Shown here one piece after another: positions 1 to 64,000 of a stretch of DNA of 64,000 nucleotides. Source of the stretch: Thiobacillus sp. (lineage in GTDB: Bacteria > Pseudomonadota > Gammaproteobacteria > Burkholderiales > Thiobacillaceae); contig JAUYCF010000042.1 of the NCBI GenBank assembly GCA_030692355.1, forward strand, positions 62,001-126,000, in the 5' to 3' direction. The number at the start of each line of letters is the position of its first letter. Positions within the stretch are counted from its first letter, which is position 1. Under the pieces are notes generated by a model, which saw only the letters and a list, made by a program, of their open reading frames with translations, did not search any database and had not been told where the DNA came from. A program made the translations under genes and the position numbers.

Positions 1-1004
1 GCGTCTATGCCGCGTTCAAATTCTTCCTCTACACCCTGCTCGGTTCGCTGCTGATGCTGGTGTCGATGATCTACCTGTATTTCCAGTCGGGCGGCAGCTT
101 CGACATCCAGACCTGGCACACCACCACGCTCGGGATGACGGCGCAGACGCTGATGTTCTTCGCCTTCCTGCTGGCCTTCGGCGTCAAGGTGCCGATGTGG
201 CCGGTGCACACCTGGCTGCCGGACGCCCACGTCGAGGCGCCTACCGGCGGCTCGGTGGTGCTGGCGGCGATCACGCTGAAAGTCGGCGCCTACGGCTTCC
301 TGCGCTTCATCCTGCCGATCCTTCCCGATGCCAGTGCGGAATATGCCTGGTTCGTCATCGCCCTGTCGCTGATCGCCGTCGCCTACATTGGCCTGGTCGC
401 GCTGGCGCAGTCCGACATGAAGAAGCTCATCGCCTATTCGTCGATTGCGCACATGGGCTTCGTCACCCTCGGCTTCTTCATGTTCAGCCCGCTTGGCGTT
501 GAAGGCGGCTTGGTGCAGATGATTTCGCACGGCTTCGTCTCGGCGGCGCTGTTCCTATGCATCGGCGTCATGTACGACCGCCTGCATTCGCGCCAGATCA
601 AGGATTACGGCGGCCTGGTCAACAGGATGCCGCTGTTCGCCGCCTTCTTCATGCTGTTCGCCATGGCCAACGCCGGCTTGCCCGCCACCAGCGGCTTTGT
701 CGGCGAGTTCATGGTCATCATGGCCGCAGCGAAGGTCAATTTCTGGTTCGCCTTCGTCGCCGCCACCACGCTCATCCTCGGTGCGGCCTACACGCTGTGG
801 ATGTACAAGCGCGTCGTGTTCGGCGAGGTCACCAACCCGCGCGTCGAGGAATTGACCGACATCAACGCGCGCGAAATCCTGCTGCTCGGCGTGCTCGCCG
901 TCTGCGTGCTGGCCATGGGCCTGTATCCCAAGCCGTTCACTGACATCATGCACGTGTCGGTGGTCGACCTGTTGGCGCACGTCGCCCAAAGCAAACTGCC
1001 TTAA
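1..1004 (+). CDS. nuoM: NADH-quinone oxidoreductase subunit M (5' end outside window)
   Basis: This is an antiporter-like membrane subunit of respiratory complex I, which takes part in proton pumping coupled to NADH:quinone electron transfer. The frame is open from base 3 to the stop at 1002-1004, so the gene begins before the window and about 333 C-terminal residues are visible. The segment HTWLPDAHVEAPT and the following run of hydrophobic helices are typical of NuoM. nuoN starts 9 bases after the stop, which places this at the end of a nuo operon. The ATG at 54 is internal and is not the start. Confidence 0.95.
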   Translation, partial: VYAAFKFFLYTLLGSLLMLVSMIYLYFQSGGSFDIQTWHTTTLGMTAQTLMFFAFLLAFGVKVPMWPVHTWLPDAHVEAPTGGSVVLAAITLKVGAYGFLRFILPILPDASAEYAWFVIALSLIAVAYIGLVALAQSDMKKLIAYSSIAHMGFVTLGFFMFSPLGVEGGLVQMISHGFVSAALFLCIGVMYDRLHSRQIKDYGGLVNRMPLFAAFFMLFAMANAGLPATSGFVGEFMVIMAAAKVNFWFAFVAATTLILGAAYTLWMYKRVVFGEVTNPRVEELTDINAREILLLGVLAVCVLAMGLYPKPFTDIMHVSVVDLLAHVAQSKLP

Positions 1005-1013
1005 GGTTCCAAG

Positions 1014-2459
1014 ATGAGCGACTTTCTCACCCAATTCGCCCCCGCACTGCCCGAGATCTTCGTGCTGGCGATGGTCTCGCTGATCCTGGTGATCGATGCC
1101 GCCGTCGACGACAGCAAGCGCTATATCGCCTATGTGTTGTCGCTGGCCACGCTGGCCGGCGCGGCTTTCCTCACCATGAACGATTTCTCTACCATGCCGG
1201 TGCTGGCGCTCAACGGCCTCTTCATCGACGATCCGCTCTCCGACGTGTTGAAGCTGTTCCTCTATCTGACCGTTGCCACGGTGCTGGTGTATTCGCGCGA
1301 TTACCTGCGGACGCGCGGGCTCTACAAGGGCGAGTTCTTCGTGCTGGCGCTATTCGCGTTGCTCGGCATGATGGTGATGGTGTCGGCCAGCCATTTCCTC
1401 ACGCTGTATCTCGGACTCGAACTGCTGTCGCTGTCCCTGTATGCCATGGTCGCATTGCAGCGCGATTCCGGCGTGGCGTCCGAGGCGGCAATGAAATACT
1501 TTGTCCTGGGTGCACTGGCGTCGGGCATGCTTCTCTACGGCATGTCGATGATCTACGGCGTCACCGGCTCGCTGGCGCTGGCCGACATCGCACAGAACCT
1601 GTCCGACGGCACCGACCTGCGCATTCCCCTGGTGTTCGGCATCGTCTTCATCGTCGCCGGGCTGGCTTTCAAACTGGGTGCCGTGCCGTTTCACATGTGG
1701 GTGCCGGACGTCTACCACGGCGCGCCGACCGCGGTGACGCTGCTCATCGGCAGCGCGCCCAAGATCGCCGCCTTCGCCTTCGTCGTGCGCATTCTGGGGC
1801 AGGGGCTGGAATCGCAGGCGTCCGAATGGCGCGACATGCTGGTGATCCTGGCGGTGCTGTCGATGGCGGTCGGCAACATCGCGGCCATCGCACAGACCAA
1901 CCTGAAGCGCATGCTCGCGTATTCGACCATCTCGCACATGGGCTTCATGCTGCTGGGCATCCTGGCCGGCTCGCAGAACGGCTACAGCAGCGCGATGTTC
2001 TATGTGCTGGTGTACGCGCTGATGAGCCTGGGCGGCTTCGGCATGATCCTGCTGCTGTCGCGCGCCGGCTTCGAGGCCGACAAGCTTGAGGACTTCAAGG
2101 GGCTCAACCGCCGCAGTCCGTGGCTCGCCTTCCTGATGCTGCTCCTGATGTTCTCGATGGCCGGCGTGCCGCCGACAGTCGGCTTCTACGCCAAACTGTC
2201 GGTGCTGCAGGCGGTGGTCGGGATCGGCTACGTGTGGCTGGCGGTGGCGGCGGTGCTGTTCTCGCTGATCGGCGCGTTCTACTACCTTCGCATCGTCAAG
2301 CTGATGTATTTCGATACTCCGCACGACACCAGCCCGATCGCTGCCAGTCCCGATACCCGAATCATCATGTCGGCCAACGGCCTTGCCGTGCTGGCGCTCG
2401 GCATCCTGCCGCAGCCGCTGATGGCGGTATGCGTGTACGCCATCGGCGCTTCCTTCTGA
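1014..2459 (+). CDS. nuoN: NADH-quinone oxidoreductase subunit N
   Basis: The product is a 481-residue polytopic membrane protein of complex I with about 14 hydrophobic segments. The antiporter-family motif [15 protein letters not shown] lies near residue 225 and a second conserved helix ([14 protein letters not shown]) near residue 305. The length matches the NuoN family (about 480). It is the last nuo gene here: a strong hairpin follows at 2468-2491, then a DUF2818 gene that commonly trails nuoN in betaproteobacteria. Confidence 0.95.
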
Positions 2460-2467
2460 ATTGTTTT

Positions 2468-2491
2468 CGCCGGAGCAGACCTGCTCCGGCG
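2468..2491 (+). terminator. Hairpin after nuoN
   Basis: CGCCGGAGCA (2468-2477) pairs perfectly with TGCTCCGGCG (2482-2491) around a 4-base loop. No clean T-run follows, so this may be an attenuator or 3' end stabiliser rather than a full intrinsic terminator. Its position argues against translating this stretch as the N terminus of the next gene. Confidence 0.5.
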
Positions 2492-2514
2492 TTACCCGGC
2501 TTTTCGAATATAAC

Positions 2515-2817
2515 GTGAGTTTCCCCGCCACCCTGCTGCTGGTCCTGGCGTTCGTCGCCGCCAACCTGCCGTTCCTCGTTGAGCGGATTTTCTTCGTCAT
2601 CCGGCCCCGTGCCGGCAGCAAGAGTTTCGCCTGGCGGTTGCTGGAATCGATCGTGATGTTTTTCGTGGTGGGCGGCATCGCGCTGCTGCTGGAAAGCAGG
2701 GGGGGCGGCGTCCACAAGCAGAATTGGGAGTTCTACGCGGTCAACGCCGCGCTGTTCGTGGTGTTCGCGTATCCGGGCTTTGTTTATCGTTATCTGTGGA
2801 GGCGGCGCGGCGCATAA
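2515..2817 (+). CDS. DUF2818 family small membrane protein
   Basis: The product is about 100 residues with three hydrophobic segments: residues 2-18 (FPATLLLVLAFVAANLPF), 40-58, and 75-95. The short hydrophobic N terminus ending in AANLPFL matches DUF2818, a betaproteobacterial family found directly after nuoN. I chose the GTG at 2515: an in-frame TTG at 2461 would force translation through the hairpin at 2468-2491 and add residues the family lacks. The location suggests a link to complex I assembly or the membrane, but the function is unknown. Confidence 0.75.
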   Translation: MSFPATLLLVLAFVAANLPFLVERIFFVIRPRAGSKSFAWRLLESIVMFFVVGGIALLLESRGGGVHKQNWEFYAVNAALFVVFAYPGFVYRYLWRRRGA

Positions 2818-2820
2818 GCC

Positions 2821-3039
2821 ATGGACACCATTGAATTCAAACTGCGCGGCGAATACGTCGCACTCTGCGACCTGCTGAAACTTACCGGCATCGCGGACAG
2901 CGGCGGGCAGGGCAAGCTGATGATCGCCAACGGCGAAGTCACCGTTGACGGCCAGCCAGAAAATCGCAAGACGGCGAAAATACGGGCGAATCAGACGGTG
3001 CGGTGTCTCGGACGGACTGTTCGGGTCGTGGCAGCGTAA
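2821..3039 (+). CDS. S4-domain RNA-binding protein (YbcJ-like)
   Basis: The product is a 72-residue protein made almost entirely of one S4 RNA-binding fold. Residues 13-60 carry the S4 pattern: L-x-D-LLKLTGIADSGGQGK, then ANGEVTVDGQPENRKTAKI. Size and sequence match the YbcJ/RNA-binding S4 family. It starts 3 bases after the DUF2818 stop and is probably cotranscribed. The family is linked to RNA binding, but the target is unknown. Confidence 0.85.
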   Translation: MDTIEFKLRGEYVALCDLLKLTGIADSGGQGKLMIANGEVTVDGQPENRKTAKIRANQTVRCLGRTVRVVAA

Positions 3040-3121
3040 GCTTCCTCAGGCACAAAACAGCAGGGTCGAGGCTGCGGTTTACAGGCGTGGCAGCGCTTCA
3101 CCGCGGCCAGCAGTATTTTCC

Positions 3122-3526
3122 CTACAAGGTTTCTACGTATGCCGCCAGATTGCTGATGTCTTCGTCGGACAGATCGGCTGCCCACGGCGCCATCAGATTG
3201 GTCATTGGCCCCACGTGGGTGCCGCTGCGGTACAGCTTCAGCATCAATTCAACCCGTTCCGCGGTCTGGCCGGCAATGGGCGGCGTGAACTTGCCTCCCT
3301 GGCCGGTGCGGTGATGGCACAGGCGGCAGATGGATTCGTACTTGACCATGCCGGCACGTACCTTGGCGCCATGAACGGGGTCGGCGGCTTCCAGTCGTTC
3401 CACTTTGGCCAGGTCCGGGCCTTTCCGCTTTTCCGGATCGCCGCTCTGGATGATGTTCTGCAACGCGAAGTGCACGCCGATACCGACCGCGACCACCAGC
3501 AAGAGCCAGCTGAGCTTACGTAACAT
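3122..3526 (-). CDS. Membrane-anchored c-type cytochrome
   Basis: This 134-residue protein has an N-terminal signal anchor (residues 5-24) and one haem site, Cys67-Arg-Leu-Cys70-His71. Likely axial Met ligands are Met107 or Met111, in GPMTNLMAPW. The fold is a small class I cytochrome c facing the periplasm. It lies 122 bases downstream of narI on the same strand, beyond a terminator-like hairpin. It could pass electrons in the nitrate/denitrification chain, but nothing in the sequence fixes its partner. Confidence 0.85.
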   Translation of the reverse strand: MLRKLSWLLLVVAVGIGVHFALQNIIQSGDPEKRKGPDLAKVERLEAADPVHGAKVRAGMVKYESICRLCHHRTGQGGKFTPPIAGQTAERVELMLKLYRSGTHVGPMTNLMAPWAADLSDEDISNLAAYVETL

Positions 3527-3587
3527 GCGGGCTCCATTTTTGGACCCGGGTAAGGTCTTTGTGGGTGCGGGGATCGATCATGGCGAT

Positions 3588-3634
3588 ACGATAAAAGAGG
3601 GAGGGCGCTGCCACCCGAAGGAGTGGCAGCGCCC
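3588..3634 (-). terminator. Terminator after narI
   Basis: A perfect 12-bp stem (3603-3614 with 3623-3634) surrounds an 8-base loop. On the minus strand it is followed by CTCCCTCTTTTAT. It lies 15 bases past the narI stop, so it probably ends or attenuates the nar transcript before the cytochrome gene. Confidence 0.65.
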
Positions 3635-3648
3635 GGTTCAGCGGATGA

Positions 3649-4359
3649 TTACTGCGCGATGCGGCGCTTGGTGCGCACGATCTGGTAGGAACGCGTCAGA
3701 TAACCGATCGGGAAGCTCCAGATGTGTACCAGGCGGGTGAACGGGAACAGCAGGAACAGCGACAGGCCGAAGAACAGGTGAACGCGGAATACCATCTCCG
3801 CATTGGCCACCAGTTCCGGCTGCGGACTGAACAGCACGATGCTCTTCGCCCACTGCGCCAGCGCCATCATGGTGTCGGCGCTGCCCTGCGCGGCGTGATG
3901 CGCAGTGGTAAAGGTGGTGGCCAGACCGAACAGCAGGGTGACCAGTACCCAGGCCAGGATGAAAATATCCGACGAACGGCTGGTTGCGCGCACGCGCGGG
4001 TTGGTCATGCGGCGCCACATCAGCATCGCACCGCCGATCAGGCACAGGATGCCGAGGAAGCCGCCGCCGTACATGGCGATGCTCTGCTTGCCGAGCGAGG
4101 ACAAACCGATGGTGTCCCAGATGGCGTAGGGCGCCAGCAGGCCGACCAGATGGCCGAAGAAGATGCCGATGACGCCGATGTGAAACAGGTTACTGGACAG
4201 GCGCAGGCCCGCCGTGGAGAGCAGCTGGCTGGACGCGCTGGTCCAGCCGTATTGCTCGCGGTCGAAGCGGATCCAGCTGCCGATCACGAATACGGTCAGG
4301 CAGAGGTAGGGATAAATACCAAAAATCAGGTTGTTCCAGCTATACATAGATTCGTTCAT
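3649..4359 (-). CDS. narI: Respiratory nitrate reductase gamma subunit (cytochrome b)
   Basis: NarI takes electrons from quinol at the membrane and hands them through two b haems to NarH and NarG. The 236-residue protein shows five membrane helices. The four expected haem ligands are in place: His60 and His70 in one helix, His194 and His212 near the C terminus. The start has a strong ribosome site (AAGGAGGT) lying in the 11-base gap after narJ. It is the last gene of narGHJI. Confidence 0.96.
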   Translation of the reverse strand: MNESMYSWNNLIFGIYPYLCLTVFVIGSWIRFDREQYGWTSASSQLLSTAGLRLSSNLFHIGVIGIFFGHLVGLLAPYAIWDTIGLSSLGKQSIAMYGGGFLGILCLIGGAMLMWRRMTNPRVRATSRSSDIFILAWVLVTLLFGLATTFTTAHHAAQGSADTMMALAQWAKSIVLFSPQPELVANAEMVFRVHLFFGLSLFLLFPFTRLVHIWSFPIGYLTRSYQIVRTKRRIAQ

Positions 4360-4370
4360 TTCATACCTCC

Positions 4371-4895
4371 TTAAGCGGCCAGACGGGTGAGCGTGGCGCG
4401 GCTTTTAACGATGGAAAGCAGGGGCGCATAGGGGGTGCCGGCCTTGGTCAGGTTATCGGTCAGCACCGCCAGCACCTTGTTGGCGTCGGACAGGAAGGTC
4501 GTTGCCTCGTTGTCTTCCAGCAAGGCGGCGAATTCCAGGACCAGCGGCAGAAAGTCGGGCAGCTCGTTGCTCGCCACCGTGATGCCGTAATCCTTGTACA
4601 GCTCGCCGAGGTCGATCAGCGCCGGGCCGCGATTTCTGTCGTTGTCGTCGCCGAACAGGTGGTGGGTCAGGTGCAGACTGTGCTCCGGCGTCAGATCGAA
4701 CGTCTTCACATAGTCTTCCTGCAGATCGATCAGCGGCGTATTGGCCAGGTGATCGAGCAGTTTCCGCACGGATTCCTTTTCCGCCGTGTCGATATCCTGG
4801 CTTTTCCCGATTTCATCGCGGATTTCCGGCAGGTTATCGATCAGTTCCTGGTTCGGGTAATCGAGCAATGCCGACAGTATTTTGTAGATGGACAT
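4371..4895 (-). CDS. narJ: Nitrate reductase molybdenum cofactor assembly chaperone
   Basis: NarJ is a cytoplasmic TorD/DmsD-like chaperone that holds NarG during Mo-cofactor insertion and is not part of the final enzyme. The product is 174 residues, all helical and acidic. The conserved patterns LLDYPNQELIDNLPEI (residues 10-26) and LTHHLFGDDNDRNRGPAL (around 76-93) are typical of the family. It lies between narH and narI with gaps of 11 bases on each side. Confidence 0.94.
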   Translation of the reverse strand: MSIYKILSALLDYPNQELIDNLPEIRDEIGKSQDIDTAEKESVRKLLDHLANTPLIDLQEDYVKTFDLTPEHSLHLTHHLFGDDNDRNRGPALIDLGELYKDYGITVASNELPDFLPLVLEFAALLEDNEATTFLSDANKVLAVLTDNLTKAGTPYAPLLSIVKSRATLTRLAA

Positions 4896-4906
4896 GATGT
4901 TTCCTC

Positions 4907-6454
4907 TCAGCTTTTGTCTGCGGACGGAGCCAGTTCGGCGGGTTCCAGCGTTTCCTTGCGGCGACGCGGGAACAGGGTGACCTTGCTGATGCCTGCCGAA
5001 GAGTTGTTGCCGAAGGTGAAGCCGTTCTGGCCCTGGAAGCCGTAGGCATCCTCCATCCGTTCTTCCTCATGGCCGGTGGGGATGACATAGCGGTCTTCGT
5101 AGTTGGCGATCGCCAGATAACGGTACATTTCCTTGGCTTGATCTTCGGTGATCCCGGCCGCCTCCAGGGCGCGCGTGTCCGCGACGCCTTCGACGTGCAC
5201 CGAACGCTGGTAGCTGCGCATGGCGATCAGGCGGTTCAGGGAGCTGCGAATCGGCTCTTCCTTGCCTGCGGTGAACAGGTTGGCCAGGTACTTGGTCGGC
5301 GTGCGCATCGCGCTGGCCAGGGGAATGGCGCCGTCCGGGCCGACCGGCAGGTTGCCCTGGTCGATCTGCGACTGCACCGGGGACAGCGGCGGCACGTACC
5401 ACACCATCGGCAGGGTGCGAAATTCCGGGTGCAGCGGGAAGGCGATTTTCCAGTCGATCGCCATTTTGTAGATCGGCGATTTCTGCGCGGCGATGATCCA
5501 GTCTTCGTTGATGCCTTCGGCCCGTGCCGCGGCAATCACGGCCGGGTCGTTGGGGTCGAGGAAGATGCTGCACTGCGCTTCGTACAGGTCCTGCTCGTTC
5601 TGGGTGCTGGCCATGGCTTCGATCCTGTCGGCGTCATACAGCATGATGCCGTTGTAGCGGATGCGGCCGACGCAGGATTCAGAGCAGATTGTCGGCATGC
5701 CGGATTCGACGCGCGGGTAGCAGGCGATGCACTTCTCGGCCTTGCCGGATTCCCAGTTGTAGTACACCTTTTTGTACGGGCACGCGCTCATGCAGAAGCG
5801 CCAGCCGCGGCACTTGTCCTGGTCGACCAGCACGATGCCGTCTTCCTCGCGCTTGTAGAGCGAACCGGAGGGGCAGGCCGCGACGCAGGCCGGGTTCAGG
5901 CAGTGGTTGCAGATGCGCGGCAGATACAGGTTGAAGGTGTTTTCGAACTGTCCCAGCATGTCCTTCTGGATGTTGTCCAGGTTCTTGTCTATGCTGCGCT
6001 TGGAGAATTCGCCGGCAAGGTCGTCTTCCCAGTTCGGGCCCCAGGTGATTTTCTCGATGGGGTCGCCGGTGATCATCGACAGCGGCCGTGCGGTTGGCGC
6101 CGCCTCGGACAGCGGCGCGTTCTGCAGGCGCGCATAGTTGTAGGTGAACGGCTCGTAATAATCGTCGATCTGCGGCAGATCCGGGTTGGCGAAGATGTTC
6201 AGCAGCTTCGACATGCGCCCACCGGATTTCAGCTCCAGCTTGCCGCTATTGAGCATCCAGCCACCTTTCCATTTCTCCTGGTTCTCCCACTGCTTGGGAT
6301 AGCCGATGCCGGGCTTGGACTCGACGTTGTTGAACCAGACGTATTCCACGCCCTTGCGGTTGGTCCAGGTGTTCTTGCACGTCACCGAGCAGGTGTGGCA
6401 GCCGATGCATTTGTCAAGGTTGAAGACAAATGCGAATTGTGCACGTACTTTCAT
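4907..6454 (-). CDS. narH: Respiratory nitrate reductase beta subunit (Fe-S)
   Basis: NarH wires electrons from NarI to NarG. The 515-residue protein has the four cysteine groups of the family: CIGCHTCSVTCKNTW (residues 16-30), CNHCLNPACVAACP, CRGWRFCMSACP and CIACYPRVESGMPTICSESC. In the third group Trp replaces a Cys (CRGW), the change that gives a [3Fe-4S] cluster in the E. coli enzyme, so the set would be three [4Fe-4S] and one [3Fe-4S]. The gene sits 35 bases after narG. Confidence 0.97.
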   Translation of the reverse strand: MKVRAQFAFVFNLDKCIGCHTCSVTCKNTWTNRKGVEYVWFNNVESKPGIGYPKQWENQEKWKGGWMLNSGKLELKSGGRMSKLLNIFANPDLPQIDDYYEPFTYNYARLQNAPLSEAAPTARPLSMITGDPIEKITWGPNWEDDLAGEFSKRSIDKNLDNIQKDMLGQFENTFNLYLPRICNHCLNPACVAACPSGSLYKREEDGIVLVDQDKCRGWRFCMSACPYKKVYYNWESGKAEKCIACYPRVESGMPTICSESCVGRIRYNGIMLYDADRIEAMASTQNEQDLYEAQCSIFLDPNDPAVIAAARAEGINEDWIIAAQKSPIYKMAIDWKIAFPLHPEFRTLPMVWYVPPLSPVQSQIDQGNLPVGPDGAIPLASAMRTPTKYLANLFTAGKEEPIRSSLNRLIAMRSYQRSVHVEGVADTRALEAAGITEDQAKEMYRYLAIANYEDRYVIPTGHEEERMEDAYGFQGQNGFTFGNNSSAGISKVTLFPRRRKETLEPAELAPSADKS

Positions 6455-6489
6455 TGGGTTTCTCCTAATTTATCCTGTTCACGCGACGA

Positions 6490-9400
6490 TCAACGCTTGC
6501 CGATTCCGGGCGGGTTGAGTTGCGCTTCGCGTTCCGGGGTAAGCGGGCGCTCCAGCCAGTCGATGTCCTTGTCCGCCACTTTGCGCATGATGATCTCGGT
6601 ATCGCGGTTGCAGCCAACCGTGCCGTAATAGTTGAAGCTGTAGGCCAGTTGCACGTATCCGCCAACCATGTTGGTCGGCTTCATGACGACGCGCGTCACC
6701 GAGTTCAGGATGCCGCCGCGTTTACCGGTGGTATTCGATCCGGGCACGTTCACGATCTTCTCCTGGGCGTGGTACATCAGCGCCATGCCGCGCGACACGC
6801 GTTGCGAAACCACCGCTCTCGCTATCGTCGAGCCGTTGGCATTGACCGCTTCCACCCAGTCGTTGTCCTCGATGCCGGCCGCCTTGGCGTCGATCTCGGA
6901 GATCCACACGTAGGGGCCGCCGCGGAACAGGGTCAGCATGCGCAGGTTGTCCTGGTAGCTCGAATGGATGCCCCACTTGGAGTGCGGCGTGATCCATTTC
7001 AGCTTGACGTGTTTGCCTTCCGTGATGCTAGGCGAGAGATTGCCGAACGACTTCATGTCCTGCGGCGGCTTGTGCACACAGAAGCCTTCGCCGAAGTCCA
7101 GGAACCACTCGTGATCCTGATAGAAGTGCGCACGGCCGGTCAGGGTACGGAACGGGATGTGCTCGTGGATGTTGGTGTAGCCTGAAGTGTAGGACACCGT
7201 TTCCGACTCGATTCCGGACCAGGTCGGCGCGGTGATGATCTTGCGCGGCTGCACCTGGATGTCGCGGAAGGTGATCTTGTCCTCGTGACGGGCTGCGTAC
7301 AGATGGTGATGGTCGATACCCGTCTTCTTGGACAGCGCGGTCCAGGACTTGTGCGCCACTTCACCGCAGGTTTCCGGCGCCATGCGCATCACCGAATCGC
7401 ATACGAAGATGTCCTCTTCGAGCGATGGCATGCCGAAGGAAACACCCGGCACCTTGACCGCGCCGTTCATCACCTTGAGCTGTTCGTACTCTTCCTCGGT
7501 GTTCCAGTCGATACCCTTGACGTTGTTGCCAAGCTTGACCATCAGTGGGCCGATGGCGATGTACTTCTTGTAGATGTCGCCATAATTCCGCTCGACCACC
7601 TTGAGCAGCGGCATGGTCTTTCCGGGGATCGGATCGCACTCGCCTTTCGACCAGTCCTTGACCTCGCCGAAGGGCTGGGCCAGCTCGAATGGGGAATCGT
7701 GCTGCATCGGCAGGGCGACGATGTCCTTGCGCGTGCCGAGATGCTTTTCGGCCAGCGTCGAGAACGTCTTGGCGATATTCTTGAAGATCTGCCAGTCGGA
7801 CATGGACTGCCAGCCCGGCGAAACCGCCTCCGACAGCGGATGCATGAAGGGATGCATGTCGGTGGTGTTGAGGTCGTTCTTTTCGTACCAGGTCGCCGTC
7901 GGCAGAATGATGTCCGAGTAGGCGCCGGTGGAGTTCAGGCGGAAGTTGATGTCGACCATCAGGTCCAGCTTGCCGATCGGCGCTTCTTCGTGCCATTTGA
8001 CCAGCTTGTTTTCGCGCCCGTCGCCGGACTCCTGCAGCACGCCGTTCTGCGCGCCGAGCAGGTGCTTGAGGAAGTACTCGTGGCCCTTGGCGGAGGTGCC
8101 GATCAGGTTGGCGCGCCAGACGAACAGGTTGCGCGGCCAGTTGACGGGGTTGTCCGGGTCGGCGAATGCCACATCCAGCGAGCCGTCCTTGAGCTTGCCG
8201 ATCACGTGCTTGGCGATGCCGGCCTCGTCGGTGGCGCCGGCCTTCTCGGCCTCGCTGACCAGGTCGAGCGGGTTGGTGTTCCAGTGCGGGGCGGACGGCA
8301 GCCAGCCCATGCGGACCGCTGCGACGTTGTAGTCGGCCAGCGAGTAGCCCTTGTACTTGCCCTTGCCGGCGGGCGAGGTGAGGTCGTCGCCGCGCAGCGT
8401 TTCATAGCGCCACTGGTCGGTGTGGAAATACCAGTAGGAGGTGGAATTCATGTGGCGCGGCGGACGCTGCCAGTCGAGCGCGAAGGCGATCGGTGCCCAG
8501 CCGGCCTGCGGACGCAGCTTTTCCTGGCCCACGTAGTGCGCCCAGCCGCCGCCGGATTGACCCACGCAACCGCAGATGTGCAGCAGGTTCATCACGCCGC
8601 GGTACATCATGTCGTTGTGGTACCAGTGGTTGATCGCGGCGCCCATGATCACCATGGATTTGCCATGCGTCTTGGAAGCGTTGTAGGCGAATTCGCGACC
8701 GGTGCGCTCGAGGTCGGCCGCCTTGACGCCGGTGACTTTTTCAGCCCAGGCCGGGGTATAGGCCACGGCGGCATCCTTGTAGTCCTTGGCCACGTTGGCG
8801 CCGCCCAGGCCACGGTCAATGCCGTACTGCGCGATCTGCATGTCAAACACGGAAGTGACCAGGATTTCCTCGCCGCTGGCCAGCTTCAGCTTGCGTGCGG
8901 GAACGTTGCGGTACAGCAGATCGCCTTCGCCCGGTTCGAAGTGCGGGAAGCCGACCGAGACCACGGCATCCTTGCTGTCGATACACGACAGTTCGGCCAG
9001 AATTTCCTGCTGGCTGGCGGCGTTCCTGGGCAGCAGGTTCCACTTGCCTTCTTCGCCCCAACGGAAGCCGATCGAGCCGTTTGGCGCGATGAAGGATTTG
9101 CTCTTCTCGTCGTAGACGATGGTTTTCCAGTCGGGATTGTTGGTCTCGCCCAATGCGCCGTCCAGATCGGAAGCGCGCAGGCAACGGTCGGACACATAGC
9201 CTTCGCCATGCTTGCGCAGCATCACCTGGATCGGCAGGTCGGTGTACTTGCGGGCATATTCCGAGAAATACGGGTCCTGCTTGTCGATGTAGAACTCTTT
9301 CAGCGCGACGTGACCCATCGCCAGGAAGGCGGCGGTGTCGGAGCCAGGGTTGACCGGCATCCACAGGTCGGAGGCCTTGCAGAATTCGGCGTAATCGGGC

Positions 9401-10245
9401 GCCATCGAGATGACCTTGGCGCCCTTGTAGCGCACCTCGGATACGAAGTGGGCATCCGGCGTGCGCGTGGTCGGCAGGCTGGAACCGCAGACGATGATGT
9501 AGGTGGAGTTGTACCAGTCGGCCGATTCCGGCACGTCGGTCTGCTCGCCCCAGGTTTGCGGGGATGCGGCCGGCAGGTCGCAATACCAGTCGTAGAAAGA
9601 ACCGCAGGCGCCGCCGATCAGCGACAGATAGCGCGCACCGGACGCGTAGGAAATCTGCGACATCGCCGGAATGGGCGAGAAACCGAAAATGCGGTCAGGG
9701 CCATATTTCTTGATGGTATGGACGTTGGCTGCAGCGATGATTTCCTTGACCTCTTCCCAGTCGGCGCGCACAAATCCGCCCAGGCCGCGCACGGCGGTGT
9801 ATTTCTTGCGCTTGTTTTCGTCCGCCTGAATCGCGGCCCATGCCTCGACCGGATCCTTGCCGGACTTGCGCTCGGTACGGTACAGGTCAAGCAGGCGGCC
9901 GCGGATCAGCGGGTACTTGATGCGCTGCGGACTGTACAGATACCAGGAGAAAGAGGCGCCACGCTGGCAGCCGCGCGGCTCGTGGTCGGGCAGATCCTCG
10001 CGGGTGCGCGGGTAGTCGGTCTGCTGCATCTCGAACGCCACCAGGCCGTTCTTGACAAAAATCTTCCATGAACAGCCGCCGGTGCAGTTCACGCCGTGCG
10101 TGGAGCGAACCACCTTGTCATGCGCCCAGCGATGGCGGTAAGCATCCTCCCACTGGCGATCTTCGTTGGTGAGGACACCGTGGTTGTCGGAGAAGGTTCC
10201 CTTGGTTTTTTCGAAAAACTTCAGACGGTCGAGAAAGTGACTCAT
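6490..10245 (-). CDS. narG: Respiratory nitrate reductase alpha subunit (molybdopterin)
   Basis: NarG is the catalytic subunit that reduces nitrate to nitrite on the cytoplasmic side. The product is 1251 residues, the usual size. The FS0 cluster ligands are His50, Cys54, Cys58 and Cys93, with the same numbering as E. coli NarG. Asp223 in YCDLP corresponds to the Mo-ligating Asp222 of E. coli. No twin-arginine export signal is present beyond the remnant N terminus usual for membrane-bound NarG. It heads narGHJI and follows narK2 by 62 bases. Confidence 0.97.
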   Translation of the reverse strand: MSHFLDRLKFFEKTKGTFSDNHGVLTNEDRQWEDAYRHRWAHDKVVRSTHGVNCTGGCSWKIFVKNGLVAFEMQQTDYPRTREDLPDHEPRGCQRGASFSWYLYSPQRIKYPLIRGRLLDLYRTERKSGKDPVEAWAAIQADENKRKKYTAVRGLGGFVRADWEEVKEIIAAANVHTIKKYGPDRIFGFSPIPAMSQISYASGARYLSLIGGACGSFYDWYCDLPAASPQTWGEQTDVPESADWYNSTYIIVCGSSLPTTRTPDAHFVSEVRYKGAKVISMAPDYAEFCKASDLWMPVNPGSDTAAFLAMGHVALKEFYIDKQDPYFSEYARKYTDLPIQVMLRKHGEGYVSDRCLRASDLDGALGETNNPDWKTIVYDEKSKSFIAPNGSIGFRWGEEGKWNLLPRNAASQQEILAELSCIDSKDAVVSVGFPHFEPGEGDLLYRNVPARKLKLASGEEILVTSVFDMQIAQYGIDRGLGGANVAKDYKDAAVAYTPAWAEKVTGVKAADLERTGREFAYNASKTHGKSMVIMGAAINHWYHNDMMYRGVMNLLHICGCVGQSGGGWAHYVGQEKLRPQAGWAPIAFALDWQRPPRHMNSTSYWYFHTDQWRYETLRGDDLTSPAGKGKYKGYSLADYNVAAVRMGWLPSAPHWNTNPLDLVSEAEKAGATDEAGIAKHVIGKLKDGSLDVAFADPDNPVNWPRNLFVWRANLIGTSAKGHEYFLKHLLGAQNGVLQESGDGRENKLVKWHEEAPIGKLDLMVDINFRLNSTGAYSDIILPTATWYEKNDLNTTDMHPFMHPLSEAVSPGWQSMSDWQIFKNIAKTFSTLAEKHLGTRKDIVALPMQHDSPFELAQPFGEVKDWSKGECDPIPGKTMPLLKVVERNYGDIYKKYIAIGPLMVKLGNNVKGIDWNTEEEYEQLKVMNGAVKVPGVSFGMPSLEEDIFVCDSVMRMAPETCGEVAHKSWTALSKKTGIDHHHLYAARHEDKITFRDIQVQPRKIITAPTWSGIESETVSYTSGYTNIHEHIPFRTLTGRAHFYQDHEWFLDFGEGFCVHKPPQDMKSFGNLSPSITEGKHVKLKWITPHSKWGIHSSYQDNLRMLTLFRGGPYVWISEIDAKAAGIEDNDWVEAVNANGSTIARAVVSQRVSRGMALMYHAQEKIVNVPGSNTTGKRGGILNSVTRVVMKPTNMVGGYVQLAYSFNYYGTVGCNRDTEIIMRKVADKDIDWLERPLTPEREAQLNPPGIGKR

Positions 10246-10307
10246 TTCATTACTCCTATCGTGTCAATTCGATTGCGCTATTGTAGGTATTACGTGTGTT
10301 GTGTGTA

Positions 10308-11915
10308 TTAGGGGTTCTTGATTTCAGAGCCTGGCCGCAGGTAGAACCACCAGTTCAGGATCAGGCACAGGGCATAAAATATGGCGAAGCCGTACATCGC
10401 GTTTTGCGGGGTGCCGGCCTTGATCTGCGCGCCGATCACGACCGGGGCGATGAAGGCGCCGTACGCCGCGACAGCGGAAGTCCAGCCCAGCACGGGGCCT
10501 GCCTGCACGCGGTCGAAGATCACGCCCACGGTGCGGAAGGTCGATCCGTTGCCGATGCCGGAAGCGGCGAACAGCAGCACGAACAGCACCATGAAGATCA
10601 CGAAATACTGTTCAGGCGTGGCGGAGTTGTAGGCCAGGAACATCACGTAGCCGGCCGCGGCGGAGGCGACCACCATCACCACGGAAATCAGCTGGGTCAC
10701 GATGGAGCCGCCCACCTTGTCGGAAATCCAGCCGCCCAGCGGGCGGATCAGCGCGCCGACGAAGGGGCCGATCCAGGCGTAGGTGAGTGCCGACACGGCG
10801 TTGGGATTTTTGGTGGTATGGGTCATTACGCCGTCTACAAGCTCATGCTGGAAGCCGAAGATCACCGTGATGGCAAGGGGCAGGGCCATCGAGAAGCCGA
10901 TGAACGAACCGAAGGTGACGATGTAGAGCACGGTCATGGACCAGGTGTGCTTGTTGCTGAAGATGGCGAATTGCTTGGCGATGTTCGCCTTCATTTCGCC
11001 GAACGCGGCGAGCTTCATCACGAACAGCGTACCGACCATGATCAGGGGCAGGGCCACCCACATGTTCAACAGGCCCAGGCCGGTCGGTGCCGGGAGGTAC
11101 AGGTACAGGCCCACGCCGGCGGTCAGGAAAGCCAGGCCATAGAGCCACAGGATCTTGATAAAGGCGGAAATCGTCGAGCCGATGTTGGGAGAAATCGGCG
11201 TCAGGTTGTTCATGCCGAAGAAGCCGAGGAAGGCCAGCGGCACCAGCGCCAGCAGCCAGACAAAACCGGCGTTCTGGATGTAGGTGGGGGTGCCGGCCAG
11301 AATCTTGCCCATGATCCAGCCGCTGTCCTTGGTCAGCTCCATCGATGCACCGGCAATCGCACCGAAGATGCCGGCGGTCATCACCAGCGGGATCAGGATC
11401 TGCATGGTGGTGACGCCGAAGTTGCCGAGGCCGGCGTTGAGGCCGAGCGCCGTGCCCTGCAGGCGTTTCGGGAAGAAGGTGCTGATGTTGGACATCGAGC
11501 AGGCGAAGTTGCCGCCGCCGATACCGGACAGCAGCGCCATCAACTGGAACACCCATAATGGTGTGCTTTGATCCTGAAGTGCGATGCCGGTGCCGATGGC
11601 TGGAATCATCAGCAGCGCAGTGGTCAGGAAGATGGTGTTGCGGCCGCCGGCGATACGGATGAAGAACGAAGCGGGGATTCTCAGCGTGGCGCCCGCCAGG
11701 CCGGCGATGGCGGTCAGGGTGAACAGCTCTTCAGGCTTGAACGGGAAGCCCAGGTTCAGCATCTGCACCGTGATGATGCCCCACATCAGCCAGATGGCGA
11801 AGCCCATCAGAAGGCTCGGTATGGAAATCCACAGGTTGCGGTTGGCAATTTTCTTGCCGGTGGATTCCCAGAACTTCTGGTCCTCAACGTCCCATTTTTC
11901 GATGTTGGTCGACAT
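10308..11915 (-). CDS. narK2: Nitrate/nitrite MFS transporter (NarK2 type)
   Basis: This 535-residue major-facilitator protein has about 12 membrane helices. The nitrate-signature glycine pattern is present in SGIGGGNFACSMSN (around residues 135-148) and again in the second half (AASGIGNGSTFRTVG). NarK2-type proteins exchange nitrate for nitrite, which suits an enzyme that makes nitrite in the cytoplasm. A strong ribosome site (AAGGAGGT) precedes the ATG. It lies 35 bases after narK1, and the pair with narGHJI matches operons of denitrifying betaproteobacteria. Confidence 0.92.
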   Translation of the reverse strand: MSTNIEKWDVEDQKFWESTGKKIANRNLWISIPSLLMGFAIWLMWGIITVQMLNLGFPFKPEELFTLTAIAGLAGATLRIPASFFIRIAGGRNTIFLTTALLMIPAIGTGIALQDQSTPLWVFQLMALLSGIGGGNFACSMSNISTFFPKRLQGTALGLNAGLGNFGVTTMQILIPLVMTAGIFGAIAGASMELTKDSGWIMGKILAGTPTYIQNAGFVWLLALVPLAFLGFFGMNNLTPISPNIGSTISAFIKILWLYGLAFLTAGVGLYLYLPAPTGLGLLNMWVALPLIMVGTLFVMKLAAFGEMKANIAKQFAIFSNKHTWSMTVLYIVTFGSFIGFSMALPLAITVIFGFQHELVDGVMTHTTKNPNAVSALTYAWIGPFVGALIRPLGGWISDKVGGSIVTQLISVVMVVASAAAGYVMFLAYNSATPEQYFVIFMVLFVLLFAASGIGNGSTFRTVGVIFDRVQAGPVLGWTSAVAAYGAFIAPVVIGAQIKAGTPQNAMYGFAIFYALCLILNWWFYLRPGSEIKNP

Positions 11916-11950
11916 TCTTCAAACCTCCTTAGGTTACTTAAAAGTACAAC

Positions 11951-13213
11951 TTATTCCAGCGTATCCTGTGCCTGGAGCTTATTGCGGCGCGCCCGGTCAA
12001 GTGGCCTCACCTCGGTCCAGTACATCCACATCAGGGACACCCATACGATGCCGAACATCAGCATGAAGGCGGAGGAGCGGATACCCGTCAGGTCGACCAG
12101 CGCGCCGAACATGATCGGCATCAGGAAGCCGCCCAGTCCGCCCGCCAGCCCCACCACGCCGGAGACCACGCCGATGTTTTTGGGGTAATCGTCGGAAATG
12201 TACTTGAAGACCGATGCCTTGCCGATCGCAAAGGCGATCCCCAGGGTGAACATGATGATGGTGAAGGCGGTGGGGCCGAGTCCCACGTGGAAAGTGGACG
12301 GGCCGGTCACGGTATGGATAGTGAATTCGGTCTGCGGGTAGGCCAGAAAGAACAGGCAGGTAAGCGATACCCACAGCACCCACCAGGTGATGGTGTGGGC
12401 GCCGAATTTGTCGGAGAAGTGGCCGCCGATCGCGCGCAGCACGCCGCCCGGGATGCTGAAGGCCGCGGCCAGCAGGGCGGCGGTCTTGAGGTCGAAACCG
12501 TATTCGGAAACGTAGTATTTGGTCATCCACAGCGCCAGGGCCACATAGCCGCCGAAGACGATGGAATAGTACTGGCTGTATTTCCAGACCTTGGGGTCCT
12601 TGAACGCGGCGAGCTGCTCGCGGATGGAGACGCTCTTGCCCACAACGTGTTCCGGGCAGGTATATGTAAAAAACCAGAACAGGATGGCGGTAACCAGCAT
12701 CAATACCGCATAAACCTGTGGCACCATCGTCCAGCCGTAAGCCACCACAATGAGCGGAGCCACCAGCTTGGTCACCGCCGCGCCGGTGTTGCCGGCACCG
12801 AAAATTCCCATGGCCAGGCCCTGGCGTTCCCTGGGGAACCAGCGCGCGCAGTAGGCGATGCCCACGGTAAACGAGCCGCCCGCCACGCCGACGAACAGGC
12901 TGGTAAAGAGGAAATGCCAGTATTCGGTGGCATAAGAAATCATCCAGATCGGGATGACGGTGGACAGCATCAGGATGAAAAACACGATGCGCCCGCCGAA
13001 TTTGTCGGTCCACATTCCCAGCGGCAGCCGGACCAGGGAGCCGGTGAGCACCGGCATCGCGATCAGGAGACCGAACTGGGTCTCGTTGAGGTCGAGCATT
13101 TTCTTGATGGGAATACCGATCACGGCAAACATCATCCAGATCATGAAACAGACGGTGAACGCGATCGTGCTTGCGGTCACCACGGACCATGCCTTGTATT
13201 GCTGCGTAGCCAT
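11951..13213 (-). CDS. narK1: Nitrate MFS transporter (NarK1 type)
   Basis: The 420-residue protein has about 12 membrane helices. The nitrate/nitrite porter motif VGVAGGSFTVGIAYCARWFP lies near residues 106-125, with the second glycine-rich signature GVVSGVVGLAGGLGGFL near residue 355. NarK1-type porters are thought to import nitrate with protons, complementing the antiporter encoded next. A GGGAGGA ribosome site precedes the ATG. It is the first gene of the structural nar operon, with 266 bases of noncoding DNA between it and narL. Confidence 0.92.
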   Translation of the reverse strand: MATQQYKAWSVVTASTIAFTVCFMIWMMFAVIGIPIKKMLDLNETQFGLLIAMPVLTGSLVRLPLGMWTDKFGGRIVFFILMLSTVIPIWMISYATEYWHFLFTSLFVGVAGGSFTVGIAYCARWFPRERQGLAMGIFGAGNTGAAVTKLVAPLIVVAYGWTMVPQVYAVLMLVTAILFWFFTYTCPEHVVGKSVSIREQLAAFKDPKVWKYSQYYSIVFGGYVALALWMTKYYVSEYGFDLKTAALLAAAFSIPGGVLRAIGGHFSDKFGAHTITWWVLWVSLTCLFFLAYPQTEFTIHTVTGPSTFHVGLGPTAFTIIMFTLGIAFAIGKASVFKYISDDYPKNIGVVSGVVGLAGGLGGFLMPIMFGALVDLTGIRSSAFMLMFGIVWVSLMWMYWTEVRPLDRARRNKLQAQDTLE

Positions 13214-13479
13214 GCTGTCCTCCCACCGGTTTGATTAAATCACTGGTTGACAGGATAGTTTCTTACCGCGCGGTGACATATAGGCAGGACTGCTGATTTT
13301 GCGGGGTAAAAAGAACAGCTGCCCGCTCCGCCATCAGGCTGGCGCGTCTAGTTATTTAGGCCGGGCGGGATACTCATTTTGGGGGATGGGCCCGGTTGGG
13401 CCGGGGCTGGAGGGGCGTCCGGCGGATGGGACGGGGATGCGCGCTGCGGCGCAATGTGTCAGAAAGCCGGTATCCGGTT
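13214..13479 (-). promoter_or_regulatory. Probable control region of the narK1-narI operon
   Basis: This is 266 noncoding bases between the narL stop and the narK1 start. One exact match to the NarL heptamer TACYYMT (TACTCAT) is at 13371-13377. A near match on the other strand (CGGGGTA) lies near 13303. An FNR-like palindrome, TTGATTAAATCAC, is at 13231-13243, but its spacer is 3 bases instead of 4 and it sits only 18 bases from the start codon. Control by NarL is likely from context; the exact sites are weakly supported. Confidence 0.4.
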
Positions 13480-14139
13480 TCAGTCTTTCTGTACGAGGCC
13501 GTGTTCCACGGCATAGACCGCCGCCTGCACCCGGCTGGTCAGGTGAAGCTTCTTGAGAATGTTCTGAACGTGGATCTTGATAGTGCTTTCCGCCACGTTG
13601 AGGGTGTGTGCCATTTCTTTGTTGCTTACGCCCTTGGCGAGCAGGGCAATGATGTCCTTTTCGCGCGGGCTGAGTTTTTCCCTGTCGTCTTCCTGGGCGA
13701 CGCCTTCCTTGCCCATGCGGACGCTCATCATCAGCTTGCCGGTCATCTGCGGCGACACCACCGACTCGCCGCGCGCGGCAGAGCGAATGGCATTCAGCAG
13801 AAAATCGGTCTCGATGTTCTTCAGCAGATAGCCGCGGGCGCCGGCGCGGATCGTTTCGATCAGGTCTTCGGCGTCCTCCGATACGGTCAGCAGCAGCACG
13901 TTGCACGCCGGCACTTCCTCGGACAGCAGCTTGACCGCTTCGCGCCCGCCGATGCCCGGCATGTGCAGGTCGAGCAGCACCACGTCGGGCTGGAGGGATT
14001 TGGCGCGTTTCAGGCCCTCCAGGCCGTCTCCGGCTTCGCCCACCACCTCGAAGTCATCCTGCCGTTGCAGCAGCGCCTTGATGCCGCTCCTGAACAGGGT
14101 GTGGTCGTCGACGATCAATATGCGAATCGGGTGGCTCAT
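13480..14139 (-). CDS. narL: Nitrate/nitrite response regulator
   Basis: This is a 219-residue two-component regulator. The receiver domain (residues 1-120) carries the acidic pair in VDDHTLF, the phospho-acceptor Asp in VLLDLHMPG and the conserved Lys in YLLKNIE. A LuxR/GerE helix-turn-helix follows (residues 150-215, LSPREKDIIALLAKG). It overlaps narX by 4 bases (ATGA), so the two are translationally coupled. Its probable role is to activate the adjacent narK1 operon in nitrate. Confidence 0.93.
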   Translation of the reverse strand: MSHPIRILIVDDHTLFRSGIKALLQRQDDFEVVGEAGDGLEGLKRAKSLQPDVVLLDLHMPGIGGREAVKLLSEEVPACNVLLLTVSEDAEDLIETIRAGARGYLLKNIETDFLLNAIRSAARGESVVSPQMTGKLMMSVRMGKEGVAQEDDREKLSPREKDIIALLAKGVSNKEMAHTLNVAESTIKIHVQNILKKLHLTSRVQAAVYAVEHGLVQKD

Positions 14140-16076
14140 GCCGTTCCTTTGGGTTGTTTGGTGAGCGTCAGGGATACGCGCGTGCCTTCCCCCTGCCGGG
14201 AGACAATCGTCAGCTGCGCGCCGATGCGGTGGGCTCTTTCCTTCATGATCTTGAGTCCGACATGGTGTTCTTCATCGACGCCGGGTTTCGGGCCGGAGTC
14301 GAATCCCCGGCCGTTGTCGGCGACGACAATGCGATATCCCCCGTTTTGCTCGATTTCAACGTCAACTCGCGTCGCCTGGGCGTGTTTGCGTACATTGGAC
14401 AGGGCTTCCTGGATGATGTGCAGCAACTGGATCACATATTCCGGCTCCAGGGGCGCGCCGCCGCCGCGCTGCCGGAAGCTGGTCTTGATCCCGGTCTGGC
14501 CCTCGAATTTTTCCAGCGCGCTGGTAACCGCGCCGGCCAGGTCGGCATGTTCCACGCGGGTGCGGAAGTGCACCAGCAACTCGCGCACGACGTCATAGCT
14601 TTCCTGCACCCCCTCGCGAATCTGCGCCAGGCCTTCCATGGCCTCGGTGTCGTTGCCGCGATGGAGCGAGTCCGCCAGCATCTGCACCTGGATGTTCAGG
14701 AAGGCGAGAGACTGGGCGATACTGTCGTGCAGTTCCTGGGCGATCAGGTTGCGTTCCTCCGACACCGCCATTTCCTTCTCCCGCGAAACCAGTCGCTGGT
14801 TCTCGATGGCGACGCCGAGGTGCTGGCCGATGGTTTCGAGCAGCAGGATTTCATGGCTGTCGAATACTTGCGGCGCGCGGAAGAAAAGATTGAAGATGCC
14901 CAGAACCTGCGTTTTGGATCGGATCGGAATGGCGGAAACCGACTGGAAGCCGTCTCGTTTGCAGCGTTGCAGCAGCGGGCGCGGCGTTTCGAGATTGAGG
15001 TCCCAGGATACCGGTGTGCCGTCGCGGGCCGTTTCGCCGCAGAGGCATTCGCCCAGAGTCAGACAGGTCTCCTCCTGGACGAATTTCTCCGACATCCCTT
15101 CATGGGCGATGATGTGCAGCGCATTCGAGTTCGGCGCGGCCAGACGCACCAGCCCGCCCTGTGCGGCGAGGACGTTCATCAGTTTTTTCAGCACGCCGCG
15201 GCACAGGTCTTCCACCGAAGCGGGTTTATTGAGGAAGGCAGCGAATTCGTACAATATCGCCAGTTCCTGGTTTTTATCTTCCAGGTTCCTGGTTTTTTCC
15301 TGCACGCGGTCTTCCAGCGTGCCATAGAGATTCTTCAGCCGGTCCGCCATCTGGTTGAAGCCGTTGGTGAGCGCGCCGAATTCATCCTTGCTCCGCACTG
15401 GCAAATGCACGCTGAAATCCGCGGCCGCCATGCGCTGTATGCCCTCCTGCAGCTGGGTCACGGGCCGGATCACCATCACGAAGAACAGGTAGATCAGAAC
15501 GAGGGTGCCGATCATCGCCAGCATTACCAGGCTGATCTGGAACGAGCGCAGCAGGGCGGTATTGCGGGAATTGCTTTCCTCCACCATCAGCACCAGACGG
15601 TTCACCATGCCGACAAAATTCACCAAGGCCGGCTGGTAGGCGTTGATCAGCGTCAGCTGGCCTGCCGCCCTTTCGCTGTTCATGATTTCAAGAATCAGCG
15701 GCTTCATTTCCCCCGCCCATTCCCGATGCAGCAACTGCATTTGCTGTCGAACTTCCTGCTCTTTGGGCAGGAACAGCGGCCGCGCCGGATTGCCTTCTTC
15801 CAGCATGCGCAGGGTGGATTCGAACAAGCCGATTTCCTTGAGGATTTCGGCCTCGATCACGGCGGTGTCGGTGTTTTCGCGGGTGCTTTGCGAGAGCAGG
15901 TAGGCGATGCGGTAGGAGCGCATGCGTGCGCTGCCGGCATCGTTGATCGCCGCGCCGGCGCCTTCCAGTTGCCAGGAAATGTACAGGGTCATGCTGATCC
16001 CGGCAAGCGCGACGAAAAAGAAAAAGATCAGGATGTTGACGATCTTGGCGCCAAGCTTTTGAGTGAGAGCGACCAT
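14136..16076 (-). CDS. narX: Nitrate/nitrite sensor histidine kinase
   Basis: The 646-residue membrane kinase has a first transmembrane helix at residues 14-36. A periplasmic ligand domain follows, with a P-box-like motif (AGSARMRSYRIAYLLSQ, about residues 45-62) as in NarX/NarQ. Next come a second helix (about 178-200), a HAMP domain, a GAF-like domain (about 280-420), a HisKA_3 dimerisation domain with phospho-acceptor His in ELHDSIAQS, and a HATPase with VADNGRGFD. The GAF between HAMP and kinase replaces the short central module of E. coli NarX. It is paired with narL. Confidence 0.92.
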   Translation of the reverse strand: MVALTQKLGAKIVNILIFFFFVALAGISMTLYISWQLEGAGAAINDAGSARMRSYRIAYLLSQSTRENTDTAVIEAEILKEIGLFESTLRMLEEGNPARPLFLPKEQEVRQQMQLLHREWAGEMKPLILEIMNSERAAGQLTLINAYQPALVNFVGMVNRLVLMVEESNSRNTALLRSFQISLVMLAMIGTLVLIYLFFVMVIRPVTQLQEGIQRMAAADFSVHLPVRSKDEFGALTNGFNQMADRLKNLYGTLEDRVQEKTRNLEDKNQELAILYEFAAFLNKPASVEDLCRGVLKKLMNVLAAQGGLVRLAAPNSNALHIIAHEGMSEKFVQEETCLTLGECLCGETARDGTPVSWDLNLETPRPLLQRCKRDGFQSVSAIPIRSKTQVLGIFNLFFRAPQVFDSHEILLLETIGQHLGVAIENQRLVSREKEMAVSEERNLIAQELHDSIAQSLAFLNIQVQMLADSLHRGNDTEAMEGLAQIREGVQESYDVVRELLVHFRTRVEHADLAGAVTSALEKFEGQTGIKTSFRQRGGGAPLEPEYVIQLLHIIQEALSNVRKHAQATRVDVEIEQNGGYRIVVADNGRGFDSGPKPGVDEEHHVGLKIMKERAHRIGAQLTIVSRQGEGTRVSLTLTKQPKGTA

Positions 16077-16229
16077 CAGGCAATCATATCGATAGGGGAA
16101 GCAGGTACGCTACCGGGAACGGTTGGGGGGATCAAGCGCCGTGATTCAGGGATGCTGCACGGTCATCAGCGGGTTTCGACCGGTGGCTTTTTCGCCAGGA
16201 CCAGAATCGAGGATGGTAACGCTGGGCGC

Positions 16230-16499
16230 TTACAAAAAACAGAACGTAAACCGGCCGCCGTCAAACGCCACCGCCAGCCGCGCCCCGCGGTTCTTCGCAT
16301 AGTCCCACGATCCCTTGGTGGCGCAGCCTTCGTGGCATTCGCTCACCCCCGCCGGCGATTCGAGATCGCGCTCGCGGTCGTACCAGCTCAACAACATGGT
16401 GTCGTCGTCCAGCTGCTGCCGGGCGATGGCCGTCGCCAGTTTCAACGCGGCGTTGAAGTCGAGGCCAAGTTCGGCAGTGTCGAGGCGAAGCGTTTTCAT
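16230..16499 (-). CDS. Small AF1514-like protein (DUF5619-type)
   Basis: The product is an 89-residue soluble protein without membrane segments. The layout resembles the AF1514/DUF5619 family: an N-terminal strand and helix with A-x-K-L-A-x-x-I-A, a central TMLLSWYDR, the Cys-containing ECHEGCATKG (about residues 54-63) and a C-terminal strand ending FTFCFL. It lies between mutS and narX on the same strand, 39 bases after mutS. The function is unknown; two Cys and one His in ECHEGC could bind metal. The family call is from memory of the pattern. Confidence 0.6.
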   Translation of the reverse strand: MKTLRLDTAELGLDFNAALKLATAIARQQLDDDTMLLSWYDRERDLESPAGVSECHEGCATKGSWDYAKNRGARLAVAFDGGRFTFCFL

Positions 16500-16538
16500 A
16501 ATGCGGTATCCGTGTAAGCGCTTTTAATGCGCCTGGCT

Positions 16539-19085
16539 TCATAAATGCGCTTTCAGCGCATACAGCATATCCAGCGCGGCCTTCGGGGTGAGGGTGTCGG
16601 GGTCGAGCTCGCGCAATTGGTCGAGCGCGGGGTGCGGCGGCGGATCGTCGTTGGGGAGGTGGGCGGCGAACAGGTCGCCCTGCGGGCCGGGCTGCAGCTG
16701 CGCGTCCTCAAGCTCGCGCAGGTGGCGCCGTGCGGCGAGAATCACCGGGCTGGGCACGCCGGCCAGGCGGGCGACCTGGATGCCATAGCTTTGCGAGGCC
16801 GGGCCTTCTTCCACCGCGTGCAGGAACACCAGGTCGGCGCCATGTTCCTTGGCGTCGAGATGCACGTTGACGAGCTGGCGGAATTCCTGCGCCAGCTGCG
16901 TCAATTCGAAATAGTGGGTGGCGAACAGGGTGAACGCGCGGGTGGCGCTGACCAGATGCCGCGCCACCGCCCACGCCAGTGCAAGGCCGTCGAAGGTCGA
17001 GGTGCCGCGCCCGATTTCGTCCAGTAGCACCAGGCTGCTGGCGCTGGCGTTGTGCAGGATGTGCGCGGTTTCGGTCATCTCGACCATGAAGGTCGAGCGG
17101 CCGCCGGCCAGATCGTCCGATGCACCGATGCGGGTGAAGATCTGGTCGACGTCGCCGATTTTCGCCGAACTGGCGGGCACCCACAGCCCGCAGCAGGCCA
17201 GGAGCGTAACCAGCGCCACCTGCCGCATATAGGTCGATTTGCCGCCCATGTTGGGGCCGGTGATCAGCAGCATCTGGCGGCTGCGGGTCAGCGTCACGTC
17301 GTTGGCGATGAAGTGCGCCACCTGCGCCTCGACCACCGGATGGCGGCCGCCGCGGATGACGATGCCGGGTTCGCTGGCGTATTCGGGCGCGTTGAGCCGG
17401 AGCGTGCCCGCGCGCTCGGCCTGGCTCGCCAGAACGTCGATCTCGGCCAGCGCGGCGGCAATCGCCAGCAGGTCCGGCACATGCGGCGTCAGCGTCGCCA
17501 GCAGCGCCTCGAACAGCACCTTCTCACGCGCCAGCGCACGATCCTGTGCCGACAGCGCACGGTCCTCGAAGGCTTTCAGTTCCGGTGTGATGTAGCGCTC
17601 GGCGTTTTTAAGCGTCTGGCGGCGGCGGTAATCGTCGGGGACGTTTTCCGACTGCGCGCGGCTGACCTCGATGTAAAAGCCATGCACCTTGTTGTATTCG
17701 ACCTTGAGGGTGCCGATGCCCGAGCGCGCTCGCTCGCGCGCTTCCAGTTCCAGCAGGAAGGCCCCGGCGTCGCGCGTCAGCGCGCGCAGTTCGTCGAGAT
17801 CGGCATCGTGGCCGTCGGCAATCACCCCGCCTTCGCGCAGCGCGCTGGCAGGCTCGGGCTGGATGGCGCTTGCCAGCAGTTCGTGCAGGTCCGGACGCGC
17901 GGCGAGTGCGCTTTGCAGCGCCGACAGACGTGCGCGGTCGTCGGGCAAGGCGGCGGCGAGGTCGGGCAACAGCGCCAGGGTGTCGCGCAGGCCGGACAGA
18001 TCGCGCGGACGCGCGTTCTTCAGCGCGATGCGGCCGCCGATGCGTTCCACATCGGCGCAGCTTTTCAGCAGCCGGGTGATGGCCGCCGCCGCGTCGGAGG
18101 CCTCGGCCAGCACGCCGATGGCATCGCGCCGCTGCGCCAACACGAGCCGGTCGCGAAGCGGATGGTGCAGCCAGTGGCGGAGCAAACGCGTGCCCATGCC
18201 GGTGGCGGTGGTGTCGAGCACCGACAGCAGCGTCGGTGCCGCTTCGCCGCGCAGGGTTTCGGTGAGTTCCAGATTGCGCCGGGTGGCGGCGTCGAGCTGC
18301 ACATAGTCGCTGTCGCGCTCGGCGCGGATGGCCTGAATGTGCGGCAGTGCGGTGCGCTGGGTGGTCTGGATGTAGTCGAGCAGGGCGCCCGCGGCGGCAA
18401 TCGCCAGGTGCAGATCGGCGACGCCGAAGCCGGCGAGATCGTGGCTGCCGAATTGCTGCGCCAGCCGGGCCTGCGCCCCGCCCGAATCGAACTGCCACAG
18501 CGCCAGCCGGCGAACCGCGCAATTGGCGCCGTTGAAGGAAAAGTCCTCGGGTGCGAGGATTTCTGCCGGCCGCACCCGCGCCAGCAGGGCGGGCAGGGCG
18601 GCGGAATCGATTTCAGTGAGATGAAAGCGCCCAGCGGCAAGATTGAGCCAGGCCACACCGTGTGTTTCGCCCCCCGGTGCGATGGCCAGAATCAGCGTAT
18701 CGCGCGTCTCGTCGAGCAGCCCCGAATCGGTCAGCGTGCCGGGCGTGACGATGCGCGCCACCTGCCGGTCGACCGGGCCTTTGGAGGTGGCGGGATCGCC
18801 CACCTGCTCGGCGATCACCACCGACTCGCCCAGCTTCAGCAGTCGCGCCAGATACTGCTCGGCGCTGTGATATGGCACGCCGGCCATCTTGATCGGGCTG
18901 CCAGCCGAGGCGCCGCGCGTGGTGAGCGTGATGTTGAGCAGCCGTGCCGCCTTTTCGGCGTCGTCGAAGAACAGCTCGTAAAAGTCGCCCATGCGGTAGA
19001 ACAGCAGCATGTCGGGATGCTGCGCCTTGATGCCCAGGTACTGCTGCATCATCGGGGTGTGTTTTTCGATTGCCTTGTCAAGCAA
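16539..19085 (-). CDS. mutS: DNA mismatch repair protein MutS
   Basis: MutS recognises mispaired bases and small loops and starts methyl-directed repair. The product is 848 residues. The mismatch-reading Phe-x-Glu motif is in [12 protein letters not shown] near the N terminus. The ATPase has Walker [12 protein letters not shown] and Walker [17 protein letters not shown]. The C-terminal tail is present. The start is a TTG at 19085: family members begin a few residues before [10 protein letters not shown], no upstream ATG exists, and GGAAA lies 8 bases before it. Confidence 0.96.
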
Positions 19086-19644
19086 GGTATTTTCCAGTCA
19101 AAACAATAAGTTGAGTGCGTGTGATTGCAGGTTGGTCCGGATGTGCCAACTTGATGCAAGGGGATAATGTAGTTGAACCGTAGCGATGAAATCGTCTTGG
19201 GATGAGGTCCCCTGTGAATAGCCAGATAATACTCGACAGAAGAGGGTGGCAGCGCTGCAAGCATGGCTTCGCGTGGGCTGCCAGTGACGCTTCCGGGTGC
19301 CGAAATGAGTCAAAACCGATAACGTTATATATTGTTTGCCGGCCGCGAATTTTGTCTGTTTTTTTCTTGTTGTTACGGATAGATGCGTAGTATAAGAGCA
19401 TCGCCTGTAGCGAGTGAATCGAGGCGTCCCGTGAGGGATCGGGGACAGGTGGTAGACATCTTCGAATCTTGAAAATCTTGACACCCGCAAAGCTGGTGTT
19501 TTACCCACGGGTGGACAAGAAGGCACGATGAACAACTCCGTTGCCGCCGCCACTTCCGCTGAAGGCTGCTGCATTGCGGCCCCTTGTAATTCTTCGTTCC
19601 CTTGAATTTCTGTGAAGATAATAATGCATCAAGTTGTTTCTTGA
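19086..19644. other. Divergent noncoding region between mutS and a sensor kinase gene
   Basis: These 559 bases hold no supportable gene. The stretch is more AT-rich than its neighbours, especially 19310-19400. It must contain the minus-strand promoter of mutS and a plus-strand promoter for the kinase gene. I found no convincing riboswitch or structured RNA by eye. Confidence 0.6.
19367..19396 (+). promoter_or_regulatory. Candidate sigma-70 promoter for the PAS kinase gene
   Basis: TTGTTG (19367-19372) is followed after 18 bases by TATAAG (19391-19396), with a T-rich tract just upstream. It would leave an untranslated leader of about 240 bases. It is a weak call based only on hexamer resemblance. 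Confidence 0.3.
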
Positions 19645-22600
19645 ATGAAATCGGATCTTCATTTGACTGACCGCACACCCTGCCGAGCCTGCGCCGTTGT
19701 CTACCGGGTAGCGGGGATGGCACTCGCCATCGTCATGGGGGTGATTGTGGCGGGCTTCTTGCCAGTACCGGATGTCATGCGTGCGCACGCGCCGATATTG
19801 CCCGAAATGGGGATCAATACATCCATTGCGCTGTTGCTGGCGGGCATGGCGTTGCTTTTGCCGCGGCACCGCCCCTGGCTGGGCGGGCTCATCGCAGCCA
19901 TCAGCGCAGTGGTGATGGCGCAATACCTTATTGCCTGGATACCGCCCGATGGCTTCTGGCGCATTGCGCTTAATGTCGACGGACGCGGATTATCCCTGCC
20001 CGGGCGTATGCCCCCCCTCGCTGCATTTTCCATGCTGTGCGCGGGTTTGGCGCTGGCCACCCTCGATCGATCGCGAAAGCTCCCCGTGCAGATCCTGTTG
20101 CAGGTCGCGCCCGGACTCATCCTGGCTGCCGCGGTTGGCGGCATTCTCAATTACAGTCTCGATGGCTTGCTGTTCGTGGCCACCGTCGATCGATATGCGG
20201 TAATGAGCCCGCCAATCGCGATGGCTTTGTGTGTGTTGGTCGCCGGTTATCTCGCGGCAATGGTTGAGGCACCCTGGTTTCGCCGGTTTTATGCCGCACG
20301 CGAGGAGCGGCAAGTTCTGGCAATCGGACTGGCTGGACTCGCCGCAGCGCTGCTGCTCGGGGGCGCTGCGGCCGTGGCTGTACTCGGCAAACAGATGCAA
20401 GTGACGGTGAAGACGGCGTTGTCCCGTTCGGTGCAGAACCAGGCGGAAGCTTTTCCGCTGGTGTTGTCATCGGCATTGAACCGCCTGCAGGCACGGGTGG
20501 ATGGCGTGACGTCCCGCACGGACCCGACAGCCTTGCTGCGAGATCTGGCCGGCTCGGATGGCTCCGCGTGGCTGGCAGGAGTCGACGGTTCCACAAGGTT
20601 GCACGCGGGGCAAGCCCCGGACGAGTTGCAAATTCGTTTTCGCCTTGAAGATGCGCGCCCAGCCTGGCTGACCTGGAATCGGGGATGGATGCTCGAAGTT
20701 CATTTCCCGGCGGCGCATGGGCAAGGAATTGTCGTGGTTCAGGAACCCCTGCCTGAACTTGAGCGCCTCTTTAAGGAGGATGCGGCGGGAGGGGTGGAAA
20801 CCTACATATGCCGACGTGCCGACCATGAACATATGGCTTGCTTCCCATCTGTCTTCAAGCCGCGCCCGTTCCTGACACCCATGCGCTACAACGATGAGTA
20901 TATCCCGATGTGGTACGCCCTGAAGGGGCAGCGCGGTGTCGCTGTTGCCCCGGATTACCGGGGCGTAATGGTCGTTTCTGCCTACATGCCGGTGGCGGAA
21001 CTGGGTCTCGGCATGGTGCGTGAAATAGATGCCGAGAAGATATACCAGCCAATGCGCACCGCTGTGTGGCGGGCGATTGCGGTCATAACGGGCATCGGCA
21101 TGATCGCTGCATTGCTGATCTATCTGCGCGTTCGGTTTGTCGTGCGGCGCGCCGTCGAAACCGGGCGGCAGTTGCGCGGCGTGCTGGACGTGCTGCCGGT
21201 CGGGGTGTGGATAACGGATGCATCCGGACATTTCATCTTGAATAATCCCGCCGGCAGCGGTATCTGGACTGGCGAATGCGGGGGTGGCATCAAGCAGTGT
21301 GGCGAATGCAAGGGCTGGTGGCATGACACGGGCAAGCGCATCGGCGCGGATGACTGGGCGTCTGCCCGCGCCATCAAGCACGGTGAAACCTCACTTGACG
21401 AGGTGATCGACATCGAGTGTTTCGATGGCAGCCATAAAGTCATCAGCAATTCCGCCTTGCCGCTGCGTGACGACAAGGGCGCCATCTCCGGGGCCGTGGT
21501 GGTTTGCAAGGACATCACCGAGTGGATGCGGGCGGATGCGGAAATTCGGCGTCTGGAGCGCGAATTTCATTCTCTGGCCGAGAACCTGCCGGATATTGTT
21601 TCCCGCTTTGACAGCGACTTGCGCCGTGTTTATGTCAATCCCGAGATCGAGAAATCGACCGGCATGCCTCAGGAATTCCTGCTGGGCAAGACGTGTGCAG
21701 AACTTGGGGTGCCGGACAAGGAGGCTGAAATATGGACCGATGCGCTACGCCGGGTGTTTTTCACCGGGGAGCCGGAAGTCTTCGAGTTTGGAATAACCAC
21801 GAAGGGGGGCGTAGCCAGGTATTACCACACCAGAGCCGTCCCGGAATTCGGTGCATCGGGCAGGGTTGAATCGGTCCTGACCATCGCGCGTGACATTTCC
21901 ACCCTTAAAGGCGCCGAATCGGTATTGCGCGAAAGCGAGGAACGCCTTCATGGCATTACCTCCAATGTGCCGGGCATGATGTTCCAGTGTTGCCGGAATG
22001 CGGGTGGCGAACTCCAATTCACTTACGTCAGCAATGGCGCGAAATGGCTGCTGGGCGTGGATGCGGCAGCGATTCTGCGGGAAAACAGCGCATTCATCGG
22101 CCTCATCGTCCCGGATGATGCGCACGCCTTCCATGACAGCCTGGTGCAGTCGCAGAAAGAGTTGTCGTTCTGGAATTGGGAAGGGCGTATCGTTACCGCG
22201 GACGGCGAGGAAAGGTGGATCAACCTGCGCGCCACCCCGCGTCGTCACGGCGAGGATGTATGCATGTGGGATGGTGTTGCGATCAATATTTCAGAAAGCA
22301 AAACCAGCGAACAAAAACTCGTCAATTCGAAAAATATGTTGCGCGAGCTTTCCGCGCATCTTGAAAGTGTGCGTGAGGAAGAGCGCAAACGCATTGCCCG
22401 TGAAATCCACGATGAACTGGGACAGACGCTCACCGCGCTGCGGATGGATGTTTCGCTGGCACGTCTCGGCTTTGGGGAGTCCAATCCACAACTCATGACA
22501 CGCCTGCAATCCATGACACAACTGGTGGACCGCACCATCAAGACCGCACGGCATGTCACATCGAGCTTGCGGCCGGGGGCTCTGGATCTTGGCATCGTTG

Positions 22601-22977
22601 CCGCGCTGGAGTGGCTGGTAGAGGAATTTATCGGGTATGCGGGCATTCCCTGTGAACTTGTGCTGGGCGATGGCGACATTACCCTGGGCGAATTTACCGC
22701 GACCGCTGTATTCCGCATCATTCAGGAGTCGCTGACGAATATCGCGCGCCATGCCGAGGCGAGCCAGGTCGAAATCATCGTGACCCCAACCGTTGGCCAT
22801 CTCTGCTTTGAGGTGAGTGACAATGGAAAAGGATTCGAGCCTCATGCTGCGGCGAACCGCAAATCATTCGGCCTGGTCGGCATTCGCGAGCGTGTTGCGA
22901 TGATGGAAGGCAATTTCGAGCTGGACAGCGAACCGGGGCGGGGCACACGCATTCGCGTGTGCGTCCCTGTGGCATAA
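19645..22977 (+). CDS. Multi-PAS membrane sensor histidine kinase (NarX/HisKA_3 type)
   Basis: The product is 1110 residues. Residues 15-240 form a polytopic membrane domain of about seven helices. A large predicted periplasmic part and one more helix follow (about 465-490). Three PAS domains come next (about 505-630, 640-755, 770-890), the first with Cys residues in CGGGIKQCGEC. The kinase core is HisKA_3, with His in REIHDELGQT, and a HATPase with VSDNGKGF and GLVGIRERV. The LuxR-type regulator 57 bases downstream is the obvious partner. The signal is unknown. Confidence 0.88.
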   Translation: MKSDLHLTDRTPCRACAVVYRVAGMALAIVMGVIVAGFLPVPDVMRAHAPILPEMGINTSIALLLAGMALLLPRHRPWLGGLIAAISAVVMAQYLIAWIPPDGFWRIALNVDGRGLSLPGRMPPLAAFSMLCAGLALATLDRSRKLPVQILLQVAPGLILAAAVGGILNYSLDGLLFVATVDRYAVMSPPIAMALCVLVAGYLAAMVEAPWFRRFYAAREERQVLAIGLAGLAAALLLGGAAAVAVLGKQMQVTVKTALSRSVQNQAEAFPLVLSSALNRLQARVDGVTSRTDPTALLRDLAGSDGSAWLAGVDGSTRLHAGQAPDELQIRFRLEDARPAWLTWNRGWMLEVHFPAAHGQGIVVVQEPLPELERLFKEDAAGGVETYICRRADHEHMACFPSVFKPRPFLTPMRYNDEYIPMWYALKGQRGVAVAPDYRGVMVVSAYMPVAELGLGMVREIDAEKIYQPMRTAVWRAIAVITGIGMIAALLIYLRVRFVVRRAVETGRQLRGVLDVLPVGVWITDASGHFILNNPAGSGIWTGECGGGIKQCGECKGWWHDTGKRIGADDWASARAIKHGETSLDEVIDIECFDGSHKVISNSALPLRDDKGAISGAVVVCKDITEWMRADAEIRRLEREFHSLAENLPDIVSRFDSDLRRVYVNPEIEKSTGMPQEFLLGKTCAELGVPDKEAEIWTDALRRVFFTGEPEVFEFGITTKGGVARYYHTRAVPEFGASGRVESVLTIARDISTLKGAESVLRESEERLHGITSNVPGMMFQCCRNAGGELQFTYVSNGAKWLLGVDAAAILRENSAFIGLIVPDDAHAFHDSLVQSQKELSFWNWEGRIVTADGEERWINLRATPRRHGEDVCMWDGVAINISESKTSEQKLVNSKNMLRELSAHLESVREEERKRIAREIHDELGQTLTALRMDVSLARLGFGESNPQLMTRLQSMTQLVDRTIKTARHVTSSLRPGALDLGIVAALEWLVEEFIGYAGIPCELVLGDGDITLGEFTATAVFRIIQESLTNIARHAEASQVEIIVTPTVGHLCFEVSDNGKGFEPHAAANRKSFGLVGIRERVAMMEGNFELDSEPGRGTRIRVCVPVA

Positions 22978-23034
22978 CCGCGGCCTTGTGCATTCTCCAT
23001 GAACCATGTTTCCTATCCAACTGAGGTTTTCAGG

Positions 23035-23667
23035 ATGATCCGACTCGTCATCGTCGACGACCATGCCATCGTGCGTCACGGGCTCAAACAGATACTTGCG
23101 CTTGCGCCCGATATCACCGTTGTTGGAGAGGCTGGTGGAGGAGATGATCTTCAGGATGTGCTCGCGCGAACCGCCTGCGATATCGTCCTGCTCGATATGA
23201 ACATGCCGGGTCTGGCTGGCGTAGACCTGATTAAATGGATGCGCACGGAGCATCCTGATCTGCCGATTCTGGTATTGAGCATGCATGCCGAGGGGCAGAT
23301 CGCCAGCCGTGCGCTCAAGGCAGGCGCCAGCGGTTATCTGACCAAGGACAGCGAGCCGGAAATCCTCATTGGAGCCATTCGCAAGGTCTCTGGCGGGGGG
23401 AAATTCATCGATGCCGCTTTGGTCGAAACACTCGTGTTTGATCATGCCCCGGAAGGCTGTGCGCCGCATGAGGAACTGTCGGAACGGGAACTTCAGGTAT
23501 TTCTCATGCTCGTCTCCGGCAGGACGATGAGCGAGATCGCAAGTGATTTGTTCCTGAGCATCAAGACGGTCAGCACACACAAATTCCGTCTCATGCGGAA
23601 AATGAACCTCCAGACATCAACTGACCTGGTTCGCTATGCCATCCGCCATCGATTGATCGACGGCTGA
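23035..23667 (+). CDS. LuxR-family response regulator
   Basis: The product is 210 residues from the ATG at 23035, which is preceded by GAGG and begins MIRLVIVDDH like its relatives; an in-frame ATG at 22999 would add 12 untypical residues. The receiver domain has the Asp in VLLDMNMPG and the Lys in YLTKDSEP. The GerE helix-turn-helix is at about residues 145-208 (LSERELQVFLMLVSG). It is the likely phosphorylation target of the upstream PAS kinase. Its targets are unknown. Confidence 0.9.
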   Translation: MIRLVIVDDHAIVRHGLKQILALAPDITVVGEAGGGDDLQDVLARTACDIVLLDMNMPGLAGVDLIKWMRTEHPDLPILVLSMHAEGQIASRALKAGASGYLTKDSEPEILIGAIRKVSGGGKFIDAALVETLVFDHAPEGCAPHEELSERELQVFLMLVSGRTMSEIASDLFLSIKTVSTHKFRLMRKMNLQTSTDLVRYAIRHRLIDG

Positions 23668-24072
23668 GTTTTCTTCCTGCGGCGGACCAATCGTCGCCAC
23701 GCCATTGTTCCGGCCATCATCAAACTGCCGCCGCCGCATTCCGTCTGCTCTTCGGGCTGCATGCAAGGACTGATCCGGCCGATCTTTGGTCCTGTCTCGA
23801 ATGCGCAGGCTTCTCCAGCCCGCAATCGTCAAGGGACCCCAAATCCATACAGTCGTAGCAAATCAAGTCACTGGCACGTCGGCTTTGCCTGGCGGAACGC
23901 CAGAAGAGCAGCGCAACCATTCGTTAGGAATATTCCTACCCCGTTGTGAGCAAGTCCTGAACCAAAAGCAGATTGTGCCGACTTCATTTCAGGGCATTCA
24001 CTTTCGATAATCATTACGAGTGGAATGGTATGTCTATCCGTCCAGGGCAGGTCTGATGAGGGGCTGGAGATA
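23668..24072. other. Noncoding region with a perfect palindrome
   Basis: These 405 bases have no convincing gene. A perfect 14-base palindrome, TAGGAATATTCCTA, lies at 23925-23938 about 135 bases before the next start codon. The surrounding sequence has no sign of coding bias on either strand. Confidence 0.55.
23925..23938. promoter_or_regulatory. Perfect 14-bp palindrome, possible operator
   Basis: TAGGAATATTCCTA reads the same on both strands. Its size and two-fold symmetry would suit a dimeric regulator such as the LuxR-type protein encoded just upstream. I did not notice a second copy in the window. The link is inference. Confidence 0.35.
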
Positions 24073-24426
24073 ATGAAATTACTGCTGGTCGAGCCATCGA
24101 TTCTTCTGCGGGAACGCCTGGCTGCCATGCTGTCCAGCCTTCATGGTGTCGAGATTGTGGAGATCGCCGCGCTCGAAAGCGCAAGCCGTGCAATGCGGGG
24201 CGTCCAGCCGGAAGTTGTGGTCATGGGTGCCCAGAAGCCGGATGAAGGCGGCCTTGAGGAACTTGCCCGCGCAAGGTTCGAATGTCCCTCGGCATGCATG
24301 ATCGTGGTGAGTTCCTACTCGCCGGAGGTATACAGAAAGCGCTGGCTGCAAGCAGGGGCGGATCATTTTTACGATCTGTCTGCCCAGATCGACCTGTTGC
24401 TGAATACCGTGACGCGCTACAGCTGA
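24073..24426 (+). CDS. Degenerate receiver-domain protein
   Basis: This is a stand-alone 117-residue protein with a CheY-like fold pattern (LLLVEPSILLRERLAAML, then VVVMGAQKP, then MIVVSSYSP). The key receiver residues are missing. The acidic pair is Glu-Pro, the phospho-acceptor Asp is Gly (VVVMG), and the C-terminal Lys position reads Ser-Ala (YDLSAQID). It probably cannot be phosphorylated in the usual way and may act as a binding partner. The ATG at 24073 follows GGAG and is preferred over 24025. It heads the chemotaxis genes. Confidence 0.75.
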   Translation: MKLLLVEPSILLRERLAAMLSSLHGVEIVEIAALESASRAMRGVQPEVVVMGAQKPDEGGLEELARARFECPSACMIVVSSYSPEVYRKRWLQAGADHFYDLSAQIDLLLNTVTRYS

Positions 24427-24476
24427 CACAGCTGTATTCCTCGCCATGACAAGTGTATCGACAAGTGGAAGGTGGT

Positions 24477-25616
24477 ATGGAATTTAATGCAACTGAAGGC
24501 CGGGCGACGGATTTTTTGATCGGCATTGGCAGTGTGGAGACCATGGTGCTCGGAATATTGATTTTTGCCTGCGGGGCGGCGGGTGGATGGGTCGCACATC
24601 GATTCATGGAATCCAGACGCGCCGCCAGGCTCGCGTTGCTTGGGCAGAACGGCCATCCGGCGGGAAATGGCTTGCCCAATCTCGACAGGGTATGCGCAAG
24701 CGTGATGCCGATCTGGTCGCTGCAGGTGGAGACGGGACGCGCGCAGACCGAGGATGCGGTGACCTCGCTCGCCATCCGTTTTTCCGGTCTGGCGGAAAAA
24801 CTGGGGGCGGCGGTATCCGCTTCGCAATCGGCGGCGGGCGGTAGCGACTCGAAACAGGGACAGGATGGTCTGGTTGGTCTGCTCGAGACAAGCCAGCGGG
24901 ATCTGGGTTCGATTATCGATTCGCTGCGCGAGTCCACCGTTTCCAAGCAAAGCCTGCTGAAAGAGGTCAATCAGCTGGCGTTGTTCATGGGTGAGTTGAA
25001 GGAGATGGCGGCCGAGGTCGGCAGCATCGCCATGCAGACCAATCTGCTCGCGCTCAATGCCGCCATCGAGGCAGCGCGTGCCGGCGAGGCGGGGCGAGGC
25101 TTCGCTGTGGTGGCCGACGAGGTGCGCAAGCTTTCCACGCTGTCCGCTGAAACGGGCAAGAGAATCAGTCAAGGGGCGGAACGGATCAATGCCGCGATCG
25201 CGTCCACCGTGTCCGCATCCGAGCAATCTGTGACGCGGGATGCCGAGTCGGTTACGCATTCCGAATCGGTCATCGGCCAGGTGATCGAGCGCTTTCATGG
25301 TGCGGCGAGTCGGTTGACGGATTCTTCCCGCATCCTGAATGAGGCCAGCATGGGTATTCGGGATGAAATTTCCGATGTGCTGGTCTCGCTGCAGTTTCAG
25401 GATCGCGTGAGCCAGATTCTTTCACACATCCGTGACGATATCCGGAAGTTTGAAACGCATGTCAACGACTGCCTGGATGCGGGGCAATGTACGCCCATCG
25501 ATGAAGAGGCATGGCTGGACGAGTTGTCGAAAACCTATACCACGACCGAGCAGCGGGAGACGCACACCGGTGCAAACGCCACGCAGTCGGCCAGTTCAGA
25601 AATCACCTTTTTTTAG
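24477..25616 (+). CDS. Methyl-accepting chemotaxis-like protein with one membrane helix
   Basis: The product is 379 residues. A single hydrophobic helix (about residues 20-42, [20 protein letters not shown]) anchors it with no periplasmic sensor domain and no HAMP. The signalling tip is clear ([22 protein letters not shown], about residues 180-201), but the coiled coil is much shorter than in a classical receptor. The C-terminal part has [14 protein letters not shown], seen in related short signalling proteins. The ATG at 24477 is preceded by GGAAGG. It lies 9 bases before cheY and probably senses an internal signal. Confidence 0.85.
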
Positions 25617-25625
25617 GAAATAACT

Positions 25626-25994
25626 ATGGCAAAAACCATCATGGTTGTTGACGACTCGGCTTCGCTGCGCCAGGTCGTGAGCATCGCGCTCAGGGGCGCC
25701 GGATTCGACGTCATCGAGGCATGTGACGGCAAGGATGGCCTGTCCAAAATTACCGGACAGAAAATTCACCTCATCATCAGCGACGTCAACATGCCGAACA
25801 TGGACGGCATCACCTTCGTGAAAGAGGTCAAGAAGCTGGCGAATTACAAGTTCACGCCCATCATCATGCTCACCACTGAATCGCAGGAGGCAAAAAAGCA
25901 GGAAGGGCAGGCGGCAGGCGCCAAGGCCTGGGTGGTCAAGCCCTTTCAGCCGGCACAGATGCTGGCTGCCGTATCAAAACTGATCATGCCCTAA
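25626..25994 (+). CDS. cheY: CheY-like response regulator
   Basis: The product is a 122-residue single receiver domain. Asp-Asp is at residues 9-10 (VVDDSASLR), the phospho-acceptor Asp is in IISDVNMPNMDG, Thr is in IIMLTTES, and Lys is in WVVKPFQP. All residues needed for phosphotransfer from CheA are present. It is probably the motor-binding or adaptor CheY of this cluster. It lies between the short receptor and the STAS gene, just upstream of cheA. Confidence 0.92.
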   Translation: MAKTIMVVDDSASLRQVVSIALRGAGFDVIEACDGKDGLSKITGQKIHLIISDVNMPNMDGITFVKEVKKLANYKFTPIIMLTTESQEAKKQEGQAAGAKAWVVKPFQPAQMLAAVSKLIMP

Positions 25995-26016
25995 AGCTGA
26001 CAACGGGAAGAGCGAC

Positions 26017-26337
26017 ATGGACATCAATGCGCAGCAGGTGAACGGCATTTGCACGCTGCAAATGGAAGGCGAACTCACCATTTATCACGGCCAGGAAATC
26101 CGGGATGGATTGATTGAGCATCTGGCTGCCAACAATGAGATCGAACTCAATCTGAGCGGCATCACCGAAATGGATACCGCCGGATTCCAGCTGCTGCTGG
26201 CAGCAAAGCGCGAAGGCACTCGGCTGGGCAAGATCGTGCGTTTCGTCTCCCATAGTCAGGCAACGCTGGATGTGATCGATCTCTACAGCATGGCGGCTCA
26301 ATTCGGGGATCCCCTGCTGATTTCCGCTCGGCAGTAA
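26017..26337 (+). CDS. STAS-domain protein in the chemotaxis operon
   Basis: The product is 106 residues, a single STAS fold with the loop ITEMDTAGFQLLLAAKREG (about residues 48-66). In anti-sigma antagonists the equivalent loop reads D-S-S-G with a phosphorylated second Ser; here it reads D-T-A-G, so that Ser is Ala. STAS proteins between cheY and cheA are known in some chemotaxis clusters. The role is unproven. The start at 26017 has a GGGAAG ribosome site. Confidence 0.85.
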   Translation: MDINAQQVNGICTLQMEGELTIYHGQEIRDGLIEHLAANNEIELNLSGITEMDTAGFQLLLAAKREGTRLGKIVRFVSHSQATLDVIDLYSMAAQFGDPLLISARQ

Positions 26338-26365
26338 CAGCCGTCATATACCAAGGAGACGTAGA

Positions 26366-28543
26366 GTGAACATGGATCAGGCATTACAGACCTATATCGA
26401 GGAAAGCCGAGGCTTGCTCGATGAAATGGAGAGCATCCTGCTGCGACTCGAAAGCGAGCCGCAGGATGAGGAAACGGTCAACGCCATGTTTCGTGCCGCG
26501 CACACCATCAAGGGCTCCGCAGGCTTGTTCGGGCTCGATGCGATCGTGGCCTTCACCCATGTTGTCGAAAATGTTCTTGACGAGGTGCGCGAAGGCACGC
26601 AGGCGGTCAATGGCGAACTTGTCGAGCTGCTGCTCAAGTGCTGCGACCACATCGGCCTGCTGATCACGGTGGTGGCAGAAGCCGGAGAGATGCTTGATAT
26701 GGAGCAGGCGGCTGCGGGCGAGGCGATTGCCGCTGTACTAAGGTCCCTGATGGGGGGGGCAGCCTCCGGTGTCGCCATGCCCGCGGTTCAAGAGCCCCGG
26801 CTCGATGCGAGCGGCGGGGGTCCGATCGAGGGTGACTATTGGCACATCTCGCTCGGCTTCGGGCCCGATGTGCTGAGAAACGGCATGGATCCTATCTCCT
26901 TCATCCGCTATCTCTCTACCATCGGCGATATCGTTTCGCTCAGGGTCGACGATAGCGAGCTGCCCGAACTGAACGCGATTGACCCGGAATCCTGCTACTT
27001 GAGCTTCTCGATCGAGTTCAAGAGCGAGGCGGACAAGAAAACCATCGAAGATGCCTTCGAGTTCGTGCGCGAGGACTGCAGGCTGCGTATTTTCCCCCCG
27101 CCGAGCCATCTCGCCGCTTTCGTCGAGCGACTCGAGCACGCGAGCGGCAATACCGACATGCTCGGCCAGTTGCTGATCGAGGCGGGCATTCTCACCAGCA
27201 ATGAGCTGGAGGATGCGCTGGCAGCGCAGGAAAATACGATGGCGGCTGGCGGTGGCGCCAAGCTGCCCATCGGCGAAGTTCTGGTCAAGGAAGGCGTGGT
27301 GCAGAAAGAGGTGGTGGATGTGGCGCTGGAGAAGCAGCGCCAGATTCGCGACCACAAAGCCCAGGAAGCCAAGTTCATTCGCGTGAGCGCGGAAAAGCTC
27401 GACGAACTCATCAATCTCGTCGGCGAACTGGTGATCGCCGGCGCCGGCGCTTCCTTGCTGGCCCATCGTTCCGGTGACGTGGCGTTGCATGAATCCACCT
27501 CCGTCGTATCGGGCCTGGTCGAGGAAATCCGCGACGGCGCACTCAAACTGCGCATGGTGGAAATCGGCGAGACCTTCAACCGCTTCCAGCGCGTCGTGCG
27601 TGATGTGAGCAAGGAACTGGGCAAGGACATCGGCCTGGAGATCAGCGGCGCAGAAACCGAGCTGGACAAGACCGTCGTCGAAAAGATCGGCGACCCTCTC
27701 ATGCACCTCGTGCGCAATGCCATGGATCACGGCATCGAGTCGGCCGAGGCGCGCATGGCGGCCGGCAAGCCGGCGAAGGGCAGCCTGCGGCTGAATGCCT
27801 ACCACGACTCCGGCAGCATCGTGATCGAAGTGGCGGATGACGGCGGCGGCCTCAAGAAGGAAAGGATCCTCAAGAAGGCGGTCGAGCGCGGCATCATCAG
27901 CCCCGGCCAGACCTTGTCGGATAACGATATTTACAACCTGATTTTCGAGGCCGGGTTTTCCACGGCGGACCAGGTCACCAGCCTCTCCGGCCGCGGCGTC
28001 GGCATGGACGTTGTCAAGCGCAACATCCAGGCACTGCGCGGCACGGTGGATATTGAAAGCCTGGAGGGACACGGCACAACGGTACGCATCCGGCTGCCGC
28101 TCACTCTGGCCATTATCGATGGCTTTCTTGTCGGCGTCGGCAAATCGGCTTTCGTGGTGCCGCTCGACATGGTGCTGGAATGCATCGAACTGTCGGACGC
28201 GGACAGAAAGGCTGCAGATACGCGCAACTACGTCAATCTGCGGGGCGAGGTGCTGCCCTTTGTCCGTCTGCGCGATCAATTCGAAGTCAATGCGGCCGCA
28301 GGCAAGCGGGAAAACATTGTGGTCGTGCAATACGGTGGGCAGAAGGCCGGATTTGTCGTGGATGAGTTGATGGGCGAGTTTCAGACCGTCATCAAGCCGC
28401 TGGGCAGTGTGTTCAGGCATTTGAGAGGTATTTCCGGTTCCACGATTCTGGGAACGGGCGAGGTGGCGCTGATTCTGGATGTGCCGGCACTGGTGCAGCT
28501 TGGGGTCGCGCGGGATGAGCAGATGGTCATGCATGGCGCGTGA
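26366..28543 (+). CDS. cheA: Chemotaxis histidine kinase CheA
   Basis: CheA passes receptor signals to CheY and CheB by phosphotransfer. The 725-residue protein has an HPt domain (residues 1-105, His46 in [12 protein letters not shown]), a P2-like region (about 155-255), two 24-residue MshEN-like repeats (about 265-325), a dimerisation helix pair (about 335-400), a HATPase ([11 protein letters not shown] near 450; [10 protein letters not shown] near 545) and a CheW-like domain (about 585-715). The GTG at 26366 has AAGGAG 7 bases upstream and beats the ATG at 26372. The inserted repeats are unusual. Confidence 0.95.
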
Positions 28544-28599
28544 TTGGGCCGGGTTTTTTTAGCGTTTCTATTTTTCAGAGATATACAGGAGTCGTGGCA

Positions 28600-30243
28600 A
28601 TGTTTAAGAACATGAGGATTGGAATGCGGTTGGGGATAGGCTTTGGCCTGGTTGTAGTGCTGATGATGATAATCGCCGTCATCGGAATCACCCGTATGGC
28701 CGTCCTGAACGCATCGCTGGAAAACGTCAACAATGACAAATGGCCGAAAATCCTGCTGCTGCAGGATGGATTGGCCGGCGTCAACGCGATCGGTCTGGGG
28801 GGGCGTGACATCCTGATGGCCACGGACAAGCAGGGTGTCCAGAGCGCGAAGGAAAACATTCTCGCGGGGCGCGCCAGCATCGGCAAGGCCTGGGAGCAGC
28901 TCAAGCCGACGCTGAACCAACCCAGGGGAATGGAGATGTTCCAGCTGATCCTCGACTCGCGCGAGAGATATATCGCGGCGCAGAATCAGATCATCAAGCT
29001 GGCCGAGGAAGGCAAGGTTGAAGAAGGCCGGGCATACATGGAATCTGAATTTCGCCCAGCGGCGAACGAATATCGCAAACGCGTCAACGACCTCATCCAG
29101 TTCCAGGGTGAACTCATGAACGAGTTGGGGAAAGCGGCGAGCGAGCAATACAACCAGGCGCGAATGCTGATGCTGGCCATGAGCGTGGCGGCCTTCCTGT
29201 TCGCGGCAGGGATTGCCTTCTGGGTCACCCGTTCCATCACCCGCCCGCTCGGCGAAGCCGTGGGCGTGGCCAATAGCCTCGCCGAAGGCGATTTCAGCGT
29301 GAAGATCGACGTGCAGTCCAGGGACGAGACCGGCATGCTGCTCACCGCGATGAAAAACATGGTGGAGCGGCTTTCGCAGATCATCACCGAGGTGCGTGGC
29401 GCGGCGGATAACCTGTCCAGTGCATCCGAAGAAGTGTCCGCAACGGCGCAATCCCTGAGCCAGGCTTCCAGCGAACAGGCGGCGAGCGTGGAAGAAACCT
29501 CCGCTTCGATCGAGCAGATGTCCGCGTCTATCGGCCAGAACACCGAGAACGCCAAAGTGACGGATGGCATGGCCTCCAAGGCGGCGAAGGAAGCCACCGA
29601 AGGCGGCGAGGCGGTCAAGGAGACTGTCGCCGCGATGAAGAGCATCGCCGGCAAGATCGGCATCATCGACGACATTGCCTACCAGACCAACCTGCTGGCG
29701 CTGAATGCAGCCATCGAGGCGGCGCGGGCCGGCGAGCACGGCAAGGGCTTCGCGGTGGTGGCGGCGGAAGTGCGCAAGCTGGCGGAACGCAGCCAGGTGG
29801 CGGCGCAGGAGATCGGCGAACTGGCGGGCGGCTCGGTGGACATGGCGGAACGGGCCGGCAAGCTGCTGGATGAAATGGTGCCAACCATCAACAAGACCTC
29901 GGATCTGGTGCAGGAAATCACCGCGGCCTCCGAAGAACAATCCTCCGGCGTCGGGCAGATCAACACGGCCATGTCCCAGCTGAACCAGATCACCCAGCAA
30001 AATGCTTCCAGTTCTGAGGAGTTGGCCGCCACGGCAGAAGAAATGAGCAGCCAGGCCGAGCAACTGCAACAGTCCATGAGTTTCTTCCGGCTCGAGAGCG
30101 GTTCTGGCGTCGCGATGTCGGGCGCCAGGAAAACAGACTCCCGGAAACATCTTCAGGTGGCTCATGCCAAGGGCGCTGGCAGCAAAAGCGCACCCAAAGC
30201 CGTAGCCGGCCCCAGTGACGAACTTGAGTTCGTCCGGTTTTAA
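28600..30243 (+). CDS. Methyl-accepting chemotaxis protein (4HB-type sensor)
   Basis: The product is a 547-residue receptor. A helix at residues 8-33 and a second at about 188-210 enclose a four-helix periplasmic sensor of about 155 residues. HAMP follows (about 211-265), then a long signalling coiled coil with the tip [21 protein letters not shown]. The C terminus is a flexible linker ending SDELEFVRF. The ATG at 28600 has AGGAG in front; an open frame from 28540 would add residues untypical of receptors. The signalling part is nearly identical to that of the receptor at 30856. Confidence 0.92.
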
Positions 30244-30255
30244 GGAGGCGGTGAC

Positions 30256-30804
30256 ATGGGATCTCTAGTGAAAAAGGATGAACAGGCCGGAAGGGCTATC
30301 TCGCAGGACCAGCAGCAGTTCCTGACCTTCATGCTGGGAGGGGAGGTGTTTGCGATCGGCATTCTCGCCATCAAGGAAATCATCGAGTACGGCAATCTCA
30401 CCGAGGTGCCCATGATGCCGGACTATATCCGGGGCGTGATCAACCTGCGTGGCAGCGTGGTGCCGGTGGTGGATCTCTCTGCACGCTTCGGCCGCAAGAA
30501 TACGGAGCTTACCCGGCGTACCTGCATCGTCATCATCGAGGTGGCATCCGATCAGGAAAAACAGGTGATCGGCGTGGTGGTGGATGCAGTGAATGAAGTG
30601 CTTGAAATCCAGGCAGACCAGATCGAGCCGCCGCCGGCCTTCGGTGCGAAGATCCGCACCGATTTCATTCGCGGCATGGGCAAGGTGGAGGAGAAGTTTG
30701 TGATCATATTGAATGTGGACAATGTTTTGTCAATTGACGATCTCGGACTGCTGGAGCGCGTGGCTGAAGAAGACGTTTCGCAATTGTCGGGGCAGGGAGC
30801 TTAA
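30256..30804 (+). CDS. cheW: Chemotaxis adaptor CheW
   Basis: CheW bridges receptors and CheA. The 182-residue protein has a single CheW domain (about residues 20-165) with FTFMLGGEVFAIGILAIKEI and the loop YIRGVINLRGSVVPVVDL. The GGAGG ribosome site starts within the stop of the preceding receptor gene, giving tight coupling. It lies between two receptors with closely matching signalling domains and probably serves both. Confidence 0.94.
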   Translation: MGSLVKKDEQAGRAISQDQQQFLTFMLGGEVFAIGILAIKEIIEYGNLTEVPMMPDYIRGVINLRGSVVPVVDLSARFGRKNTELTRRTCIVIIEVASDQEKQVIGVVVDAVNEVLEIQADQIEPPPAFGAKIRTDFIRGMGKVEEKFVIILNVDNVLSIDDLGLLERVAEEDVSQLSGQGA

Positions 30805-30855
30805 CCGCTGGCGTGCAAGCCATGGTTGCTGATGCTTTCAGAAAAAGGAACTGAA

Positions 30856-32865
30856 ATGAATACTTTTCTAAACAGGTTCGCTCTCGGCGAGAAATTTGTC
30901 TTTCTCGGTCTGCTGGTTCTGGTGCTGTTCGGCATGCCGACCTATCTGTTCATCTCCGGACTGAACGAAAGTACCGACTTTGCCGCCCGTGAGAGCACAG
31001 GCGCGGTGTATTTCAAGCCGGTGATGTCCCTGCTGCAGCACACGCAGCAGCATCGCGGGCTGTCCGGACTGGTGCTTAACGGTGCCACGGAAATGCGGTC
31101 GGAATGGGAGTCCAAGCGGCAGGACGTGGACAGAATCGTGGCGGAGGTCGATGAGATGGAAAAGCGCTATCCCGAACTCGGCCTCGGCAAGCAGTGGCAG
31201 GAGGTCAAGTCGGACTGGCAGGGCGTGAAGAACGACATCGCCGGACTGAACCCGCAGGAAAGCTTCAAGCGCCACAGTACCCTGGTGGACAAGCAAATCC
31301 GCCTGATCACGGCGATTGCCGACCAGTCCAACATCACTTATGACCCGACCGTGGATGGCTATCAGCTTGGTTCTCTGGCCACCGGACGCATGCCCATGAT
31401 CACTGAATACATGGGCCGGGTGCGCGCCCTGGGTGGGGGCATGCTGACCCGCCACAAGGCAACCCCGGACGAGCGTAGCGGCGTGGCAGCCTACATGGGT
31501 CTGGTGAAGCGTGAACTGGAAGGTATCCGCGATGCGCTGGACAAGGCCTACGTTGCCGATGCGGAGCTGAAGGGCAAGCTGGAAAACCTCTATCTTGATG
31601 CCGAGCGCCAGACGAATGCTGCGATCGCGATGGTGCAGGGTGAAATCGTCCAGCCTGAAATGCTGGGATTCTCTCCCCAGGAATATTCCGCAAAAATGAC
31701 AGAAACGATCGATGCCCTGTTTGAACTGTCCGATGCGGCCAATGTACAGCTTGAAGCCTCACTGCTGGCCCAGACCCAGCGCCTGATCACGAGGAAATAT
31801 ACCTTGCTCTCCACGGTCATTGCCTTGTTTGCGTTCAGCATCCTGCTGGGTGTGCTCACCGTGCGCAATGTCACCCGTTCAGCGCGGGTGGTGAGCGGTG
31901 GGCTGGAAAAACTGGCGAATGGCGACCTCGATCTTGATATTCCGGAAACGCCGGGACGGGACGAGCTGGCTTCGATGCAGCGTGATCTGCGCGGTACCGT
32001 TGCAAAACTGACGCAGATCATCACCGATGTTCGCTCAGCGGCGGACAACCTGTCCTCAGCCTCTGAAGAGGTATCTGCCACAGCGCAATCACTGTCTCAG
32101 GCGTCGAGCGAGCAGGCGGCGAGCGTGGAAGAGACTTCCGCCTCGATCGAACAGATGTCGGCCTCGATCAGCCAGAACACCGAGAACGCCAAGGTCACCG
32201 ACGGCATGGCCTCCAAGGCGGCGAAGGAAGCGACCGAAGGCGGCGAAGCGGTGAAGGAGACGGTCACTGCGATGAAGAGCATTGCTGACAAGATCGGCAT
32301 CATCGACGACATCGCCTACCAGACCAACCTGCTGGCGCTTAACGCGGCCATCGAAGCGGCGCGTGCCGGCGAGCACGGCAAGGGCTTCGCGGTGGTGGCG
32401 GCGGAAGTGCGCAAACTGGCGGAACGCAGCCAGGTCGCGGCGCAGGAAATCGGCGAAGTGGCCAAGGGCTCGGTGGGTCTGGCTGAAAAGGCCGGCAAGC
32501 TGCTGGACGAAATGGTGCCGTCGATCAACAAGACCTCGGACCTGGTACAGGAAATCACCGCGGCCTCGGAAGAGCAATCTTCCGGCGTGGGCCAGATCAA
32601 CACGGCGATGTCGCAGATGAATCAGATCACCCAGCAGAACGCCTCGGCTTCTGAAGAACTGGCGGCTACGTCGGAAGAGATGAGCAGCCAGGCCGAGCAG
32701 TTGCAGCAGACCATGAGCTTCTTCAAGCTGGGGAACGGGGGGGCAGCCAGCGCGAAAAATGCGGTGCAGGCGGCGCCTGTCAAGGCAACGAGCTCTGCAG
32801 GTGGCAGTCGTGCGGCGAAAGCTGTGCCTGTCGTCAGTGATGAACTCGAATTCGTTCGTTTCTGA
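30856..32865 (+). CDS. Methyl-accepting chemotaxis protein (large helical sensor)
   Basis: The product is a 669-residue receptor. Helices at about residues 14-35 and 318-338 enclose a periplasmic domain of about 280 residues, mostly helical, with [18 protein letters not shown] near its start; this resembles NIT-like nitrate-sensing helical domains, but the match is not firm. HAMP and a canonical signalling coiled coil follow ([21 protein letters not shown]). It ends SDELEFVRF like its neighbour. The ATG at 30856 follows AAGGAA. Nitrate taxis is a guess from fold resemblance and the nearby nar genes. Confidence 0.9.
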
Positions 32866-32917
32866 AACACGACACGACCAGTGCGGTGTGAGACAAGGTT
32901 TGAAAAGGGAGTCGGGC

Positions 32918-33721
32918 ATGCAGGCGTCCACGCTGTCTGACCAGGAGTTCGGTGAATTCCAGCGGCTGATCTACCGGCTTGCGGGAATCAGTCTTTCCCC
33001 GGCCAAAAAAGCGCTGGTATGCGGGCGTCTTGCGAAGCGGCTGAAGCATTATTCGCTCGATTCCTACCGCGATTATTTGCGCTTGCTGACGAGCGGCAAT
33101 GAACCGGCCGAATTGCAGACCGCACTGGACCTGCTCACCACCAACGAAACCTATTTCTTTCGCGAGCCCAAGCACTTCGAGTTCCTGCAGCAGCGCATCC
33201 TCGCCGAGCGGCAGCCCGGCTCGCCGTTCCGCGTGTGGAGCGCGGCCTGCTCAAGCGGTGAGGAGCCCTTTACCCTGGCGATGGTGTTGTCCGGGCAACT
33301 GGGCGAAGCGCCGTGGGAAATCGTTGCTTCCGACATCAGCACGCGGGTGCTGGAGCGCGCGCGCAGCGGGTTGTATGCGATGGAGCGCGCACGCCATATT
33401 CCTCAACGCTACCTCCAGGAATATTGCCTCAAGGGCGTGGGCTCGCAGGATGGCCGTTTTCTCATGGACAAGCGCCTGCGTGCGCGCGTGAATTTCCAGC
33501 AGATCAACCTCAACGAAACCCTGCCGCGCCTGGGCGAGTTCGATGTTGTTTTCTTGCGCAATGTGATGATTTATTTCAATACCGACACCAAGGCGCGGGT
33601 GGTCGAGCGTATCGCCGCTACGCTCAAGCCTGGCGGCTATCTGGTCATCGGCCACTCGGAAAGTCTCAACGGCGTGACCGATGTGCTCACTGCGGTGCGG
33701 CCATCGGTGTACAGAAAATAG
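32918..33721 (+). CDS. cheR: Chemotaxis protein methyltransferase
   Basis: CheR methylates receptor glutamates using S-adenosylmethionine. The product is 267 residues. The N-terminal helical domain (about 1-75) is followed by LTTNETYFFREPKHF, the SAM site VWSAACSSGEEPFTLAM (about 110-126), and FDVVFLRNVMIYFN. The ATG at 32918 is preceded by AGGGAG; an upstream open frame overlaps the receptor gene and is not family-like. It is followed by cheD and cheB. Confidence 0.95.
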   Translation: MQASTLSDQEFGEFQRLIYRLAGISLSPAKKALVCGRLAKRLKHYSLDSYRDYLRLLTSGNEPAELQTALDLLTTNETYFFREPKHFEFLQQRILAERQPGSPFRVWSAACSSGEEPFTLAMVLSGQLGEAPWEIVASDISTRVLERARSGLYAMERARHIPQRYLQEYCLKGVGSQDGRFLMDKRLRARVNFQQINLNETLPRLGEFDVVFLRNVMIYFNTDTKARVVERIAATLKPGGYLVIGHSESLNGVTDVLTAVRPSVYRK

Positions 33722-33737
33722 GCCGGCAACACGACCC

Positions 33738-34241
33738 ATGCGCAAGCCGCCTCATGTCATTGAAATCTTCCTGAATCCCGGCGAATTCTATTTCGGCGAT
33801 CGGGATGTCCGTATCCGGACAATCCTGGGATCCTGCGTGTCCATCACGCTCTGGCATCCGAAATTGCTGATCGGCGGCATGTGCCACTACATGCTGCCGA
33901 GCCGGCAAGGGCGTGAAACGAAGCTGGCGGATGGCAAGTACGCGGATGAGGCCCTCGGGCTCCTGTTTGAGGAGATCCGCAGGAGCGGCACAGCGATTGA
34001 GGACTACGAGGTCAAATTGTTTGGCGGTGGCAATATGTTTCAGCGGCAGGTAACTGCGGAGCACGGCCATATCGGGATCAAGAATGCCGATGCCGGGCGG
34101 CATCTGCTGAAACACCATGGGCTGCGCCTGGCGTCGGAGGACCTGGGCGGCGCCGGCCATCGCACGGTGCTGTTCGATATCTGGTCGGGCCATGTATGGG
34201 TGCGCCAGTTTGCCCCGAAGGGCGTGGGCAATGACTTCTAA
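33738..34241 (+). CDS. cheD: Chemoreceptor glutamine deamidase
   Basis: CheD deamidates receptor glutamines to make methylation sites. The 167-residue protein has the catalytic Cys in GSCVSITLWHP (about residues 36-46), the active-site His in MCHYMLPSR and the conserved VKLFGGGNMF. It starts 16 bases after cheR and ends 12 bases before cheB, so the three adaptation enzymes form one unit. Confidence 0.94.
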   Translation: MRKPPHVIEIFLNPGEFYFGDRDVRIRTILGSCVSITLWHPKLLIGGMCHYMLPSRQGRETKLADGKYADEALGLLFEEIRRSGTAIEDYEVKLFGGGNMFQRQVTAEHGHIGIKNADAGRHLLKHHGLRLASEDLGGAGHRTVLFDIWSGHVWVRQFAPKGVGNDF

Positions 34242-34253
34242 AGCAAGGGATCT

Positions 34254-35330
34254 ATGTCGACAAATATAAAAGTCCTGGTCGTGGACGATTCCGCCGTGGT
34301 GCGGCAGGTGCTGTCCGAAGTGCTGAACGGTCATGCCGGTATCGAGGTGATCGCCGTTGCCGCCGACCCCATCTTCGCTCAGGAGAAGATGAAAAAGCAG
34401 TGGCCGGACGTGATTGTCCTGGACGTGGAAATGCCGCGCATGGACGGCATCACGTTCCTCAGAAAGATCATGGCGGAACGGCCGACGCCCGTGGTGATCT
34501 GCTCCTCGATTTCGCAGAAGGGATCGGAAACCGCCATGCAGGCCCTGGCGGCAGGCGCAGTCGGGGTCGTGCCCAAGCCGGGTATCGGCAACCGGCGCAT
34601 GGCGCTGGAAGACGCTGGCTCGGATCTGATTCGAGCCGTGAAAGCCGCGGCGCACGCCAATGTCCGGAATCTGAATGTCAGCAGCGGCGTGCCGCCCGCT
34701 GCCGTAATGCCCAAGCTCAACGCCGACGCGATTCTGCCCGCCATGAGCCAGGCCATGGCGCAGACGACCGAGCGCATCGTCGCCATCGGCACGTCCACCG
34801 GCGGCACCCAGGCGCTGGAAGCGGTGCTGACCGTGTTGCCGCGCGTGTCGCCCGGGATCGTCATCGTGCAGCACATGCCCGAGAAATTCACGGCCTCTTT
34901 CGCCGCCCGGCTCGATACCCTGTGCCAGATCGAGGTGCGCGAGGCGCAGAACGGCGATCGCGTCATGCCCGGTCGTGCGCTGATCGCCCCCGGCGGCAGA
35001 CACATGCTGCTCAAGCGCAACGGTTCCCAGTATCACGTCGAAGTGGTGGATGGCCCGGTGGTCAACCGTCATCGGCCTTCGGTGGATGTGTTATTCCGCT
35101 CGGTGGCCAAGTTCGCGGGCAGGAATGCCCTGGGCGTCATCATGACCGGTATGGGCGATGACGGTGCGCGCGGCCTCAAGGAAATGCACGATGCGGGTGC
35201 GCCGACCGTGGCGCAGGACGAAGCCACCTGCGTGGTCTACGGCATGCCCAAGGAGGCGGTGAAGCTGGGTGGGGTGGATCGCATCGTGTCGCTGCAGGCG
35301 ATTCCGGCAGAGATCATGAAATATGCGTGA
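34254..35330 (+). CDS. cheB: Chemotaxis glutamate methylesterase
   Basis: CheB removes receptor methyl groups when phosphorylated by CheA. The 358-residue protein has a receiver domain (residues 1-125, Asp in [11 protein letters not shown]) joined by a linker to the methylesterase domain (about 170-355). The catalytic triad regions are [11 protein letters not shown] (Ser), [15 protein letters not shown] (His) and [10 protein letters not shown] (Asp). Its stop codon overlaps the ATG of a short PAS-type frame at 35323. Confidence 0.96.
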
Positions 35331-35537
35331 ACTCGAAGAGATCGGCAATGCGAACAATCTCCGCTGTGAATCAGCAGATTCAGGCAATGAATTGCGCAAA
35401 AACGAGGCGCGTTTCAGCATGATTTTCAATGCGGCGCCGGATGCCATTTTCCTGCTCGATGCAGCAGGAAAATCCTGATGGTGAATTTGACGGCACAAAC
35501 GATGCTGGGTTGTCGCCTTGACGAAATGGTCGGCCAG
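35323..35537 (+). pseudogene. Frameshifted PAS-domain remnant
   Basis: An ATG at 35323, overlapping the cheB stop, opens a frame of 51 residues ending at 35478. It contains the start of a PAS domain: [20 protein letters not shown]. The PAS pattern continues one frame over as [13 protein letters not shown] and CRLDEMVGQ up to about 35537. Joining the two needs one extra A in the run at about 35469-35472, so this looks like a one-base deletion or a sequencing error. After 35537 the PAS homology stops abruptly at an antisense EAL fragment. Confidence 0.75.
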
Positions 35538-36137
35538 CACGAAGGAACGATCAACCTTGAGCACATCGATCGGGAACGGCTTGAGATAGGACAGCGAGGA
35601 ATAACCGGAGCCGAAATCGTCCACGGACAGCTGCTGCGCAATGGCCGCCGGCTGGATGTCGGTGTGCTTGAGCGCGAGCGCAGGGCACGTACCCTGCTGA
35701 TCGTCGACGACGAACCCGAGGTGCGGAGCGCACTGGCGCGCACGCTGCACGGAGAAGGCTGGCGCGTGCTTGGCGCGGGCGATGCATGCGAGGCGCTGGA
35801 TACGCTGGCCACCCATGGCGCGCAGGTCGTGCTGTGCGACCAGCACATGCCCGGCATGACGGGCAGCGAGTTCCTGGGGCGCATCAGGCAGGTGTTTCCG
35901 GAAACCGTCAGCATCATCTATTCCGGAAAAAATAACAAAGAAGCCATGAACGCTGCCGTCAGCGGGGGAATCGCATACAAGGCGCTGCACAAGCCCTGGG
36001 ACGATGATGAACTGCTCGAAATGGTCCGCGCAGCCTTCAACGCTTATGAGCATGAGGTGGAATCCTGCCGCGAGATGCCGATATGTGGCGGCAAGCTGGC
36101 CTGCTTCGACCGGGAATGCGGGAGGCGCGTGCAATGA
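35478..36137 (+). CDS. Receiver-domain protein, N terminus built from rearranged sequence
   Basis: The longest intact frame here gives 219 residues. Residues 1-20 are the tail of a PAS domain, residues 21-66 are the sense reading of an inverted EAL fragment and match no domain, and residues 70-185 are a good receiver: [15 protein letters not shown], Asp in [13 protein letters not shown], and the Lys in [14 protein letters not shown]. The final part has four Cys ([14 protein letters not shown], then FDREC). The receiver type resembles those attached to c-di-GMP enzymes. Whether it is expressed from 35478 is uncertain. Confidence 0.6.
35538..35675 (-). other. Inverted fragment of an EAL (c-di-GMP phosphodiesterase) domain
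   Basis: Read on the minus strand, 35538-35633 encodes a hallmark EAL segment, [17 protein letters not shown] followed by [14 protein letters not shown], and 35652-35675 encodes ALKHTDIQ, which normally directly precedes LSVDDFG. About 18 extra bases separate them. No EAL-motif start or C-terminal half is nearby on either strand, so this is a fragment of about 40 residues lying backwards inside the receiver gene. Confidence 0.85.
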
Positions 36138-37786
36138 GTCCTTCAATACATGATGGTGCTGCGCTGGAAGCGGCATTTCTGCATGCCGCCGTCGGCATGG
36201 CGATAACGGATATGGATGGGCGCATCGTGCGCGTCAACCCGGCATATGAGCGCATGCTCGGTTTCGAGGCGGACGAATTGGTGGGTGCGTTGATCGAGGA
36301 AGTGGTTCCCGCCAGCGACCCGGAGGAAGCCAGATCCCTGATGGAGGAGCTGCTGGCTGGCAGCGTTGATTCCTTTCGCCTGGAAAAAGTCTATCGGCGC
36401 AGCAGCGGCGAAGAGATGTGGATGTGTGCGACCGTTTCGCTGCTGCGGGACATCGATGGCCAGCCTGCTGGCAGTGTGCGGGTGGTCGAGGATGTCACCG
36501 ACCGCAAATATTTCGAGCGCTCGGTGGAGCAGCTGTCGCGCGAATACGAGGTGATCCTGAATACCGCCGGGTGGGGGATCGTCGGCGCCAACATCGACGG
36601 AAAGATCACGTTTGCCAACCCGTCGGCCGCGCGCATGCTGGGTTTCGATGTGGAAGATCTCCTTGGTCATGCGGTGCGCGAAATTCATCACGGCACGCTG
36701 GACGGGCTGTCCGGGGGCGAATGTGACGAGTGCATGATCTGCAGCGCGCTGCATGATGGGCTTTCGCGCCAGGGTAGCAATGACGTGCTGTGGCGGCGCG
36801 ACGGGACGAGCTTTCCGGTCGAGTTCACGATTACGCCCATCCTGGAGGAAGGGCTGGTTCAGGGCATCGTGCTTGCCTTCATGGACATTTCCGAGCAACT
36901 GCGCATCAAGCGCGAGCTGCACGAACGCATCCACGAGCTGACCGAGCTCAACCAGCGCCTCGAGACCATGCAGACGCAGCTGCTGCAATCGGAAAAAATG
37001 GCGGGCATCGGCCAGCTGGCGGCAGGCGTGGCGCATGAGATCAACAACCCCGTCGGCTTCGTCAGTTCCAACCTGAATACGCTCGAGAAGTATCTGTGTG
37101 ATCTGCTGAGTCTGGCCGATGCCTACGCAACAGCCGAACAGGATTGCGATGGAGTGGGCCACGCTGCGGTGTTCGACAGGGTGCACCAGATCAAGAAAAG
37201 CATGGATTTCGACTATCTGAACCAGGATGCGCGTGCGCTTGTCGTTGAGTCGAAGCATGGCCTTTCCCGGGTGAAGAAGATCGTGCAGGACCTGAAGGAC
37301 TTCTCCCATGTGGATGCCGCCGATGAATGGGTGTGGGCTGATCTCCATCAAGGTCTGGAAAGCACGCTCAATATTGTGTGGAACGATCTCAAGTACAAAT
37401 GCGAGGTGAAAAAGGAATTCGGCCTGCTGCCGGATGTCCTGTGCTTGCCTTCGCAGATCAACCAGATTTTCATGAATCTGCTGGCCAACGCCGGTCATGC
37501 CATCGAGCAGAACGGCACCATCACGCTGCGCAGCGGTCATGAGGGCGAGCAGGTCTGGGTGGAGATCGGCGATACCGGCAAGGGGATCGCACCCGAACAC
37601 CTGAGACGGATTTTCGATCCGTTTTTCACCACCAAGCCGATTGGCAAGGGAACCGGGCTGGGTTTATCCCTGGCCTATGGCATCGTGAAGAAACATCAGG
37701 GGCGCATCGAGGTACAAAGCAAAGTGGGGGTCGGCACCACTTTCCGGACCTGGTTGCCCGTTGGCGGCCCCATGGACAAGACATGA
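36134..37786 (+). CDS. PAS-PAS sensor histidine kinase (soluble)
   Basis: The product is 550 residues with no membrane helix. Two PAS domains (about residues 10-135 and 140-265) are followed by a HisKA-type helix with His in [15 protein letters not shown] (about 297-311) and a HATPase (about 420-545) with [14 protein letters not shown] and [14 protein letters not shown]. The second PAS has three spaced Cys (ECDECMIC, about 196-203). The ATG overlaps the previous stop (ATGA), and GGGAGG lies just upstream. It has no regulator of its own except the upstream receiver gene. Confidence 0.88.
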
Positions 37787-40707
37787 AGCGCGTATTCAAA
37801 AGCCTGCGTTCCCGGCTGATCGCATTGATATTGGTCGCAATGCTGCCCATGCTGGCGATCGCCTGGCTCATCGGCGCGCAGATGTACCACCATGCCGTCG
37901 ACGATGTTTACCGGGAGACGAAAACCCTGGTGCAGGACATTTCACTGCAGCAGGACAGGCATATCGATGCGGCGCGGCATTTGCTGATTGACTTGTCCGG
38001 CAGCCCGTCTCTCATCGAGCGCAGGCCGGGGTTTTGTTCGGTTTTCAGGGATGTGCTTGCAAAGCATGCAATTTTCGCCAATGCCGGCATGACCGATGTC
38101 GAGGGGAATGCCATCTGCAGCGGGGTTCCGATGCACCCGGCCAGCTTCAGCGACCGGCTGTGGTTCCGCCAGATACGCCAGGGAAATGCGATTGTGGTGG
38201 GCGACTATCATCTCGGCGTCATGATGAAAGAACCTGTGGTGATCGTCGCCAAGCCCATTCTGGGCAGGCGTGGCGAGCATCTGGCCTATCTGTTCGTGTC
38301 GGTGGATCTTTCCTGGTTCAATCGGCGCAGCCTCGGGAACGCATTGCCGGAGGGGGCCGAATTGATCTTTTACGATCATGACGGCGTCATTCTTCATCAT
38401 GAACCCGAGCCGGAAATCTGGCGCGGCCGACCTGCCGATGCGGCGATCCGGCAGATTGGCCTGGCGGATCCGGCGACCGGTGTGACCGAGGCGTATGGGG
38501 GGGATGGCATCTCGCGCCTGTTTAACTTTGTCCCGCTGGAAAGCAGCTCGGCCAGTGAAAATGCGTTTGTCGCCGTCGGCATTCCCACAGACACCGCGTT
38601 GGCGCAGGTGCGCCGCATCGGGGGATTGGCCGTGCTGGTTGTCCTGGGCGTATTCGGCGGAATGCTGCTGTTCGCCTGGGTCGGAACCGGGCGCCTGGTG
38701 ATTGCGCCGGTGCGCAGCCTGATCCGTCAGGCGAATGCGCATGCGGCGGGAGATCTGGCGCAACGCAGCGGGGTGGCTGAGGGCACCGAATTGAGTGAAC
38801 TCGCGCACGCACTGGACGGGATGGCGGTGAAGCTGGCCGCGCACCAACATGAACTGAGGCGGCACCTGGATGCGTTCAATGCGCACGCTATCGTAAGCGC
38901 TGCGGATACGGCAGGGAATATCATTTATGCAAACGACAAGTTCTGTGAAATCAGCCAGTACGCGCGGGAAGATATCATCGGAAAAACGCATCGACTGATC
39001 AACTCCGGTTTTCATCCGCCCGAATTTTTCTCCACGATGTGGGAAACGATTTCCCAGGGGAAAATCTGGCACGGTAACATCCGCAACCGGCGCAAGGACG
39101 GGAGCTATTACTGGGTGGCCTCGACCATCGTGCCTTTCGTTGATGATGACGGCCAGCTGGAACGTTACTTTTCGATTCGCACCGATATTACCCGTGCGCT
39201 GGCGATCGATGAGGCGCTTCAGAAAAGCGAGGAGCGTTTCCGGTTGCTGGCCAATAATGCGCTGGATGTGATTTCGCTGCACGATCCAGATGGCCGGTAC
39301 TCCTATGTCAGCCCCTCCTGCGAGCGCGTGCTGGGCTATGCGCCGGCCGATCTGGCCGGGCATGACTGCTACGAGCTGGTGCATCCGGACGATATCGAAC
39401 GGGTGCAAAGAATGCTGCATCAGCCTGCGCTGCTCGGCGAGCCGGGAGCGTGTGAGTATCGGGTGCGGCATCGGAATGGCGAGTACCTATGGGTGGATGC
39501 TTCCGCCGTGCCTACCCGTGACAAGACCGGGAAGATTGCGAGCATTCAGGTTTCCGTTCGCGACGTAACGGGCCGCAAGGCAGCGGAGGATACGTTGCGC
39601 CTGCATGACCGGGCGATTGCCGCGAGCGGAAGCGGTATCGTGATTTTCCGGCGCGGCGACCTCGGAATCGAGTATGCCAATGCGGCGTATTCGGACATCG
39701 TCGAGTTGCCGGAAGCGGACATACCCGGCCAGCGCTGGCCGGCATTGGCGGAAGCTGCGGGAAGTGTTGGCGCATGGCAATTCCTGCGCGACGCGGTGAT
39801 TTCGGGTGACGAGATGCATGCCGTGGTGGAGGGTGTGTCGCGTTATGGCCGCAACGTGTGGTGCGATGTGTTTGTCTCGCCGGTGCGCAGCGAGGGGCGT
39901 GCGATAACGCATTTTGTGGCGGCGATCAGCGATGTGACCGATCAGGTGATCATGGAAGCGGCGCTTGTGTGCGCCAAGGAGGCCGCAGAGCAGGCCAGTC
40001 AGGCCAAATCGACATTCCTCTCCCATGTCGGCCATGAGCTGCGGACACCGCTCAATTCCATCGTCGGTTTTGCCCAGTTGCTGGAATCCGACCCGCGCGC
40101 ACCGCTGAATGAGGAGCAACAGGACAGCGTCGAACGCATTCTGTGTTCCGGCTGGCAGTTGCGCGAACTGATCGATGATGTGCTGGACCTGTCCCGAATC
40201 GAGACCGGACGGCTGGAACTGAAGCCGGAGGATGTCAATGTATTTGACCTGATACGCGAGTGCCTGGAGATGATCGCCGCGCAGGCCGCCGAGAAAGGCC
40301 TGGAGATCGTCAATCCGGGCGGCGAATGTGCCCAGCAAATGGCGCGTGTCGATGTGAAACGCTTCAAGCAGGTGATGCTCAATTTGCTGAGCAACGCGGT
40401 GAAGTACAACCGCGAAGGCGGCCGCGTGACGGTGTCCTGCCACGTGTCGGACGACGGTGTCCTGCACATGGCCGTCAGCGATACCGGCATCGGTATTCCT
40501 CCGGAGAAGCGCGATGAACTGTTCCAGTATTTCAGCCGGCTGGACGCGGAAAACTCCGGCATTCCAGGTATTGGTGTGGGATTGGCGCTGTGCCGGCATC
40601 TGGTGGATTTGATGGGCGGTACTATCAGTGTGGAGAGCGTTCCGGGAGAAGGGAGTCGCTTCGAGATCGAACTTCCTGGCGCGTGCCGCCTGCCGGAAAC
40701 GGTTTGA
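37783..40707 (+). CDS. Cache/HAMP/triple-PAS sensor histidine kinase
   Basis: The product is a 974-residue membrane kinase. A helix at about residues 12-32, a Cache-type periplasmic sensor (about 40-280) and a second helix (about 284-306) lead into HAMP (307-360). Three PAS domains follow (about 370-480, 485-600, 605-720). HisKA has its His in SHVGHELRTPLNSIVGF (about 745), and HATPase is near 850-965 (VSDTGIGIPPEKRDELF). It has no attached receiver. The ATG overlaps the stop of the preceding kinase gene, suggesting the two are made together. Confidence 0.88.
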   Translation: MKRVFKSLRSRLIALILVAMLPMLAIAWLIGAQMYHHAVDDVYRETKTLVQDISLQQDRHIDAARHLLIDLSGSPSLIERRPGFCSVFRDVLAKHAIFANAGMTDVEGNAICSGVPMHPASFSDRLWFRQIRQGNAIVVGDYHLGVMMKEPVVIVAKPILGRRGEHLAYLFVSVDLSWFNRRSLGNALPEGAELIFYDHDGVILHHEPEPEIWRGRPADAAIRQIGLADPATGVTEAYGGDGISRLFNFVPLESSSASENAFVAVGIPTDTALAQVRRIGGLAVLVVLGVFGGMLLFAWVGTGRLVIAPVRSLIRQANAHAAGDLAQRSGVAEGTELSELAHALDGMAVKLAAHQHELRRHLDAFNAHAIVSAADTAGNIIYANDKFCEISQYAREDIIGKTHRLINSGFHPPEFFSTMWETISQGKIWHGNIRNRRKDGSYYWVASTIVPFVDDDGQLERYFSIRTDITRALAIDEALQKSEERFRLLANNALDVISLHDPDGRYSYVSPSCERVLGYAPADLAGHDCYELVHPDDIERVQRMLHQPALLGEPGACEYRVRHRNGEYLWVDASAVPTRDKTGKIASIQVSVRDVTGRKAAEDTLRLHDRAIAASGSGIVIFRRGDLGIEYANAAYSDIVELPEADIPGQRWPALAEAAGSVGAWQFLRDAVISGDEMHAVVEGVSRYGRNVWCDVFVSPVRSEGRAITHFVAAISDVTDQVIMEAALVCAKEAAEQASQAKSTFLSHVGHELRTPLNSIVGFAQLLESDPRAPLNEEQQDSVERILCSGWQLRELIDDVLDLSRIETGRLELKPEDVNVFDLIRECLEMIAAQAAEKGLEIVNPGGECAQQMARVDVKRFKQVMLNLLSNAVKYNREGGRVTVSCHVSDDGVLHMAVSDTGIGIPPEKRDELFQYFSRLDAENSGIPGIGVGLALCRHLVDLMGGTISVESVPGEGSRFEIELPGACRLPETV

Positions 40708-40783
40708 GACGGGTGCCGGATGGGGTGCATGAATCATACAGGCCCGAATACCCGATTGATTGATTTTTGAAAGGAGCTGGACC

Positions 40784-41089
40784 ATGAACATAGATACCCA
40801 AAAGGAAGGCAGCACAGCCCGTTTGTTGCTGAATGGCCGTTTCGATTTCAACAGCCATGTAGTGTTTAACCAGAGTACCGATTCCCTGCTGAAAGACGCC
40901 GGTGTCGACGAACTGGAACTGGATTTCGACCAGGTGAAATATATCGACAGTTCCGCCATGGGCATGCTGTTGTTGCTTAAGGAGCGTGCAAAAGGCGCTT
41001 CGAAATCCGTCACGCTGCTGAATTGCAAGGGGTCGGTGGCCCAGGTTTTCGAACTGTCGAATTTCCGGCGTCTGTTCACCATCAAGTAA
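40784..41089 (+). CDS. Anti-sigma factor antagonist (STAS domain)
   Basis: The product is 101 residues, a single STAS domain. The phosphorylation loop reads VKYIDSSAMGMLLLLKE (about residues 46-62), keeping both Ser residues, so it looks able to be switched by phosphorylation. The next gene encodes a REC-PP2C phosphatase with a kinase-like ATPase domain, its natural partner. The pair resembles HsbA/HsbR of Pseudomonas, which links an anti-sigma factor to motility. The start at 40784 has AAGGAG. The target anti-sigma factor is not in the window. Confidence 0.88.
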   Translation: MNIDTQKEGSTARLLLNGRFDFNSHVVFNQSTDSLLKDAGVDELELDFDQVKYIDSSAMGMLLLLKERAKGASKSVTLLNCKGSVAQVFELSNFRRLFTIK

Positions 41090-41101
41090 ACGGATCGTAG
41101 G

Positions 41102-42832
41102 ATGAGTCAGTCTGGAATGACAGTTATGGTGGTGGATGACATCGCCAACAACATTGCGATCGCCAGCCAGGTGGTCAAAAGAATGGGGCATCGTTTCATC
41201 GAGGCGCGTTCGGGAGAGGAGGCGCTGGAGAAATTCCTTGCCGAGTCGCCGGACATGATCCTGATGGATGTGATGATGCCCGGGATCGGCGGCCTGGAAG
41301 CGACGCGGCGCATCCGGCAGGCTGCGGGATCGCGCTGGCTGCCGATTTTGATGGTGACCGCGCTCACTCGCGAGGATGAAATTCTTGAAGGGCTGCAAGC
41401 GGGGGCGGACGACTATTTGACCAAGCCGCTGTCTTTGCCGGTGTTTCAGGCCAAGATTCAGGTATTTGCGCGGATCGCCGAACTGCAGCAGGAACTCTCC
41501 CGACACTCGGCAGAGCTTTCCGCCTACTACCGCCAGGCGGAAGATGAGCGGCGCCTCGGGGCGCGGTTGATGGCGTACATGGTCAACCGCGAAGGACTCG
41601 ACGACCCCGCCTTGCGCTACCGCGTGACCCCCGCATGGCATTTCAGCGGCGATCTGATTGCTGCTGCGCGAACGCCTGGAAAATGCCTGCATATCCTGCT
41701 AAGCGACGGCATGGGACATGGTTTGCCCGCAGCGATGGCCTCGCTGCCTCAGTTCGATACCTTTTACGCCATGACCGAGCTGGGCTATGGCATCGGGCGC
41801 ATTGTGGAGGTGATGAACAGCCGAATGCATACCATGATGCCTCAGGGGCGATATGCCGCCCTGACGCTCGTTTCGATCAATCCTGCGATGGGGACGATCG
41901 AAGTCTGGAACGGGGGCAACCCCTATCCCCGCCTGGTCGATGCCAACGGGAAAATCGTCAAGCACTGGAAATCCAGGCATGTGCCGCTTGGCGTTTTGCC
42001 GCCGGAAGAGTTCTCTGCGGAACTTGAGGTGTATTCCTACGAGGGGGAATGCCAGCTGTTCCTGTGGTCGGATGGCTTGACCGAGGCTGAAAATGCCGAT
42101 GGCGAGCAGTTTGGCGCTGAGCGCGCCTGCGCAACGCTGGAATCGGCCGGGCCGGAGCATCGTTTCGAGACGCTTATACAGGCGCTCGACGCGCATCGGG
42201 TGGGTACGCTGGCGGATGACATTACCGTGCTCATGGCGGCAGTTCCGGCGCCGGGTACGATGGTGCAACCGGTTTCTCATGTGGCGGATGCGGAACATGG
42301 CAGCGATGGCTTGCGCATGTCGTTCCATTTCGAGGCGCAGGATCTGAAGAATCTGGATGTGGTGCCGGCATTGTCCGGCGTGATCGAGCGGATCGCGGCG
42401 ACGAAGGAACATGCCGGCCAGGTTTTTCTTATTCTCTCTGAACTGGTTTCCAATGCGCTGGACCATGGACTGCTGCGGATAGATTCTTCGCTTAAAACAA
42501 ACAGCGATGGTTTCGCCACCTACGCCGCCCATCGCCAGAGTGCACTGGAGGAACTGCAGGAGGGATTTATCGATATTGATATCGAAATTCTGCGGCGTGA
42601 TAACCGGAAGATGGCGAAAATCACAGTGCGTGACAGTGGCCCTGGATTTGATTGGGTAGCCAGGTCACAGATGTCGGAGACCGGTCTGTATGGGCGCGGT
42701 GTCGAACTGGTGCGGCGCTTGAGCCTGGAAATGCAGTACATCGGTGCCGGCAATGAGGTCGTGGTGTATTACGAGCTGAGCCCTGCCAGTCACGCTATTG
42801 GCAGCAACCCGGGTCATTTGCTTATGCAGTAG
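41102..42832 (+). CDS. REC-PP2C phosphatase-HATPase regulator (HsbR-like)
   Basis: The product is 576 residues with three domains. The receiver (about 1-125) has Asp in ILMDVMMPGIGG and Lys in YLTKPLS. The SpoIIE-type PP2C phosphatase (about 165-385) has SGDLIAA, LSDGMGHGLPAAMA and LADDITVL metal-binding motifs. The C-terminal part is an RsbW-like HATPase (about 415-560) with LVSNALDHGLL. Such proteins both dephosphorylate and phosphorylate a STAS partner, here probably the protein encoded 12 bases upstream. It is the last plus-strand gene of the signalling island. Confidence 0.88.
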   Translation: MSQSGMTVMVVDDIANNIAIASQVVKRMGHRFIEARSGEEALEKFLAESPDMILMDVMMPGIGGLEATRRIRQAAGSRWLPILMVTALTREDEILEGLQAGADDYLTKPLSLPVFQAKIQVFARIAELQQELSRHSAELSAYYRQAEDERRLGARLMAYMVNREGLDDPALRYRVTPAWHFSGDLIAAARTPGKCLHILLSDGMGHGLPAAMASLPQFDTFYAMTELGYGIGRIVEVMNSRMHTMMPQGRYAALTLVSINPAMGTIEVWNGGNPYPRLVDANGKIVKHWKSRHVPLGVLPPEEFSAELEVYSYEGECQLFLWSDGLTEAENADGEQFGAERACATLESAGPEHRFETLIQALDAHRVGTLADDITVLMAAVPAPGTMVQPVSHVADAEHGSDGLRMSFHFEAQDLKNLDVVPALSGVIERIAATKEHAGQVFLILSELVSNALDHGLLRIDSSLKTNSDGFATYAAHRQSALEELQEGFIDIDIEILRRDNRKMAKITVRDSGPGFDWVARSQMSETGLYGRGVELVRRLSLEMQYIGAGNEVVVYYELSPASHAIGSNPGHLLMQ

Positions 42833-42925
42833 TGGAACTCATCCGCCTGTGTAAATGATGGCGGGTTCAGTTTGGCGTTGGTGATGGGTTGATCGCCACC
42901 AGTTCGCTGGCGGCTGCCCGCAAAA

Positions 42926-43732
42926 TCAGGCCTTCAGTTCGGGCGGCAGATGCGGTGCGATGACCTGCAGCATCTGCGAGAAGATTTTCGGGGTGGCGGC
43001 GACGATGTTGCCGGACTCCAGAAAGCCTTCGTCGCCCAGGAAATTGCCAACCAGGGCGCCGGATTCCTGTGCGATCAGGCTGCCGGCGGCAAGGTCCCAT
43101 GGCTGCAGGTGCATTTCCCAGAAACCGTCATAGCGGCCGCAGGCAACGTAGCACAGGTCGAGCGCGGCGGAACCGGGGCGACGCAGGCCGGAGGTGGCGA
43201 GCATCATGTCGCGGAACATGTTGAGATAGGCATCGGCGAAACTGAAGTCGCGGAAGGGGAAACCGGTGCCGATCAGGCATTCGGAGAGCTTGGTGCGTTT
43301 GCTGGCGCGGATGCGGCGGTCGTTGAGCATGGCGCCGCGGCCGCGACTGGCGGTGAAGAGTTCGTTGCGCGCGGGGTCGTACACCACCGCCTGGGTGATC
43401 TGGCCCTTGTGCTTCAACGCGATCGAGATCGAATACTGCTGCAGGCCGTGCAGGAAATTGGTGGTGCCGTCGAGCGGATCGATGATCCACTGGTAGTCCT
43501 CGCCGTTCTTGGCGTCGGCCGAGCCGGACTCCTCTGCTAAAATCCCGTGATTTGGGTAGGCGCCGAGCAGGATTTCGATGATGACGCGTTCGGCATTTTG
43601 GTCGACTTCGCTGACGTAATCGCGGTCCTGTTTGCTCCGCACGGTGAGCTGGTCGAGGTCGAGCGAGGCGCGATTGATAATCCGCCCCGCTTCGCGAGCG
43701 GCTTTCACCGCTGTGTTGAGCATGGGATGCAT
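42926..43732 (-). CDS. suhB: Inositol-1-monophosphatase family protein
   Basis: The product is 268 residues beginning [16 protein letters not shown], which matches SuhB starts; an ATG 21 bases earlier is less likely. Metal-binding motifs are EESGS (about residues 68-72), [14 protein letters not shown] (about 84-97) and the C-terminal [15 protein letters not shown]. The family hydrolyses myo-inositol phosphates in vitro and in E. coli also acts in rRNA transcription antitermination. It is divergent from trmJ with a 45-base gap, so their promoters must overlap. Confidence 0.93.
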
Positions 43733-43777
43733 GATGTCTGGCAATAGATTCAAAGAACGAGCGCACCATTTTACTTG

Positions 43778-44542
43778 ATGACACAGTCAGACCCGAAACT
43801 TCTCGCCAATATTCGCATCGTGCTGGCGCGCACCAGCCACCCTGGCAATATCGGCGCAGCGGCACGGGCGATAAAGACGATGGGGCTGTCGCAGCTTTAT
43901 CTGGTCGCCCCCGCCGTTTTCCCCAACAGCCAGGCCGATGCGATGGCCGCGAGCGCGGGCGACGTGCTGGCGCAGGCGCGCGTCTGCGCCACGCTGGCCG
44001 AGGCGCTGGCCGGCACCACCCTGGCGCTGGGGGTGTCGGCGCGCCGTCGCGACATCGTGGCCGAGGTGCTGACGCCGCCTGCAGCGGCCACTCGTCTGCT
44101 GACCGAAGCGCAGGCCGGCCCGGTGGCGCTGGTGTTCGGCAACGAAACCAGCGGCATGTCGAACGAGGAACTGGGCTTGTGCCAGGGGCTGGTGACGATA
44201 GCCGCCAACCCGGACTACAGCTCGCTCAACCTGGCGGCGGCAGTGCAGGTGCTGAGCTACGAGATCCGCCAGGCCTGGCTGGGTCATGCGAACTGGCCGC
44301 AGCCCGAAATGGACGCGGCGACCGGGGACGAACTGGAGCGGTTCTACGGCCACCTGGAAGCCGCGCTGGCCGAGCTGGAATTCCTCAATCCCGGCTCGCC
44401 CAGCAAACTGATGCTGAAACTGCGGCGGCTGTTTGCGCGCACCCGGCTGGCGAAGGAGGAAGTGAACATCCTGCGCGGGATCCTGACCGCGGCGCAGGGC
44501 GCGCAGCGGGCGGCAGTCAAGGGACGGAACCCCAATAGTTGA
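43778..44542 (+). CDS. trmJ: tRNA (cytidine/uridine-2'-O-)-methyltransferase TrmJ
   Basis: TrmJ methylates ribose at position 32 of tRNA anticodon loops. The product is 254 residues from the ATG at 43778. The N-terminal SPOUT domain has [20 protein letters not shown] (residues 11-30) and the knot motif [14 protein letters not shown], followed by [16 protein letters not shown]. The C-terminal helical extension (about 165-254) is typical. Its stop codon lies within an IscR-type box preceding cysE. Confidence 0.93.
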
Positions 44543-44559
44543 CTAGACAACTCGGAAAT
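44535..44559 (+). promoter_or_regulatory. IscR-type box and candidate promoter of cysE
   Basis: The box begins ATAGTTGACTAGA and ends CTCGGAAAT, with the same layout as the two boxes before iscR. TTGACT at 44539-44544 could be a -35 element, with a poor -10 (CATCCT, 44562-44567). Transcription would then start at about the cysE ATG. Confidence 0.6.
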
Positions 44560-44573
44560 TGCATCCTCAACGC

Positions 44574-45332
44574 ATGAACCTTTTCAGCCGATTCAAGGAA
44601 GACATCGCCGTCGTGTTCGACCGCGACCCGGCGGCGCGCACGACGTTTGAGGTGGTCACGACGTATCCCGGCTTTCATGCGATGGTCATCCATCGTCTGG
44701 CGAACAAGCTGTGGCGCATGGAATGGAAGTGGCTGGCGCGCTTTACCTCCCACATCGGGCGCTGGCTCACCGGCATCGAAATCCACCCCGGCGCCACCAT
44801 TGGCCGCCGCGTCTTCATCGACCATGGCATGGGCGTGGTGGTGGGCGAAACCGCAGAGATCGGCGACGACTGCACCCTCTATCACGGCGTGACGCTCGGC
44901 GGCACCTCGTGGAACAAGGGCAAGCGCCATCCCACCCTGATGCCCGGCGTGGTGGTGGGGGCGGGCGCCAAGATTCTCGGCCCGATCACTATCGGCGCCA
45001 ATGCTCGTGTCGGCTCCAACGCTGTCGTGGTGAAGGATGTGCCGGACAATGCGACGGCGGTGGGCATTCCGGCGCGCATCCTCGATAGCGCGGCCGAAAT
45101 ACAGCGTAACCAGCAGGCGGAAAAGCTCGGCTTCTCGGCCTATGCCATTTCGGCCGACATGAACGACCCGGTGGTGAAGGCGATTCATGGTCTGATCGAC
45201 CATTCCGCCCACATCGACCACCGTCTGGAACTGATTCTGGCGCAGTTGCAGAAACTCGGTGTGGAAATGCCTGTTGGACAGGATCAACCAGACGATTTCG
45301 ATCCGAACTATTTGAACAAAATAGTTGACTAA
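44574..45332 (+). CDS. cysE: Serine O-acetyltransferase
   Basis: CysE makes O-acetylserine from serine and acetyl-CoA, the first step of cysteine synthesis. The product is 252 residues with an N-terminal helical part ([15 protein letters not shown], residues 6-20) and a left-handed beta-helix of hexapeptide repeats (about 65-170). The catalytic His lie in [14 protein letters not shown] and LYHGVTLGG. No ribosome site precedes the ATG. It lies directly upstream of iscR, which links cysteine supply to Fe-S assembly. Its 3' end carries the iscR promoters. Confidence 0.93.
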
Positions 45333-45345
45333 ATCGTTAAGGTAA
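45321..45345 (+). promoter_or_regulatory. IscR-type box 1 of iscR, with overlapping promoter
   Basis: The box begins ATAGTTGACTAAATCG. TTGACT (45325-45330) is followed after 17 bases by AATAGT (45348-45353), a fair sigma-70 pair. It lies across the cysE stop codon. Confidence 0.65.
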
Positions 45346-45348
45346 GGA

Positions 45349-45373
45349 ATAGTTGACTAAATTGCTCGGGAAT
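45349..45373 (+). promoter_or_regulatory. IscR-type box 2 of iscR, with overlapping promoter
   Basis: The box begins ATAGTTGACTAAATTG and ends CTCGGGAAT. TTGACT (45353-45358), 17 bases, then TATAGT (45376-45381) makes a strong sigma-70 promoter within the box. IscR carrying its [2Fe-2S] cluster would block it, giving feedback control of the isc operon. Confidence 0.8.
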
Positions 45374-45407
45374 TTTATAGTTCGGGCGAAATTTAGGAGA
45401 ACACGTC

Positions 45408-45872
45408 ATGAGATTGACCACCAAGGGCCGCTTCGCCGTTACCGCCATGCTCGATCTGGCGTTGCGCGGCGGCAAGAATCCGGTGACGCTGGCCGGTATC
45501 AGCGAGCGCCAGGACATATCCCTGTCCTATCTGGAGCAACTCTTCAGCCGTTTGCGCCGCCACGAACTGGTCGAAAGCGTACGTGGCCCCGGCGGCGGCT
45601 ATTATCTCGCCCGGCCGCTCGGCGACGTCAGCGTGGCCGACATTATACGTGCAGTGGACGAGCCCATCGATTCGACCCAGTGCGGTGGCAAGGAAAACTG
45701 CCAGGATGAGCACCGCTGCATGACCCACGACCTGTGGGTTGGCCTGAATGCGCATATATATGACTACCTCGACAACGTGACGTTGGCGACCCTGGTGGCC
45801 AGGCAGGAAGGATGCAAGGAAAAGGTGCTGCAGGATCGCCGCGCCTTGAAGGTGACGCCGCTGGCGGCCTGA
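45408..45872 (+). CDS. iscR: Fe-S cluster regulator IscR
   Basis: IscR is an Rrf2-family repressor that senses Fe-S status. The product is 154 residues with an N-terminal winged helix ([19 protein letters not shown]) and cluster ligands Cys92, Cys98 and Cys104, the same numbering as in E. coli. Two IscR-type boxes lie just upstream, so autoregulation is likely. A TTTAGGAGA ribosome site precedes the ATG. It heads iscSUA-hscBA-fdx-iscX. Confidence 0.96.
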
Positions 45873-45922
45873 TCCCGGACCGGACAATCCCAGATTCAGC
45901 TATTGAGGGTAAGGGCAACACG

Positions 45923-47131
45923 ATGAAAACACTGTATTTCGATTATTCCGCCACCACCCCGGTCGATCCCCGCGTGGCGGCCAGGATGATTCCGTATCTG
46001 ACTGAGCATTTCGGCAACCCGGCGTCGCGCTCGCATCCTTATGGCTGGGAAGCCGAAGCGGCGGTGGAGGAGGCGCGCGCCCAGGTCGCCGCGCTGGTCG
46101 GCGCCGATCCGAAGGAAATCGTGTTCACCTCCGGCGCCACCGAATCGAACAACCTCGCCATCAAGGGCGCGGGCCATTTCTATTCGGCCACCAAGGGCCG
46201 CCACATCATCACCGTGCGCACCGAACACAAGGCCGTGCTCGACACCGTGCGCGAAATGGAGCGCCAGGGCTTCGAGGCCACCTATCTGAGCGTTGCGGAC
46301 ACCGGCCTGCTCGATCTGGACGTGCTGCGCGCCGCGATCCGCCCCGACACCGTGCTGGTCTCGGTGATGGCGGTCAACAACGAAATCGGTGTGATCCAGG
46401 ACCTCGAAGCGATCGGCAGGATTTGTCGCGAAAAGGGTGTGATCTTCCACGTCGACGCGGCGCAGGCCACCGGCAAGATGCCGATCGACCTGACCAAACT
46501 GCCGGTCGATCTGATGTCGTTCTCGGCGCACAAGACCTACGGTCCCAAGGGCATCGGCGCGCTGTACGTGCGCCGCAAGCCGCGCATTCGCCTGGAAGCG
46601 CAGATGCACGGCGGCGGCCACGAGCGCGGCATGCGTTCGGGCACGCTGGCCACGCACCAGATCGTTGGCATGGGCGAAGCCTTCCGCATCGCGAAGGAAG
46701 AGATGGCGACCGAGAACGAGCGCATCCGCATGCTGCGCGACCGCCTCTACACCGGCCTCAAGGACATCGAGGAAGTGCACCTGAACGGCGACATCGACCA
46801 GCGCGTGCCGCACAACCTCAACGTCAGCTTCAACTTCGTCGAAGGCGAATCGCTGATCATGGCGATCAAGGATCTGGCGGTGTCAAGCGGTTCGGCCTGT
46901 ACCTCGGCCAGCCTGGAACCGTCTTACGTGCTGCGCGCACTGGGCCGCAGCGACGAACTGGCGCACAGCTCGATCCGCTTCTCCATCGGTCGCTTCACCA
47001 CCGAGGAAGAAGTCGATTACGCAATTAAATTGCTGCACGAAAAGATCGGCAAGCTGCGCGAACTTTCCCCGCTGTGGGAAATGTTCAAGGAAGGCGTCGA
47101 TCTGAATTCCGTGCAGTGGGCTGCACATTGA
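45923..47131 (+). CDS. iscS: Cysteine desulfurase IscS
   Basis: IscS takes sulfur from cysteine and donates it to IscU. The 402-residue PLP enzyme has the cofactor-binding Lys in [12 protein letters not shown] (about residue 204) and the persulfide Cys in [14 protein letters not shown] (about 326). It starts [18 protein letters not shown], the usual N terminus. It lies 50 bases after iscR; a palindromic repeat separates it from iscU. Confidence 0.97.
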
Positions 47132-47139
47132 TTTTTTTG

Positions 47140-47262
47140 AGGGGCTAGGAAATAGGAAATAGGAATTAGGGGCTAGGGATTGAGCGGCCAAGGCCGCGCC
47201 AAATCAAAAAAGGCGCGCAGCGCAAAGCCCCCTAAACCCTAGCCCCTGGATCCTAGCCCCCC
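47140..47262. repeat. Palindromic intergenic repeat, copy 1 (iscS-iscU)
   Basis: The left arm is rich in GGGGCTAGG and TAGGAAA units and the right arm carries CCCTAGCCCC units, so the two arms are inverted repeats. Between them lies a small perfect palindrome, GCGGCCAAGGCCGC, and the segment CAAAGCCCCCTAAA shared exactly with copy 2. A long hairpin could form in the isc transcript between iscS and iscU. Confidence 0.85.
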
Positions 47263-47285
47263 CAGCGACTGAAAGGAGCAAAACC

Positions 47286-47672
47286 ATGGCATACAGCGAT
47301 AAAGTACTTGACCATTACGAAAACCCCCGCAACGTCGGTTCCTTCACCAAGGACGACGATGGCGTCGGCACCGGCATGGTCGGCGCGCCCGCCTGCGGCG
47401 ACGTGATGAAGCTGCAGATCAAGGTCGGTGCCGATGGCCTGATCGAAGACGCCAAGTTCAAGACCTACGGCTGCGGCTCGGCGATTGCATCAAGCTCGCT
47501 GGTGACCGAATGGGTCAAGGGCAAGACCCTCGATCAGGCGATGGAAATCAAGAACACCGCGATTGCCGAGGAACTCGCGCTGCCGCCGGTGAAGATCCAT
47601 TGCTCGATCCTGGCCGAAGACGCGATCAAGGCCGCGGTCGCCGATTACAAGCAGAAAAAGGGTCTGGAGTAA
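47286..47672 (+). CDS. iscU: Fe-S cluster scaffold protein IscU
   Basis: IscU is the scaffold on which [2Fe-2S] clusters are built. The product is 128 residues. Cluster ligands are Cys37 (in GAPACGDVMK), Cys63 and Cys106, with the conserved Asp39 and His105. The HscA-recognition motif LPPVK is at residues 99-103. An AAGGAG ribosome site follows the repeat, so translation start signals survived its insertion. Confidence 0.97.
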   Translation: MAYSDKVLDHYENPRNVGSFTKDDDGVGTGMVGAPACGDVMKLQIKVGADGLIEDAKFKTYGCGSAIASSSLVTEWVKGKTLDQAMEIKNTAIAEELALPPVKIHCSILAEDAIKAAVADYKQKKGLE

Positions 47673-47675
47673 GTC

Positions 47676-47999
47676 ATGGCTGTGACCTTGTCCGAGCGCG
47701 CAGCGCAACACGTGACCAACTACATCGCCAAACGCGGCAAGGGTGTCGGCATCCGTCTCGGCGTGCGCACCACCGGCTGCTCCGGCATGGCCTACAAGCT
47801 GGAGTTTGCCGATGAGGCGCCCGAAGGCGACGAGGTGTTCACCAGCCACGGCGTGACCGTATTCATCGACCCGAAAAGCCTGGCCTACCTCGACGGCACC
47901 GAGCTCGACTACGCCCGCGAGGGCCTCAACGAAGGCTTCAAGTTCAATAACCCGAACGTGAAGAACGAGTGCGGCTGCGGCGAGTCGTTCAACGTCTGA
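47676..47999 (+). CDS. iscA: Iron-sulfur assembly protein IscA
   Basis: This 107-residue A-type carrier delivers Fe-S clusters to client proteins. The three conserved Cys are Cys35 (TTGCSGMAY), Cys99 and Cys101 (ECGCGESF), matching E. coli IscA numbering. The start lies 3 bases after the iscU stop. It is followed by the second palindromic repeat. Confidence 0.96.
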
Positions 48000-48004
48000 A
48001 CGGT

Positions 48005-48126
48005 GGGGACAGGATTTAGGATCTAGGGGCTAGGGGCTAGGGTTGGTGCGGCATTGGCCGCGCCCATTAAAAAAACGCGAAGCACAAAGCCCCCTAAATC
48101 CCAGCCCCCAGCCCCTAGCCCCTAAT
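48005..48126. repeat. Palindromic intergenic repeat, copy 2 (iscA-hscB)
   Basis: It has the same plan as copy 1: a left arm with AGGGGCTAGGGGCTAGGG, a GC-rich centre (GCGGCATTGGCCGC), an A-run, the shared CAAAGCCCCCTAAA, and a right arm CCCCTAGCCCCTAA. The right arm runs straight into the hscB ATG at 48127, so it replaces the expected ribosome site. Confidence 0.85.
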
Positions 48127-48654
48127 ATGAATTTCTCCCAAACCCACTTCGAACTCTTCGGCCTGCCGCAATCGTATGCGCTGGATCGGGACAAGCTTGA
48201 CGCGGCCTACCGCGAGCTGCAGAACACGGTGCATCCGGACCGTTTCGCTGCGCAGCCGGAGGCCGAGCAGCGGGTGGCGATGCAGTGGGCGACGCAGGTG
48301 AACGAGGCGTATCGGACGCTCAGGCATGCGGTGAACCGCGGCGTGTATCTGCTGAAACTGCAGGGCATCGACGCATTCGACGCCAGCAACACCCGGATGG
48401 CGCCGGCCTTCCTGATGCAGCAGATGGAATGGCGCGAGGCGATCGAGGACGCGCGTGCGGGCAAGCGCATGGCGGTGCTGGATGCGTTGACGGACGACCT
48501 GCGCGCTGCGCATCGTCGCATTGAGGCGCAACTGGCCGGGCTGATCGACACGGCGCACGACTATGAAGCGGCAAGCGAAGCCGTGCGCCAGCTGCGATTC
48601 ATGGACAAACTCATCGCTGAAATCGGCGACGTCTACGAAGAACTGGAAAGTTAA
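48127..48654 (+). CDS. hscB: Co-chaperone HscB
   Basis: HscB is a J-protein that brings IscU to HscA. The product is 175 residues with an N-terminal J domain whose HPD motif is in [11 protein letters not shown] (about residues 36-40), and a C-terminal helical IscU-binding domain. The ATG at 48127 follows directly on the palindromic repeat with no visible ribosome site. An open frame extends upstream to 48043, but it would run through the repeat. It lies 1 base before hscA. Confidence 0.94.
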
Positions 48655-48655
48655 G

Positions 48656-50518
<1,863 letters not shown>

Positions 50519-50630
50519 TGCCCCGCATCATGTTGAACGCCGATTTCATCCGGGACGGTGTGTTGCAACGCTCCCCGGCCGATACCTCAAAGCGGCCTGA
50601 CCGTATCCAATTCAGCCTTATTTAAAAGAC

Positions 50631-50969
50631 ATGCCCCAAATCATCGTATTGCCCCACGTCGAACTCTGCCCCGAAGGCGCCGTCATCGACGCCAGGCCCG
50701 GCGACACCATTTGCGACACCCTGCTCGCCAATGGCGTCGAGATCGAGCACGCCTGCGAAAAGTCCTGCGCCTGCACCACCTGCCACGTCATCGTGCGCGA
50801 AGGCTTCAATTCGCTGGAAGCGTCCACCGAAGAAGAGGATGATCTGCTCGACAAGGCATGGGGGCTGGAACCGCAGTCGCGGCTGTCGTGTCAGGCGCGC
50901 GTCGACAGCAGCGACCTGGTAATCGAAATTCCCAAGTACACCATCAACATGGTCAAGGAAGGTCATTGA
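50631..50969 (+). CDS. fdx: ISC-type [2Fe-2S] ferredoxin
   Basis: This ferredoxin supplies electrons for cluster assembly. The product is 112 residues. The cluster ligands are Cys42, Cys48, Cys51 and Cys87, the same numbering as E. coli Fdx, and the extra Cys46 of the family is present (ACEKSCACTTCHVIV). The 112-base gap after hscA holds nothing recognisable. iscX follows after one base. Confidence 0.95.
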   Translation: MPQIIVLPHVELCPEGAVIDARPGDTICDTLLANGVEIEHACEKSCACTTCHVIVREGFNSLEASTEEEDDLLDKAWGLEPQSRLSCQARVDSSDLVIEIPKYTINMVKEGH

Positions 50970-50970
50970 A

Positions 50971-51165
50971 ATGAAGTGGACGGATACCCTCGATATTGCG
51001 ATCGAACTCGCCGAAGCCCACCCCGAAATCGATCCGCGCACCATCCGCTTCACCGACCTGCATCGCTGGGTGATGGAACTGCCAGAATTCGAGGATGACG
51101 CCGAACATTCCGGCGAGAAAATCCTTGAAGCGATCCAGATGGCATGGATCGACGAAGTCAGCTAA
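50971..51165 (+). CDS. iscX: Fe-S assembly protein IscX
   Basis: This 64-residue acidic protein binds IscS and tunes its activity with iron. The family motif KWTDTLDIAIELAEAHPEID (residues 2-21) and the later RFTDLHRWVMELPEFEDD are present. It is the last gene of the isc operon and overlaps no other gene; a ribosome site lies in the end of fdx. Confidence 0.95.
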   Translation: MKWTDTLDIAIELAEAHPEIDPRTIRFTDLHRWVMELPEFEDDAEHSGEKILEAIQMAWIDEVS

Positions 51166-51284
51166 TTCAGCGGGTGCGCCGTGCGCCGAATTTCGAGAAA
51201 TCGGGCTGACCTATATCCGGTACCCGGGCGGCTCAACGCCTGTCTGCATGCTGGGAGCCGGGATACGAGCAACCGCAGAGATGA

Positions 51285-51515
51285 TTACGTCGCGCCCCCG
51301 CCATCATAGAAACCCTGACTGGAGCGTTCGAGTTCCTGCTCATAGGTGAAGTGCTGCTCGTCTGCCTTTAGCGCAACGGCGGCCGGGCTGTCGGATCCAT
51401 TGTGATACAACAAAGCCTTGATGACGGCGTTGGCGTCGCTAATTGGCGGCACCATCAGCATTTGCAACCGGTCGTACACTGCCTGGTCGATCGTGATTTG
51501 GACTTGATCTGTCAT
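51285..51515 (-). CDS. Small ribbon-helix-helix-like protein, orphan
   Basis: The product is 76 residues from the ATG at 51515, preceded by AGGAG. The N terminus VQITIDQAVYDRLQMLM followed by ISDANAVIKALLY has the strand-helix-helix rhythm of MetJ/Arc-type antitoxins and small regulators. The C terminus is acidic and probably flexible. No toxin-like gene lies beside it on either strand. It may be a solitary antitoxin or a small DNA-binding protein; the fold call is tentative. Confidence 0.55.
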   Translation of the reverse strand: MTDQVQITIDQAVYDRLQMLMVPPISDANAVIKALLYHNGSDSPAAVALKADEQHFTYEQELERSSQGFYDGGGAT

Positions 51516-51713
51516 ATTCGACTCCTGATAAAGTAGCAATTTCTATATAGCTCAAATACCCTGCCGTTCAAATCAGGCCGGATCTCGTCCGGGACTTGGC
51601 AATACGTTCTATTGCCCAAGAATGCGGCGAAACATGAACCGTCCAGGCGGATTTACAGCCGATTTCCTTCAAGTCCGACAGGCTGCTAGACTGCTCCAAA
51701 ATTCGAGACACGC

Positions 51714-52484
51714 ATGGCCGAGGAGACTGATCTTTCCCGCACCGAACCGGCAAGTCCGCGGCGCCTGCAACAGGCGCGCAGCGCGGGCGATGTGCCGCGT
51801 TCCGCCGAACTCACCGCGTGGGTGGTGTTGCTGTCTGCGCTGGGTGTGCTGGCCTGGCTGGCGCCGCGCCTGCTGGGTGCCTTGCTGGCATTGACCGAGG
51901 CGGCATTCATTCACGCGGCGCAGCCGCTTTCCCCGGTTTTCCTTGAAGCGGCACAGTCCGCGCTGTGGGCGGTGCTGCCTGTGCTGGTCGCCATTTTTGT
52001 CGCTGCGCTGGTGGCGCCGATGCTGCTTTCGGGCTGGGTGTATGCGCCCCAGGTGACCCAGGCCGACCTGATGCGCGCCAATCCTTTCAGGCCCTTCACG
52101 CGGATGTTTTCAGCCGATGCCCTGTTCGACGGGACGCTGGCGCTATTGAAGCTGGCGCTCGCCGCCGCTGCAGTGGGGTGGGCGCTGACCAGCGGCTGGC
52201 CGGGGCTGCAAGACCTGACCGGCAGCGTGACGAGCGTGGCGCTGGGCGAGACGGCCGGCTGGATCGGGCGGGGCGTGCTGGCGCTGGCGGCGGCGCTGAC
52301 GCTGGCGGCGGCGCTGGACGCGGGCTGGCGCTGGTGGCGCTATCTGCGCCGCCACGCGATGACCTGGCAGGCGGTGCTGGCCGAGGCGCGCGAAGCCGAG
52401 GGCAGCCCGGAAATGCGTGCGCGGATGCATGGCCGCCGGCAGCAGGCGGGGCAGGGCCGGCATGTCGACGAGGTGATCGGATGA
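51714..52484 (+). CDS. flhB: FlhB-like flagellar export protein lacking the C-terminal domain
   Basis: FlhB is part of the flagellar export gate. The 256-residue product matches the membrane part: EPASPRRLQQARSAGDVPRS at the N terminus as in FlhB (residues 11-30), four hydrophobic segments, and the linker EGSPEMRARMHGRRQQ. It then ends, whereas normal FlhB (about 375 residues) goes on to a cytoplasmic domain with the self-cleaving NPTH motif. The stop overlaps the flhA ATG, so this is not an obvious frameshift. The sequence is Ala-rich and divergent. Confidence 0.75.
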   Translation: MAEETDLSRTEPASPRRLQQARSAGDVPRSAELTAWVVLLSALGVLAWLAPRLLGALLALTEAAFIHAAQPLSPVFLEAAQSALWAVLPVLVAIFVAALVAPMLLSGWVYAPQVTQADLMRANPFRPFTRMFSADALFDGTLALLKLALAAAAVGWALTSGWPGLQDLTGSVTSVALGETAGWIGRGVLALAAALTLAAALDAGWRWWRYLRRHAMTWQAVLAEAREAEGSPEMRARMHGRRQQAGQGRHVDEVIG

Positions 52485-54556
52485 GCGCGCAGGGCGTGAT
52501 GGTGATGGGCATGCCGGTGAACCGGCTGGCGGTGCCGCTGCTGGTGATGCTGATCCTGGCGATGATGATATTGCCCTTGCCCACCTTCATGCTCGATGTG
52601 CTGTTCACGCTCAACATCGCGCTGGCGATGATCGTGATGCTGGTGAGCCTGAACGCGCGGCGCCCGCTGGATTTCTCGGTGTTCCCCACGGTGCTGCTGC
52701 TGACGACCTTGCTGCGCCTGTCGCTCAACGTCGCGTCCACCCGCATCATCCTGATGCAGGGCCACACCGGGCCGGACGCGGCGGGCAAGGTGATCGAATC
52801 CTTCGGCAACTTCCTGGTCGGCGGCAACTACGTTGTCGGCTTCGTGGTGTTCCTGATCCTGGTCATCATCAACTTCGTCGTCATCACCAAGGGCGCCGGG
52901 CGCATCGCCGAAGTGGCGGCGCGCTTCACCCTGGATTCGATGCCGGGCAAGCAGCTGGCGGTCGATGCCGACCTCAACGCCGGCTTCATCAACGAGGCCG
53001 AAGCGCGCACCCGGCGCCACGAAATCGGACGCGAAGCCGACTTCTACGGCGCGATGGATGGCGCTTCCAAATTTGTGCGCGGCGATGCCATTGCCGGCAT
53101 CATCATCCTGCTGGTCAACCTGATCGGCGGCGTTCTGGTCGGGCTGTTCCAGCATAACCTTGGGTTGACCGAGGCGCTCGGGTACTACGCGCTGCTGACG
53201 GTGGGCGACGGCCTGGTAACGCAGATTCCGGCGCTGATCATTTCGACCGCGGCGGGCATCGTGGTCAGCCGCGCGTCGAGCGAGCAGGATCTGTCGCGCG
53301 AGTTTTCCACCCAGATTTTCGGCCGGCCGCAGACGCTGTATGTCGCCGCCGCGGTGCTGGGCGCGCTGGGGCTGATCCCGGGGACGCCGCACCTGGCGTT
53401 TCTGACCATCGCCGCAGTGTTGGGTGGATTGGGATTCTGGTTGATGCGCCGCCAGCGCACGGAATTCGAGGTCGAGCCACTTGCGCTGATCGAAAATGAA
53501 ATTGCGCCGGCCGATGTCACCTGGGACGACATTCCGCCGGTCGACGTGCTGGCGCTCGAAGTCGGCTACCGGCTGATCCCGCTGGTCGACCGCAACCAGG
53601 GCGGGGCGGCGCTGACGAAGATCACCGAGGCGCGCCGCCGCTTCGCCACCGACATGGGGCTGGTGGTGCCGCTCATCCGCGTGCGCGACAATCTTGATCT
53701 CAAGCCCAACAGCTATCGCATTACCCTCAAGGGCGTCGACGTCGCACATGGCGAGTTGTCTACCGGGCAGGTGCTGGCGGTCGATATGGGCGACGTGCTG
53801 GGGCAGCTCGACGGCACGCCGGGGGAGGACCCGCTGACTGGATTGGCCGGCATCTGGATCGACGCCGGGCGGGAAGAAGAAGCTGAATTGCGCGGTTTTG
53901 TGGTGCTGGAACCCGCCGGACTGATCGCGCGTCAGGTCGAGGCCGTGTTCCGCCAGCACGCGCCCGAACTGCTGGGACGCAGCGAAGTGCAGCAGTTGCT
54001 CGACACGCTGGCGCGCAGCCATCCCGGGTTGGTCGAGGACGTGACGCCGCGTCATCTGCCGTTGACCAGCGTGCAGGCGGTGCTGCAGCAATTGATCGCG
54101 GAAAACGTCTCGATCCGCGACACCCGCACCCTGTTCGAGACGCTGGCCGCGCGCGCGCCGAAAATTCAGGCGATCGACGAGCTGGTGGAAACCGTGCGCG
54201 CGGCGCTGGGGCGCAGCATCGTCGACCGCCTGTTCGAAGGCAGCAACACGCTGCAGGTGATCGGCCTTGCCGCCGCGACCGAAACCCGCCTGCTGAACGA
54301 GATGGGAGACGAGGGCGAAGCCCTGCTGTCGCCCACCACGCTGGATGCCCTGAACGATGCCGCCGAGCGCGCGCTGGCCGAGCAGGAAGGCGCAGGCTAC
54401 CCGCCGGTGCTGCTGACCTCTCCCGGCCTGCGCGCCATGCTGGCGCGGTTGCTGCGGCGCAACCTGCCGCGACTTGCGGTGATTGCCTACGCCGAGGTGC
54501 CTGCCGATAAAATGGTGCAGGTGAGCACGGAACTGACGATAGGGGAGGGCGCATGA
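52481..54556 (+). CDS. flhA: Flagellar export protein FlhA
   Basis: FlhA is the main export-gate subunit of the flagellar type III system. The product is 691 residues. The N-terminal half has about eight membrane helices and the FHIPEP-family loop (LDFSVFPTVLLLTTLLRLSL; GRIAEVAARFTLDSMPGKQ). The C-terminal half is the cytoplasmic chaperone-docking domain. The start at 52481 overlaps the flhB stop by 4 bases; earlier in-frame codons lie within flhB. flhF overlaps its end. Confidence 0.96.
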   Translation: MSAQGVMVMGMPVNRLAVPLLVMLILAMMILPLPTFMLDVLFTLNIALAMIVMLVSLNARRPLDFSVFPTVLLLTTLLRLSLNVASTRIILMQGHTGPDAAGKVIESFGNFLVGGNYVVGFVVFLILVIINFVVITKGAGRIAEVAARFTLDSMPGKQLAVDADLNAGFINEAEARTRRHEIGREADFYGAMDGASKFVRGDAIAGIIILLVNLIGGVLVGLFQHNLGLTEALGYYALLTVGDGLVTQIPALIISTAAGIVVSRASSEQDLSREFSTQIFGRPQTLYVAAAVLGALGLIPGTPHLAFLTIAAVLGGLGFWLMRRQRTEFEVEPLALIENEIAPADVTWDDIPPVDVLALEVGYRLIPLVDRNQGGAALTKITEARRRFATDMGLVVPLIRVRDNLDLKPNSYRITLKGVDVAHGELSTGQVLAVDMGDVLGQLDGTPGEDPLTGLAGIWIDAGREEEAELRGFVVLEPAGLIARQVEAVFRQHAPELLGRSEVQQLLDTLARSHPGLVEDVTPRHLPLTSVQAVLQQLIAENVSIRDTRTLFETLAARAPKIQAIDELVETVRAALGRSIVDRLFEGSNTLQVIGLAAATETRLLNEMGDEGEALLSPTTLDALNDAAERALAEQEGAGYPPVLLTSPGLRAMLARLLRRNLPRLAVIAYAEVPADKMVQVSTELTIGEGA

Positions 54557-55689
54557 GCGTGCAGGCATTCGTCGCGGCGAACGCGCGCGAAGGCCTGGCG
54601 CGCGTTCGCCGCGAGCTGGGCGACGACGCCGTGGTGCTGTCCACGCGGCCGCACCCGCAGGGCGTCGAACTGCTGGCCAGCGCCTACGGCGAGCTGGCGG
54701 TGCCGGCGGCCAGCGAGGCGCCCGATACGGCCGGCAGCTCGCGCATCCTGAACGAGCTGTCGCGTCTGCGCGGCATGCTGCAAAACCAGCTGGCGGGCTT
54801 TGCCTGGGGCGCGGGACGGCGGCGCGATCCGGTGCGGGTGGCGCTGATGCAAACGCTGTTCGCCGCCGGGTTTGGCAACTCGCTCGCCCGCACCCTGGCG
54901 GCGCGCCTGCCGCGCGGGCTCGATGCCGACGCCGCCCGGCGCTGGCTGCGCCAGGTGCTGATCCGCAACCTGCCGGTGCAGGGGCGCGAAGCCGACCTGC
55001 TGGCGCGGGGCGGGCGTTACGCGCTGGTCGGCTCGACCGGATCGGGCAAGACCACCACGCTGGCCAAGCTCGCCGCACGCGGCGTGGATGCGCATGGTGC
55101 CGGCGAGGTGGTGCTGGTGGCCGCCGATGCCTACCGCATCGGCGCAGCAGCGCAATTGACGGTATATGCCGACCTGTTGGGCGTGGCGCTGCATGTGGCT
55201 GAAGACCAGGCCAGGCTGGCGCAGCTGTTGCCTGAGCTCGCCGCCAAAAAACTGGTGCTGATCGACACCGCGGGGTTTGCGCCGGCCGACCCGCGTAGCC
55301 GCGAGGGGCAAGCGCTCGATGCCTTGGGCGTGCGCCGTCTGCTGGCGATTTCCGCCAGCCAGCAGGGGGCGGCGATTGAGCAGGCGATGGCGTATTTTGG
55401 CCAGGGCGCGGCCGCCTGCATTCTCACCAAGCTCGATGAAACCCCGCAGCCGGGCGCGGCGCTCGACAGCCTGATCCGCCATCGCCTGCCGCTGGCGTAT
55501 ATCAGCGGCGGGCAGCGCGTGCCGGAGGACCTTCACGTGCCCAACGCCGCCTACCTCATCGACCGCGCGTTGAAGGGGGGACGGCTCGCCACCCCGTATG
55601 CGCTGGAGGCCGAAGACTGGCCGCTGTTTGCCGGCGTCGAGGCCGAACGCGCCGAGCGCCGCACCCTGAAGGGCATGGATGGCGCCTGA
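54553..55689 (+). CDS. flhF: Flagellar biosynthesis GTPase FlhF
   Basis: FlhF is an SRP-type GTPase that sets polar flagellum position and number. The product is 378 residues. An N-terminal B domain (KEG-like region, about 1-75) leads to the N and G domains. G motifs are VGSTGSGKTTTLAKLAA (about 157-173), VLIDTAGF and ILTKLDETP. The ATG overlaps the flhA stop. Its usual partner FlhG is represented here only by a degenerate protein. Confidence 0.94.
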   Translation: MSVQAFVAANAREGLARVRRELGDDAVVLSTRPHPQGVELLASAYGELAVPAASEAPDTAGSSRILNELSRLRGMLQNQLAGFAWGAGRRRDPVRVALMQTLFAAGFGNSLARTLAARLPRGLDADAARRWLRQVLIRNLPVQGREADLLARGGRYALVGSTGSGKTTTLAKLAARGVDAHGAGEVVLVAADAYRIGAAAQLTVYADLLGVALHVAEDQARLAQLLPELAAKKLVLIDTAGFAPADPRSREGQALDALGVRRLLAISASQQGAAIEQAMAYFGQGAAACILTKLDETPQPGAALDSLIRHRLPLAYISGGQRVPEDLHVPNAAYLIDRALKGGRLATPYALEAEDWPLFAGVEAERAERRTLKGMDGA

Positions 55690-56368
55690 CCAGGCCGCCG
55701 GGCTCAGGCGGCGGCGTGCCCGGCAGCCGCCGCCTTGCATCTACTGTTTTTTCGACGCCGCCGAATCCGCCGTCCGGCTGGCGCAAGCGCTGCACCGGCG
55801 CGGCTTGTCTTCACTGCTGATCGATGCCCGTGGGCGGGTATTTTCCGATTCCCCGACCCGCAGCCTGTTCGACTGGAAGCAACAACTCGAGCGTGGCCAG
55901 CCGCACACGCTGCCCATGCCGTATGGCGATGGCTGGTATGCGCCGGGGATACGGGGAGACGAACCGGCATTGATGGCGCTCGCACGGGACTACGATTGCG
56001 TTGTGTTCGATGCGCGCCCTGACGTGCCGGACTGGTCGCCACCGCCGGGCGCGGCCCAGGCCGTCGTCCTGGAAGTGAACGCCACGAACGCATCGAGCCT
56101 GCAGGGCTACGCCCTGCTCAAAACGCTGGCTCACTCGGGCGTGTCATTCAGCGCAGGTCTGCTGGGAGACGCCGCCGCCTGCGATCACCTGCGGGCGGCG
56201 TGCAAAAGGTTTCTCGATCCCGCGTTCAGCCGGGCCGTTTACAGCATCGCCCGCGAGGATGATGCATTCGCCGCGCTTGCCGTTAGAATGGCACACGAGG
56301 AGACGCGCTCGACGGCACGTTATAAAACAGAAAACACGGAAAGCATGGCCTTGAAACATGGCTGTTAA
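55679..56368 (+). CDS. FlhG-position protein without a P-loop
   Basis: The 229-residue product lies where flhG (MinD-like ATPase) is expected, between flhF and fliA. The start of the sequence keeps a MinD-like rhythm (AVRLAQALHRRGLSSLLIDA, about residues 31-50), but the Walker A lysine motif that should precede it is absent; the region reads IYCFFDAAES. Later parts such as YDCVVFDARPDVP resemble a decayed Walker B. It may be a pseudo-ATPase partner of FlhF or an unrelated MinD-like protein. The start overlaps flhF by 11 bases. Confidence 0.65.
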   Translation: MAPDQAAGLRRRRARQPPPCIYCFFDAAESAVRLAQALHRRGLSSLLIDARGRVFSDSPTRSLFDWKQQLERGQPHTLPMPYGDGWYAPGIRGDEPALMALARDYDCVVFDARPDVPDWSPPPGAAQAVVLEVNATNASSLQGYALLKTLAHSGVSFSAGLLGDAAACDHLRAACKRFLDPAFSRAVYSIAREDDAFAALAVRMAHEETRSTARYKTENTESMALKHGC

Positions 56369-57080
56369 ACCAACGCAGCAAGCAACGTCGCAAGACGAAC
56401 AAGTCGCCAAATATGCGCCGCTGGTCAAGCGCATTGCGTATCACATGATGGCCCGTCTGCCGGCCAGCGTCGAAGTCGACGATCTCATCCAGGTGGGCCT
56501 GATTGGCCTGATGGATGCGGTGTCCCGTTTCGACGGCAACCAGGGCGCGCAGTTCGAATCCTATGCCACCCAGCGCATCCGCGGCTCCATGCTCGACGAA
56601 CTGCGCGAGGCCGACTGGCTGCCGCGTCATGTGCGGCAGAAATCGCGGCAGATCGAATCCGCCATCAACCGGCTGCAACAGCGCAACGGCAAGTCGCCGA
56701 CCGAGCAGGAAATATCGGCCGAGCTGGACATGCCGATCGACCAGTACCAGTCCATGCTGGGCGACGTGAGATGCTCGCAGCTGCTGTATTACGAAGACTT
56801 CTCCGACGAGGACAGCGCCAGCTTTCTGGAGCGTTATCTGGTCGACGGCAGCAACGATCCGCTTGCGGTGCTGGAGGACGAAGGCTTCCGCGGCAGCCTG
56901 ATCGCTGCGATCCACCACCTGCCCGAGCGCGAACGCAGCATGATGGGCATGTACTACGAACAGGACATGAACCTGAAGGAAATCGGTGCGGTGCTCGGGG
57001 TGTCCGAATCGCGCGTGTGCCAGTTGCATTCACAAGCCGTGGCGCGTCTGCGGGCCCAGCTCAAAATCTGGAAAAAGTGA
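56358..57080 (+). CDS. fliA: Flagellar sigma factor FliA (sigma-28)
   Basis: FliA directs RNA polymerase to late flagellar and chemotaxis genes. The product is 240 residues. Region 2 has YHMMARLPASVEVDDLIQVG (about 29-48) and FESYATQRIRGSMLDELR, and region 4 has LPERERSMMGMYYEQDMNLK and SRVCQLHSQAVARLR. The size and all regions match the family. It begins within the end of the FlhG-position gene. No flgM-like anti-sigma gene is in the window. Confidence 0.95.
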   Translation: MAVKPTQQATSQDEQVAKYAPLVKRIAYHMMARLPASVEVDDLIQVGLIGLMDAVSRFDGNQGAQFESYATQRIRGSMLDELREADWLPRHVRQKSRQIESAINRLQQRNGKSPTEQEISAELDMPIDQYQSMLGDVRCSQLLYYEDFSDEDSASFLERYLVDGSNDPLAVLEDEGFRGSLIAAIHHLPERERSMMGMYYEQDMNLKEIGAVLGVSESRVCQLHSQAVARLRAQLKIWKK

Positions 57081-57081
57081 C

Positions 57082-57100
57082 GGCCCCTCCGTTAGGGGCC
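57082..57100 (+). terminator. Hairpin after fliA
   Basis: GGCCCCT (57082-57088) pairs with AGGGGCC (57094-57100) around a 5-base loop, 2 bases past the fliA stop. There is no T-run, so termination is uncertain. Confidence 0.45.
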
Positions 57101-57166
57101 TGGCGCGGCGGAACGCGCATAAATCCGCGATAATGGCAGCTTGTTTATCCAGCCTGTACCGCCGTT

Positions 57167-58453
57167 ATGAGCCAAGCCGAACTGAAGAAAAAAGCCCTCG
57201 ACTACCACCGCCTGCCCAAACCCGGCAAGCTCTCGGTGGAATCATCGAAGCCCTGCGCCACACAAGAAGACCTTTCGCTGGCCTACACCCCGGGTGTCGC
57301 GCAGCCGGTGCTGGAAATCGCGAAAAATCCGAAGAAGGCTTACGACTACACCAACAAGGGCAACCTGATCGCCGTGATCACCGACGGCACTGCAATCCTC
57401 GGCCTGGGCAACCTCGGCCCTTTGGCCGCCAAGCCGGTGATGGAAGGCAAGGGGGTACTGTTCAAACAGTTCGCCGGCATCGATGTTTACGATATCGAAG
57501 TCAACGCCAAAACGCCGCAGGATTTCATCAATGTGGTGGTGGCGATTGCACCAACCTTCGGCGGCATCAACCTTGAAGACATCGCCGCGCCGCACTGCTT
57601 CGAGATCGAAGCCGCGCTGAAGAAAAAGCTCGATATTCCGGTGTTTCATGACGACCAGCACGGCACCGCCGTGATCATCTGCGCCGGTCTCATCAATGCG
57701 CTGCACGTGCAGGGCAAGACGCTGGAAAGCGCGAAAATCGTCTGTCTCGGTGCGGGTGCGGCCGGCATCGCGTCGATGAAGCTGCTGGTGAAGATGGGCG
57801 CCAAAAAGAGCAATATCCTGCTGGTCGATTCCAAAGGGGTGGTGCACAAGGCGCGCACCGACCTCAACAGCTTCAAGAAAGGATTTGCGCGCACGACCCG
57901 ATTGCGCACGCTGGAAGAGGCGATGAACGGTGCCGACGTATTCGTCGGCGTGTCAGGCGCCAACCTGGTGAGCCCCGCGATGGTGAAAAGCATGGCCGAC
58001 AAGCCGGTGGTTTTCGCGCTCGCCAACCCCAATCCCGAGATCGCGCCGGAAAAGGCCCGTGCCGCGCGCAGCGATCTCATCATGGCGACCGGACGTTCGG
58101 ATTATCCCAACCAGGTCAATAACGTGCTGGGCTTTCCGTTCATCTTTCGCGGCGCGCTCGACGCGCGCGCGAAGCAGATCACTGATGACATGCTGATCGC
58201 CGCGGTGCATGCGCTGGCCGAACTGGCACGCGAGCCGGTGCCAGCCTCGGTGCTGAAGGCCTACAAGTTGAAGAAACTGGAGTTCGGCCCGGACTACATC
58301 CTGCCCAAGCCGTTTGATCCGCGCCTGGCCGAGCGCGTGCCGCAGGCCGTGGCAAAGGCTGCGTTGAAAAAGCCCGTAGTGAAGAAGGCGGTGGTCAAAA
58401 AGCCGGCCAAACCTGCTGCAGCCAAGGCAAAGGCGACAAGCAAGCCTCGCTAA
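57167..58453 (+). CDS. maeB: Malic enzyme (oxaloacetate-decarboxylating malate dehydrogenase)
   Basis: It converts malate to pyruvate and CO2 with reduction of NAD(P). The product is 428 residues. The catalytic domain has [19 protein letters not shown] and [20 protein letters not shown], and the nucleotide-binding fold has [17 protein letters not shown]. It lacks the phosphotransacetylase-like domain of long MaeB enzymes. The last 35 residues are a Lys/Ala/Pro-rich tail ([20 protein letters not shown] and onward) that is not part of the fold. Confidence 0.92.
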
Positions 58454-58483
58454 GCCAGCCTGGCAGAAAATCCCAACCGTGCC

Positions 58484-58864
58484 GTGAAACCCATCGCGCG
58501 CCCCGTTTATCTCGATCTGTTCCGCATCCATTTGCCGCTTCCCGGCTGGGTGTCGATCATGCACCGGATATCTGGCGCGTTGCTGTTTGCAGCCCTGCCG
58601 CTCGGGGTGTGGGCCCTGTCGGTTTCGCTGTCGGGCGAGGCGGGCTTTCAGCGGATGGCCGACTGCGTAACGCATCCCTTGCCAAAACTGTTCCTGCTGC
58701 TTTTGATCTGGGCGTTTGCGCAGCATTTTTTCGCTGGCCTGCGGCACCTGGCACTGGATGTTCACTGGGGTCTTGACCTGCGTCGGGCGCGGCAAAGCAG
58801 CATTGCGGTTTTGTTGGCGAGCGGGCTGGTTACGCTGCTTGCCGCCTGGAGGCTGTTCGCATGA
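58484..58864 (+). CDS. sdhC: Succinate dehydrogenase cytochrome b556 subunit
   Basis: SdhC anchors succinate dehydrogenase and helps bind haem b and quinone. The product is 126 residues with three membrane helices. The N terminus RPVYLDLFRIHLPLPGWVSI with MHRISG is the family signature. Candidate haem ligands are His81 and His88 in HFFAGLRHLALD. It overlaps sdhD by 4 bases. Confidence 0.93.
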   Translation: MKPIARPVYLDLFRIHLPLPGWVSIMHRISGALLFAALPLGVWALSVSLSGEAGFQRMADCVTHPLPKLFLLLLIWAFAQHFFAGLRHLALDVHWGLDLRRARQSSIAVLLASGLVTLLAAWRLFA

Positions 58865-59220
58865 AGTCCACCACCGGCTCGCACACCGGCACTGGCAGCT
58901 GGTTGTTACAGCGCGCCACGGCAGTGGTGCTGGCGCTGGCTTTGCCTGTGCTGATGGTCTGTTTTCTGGCGGCTTTGCCGCTTGATTTCACCGGCTGGCG
59001 GACGCTGTTCGCGCCGCCATGGCTGCGCGTGCTGATGCTGCTGACGGTCGCGGCGCTGGCATTGCATGCATGGGTAGGAATGCGCGATATTTTCATGGAC
59101 TACGTTCATCACACAGGCCTGCGGCTGCTGCTGGTTCTGGCAGTGATCGTCACCCTGGCAGGCAGCGTGGTCTGGTTGGCCGTGATTTTGTTTGCGACGG
59201 CCTTGTGGGGCACGACATGA
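58861..59220 (+). CDS. sdhD: Succinate dehydrogenase membrane anchor subunit
   Basis: SdhD is the second anchor of complex II. The product is 119 residues with three membrane helices. His69 in [15 protein letters not shown] is the probable haem ligand, and the nearby Asp80-Tyr81 matches the quinone-site pair. It overlaps sdhC and sdhA by 4 bases each, so the three are translationally coupled. Confidence 0.92.
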
Positions 59221-60971
59221 ACACGCGCCGCTTCGACGCGCTCATCATTGGCGGCGGCGGCGCCGGCCTGCGTGCGGCATTGCAGCTGGCGCGTTCCGAC
59301 TACAAGGTCGCGGTGGTATCGAAGGTGTTCCCGACGCGTTCGCACACGGTGTCGGCGCAGGGCGGCATCACCGCCGCGCTCGCCAACGTCGACGACGACC
59401 GCTGGGAATGGCACATGTACGACACGGTCAAGGGCGGCGACTGGCTGGGCGACCAGGACGCGATCGAGTTCATGTGCCGCGAAGCCGCTTCAGCCGTGTA
59501 TGAACTGGAGCACATGGGGCTGCCGTTTTCGCGCCTCGACAACGGCAAGATCTACCAGCGGCCGTTCGGCGGCCAGTCCAAGCATTTCGGCGGCGAGCAG
59601 GCGACGCGCACCTGTGCCGCCGCCGACCGCACCGGCCACGCGCTGCTGCACACGCTGTACCAGCAGAACATCGCCCACCGCACGCAGTTCTTCGACGAAT
59701 ATTTCGCACTCGACTTGATTCGCGACGCCGACGGCTATTGCCTCGGCGTCACCGCGATCTCCATCGAAACCGGCGAGCCGCTCCTGATCGAGGCGCGCAC
59801 CACGCTGCTCGCCACCGGCGGGGCAGGGCGCGTGTTCGGCAACAGCAGCAACGCCATGATCAACACCGGCGACGGCCTCGGCATGGTGCTGCGCGCCGGG
59901 CTGCCGCTGCAGGACATGGAATTCTGGCAGTTCCATCCCACCGGCATTGCCGGCGTGGGTTCGCTGATTACCGAAGGCGTACGCGGCGAGGGCGGCTATC
60001 TGCTGAACAGGAACGGCGAGCGCTTCATGGAGCGCTATGCGCCGCATGCCAAGGATCTGGCCGGGCGCGACGTCGTTACCCGTGCCATCGCCATCGAGAT
60101 CGCCGAGGGACGCGGCTGCGGTGCGCGTGGGGATCACGTCGATCTCAAGCTCGACCACCTGGGCGAAACGCTCATTGCCGAAAAACTGCCCGGCATCCGC
60201 GAACTGGCGGTCCGCTTCGCCGGCGTCGATCCTGCCAAGGCGCCGATTCCGGTCGCCCCCACCGCCCACTACATGATGGGCGGCATCCCAACCAACCTGC
60301 ATGGCCAGGTCGTCGCGCCGGCGCGTTTTGGCCCCGAGGAACCGGTGCCGGGCCTGTATGCCGTCGGCGAGTGCGCCTGCGTCTCGGTGCATGGTGCCAA
60401 CCGGCTGGGCGGCAACTCGCTGCTCGACCTGATTGTGTTCGGCCGCGCCGCAGGCCTGCACATGCTGGAATATTTGCGCGACAACCCTTACCCCCGTGCC
60501 TTGCCCGGCAATGCGGCCGATGCCAGCCTGGTGCGCTTGAATCGTTGGGAGCGCCCCGGCAGCGAACGCGTGGCGGCGATTACCGACGATCTCAGGCGCA
60601 TGATGCAGGTGCACGCCGGCGTATTCCGTACCGACGCGGTGCTGCGCGAGGGGCTGGAAAAACTGGATGCACTGGAAGACCGTCTGGCGCACGCCGGGCT
60701 GCAGGACACCAGCCGCGTCTTCAACACCGCGCGCATCGAGGCGCTGGAACTGGAAAACCTGATGGGTGTGGCACGCGCGACGCTGGTGTCGGCGATCCAC
60801 CGCACCGAGAGCCGCGGCGCGCATACGCGGGAGGATTTCCCTGCGCGCGATGACGCGCACTGGCTTAAGCACACGCTGTATTCGCGCGAGGGGGATCAGG
60901 TGGATGCCAAGCCGGTGCGCTTGAAGCCGCTGACGGTGGAGACCATCCGGCCGCAGGAGCGGGTGTATTGA
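59217..60971 (+). CDS. sdhA: Succinate dehydrogenase flavoprotein subunit
   Basis: SdhA oxidises succinate to fumarate with covalently bound FAD. The product is 584 residues. The FAD fold is [16 protein letters not shown] (about 10-25), the flavin-linking His is in [11 protein letters not shown], and active-site motifs [13 protein letters not shown] and [13 protein letters not shown] are present. The ATG overlaps the sdhD stop. Unusually, sdhB does not follow directly: 733 bases with a GIY-YIG gene and repeats intervene. Confidence 0.96.
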
Positions 60972-60981
60972 TGGGATGCTG

Positions 60982-61365
60982 GTCATTGCGAGGCGAAGCC
61001 GAAGCAATCCAGAGTGCGTGCGGATGAATTCGCCTAAGCAGCCCGTGGTCTACATCCTCGCCAGCAAGCGAAATGGCACGCTTTATATCGGCGTGACATC
61101 GGATCTCGTCAAGCGGATATGGCAGCACAAGAATGATTTGGCTGATGGATTCACAAAGCAATACTCGGTGCACCTGCTGGTCTATTACGAACTTGCCGAT
61201 GAGATGAGTGCGGCCATTGCGCGGGAAAAGCAGATCAAGGGTGGATCAAGGGCCAGGAAGATCGCTTTGATCGAATCGATGAATCCTGGCTGGCGCGATT
61301 TATATGACGACATACTTGGTTAGCGCACGTAGTCCTGGATTGCTTCGGCTGCGCCTCGCAATGAC
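60982..61365. mobile_element. GIY-YIG gene bounded by 31-bp inverted repeats
   Basis: The left repeat (60982-61012) begins GTCATTGCGAGGCG and ends GAAGCAATCCAG. The right repeat (61335-61365) is its reverse complement with one mismatch in 31 bases. Between them lies one intact GIY-YIG gene. The unit is 384 bases and interrupts the sdh operon. No target duplication is evident. Mobility is inference from the layout. Confidence 0.6.
61024..61323 (+). CDS. GIY-YIG domain nuclease-like protein
   Basis: The product is 99 residues, a single GIY-YIG domain. VYILASKRNGTLYIGVTSDL (residues 9-28) holds the two tyrosine motifs (VYI and YIG), RIWQH has the conserved Arg, and the Glu-containing AAIAREKQIKGG follows. 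This family (UvrC/Slx1-like small proteins) is very common in bacteria, often near short repeats, and its role is not settled. It lies between sdhA and sdhB in the sdh direction, within inverted repeats. Confidence 0.9.
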   Translation: MNSPKQPVVYILASKRNGTLYIGVTSDLVKRIWQHKNDLADGFTKQYSVHLLVYYELADEMSAAIAREKQIKGGSRARKIALIESMNPGWRDLYDDILG

Positions 61366-61689
61366 GGCTTACCCGGTCATTGCGAGCGACGCGAAGCAAT
61401 CCAGAATGCATGCGAAGTCGATGGCCCGTGAGTCACTTTGGCCTTCGGTACACCGCAACGATTGCTCAACCCAGCGTTTCCTTGGCGCGCGTAGTCCTGG
61501 ATTGCTTCGGCTTTGCCTCGCAATGACGGCTTGCCCGGTCATTGCGAGCGACGCGAAGCAATCCAGAATGCGTGCAAAGTCGATGGCCCGCGAGCTGCTT
61601 CGGCCTTCGGCTCCCCGCAACGATTGCTCGAACCAGCGTTTCATTGGTGCGCGTAGCCCTGGATTGCTTCGGCTGCGCCTCGCAATGAC
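61325..61689. repeat. 162-bp tandem repeat with nested 31/29-bp inverted units
   Basis: Two full units (61325-61486 and 61487-61648) and a 41-base partial unit (61649-61689) follow one another at exact 162-base spacing. Each unit starts with the CTGGATTGCTTCGGCT to CGCAATGAC element (61335-61365, 61497-61527, 61659-61689), followed by an inverted copy from GTCATTGCGAGCG to AATCCAG (61376-61404, 61538-61566) with about 10 bases between. An open frame of 134 codons through it is a by-product, since 162 is divisible by three. Confidence 0.88.
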
Positions 61690-61704
61690 AAAGGAGGGGC
61701 GTCT

Positions 61705-62400
61705 ATGAAATTCCGCCTCTACCGTTACTCCCCCGAGTCCGGCGAAAAGCCTTACATGCAGGATGTCGAGCTGGACATCGACCCCGTCGGCAAGATGCTG
61801 CTCGACGCGCTGCTGGCAATCAAGGCGCAGGACGAGACGTTGTCCTTGCGCCGCTCCTGCCGCGAGGGCGTGTGCGGGTCGGACGCGGTGAACGTCAATG
61901 GTCGCAACCGGCTGGCATGCATCACGCCCCTGTCCGAACTGAAAGAGCCCATCGAGGTGCGGCCGCTGCCGGGGCTGCCGGTGATCCGCGACCTGATCGT
62001 CGACATGGAGCCGTTCTACAGGCAGTACCGCTCGATCAAGCCCTGGCTCGTCAACGACGAACCCGAGCCGGAGGTCGAGCGCCTGCAAAGTCCTGCCGAC
62101 CGCGCGCTGCTCGACGGCGCCTACGAGTGCATCCTGTGCGCCTGCTGCACCACTTCATGCCCGTCGTTCTGGTGGAACCCGGAGACCTTCGTCGGCCCGG
62201 CCGGCCTGTTGCAGGCGTACCGCTTCATCGCTGATTCGCGCGACGAGGCGACCGCCGCGCGGCTCGACAACCTGGAAGACCCGTACCGGCTGTATCGCTG
62301 CCGCGGCATCATGAATTGCGTGGACGCCTGTCCCAAGGGGTTGAACCCGACAGCGGCGATCGGGCGCATCAAGTCGCTGCTGGTGAAACGTCGTGTCTGA
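61705..62400 (+). CDS. sdhB: Succinate dehydrogenase iron-sulfur subunit
   Basis: SdhB carries electrons from SdhA to quinone through three clusters. The product is 231 residues. The [2Fe-2S] ligands lie in SCREGVCGSDAVNVNG and NRLAC (about residues 51-73); the [4Fe-4S] and [3Fe-4S] ligands lie in CILCACCTTSCPSFWW and CRGIMNCVDACPKGLNP. The ATG follows AAAGGAGG at about 6 bases. It is set off from sdhA by the repeat region, so cotranscription is less certain than usual. Confidence 0.96.
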   Translation: MKFRLYRYSPESGEKPYMQDVELDIDPVGKMLLDALLAIKAQDETLSLRRSCREGVCGSDAVNVNGRNRLACITPLSELKEPIEVRPLPGLPVIRDLIVDMEPFYRQYRSIKPWLVNDEPEPEVERLQSPADRALLDGAYECILCACCTTSCPSFWWNPETFVGPAGLLQAYRFIADSRDEATAARLDNLEDPYRLYRCRGIMNCVDACPKGLNPTAAIGRIKSLLVKRRV

Positions 62401-62643
62401 TCGAGTGGCCTGGCGCTGCCGGCGCGGGCTGCTGGAGCTGGATCTCTGGCTGGGTGGCTTTTGGGCGGCGCACCGCGCTACACTTCAGCCCTGCGAGACG
62501 GCGGCGCTGGAGCGCCTGCTGGACCTGTCGGACATGGAGATCCTCGACCGGCTGCACAGCCGGTCGCCTGCGGGCGATGCCGGGCTGGAAATGCTGGTTC
62601 AACGTCTGCAACATTATCGAGCAGCAACATTTTTGGAATCGCA

Positions 62644-62647
<4 letters not shown>
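62393..62647 (+). CDS. sdhE: Succinate dehydrogenase assembly factor (SdhE/Sdh5 family)
   Basis: SdhE promotes covalent attachment of FAD to SdhA. The product is 84 residues. The family motif RGxxE appears as [17 protein letters not shown] (about residues 7-23), and SDMEILDRL follows at the usual spacing. It overlaps sdhB by 8 bases and gltA by 4, which is a common arrangement. Confidence 0.93.
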
Positions 62648-63942
<1,295 letters not shown>

Positions 63943-63957
63943 CGATTCCCGTCTCGC

Positions 63958-64000
63958 ATGAGCGCACCTGACTGGCAGCTGACTTCGCCGCTGTATGCCG
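63958..64000 (+). CDS. sucA: Start of a probable 2-oxoglutarate dehydrogenase E1 (sucA)
   Basis: An ATG at 63958, 15 bases after the gltA stop, opens a frame of 14 codons to the window edge: MSAPDWQLTSPLYA. The SPLY segment resembles the start of betaproteobacterial SucA, and sucA follows gltA in many of these genomes. The call rests mainly on position. Confidence 0.55.
   Translation, partial: MSAPDWQLTSPLYA

Follow-up and report, generated by a model that had tools for sequence, protein, structure and literature searches.

Template-switch and microhomology rearrangements are complex events in which deleted and inverted segments occur together and the joins share few bases. Intragenic invertible elements exist as well, and receivers can stand alone, as in the single-domain CheY-like response regulators, which have a receiver with the canonical residues and no output domain. 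Such rearrangements are described for starving Escherichia coli (PMC3161906) and framed in the MMBIR model (PMC2621351), and quasipalindrome mutations in E. coli arise when a template switch turns an imperfect inverted repeat into a perfect one (PMC7202029). Template switching is also presented as a source of protein changes in yeast; there, inverted spacers measure 2-5 bp and changes affect up to five neighbouring residues (PMC8604942).

Here, we present an analysis of one locus in the window, i.e., the whole stretch of DNA analysed (64,000 nucleotides of a Thiobacillus sp. contig). The locus encodes a receiver whose N-terminal lead-in is read in part from the antisense strand of an EAL domain. 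Our complete explanation, which covers history, process, and function and to which we assign a probability of about 65%, is that a multidomain gene with GGDEF and EAL domains was cut down by replication template switching to a receiver that would be driven by a neighbouring histidine kinase.

Results

The hybrid reading frame lies at 35478..36137 on the plus strand and encodes 219 amino acids. From its ATG at 35478, about 20 PAS residues and a linker of about 31 residues antisense to EAL are followed by an EAL tail, the receiver (REC), and a four-cysteine tail. The minus strand carries an open frame at 35091-36173, residues 181-230 of which match profile positions 148-195 of Pfam EAL (PF00563) with E=2.9e-9; at 37.1 bits, this match passes the curated cut-off of 31.3, although just 48 of the 236 profile positions are covered. 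According to Pfam, a full sense EAL domain with the catalytic residues is absent from the receiver gene, in which only profile positions 148-195 are found, in antisense. Because the match is partial and antisense, we consider the piece to be a relic and not an EAL enzyme. Two short test peptides from the minus strand had no Pfam hit; as they were taken from outside the EAL frame, they do not bear on this match. The first-pass annotation had assigned all of 35538-35675 to antisense EAL and had suggested the search against PF00563 that returned this significant match. Its assignment holds for the 31-residue minus-strand peptide, which gives the E value of 2.9e-9, but not for the part with the motif ALKHTDIQ (about 35640-35675), a stretch that aligns in sense to the EAL C-terminal tail and linker of the relatives G034, G050, and G013. 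Its description of the linker as antisense EAL is correct up to near 35631; from there to 35675, the linker is sense tail.

At the DNA level, the inverted EAL fragment occupies 35537..35631 on the minus strand (positions 215-309 of the query). We searched 56 genomes in the genus, the genome of the window included, and among the matches listed, the best outside the window were to the sense EAL regions of G013 (93%), G050 (92%), G009 (91%), G034 (89%), and G010 (88%); in G013, G034, and G050, the EAL gene matched at 89-93% identity sits at the syntenic place. The matches in the window's own genome are other EAL genes, which are 73-76% identical across 72-98 bases, while a single part of 47 bases reaches 85%. 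We considered a donor elsewhere in this genome and rejected it, as no close copy was found and the syntenic gene of the relatives is the closest source. In G013, G034, and G050, the EAL piece shares its strand with the receiver of the same locus, whereas in the window the two are on opposite strands, and the inverted piece was present in none of the nine relative stretches that were fetched. Among nine sequences (the window and eight relatives), 4 of 93 positions in the piece are private to the window. Two of these four changes would alter an EAL residue (T to S in DDFGTG, and L to P), and EAL residue variation among the eight relatives consists here of V/A and V/I only.

The hybrid gene borders on a chemotaxis cluster. 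Upstream of it, cheB (34254..35330, plus strand) provides a syntenic anchor: by blastn, 34000-35330 and beyond match at 81-92% in seven of the nine fetched stretches, while L112 and L113, the other two, have no match to the 34000-35330 cheB stretch. Downstream, the anchor is a sensor kinase gene at 37783..40707 on the plus strand (HAMP, PAS, HisKA, and HATPase, with a weak dCache match). The first-pass annotation had proposed that an ancestral PAS-(GGDEF)-EAL-REC gene suffered an internal deletion and inversion, and that the locus after cheB in relatives might hold the intact gene. This proposal is borne out by intact syntenic frames in G034 and G013, which by Pfam encode PAS-PAS-GGDEF-EAL-REC (863 aa) and MASE3-PAS-PAS-GGDEF-EAL-REC (1134 aa), respectively, after the same cheB. 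For these two, the full PAS-GGDEF-EAL-REC architecture is established by Pfam; G050 has it in part, as a 660-aa piece with EAL and then REC in an open frame on a contig that ends before cheB. The gene downstream of the EAL-REC frame is the same in all three. G010 and G047 encode MASE3-PAS-GGDEF-EAL without REC (Pfam), and in G010, G014, G046, and G047 the frame stops soon after the EAL domain. By alignment rather than Pfam architecture, G107, G056, and G006 have similar receivers with an EAL-tail-like lead-in in frames of 1076-1261 aa. More broadly, receivers like that of the window were matched at E 1e-18 in 34 of 117 genomes of the family, its own included, several of them in frames of 800-1260 aa. 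In a scan covering 80 of 156 relatives, none of the matches listed that span most of the receiver exceeded 42% identity, and short local ones reached up to 74%.

Base-level mapping places the end of PAS identity at 35537/35538, the inverted EAL from 35537 to 35628-35631, and the start of the sense EAL tail at 35628-35632. The first junction (PAS to inverted EAL, 35536..35538) shares 1-2 nt and the second (inverted EAL to sense EAL tail, 35628..35631) 1-4 nt, counts that vary with the relative taken as a stand-in for the ancestor. The sense C-terminal EAL tail and the linker to the receiver follow at 35632..35690 on the plus strand, as judged by alignment with G013, G034, and G050. At all five loci compared, 35477-35537 is identical to the PAS region of the relatives at 40-48 of 61 bases and to the antisense-EAL flank at 21-25 of 61, which is no more than random comparisons give (a mean of 23.4 and a maximum of 28 among 300), in agreement with the earlier claim that PAS similarity ends where the EAL piece begins. 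A same-strand blast extension in G029 had suggested that antisense EAL extends upstream of 35537; we reject this because the EAL gene of G029 is carried in an open frame and because PAS fits so much better than the antisense flank. A blast extension similar to that in G029 was seen in G039.

Compared with G034, approximately 1.6 kb and 0.19 kb are missing. We consider it very probable that a PAS-PAS-GGDEF-EAL-REC ancestor lost these two segments and kept about 95 EAL bases, inverted, between them. The larger loss would comprise the rest of PAS, GGDEF, and the first part of EAL; the smaller one would be part of the EAL C-terminus. In the process that we favour, replication template switching, the growing strand would have moved onto the opposite strand within the EAL region, copied backward there, and then continued on the EAL tail. 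Deletion and an inverted segment are both present, and the shared bases at the joins (1-2 and 1-4 nt) are barely above chance. Two ordinary steps, an inversion from PAS to EAL and then a deletion that took away the greater part of the inverted DNA together with what follows it, would have yielded an identical final sequence, and because the joins share just 1-4 nt, the junctions cannot tell this route from one replicative event. The two-step route presupposes, however, that two separate rearrangements had one end region in common, and in the present sequence the inverted piece lacks flanking inverted repeats of any size worth noting, although any repeat within the deleted DNA would be gone; we therefore regard it as rather unlikely. 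A small inversion within a coding frame is also reminiscent of an invertible element inside a gene that a recombinase flips. Yet no inverted repeat pair is listed that flanks 35537-35631, and since about 1.8 kb is gone, flipping the piece back would not restore the EAL domain, making this explanation highly improbable. By title, our literature searches gave nothing on intragenic inversions among the matches listed.

An origin of the inverted join in vitro or in the assembler also has to be weighed. Tiny overlaps at inverted joins are a typical feature of chimeras formed in strand-displacement amplification. Chimeras in such reactions are the subject of PMC9484634. Moreover, the rearranged form occurs in one genome, a draft of 117 contigs, and EAL copies lie at contig ends in the same assembly (C23, C43, and C44). 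If the join were an artefact, however, the true copy would be expected in an assembly rated 99.99% complete, in which no close GGDEF-EAL copy was found: with the G013 and G034 DNA of the missing part as queries, only paralogues were detected in this assembly (63-69% identity in matches of at least 250 bases, up to 87% in shorter ones), while the inverted piece itself was matched at 89-93%. In addition, the locus is far from the ends of its 186-kb contig, and the inverted piece carries private changes and does not duplicate any of the other EAL sequences detected in the assembly, the best of which is 76% identical across most of its length. The private changes and the lack of a source copy are unlike an assembly chimera, and we judge an artefact to be improbable.

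The N-terminal part of PAS has become a separate reading frame at 35323..35478 on the plus strand, which begins inside the end of cheB and has 51 codons and an early stop. Its assignment is based on DNA similarity to the PAS region of the relatives and on a PAS_8 match of E=0.0063 and 16.8 bits, under the curated cut-off of 21.8. A frame slip near 35463-35478 splits these 51 codons from the hybrid frame; with this slip and the truncation at 35537, no intact PAS domain is found over 35323-35537, while open copies of the PAS-containing gene exist in relatives. A perfect inverted repeat occupies 35446..35473, with 11-nt arms at 35446-35456 and 35463-35473 and a loop of 6 nt, and the slip lies in or beside its second arm. 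By eye, 1-2 of the 11 bases of the first arm are different in G009, G010, G013, and G034, the second arm differs strongly, and all four lack the perfect repeat. Such perfect stems gave seven hits at five places in the 64-kb window, overlapping registers being counted twice, and 3 hits in the first and 0 in each of the other nine of ten random sequences of equal dinucleotide composition. The frame slip probably stems from a further template switch, at an imperfect small hairpin within PAS. This match to quasipalindrome template switching, drawn from comparison with the relatives, was noticed post hoc; alternatively, a simple slip may lie behind it. Elsewhere in the window, a perfect hairpin with a stem of at least 11 nt lies inside an open reading frame at 54577-54609, and two near-identical perfect hairpins at 61355-61386 and 61517-61548, 162 bases apart, look like a short interspersed repeat.

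The hybrid frame starts where the PAS fragment ends, its ATG overlapping the stop codon in the sequence TGATG (35476-35480). Across the inverted piece, the register read by the hybrid frame is open in the antisense of EAL in seven of eight relatives, while both remaining registers are interrupted by stops in every one of the eight. The openness of the hybrid frame is thus a by-product of codon use and weak evidence for selection, and the in-frame join at both ends of the antisense piece is a modest coincidence. In an AlphaFold2 prediction with a seven-sequence alignment, the mean pLDDT was 64.5 (45.2-64.5 across the five models), with block means of 77-91 for residues 71-190, which correspond to the receiver, and below 50 for residues 1-59 and 199-219; the antisense linker is without a confidently predicted fold.

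That the plus strand here encodes a receiver, as first annotated, is confirmed by a Response_reg match of E=9.8e-22 in the frame 35478-36137, which covers positions 2-111 of the 111 in PF00072 with 77.7-78.5 bits. The REC domain is delimited at 35697..36029 on the plus strand by this match, alignment, and pLDDT. In a four-orthologue alignment, the window has the acidic pair, the phospho-accepting D, the S/T, and the K of PF00072 (DD/D/S/K), residues whose roles we assume from CheY. By comparison, G013 (DG/D/S/R) and G050 (DS/N/S/K) have each lost two canonical residues and G034 (DS/N/S/R) three, and their Response_reg scores are 55.2 (G013), 51.0 (G034), and 59.7 bits (G050) versus 78.5 in the window. 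The tail that follows, C-x5-C-x5-C-x4-C at 36066..36119 on the plus strand, is common to G013, G034, and G050 and missing in three more distant proteins aligned (L152, L155, and L157); it is possibly a metal site.

Based on these sequence features, the receiver is probably still used, without a c-di-GMP output. With the same history, the locus could instead be a decaying pseudogene, in which the PAS fragment and the receiver are inactive and stops have not yet accumulated. Consistent with decay, PAS has slipped frame, all output domains are gone, two mutations in the inverted piece change residues, and the deletion may be recent. dN/dS points both ways. For REC, it is 0.29-0.33 between the window and the three relatives (an average over a branch that may mostly predate the deletion), close to the 0.31-0.32 between G013 and the other two, which favours continued use; on the side of decay, lower values were obtained for REC between G034 and G050 (0.24), cheB (0.10-0.18), the downstream kinase gene (0.20-0.27), and GGDEF-EAL between G013 and G034 (0.15), so that REC exceeds its neighbouring genes. 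A pseudogene does not, however, sit well with a receiver that keeps every canonical residue, has the best Pfam score of the four, is read in 168 open codons from the EAL tail to the stop without a gap relative to G013, and is part of an overlapping gene run with an apparently intact kinase. Weighing both sides, we find the pseudogene reading possible and still doubtful. dS for REC between the window and G013 is 0.735 (35631-36134 against L110), much above the 0.262 of the adjacent cheB, and therefore the history of the gene may include replacement or faster change.

The receiver stop overlaps the start of a PAS-PAS histidine kinase gene (ATGA) at 36134..37786 on the plus strand, with Pfam matches to PAS, HisKA (25.6 bits, just below the cut-off of 26.9), and HATPase_c. 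Altogether, stop and start overlap at four boundaries (cheB/PAS, PAS fragment/hybrid, receiver/kinase, and kinase/kinase), of which the TGATG between the PAS fragment and the hybrid was created by the frame slip. The kinase is missing from the corresponding position in G013, G034, and G050, and any match to it at E 1e-60 was found in 4 of 56 genomes of the genus, the window's own included. Nevertheless, REC is followed by a short open frame in G034 (55 codons) and in G050 (64 codons), and the beginning of each matches that of the window kinase. For this N-terminal remnant, 0 of 2000 shuffles did as well in each of the two genomes; a C-terminal remnant was not significant in G034 (1006 of 2000) or G050 (143 of 2000). 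In G013, no more than a weak trace is seen, at the C-terminus (59 of 2000, compared with 1933 of 2000 for the N-terminus). Because of the remnants of its start, the kinase was most likely ancestral in G034 and G050 and then lost, which disfavours our first idea, suggested by its lack in G013, G034, and G050, that the lineage of the window had gained it. Receiver integrity is not strictly linked to an adjacent kinase: the receivers of G006 and G056 are canonical, yet at E 1e-10 the DNA fetched for them (a stretch of 9 kb and a contig of 6.6 kb, respectively) gave no match to the kinase, and an intact receiver accordingly needs no adjacent kinase.

Two further observations concern genes of this type and the surroundings of the locus. 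The end of contig C43 and the start of contig C23 in the same genome (loci L127 and L126) carry what by eye appear to be the halves of another PAS-GGDEF-EAL-REC gene, apparently broken by the assembler in the EAL region and followed by a kinase 57-59% identical to the core of the one at 36134-37786. The neighbouring chemoreceptor genes at 28540-30243 and 30826-32865 have signalling domains that by eye are almost the same, which suggests gene conversion or a recent duplication.

Discussion

Our analysis retains the ancestral gene and the rearrangement of the first-pass annotation and refines them in three respects: the antisense part ends near 35631, PAS underwent a separate frame slip, and the neighbouring kinase gene is involved. 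In the history that we favour, the ancestor gene would have sat between cheB and a histidine kinase, and template switching would have removed its output while leaving PAS and receiver sequence on either side of the inverted piece. The hybrid would be translated by restart at TGATG within the run of overlapping genes, and the product would be a receiver with an unstructured N-terminal linker that obtains its phosphate from the adjacent PAS-PAS kinase; the leftover protein would no longer make or break c-di-GMP. On the sequence data, we lean slightly toward this account of restart, phosphorylation by the adjacent kinase, and absence of c-di-GMP turnover.

The relatives suggest that the pair of genes was split in two ways: the lineage of the window would have kept the kinase and the receiver and lost the enzyme, and others would have kept the enzyme and lost the kinase, with the receiver degenerating. 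Because four genomes are compared and G006 and G056 are counterexamples, this picture stays a suggestion. More tentatively, we speculate that it amounts to reciprocal loss, in which a template-switched enzyme became a stand-alone, kinase-driven receiver with a linker from the antisense of a catalytic loop, while the sisters lost the kinase and their receiver decays. The rule suggested by this scheme is that a receiver degenerates once its kinase is lost and survives with the kinase once the output is lost.

Among described systems, the closest include the PAS-GGDEF-EAL-REC proteins of the same genus (G034 and G013, and G050 in part), which have what would be the direct ancestor architecture and align in the EAL tail and the receiver; the window protein differs in being without GGDEF and without sense EAL. 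Single-domain CheY-like regulators resemble the window receiver in their domain content; in contrast to them, it would have arisen by loss of output, and it has an extra N-terminal linker and the four-cysteine tail. We found no report of a comparable antisense-linker receiver among the matches listed in the open-licence literature searched. With regard to process, the window differs from the microhomology and MMBIR cases in that its rearrangement is confined to a single gene and is known as an end product from genome sequence, and not from a laboratory lineage or as a human variant. As in the E. coli quasipalindrome work (PMC7202029), an imperfect inverted repeat would have become perfect, here at the frame slip, although in our case the change is deduced from sequences of relatives. 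Likewise, the yeast cases (PMC8604942) share with the window the homogenisation of arms and inverted stretches in coding genes, whereas in the window the inversion spans about 95 bases and entire domains are gone. The mutational process is already known in bacteria and yeast, and the locus is one more instance of it, not a new kind of system. Its value lies in being a clean case with ancestor-like relatives at hand, in which a replication accident would have stripped a signalling enzyme of its output and made coding sequence from the antisense strand.
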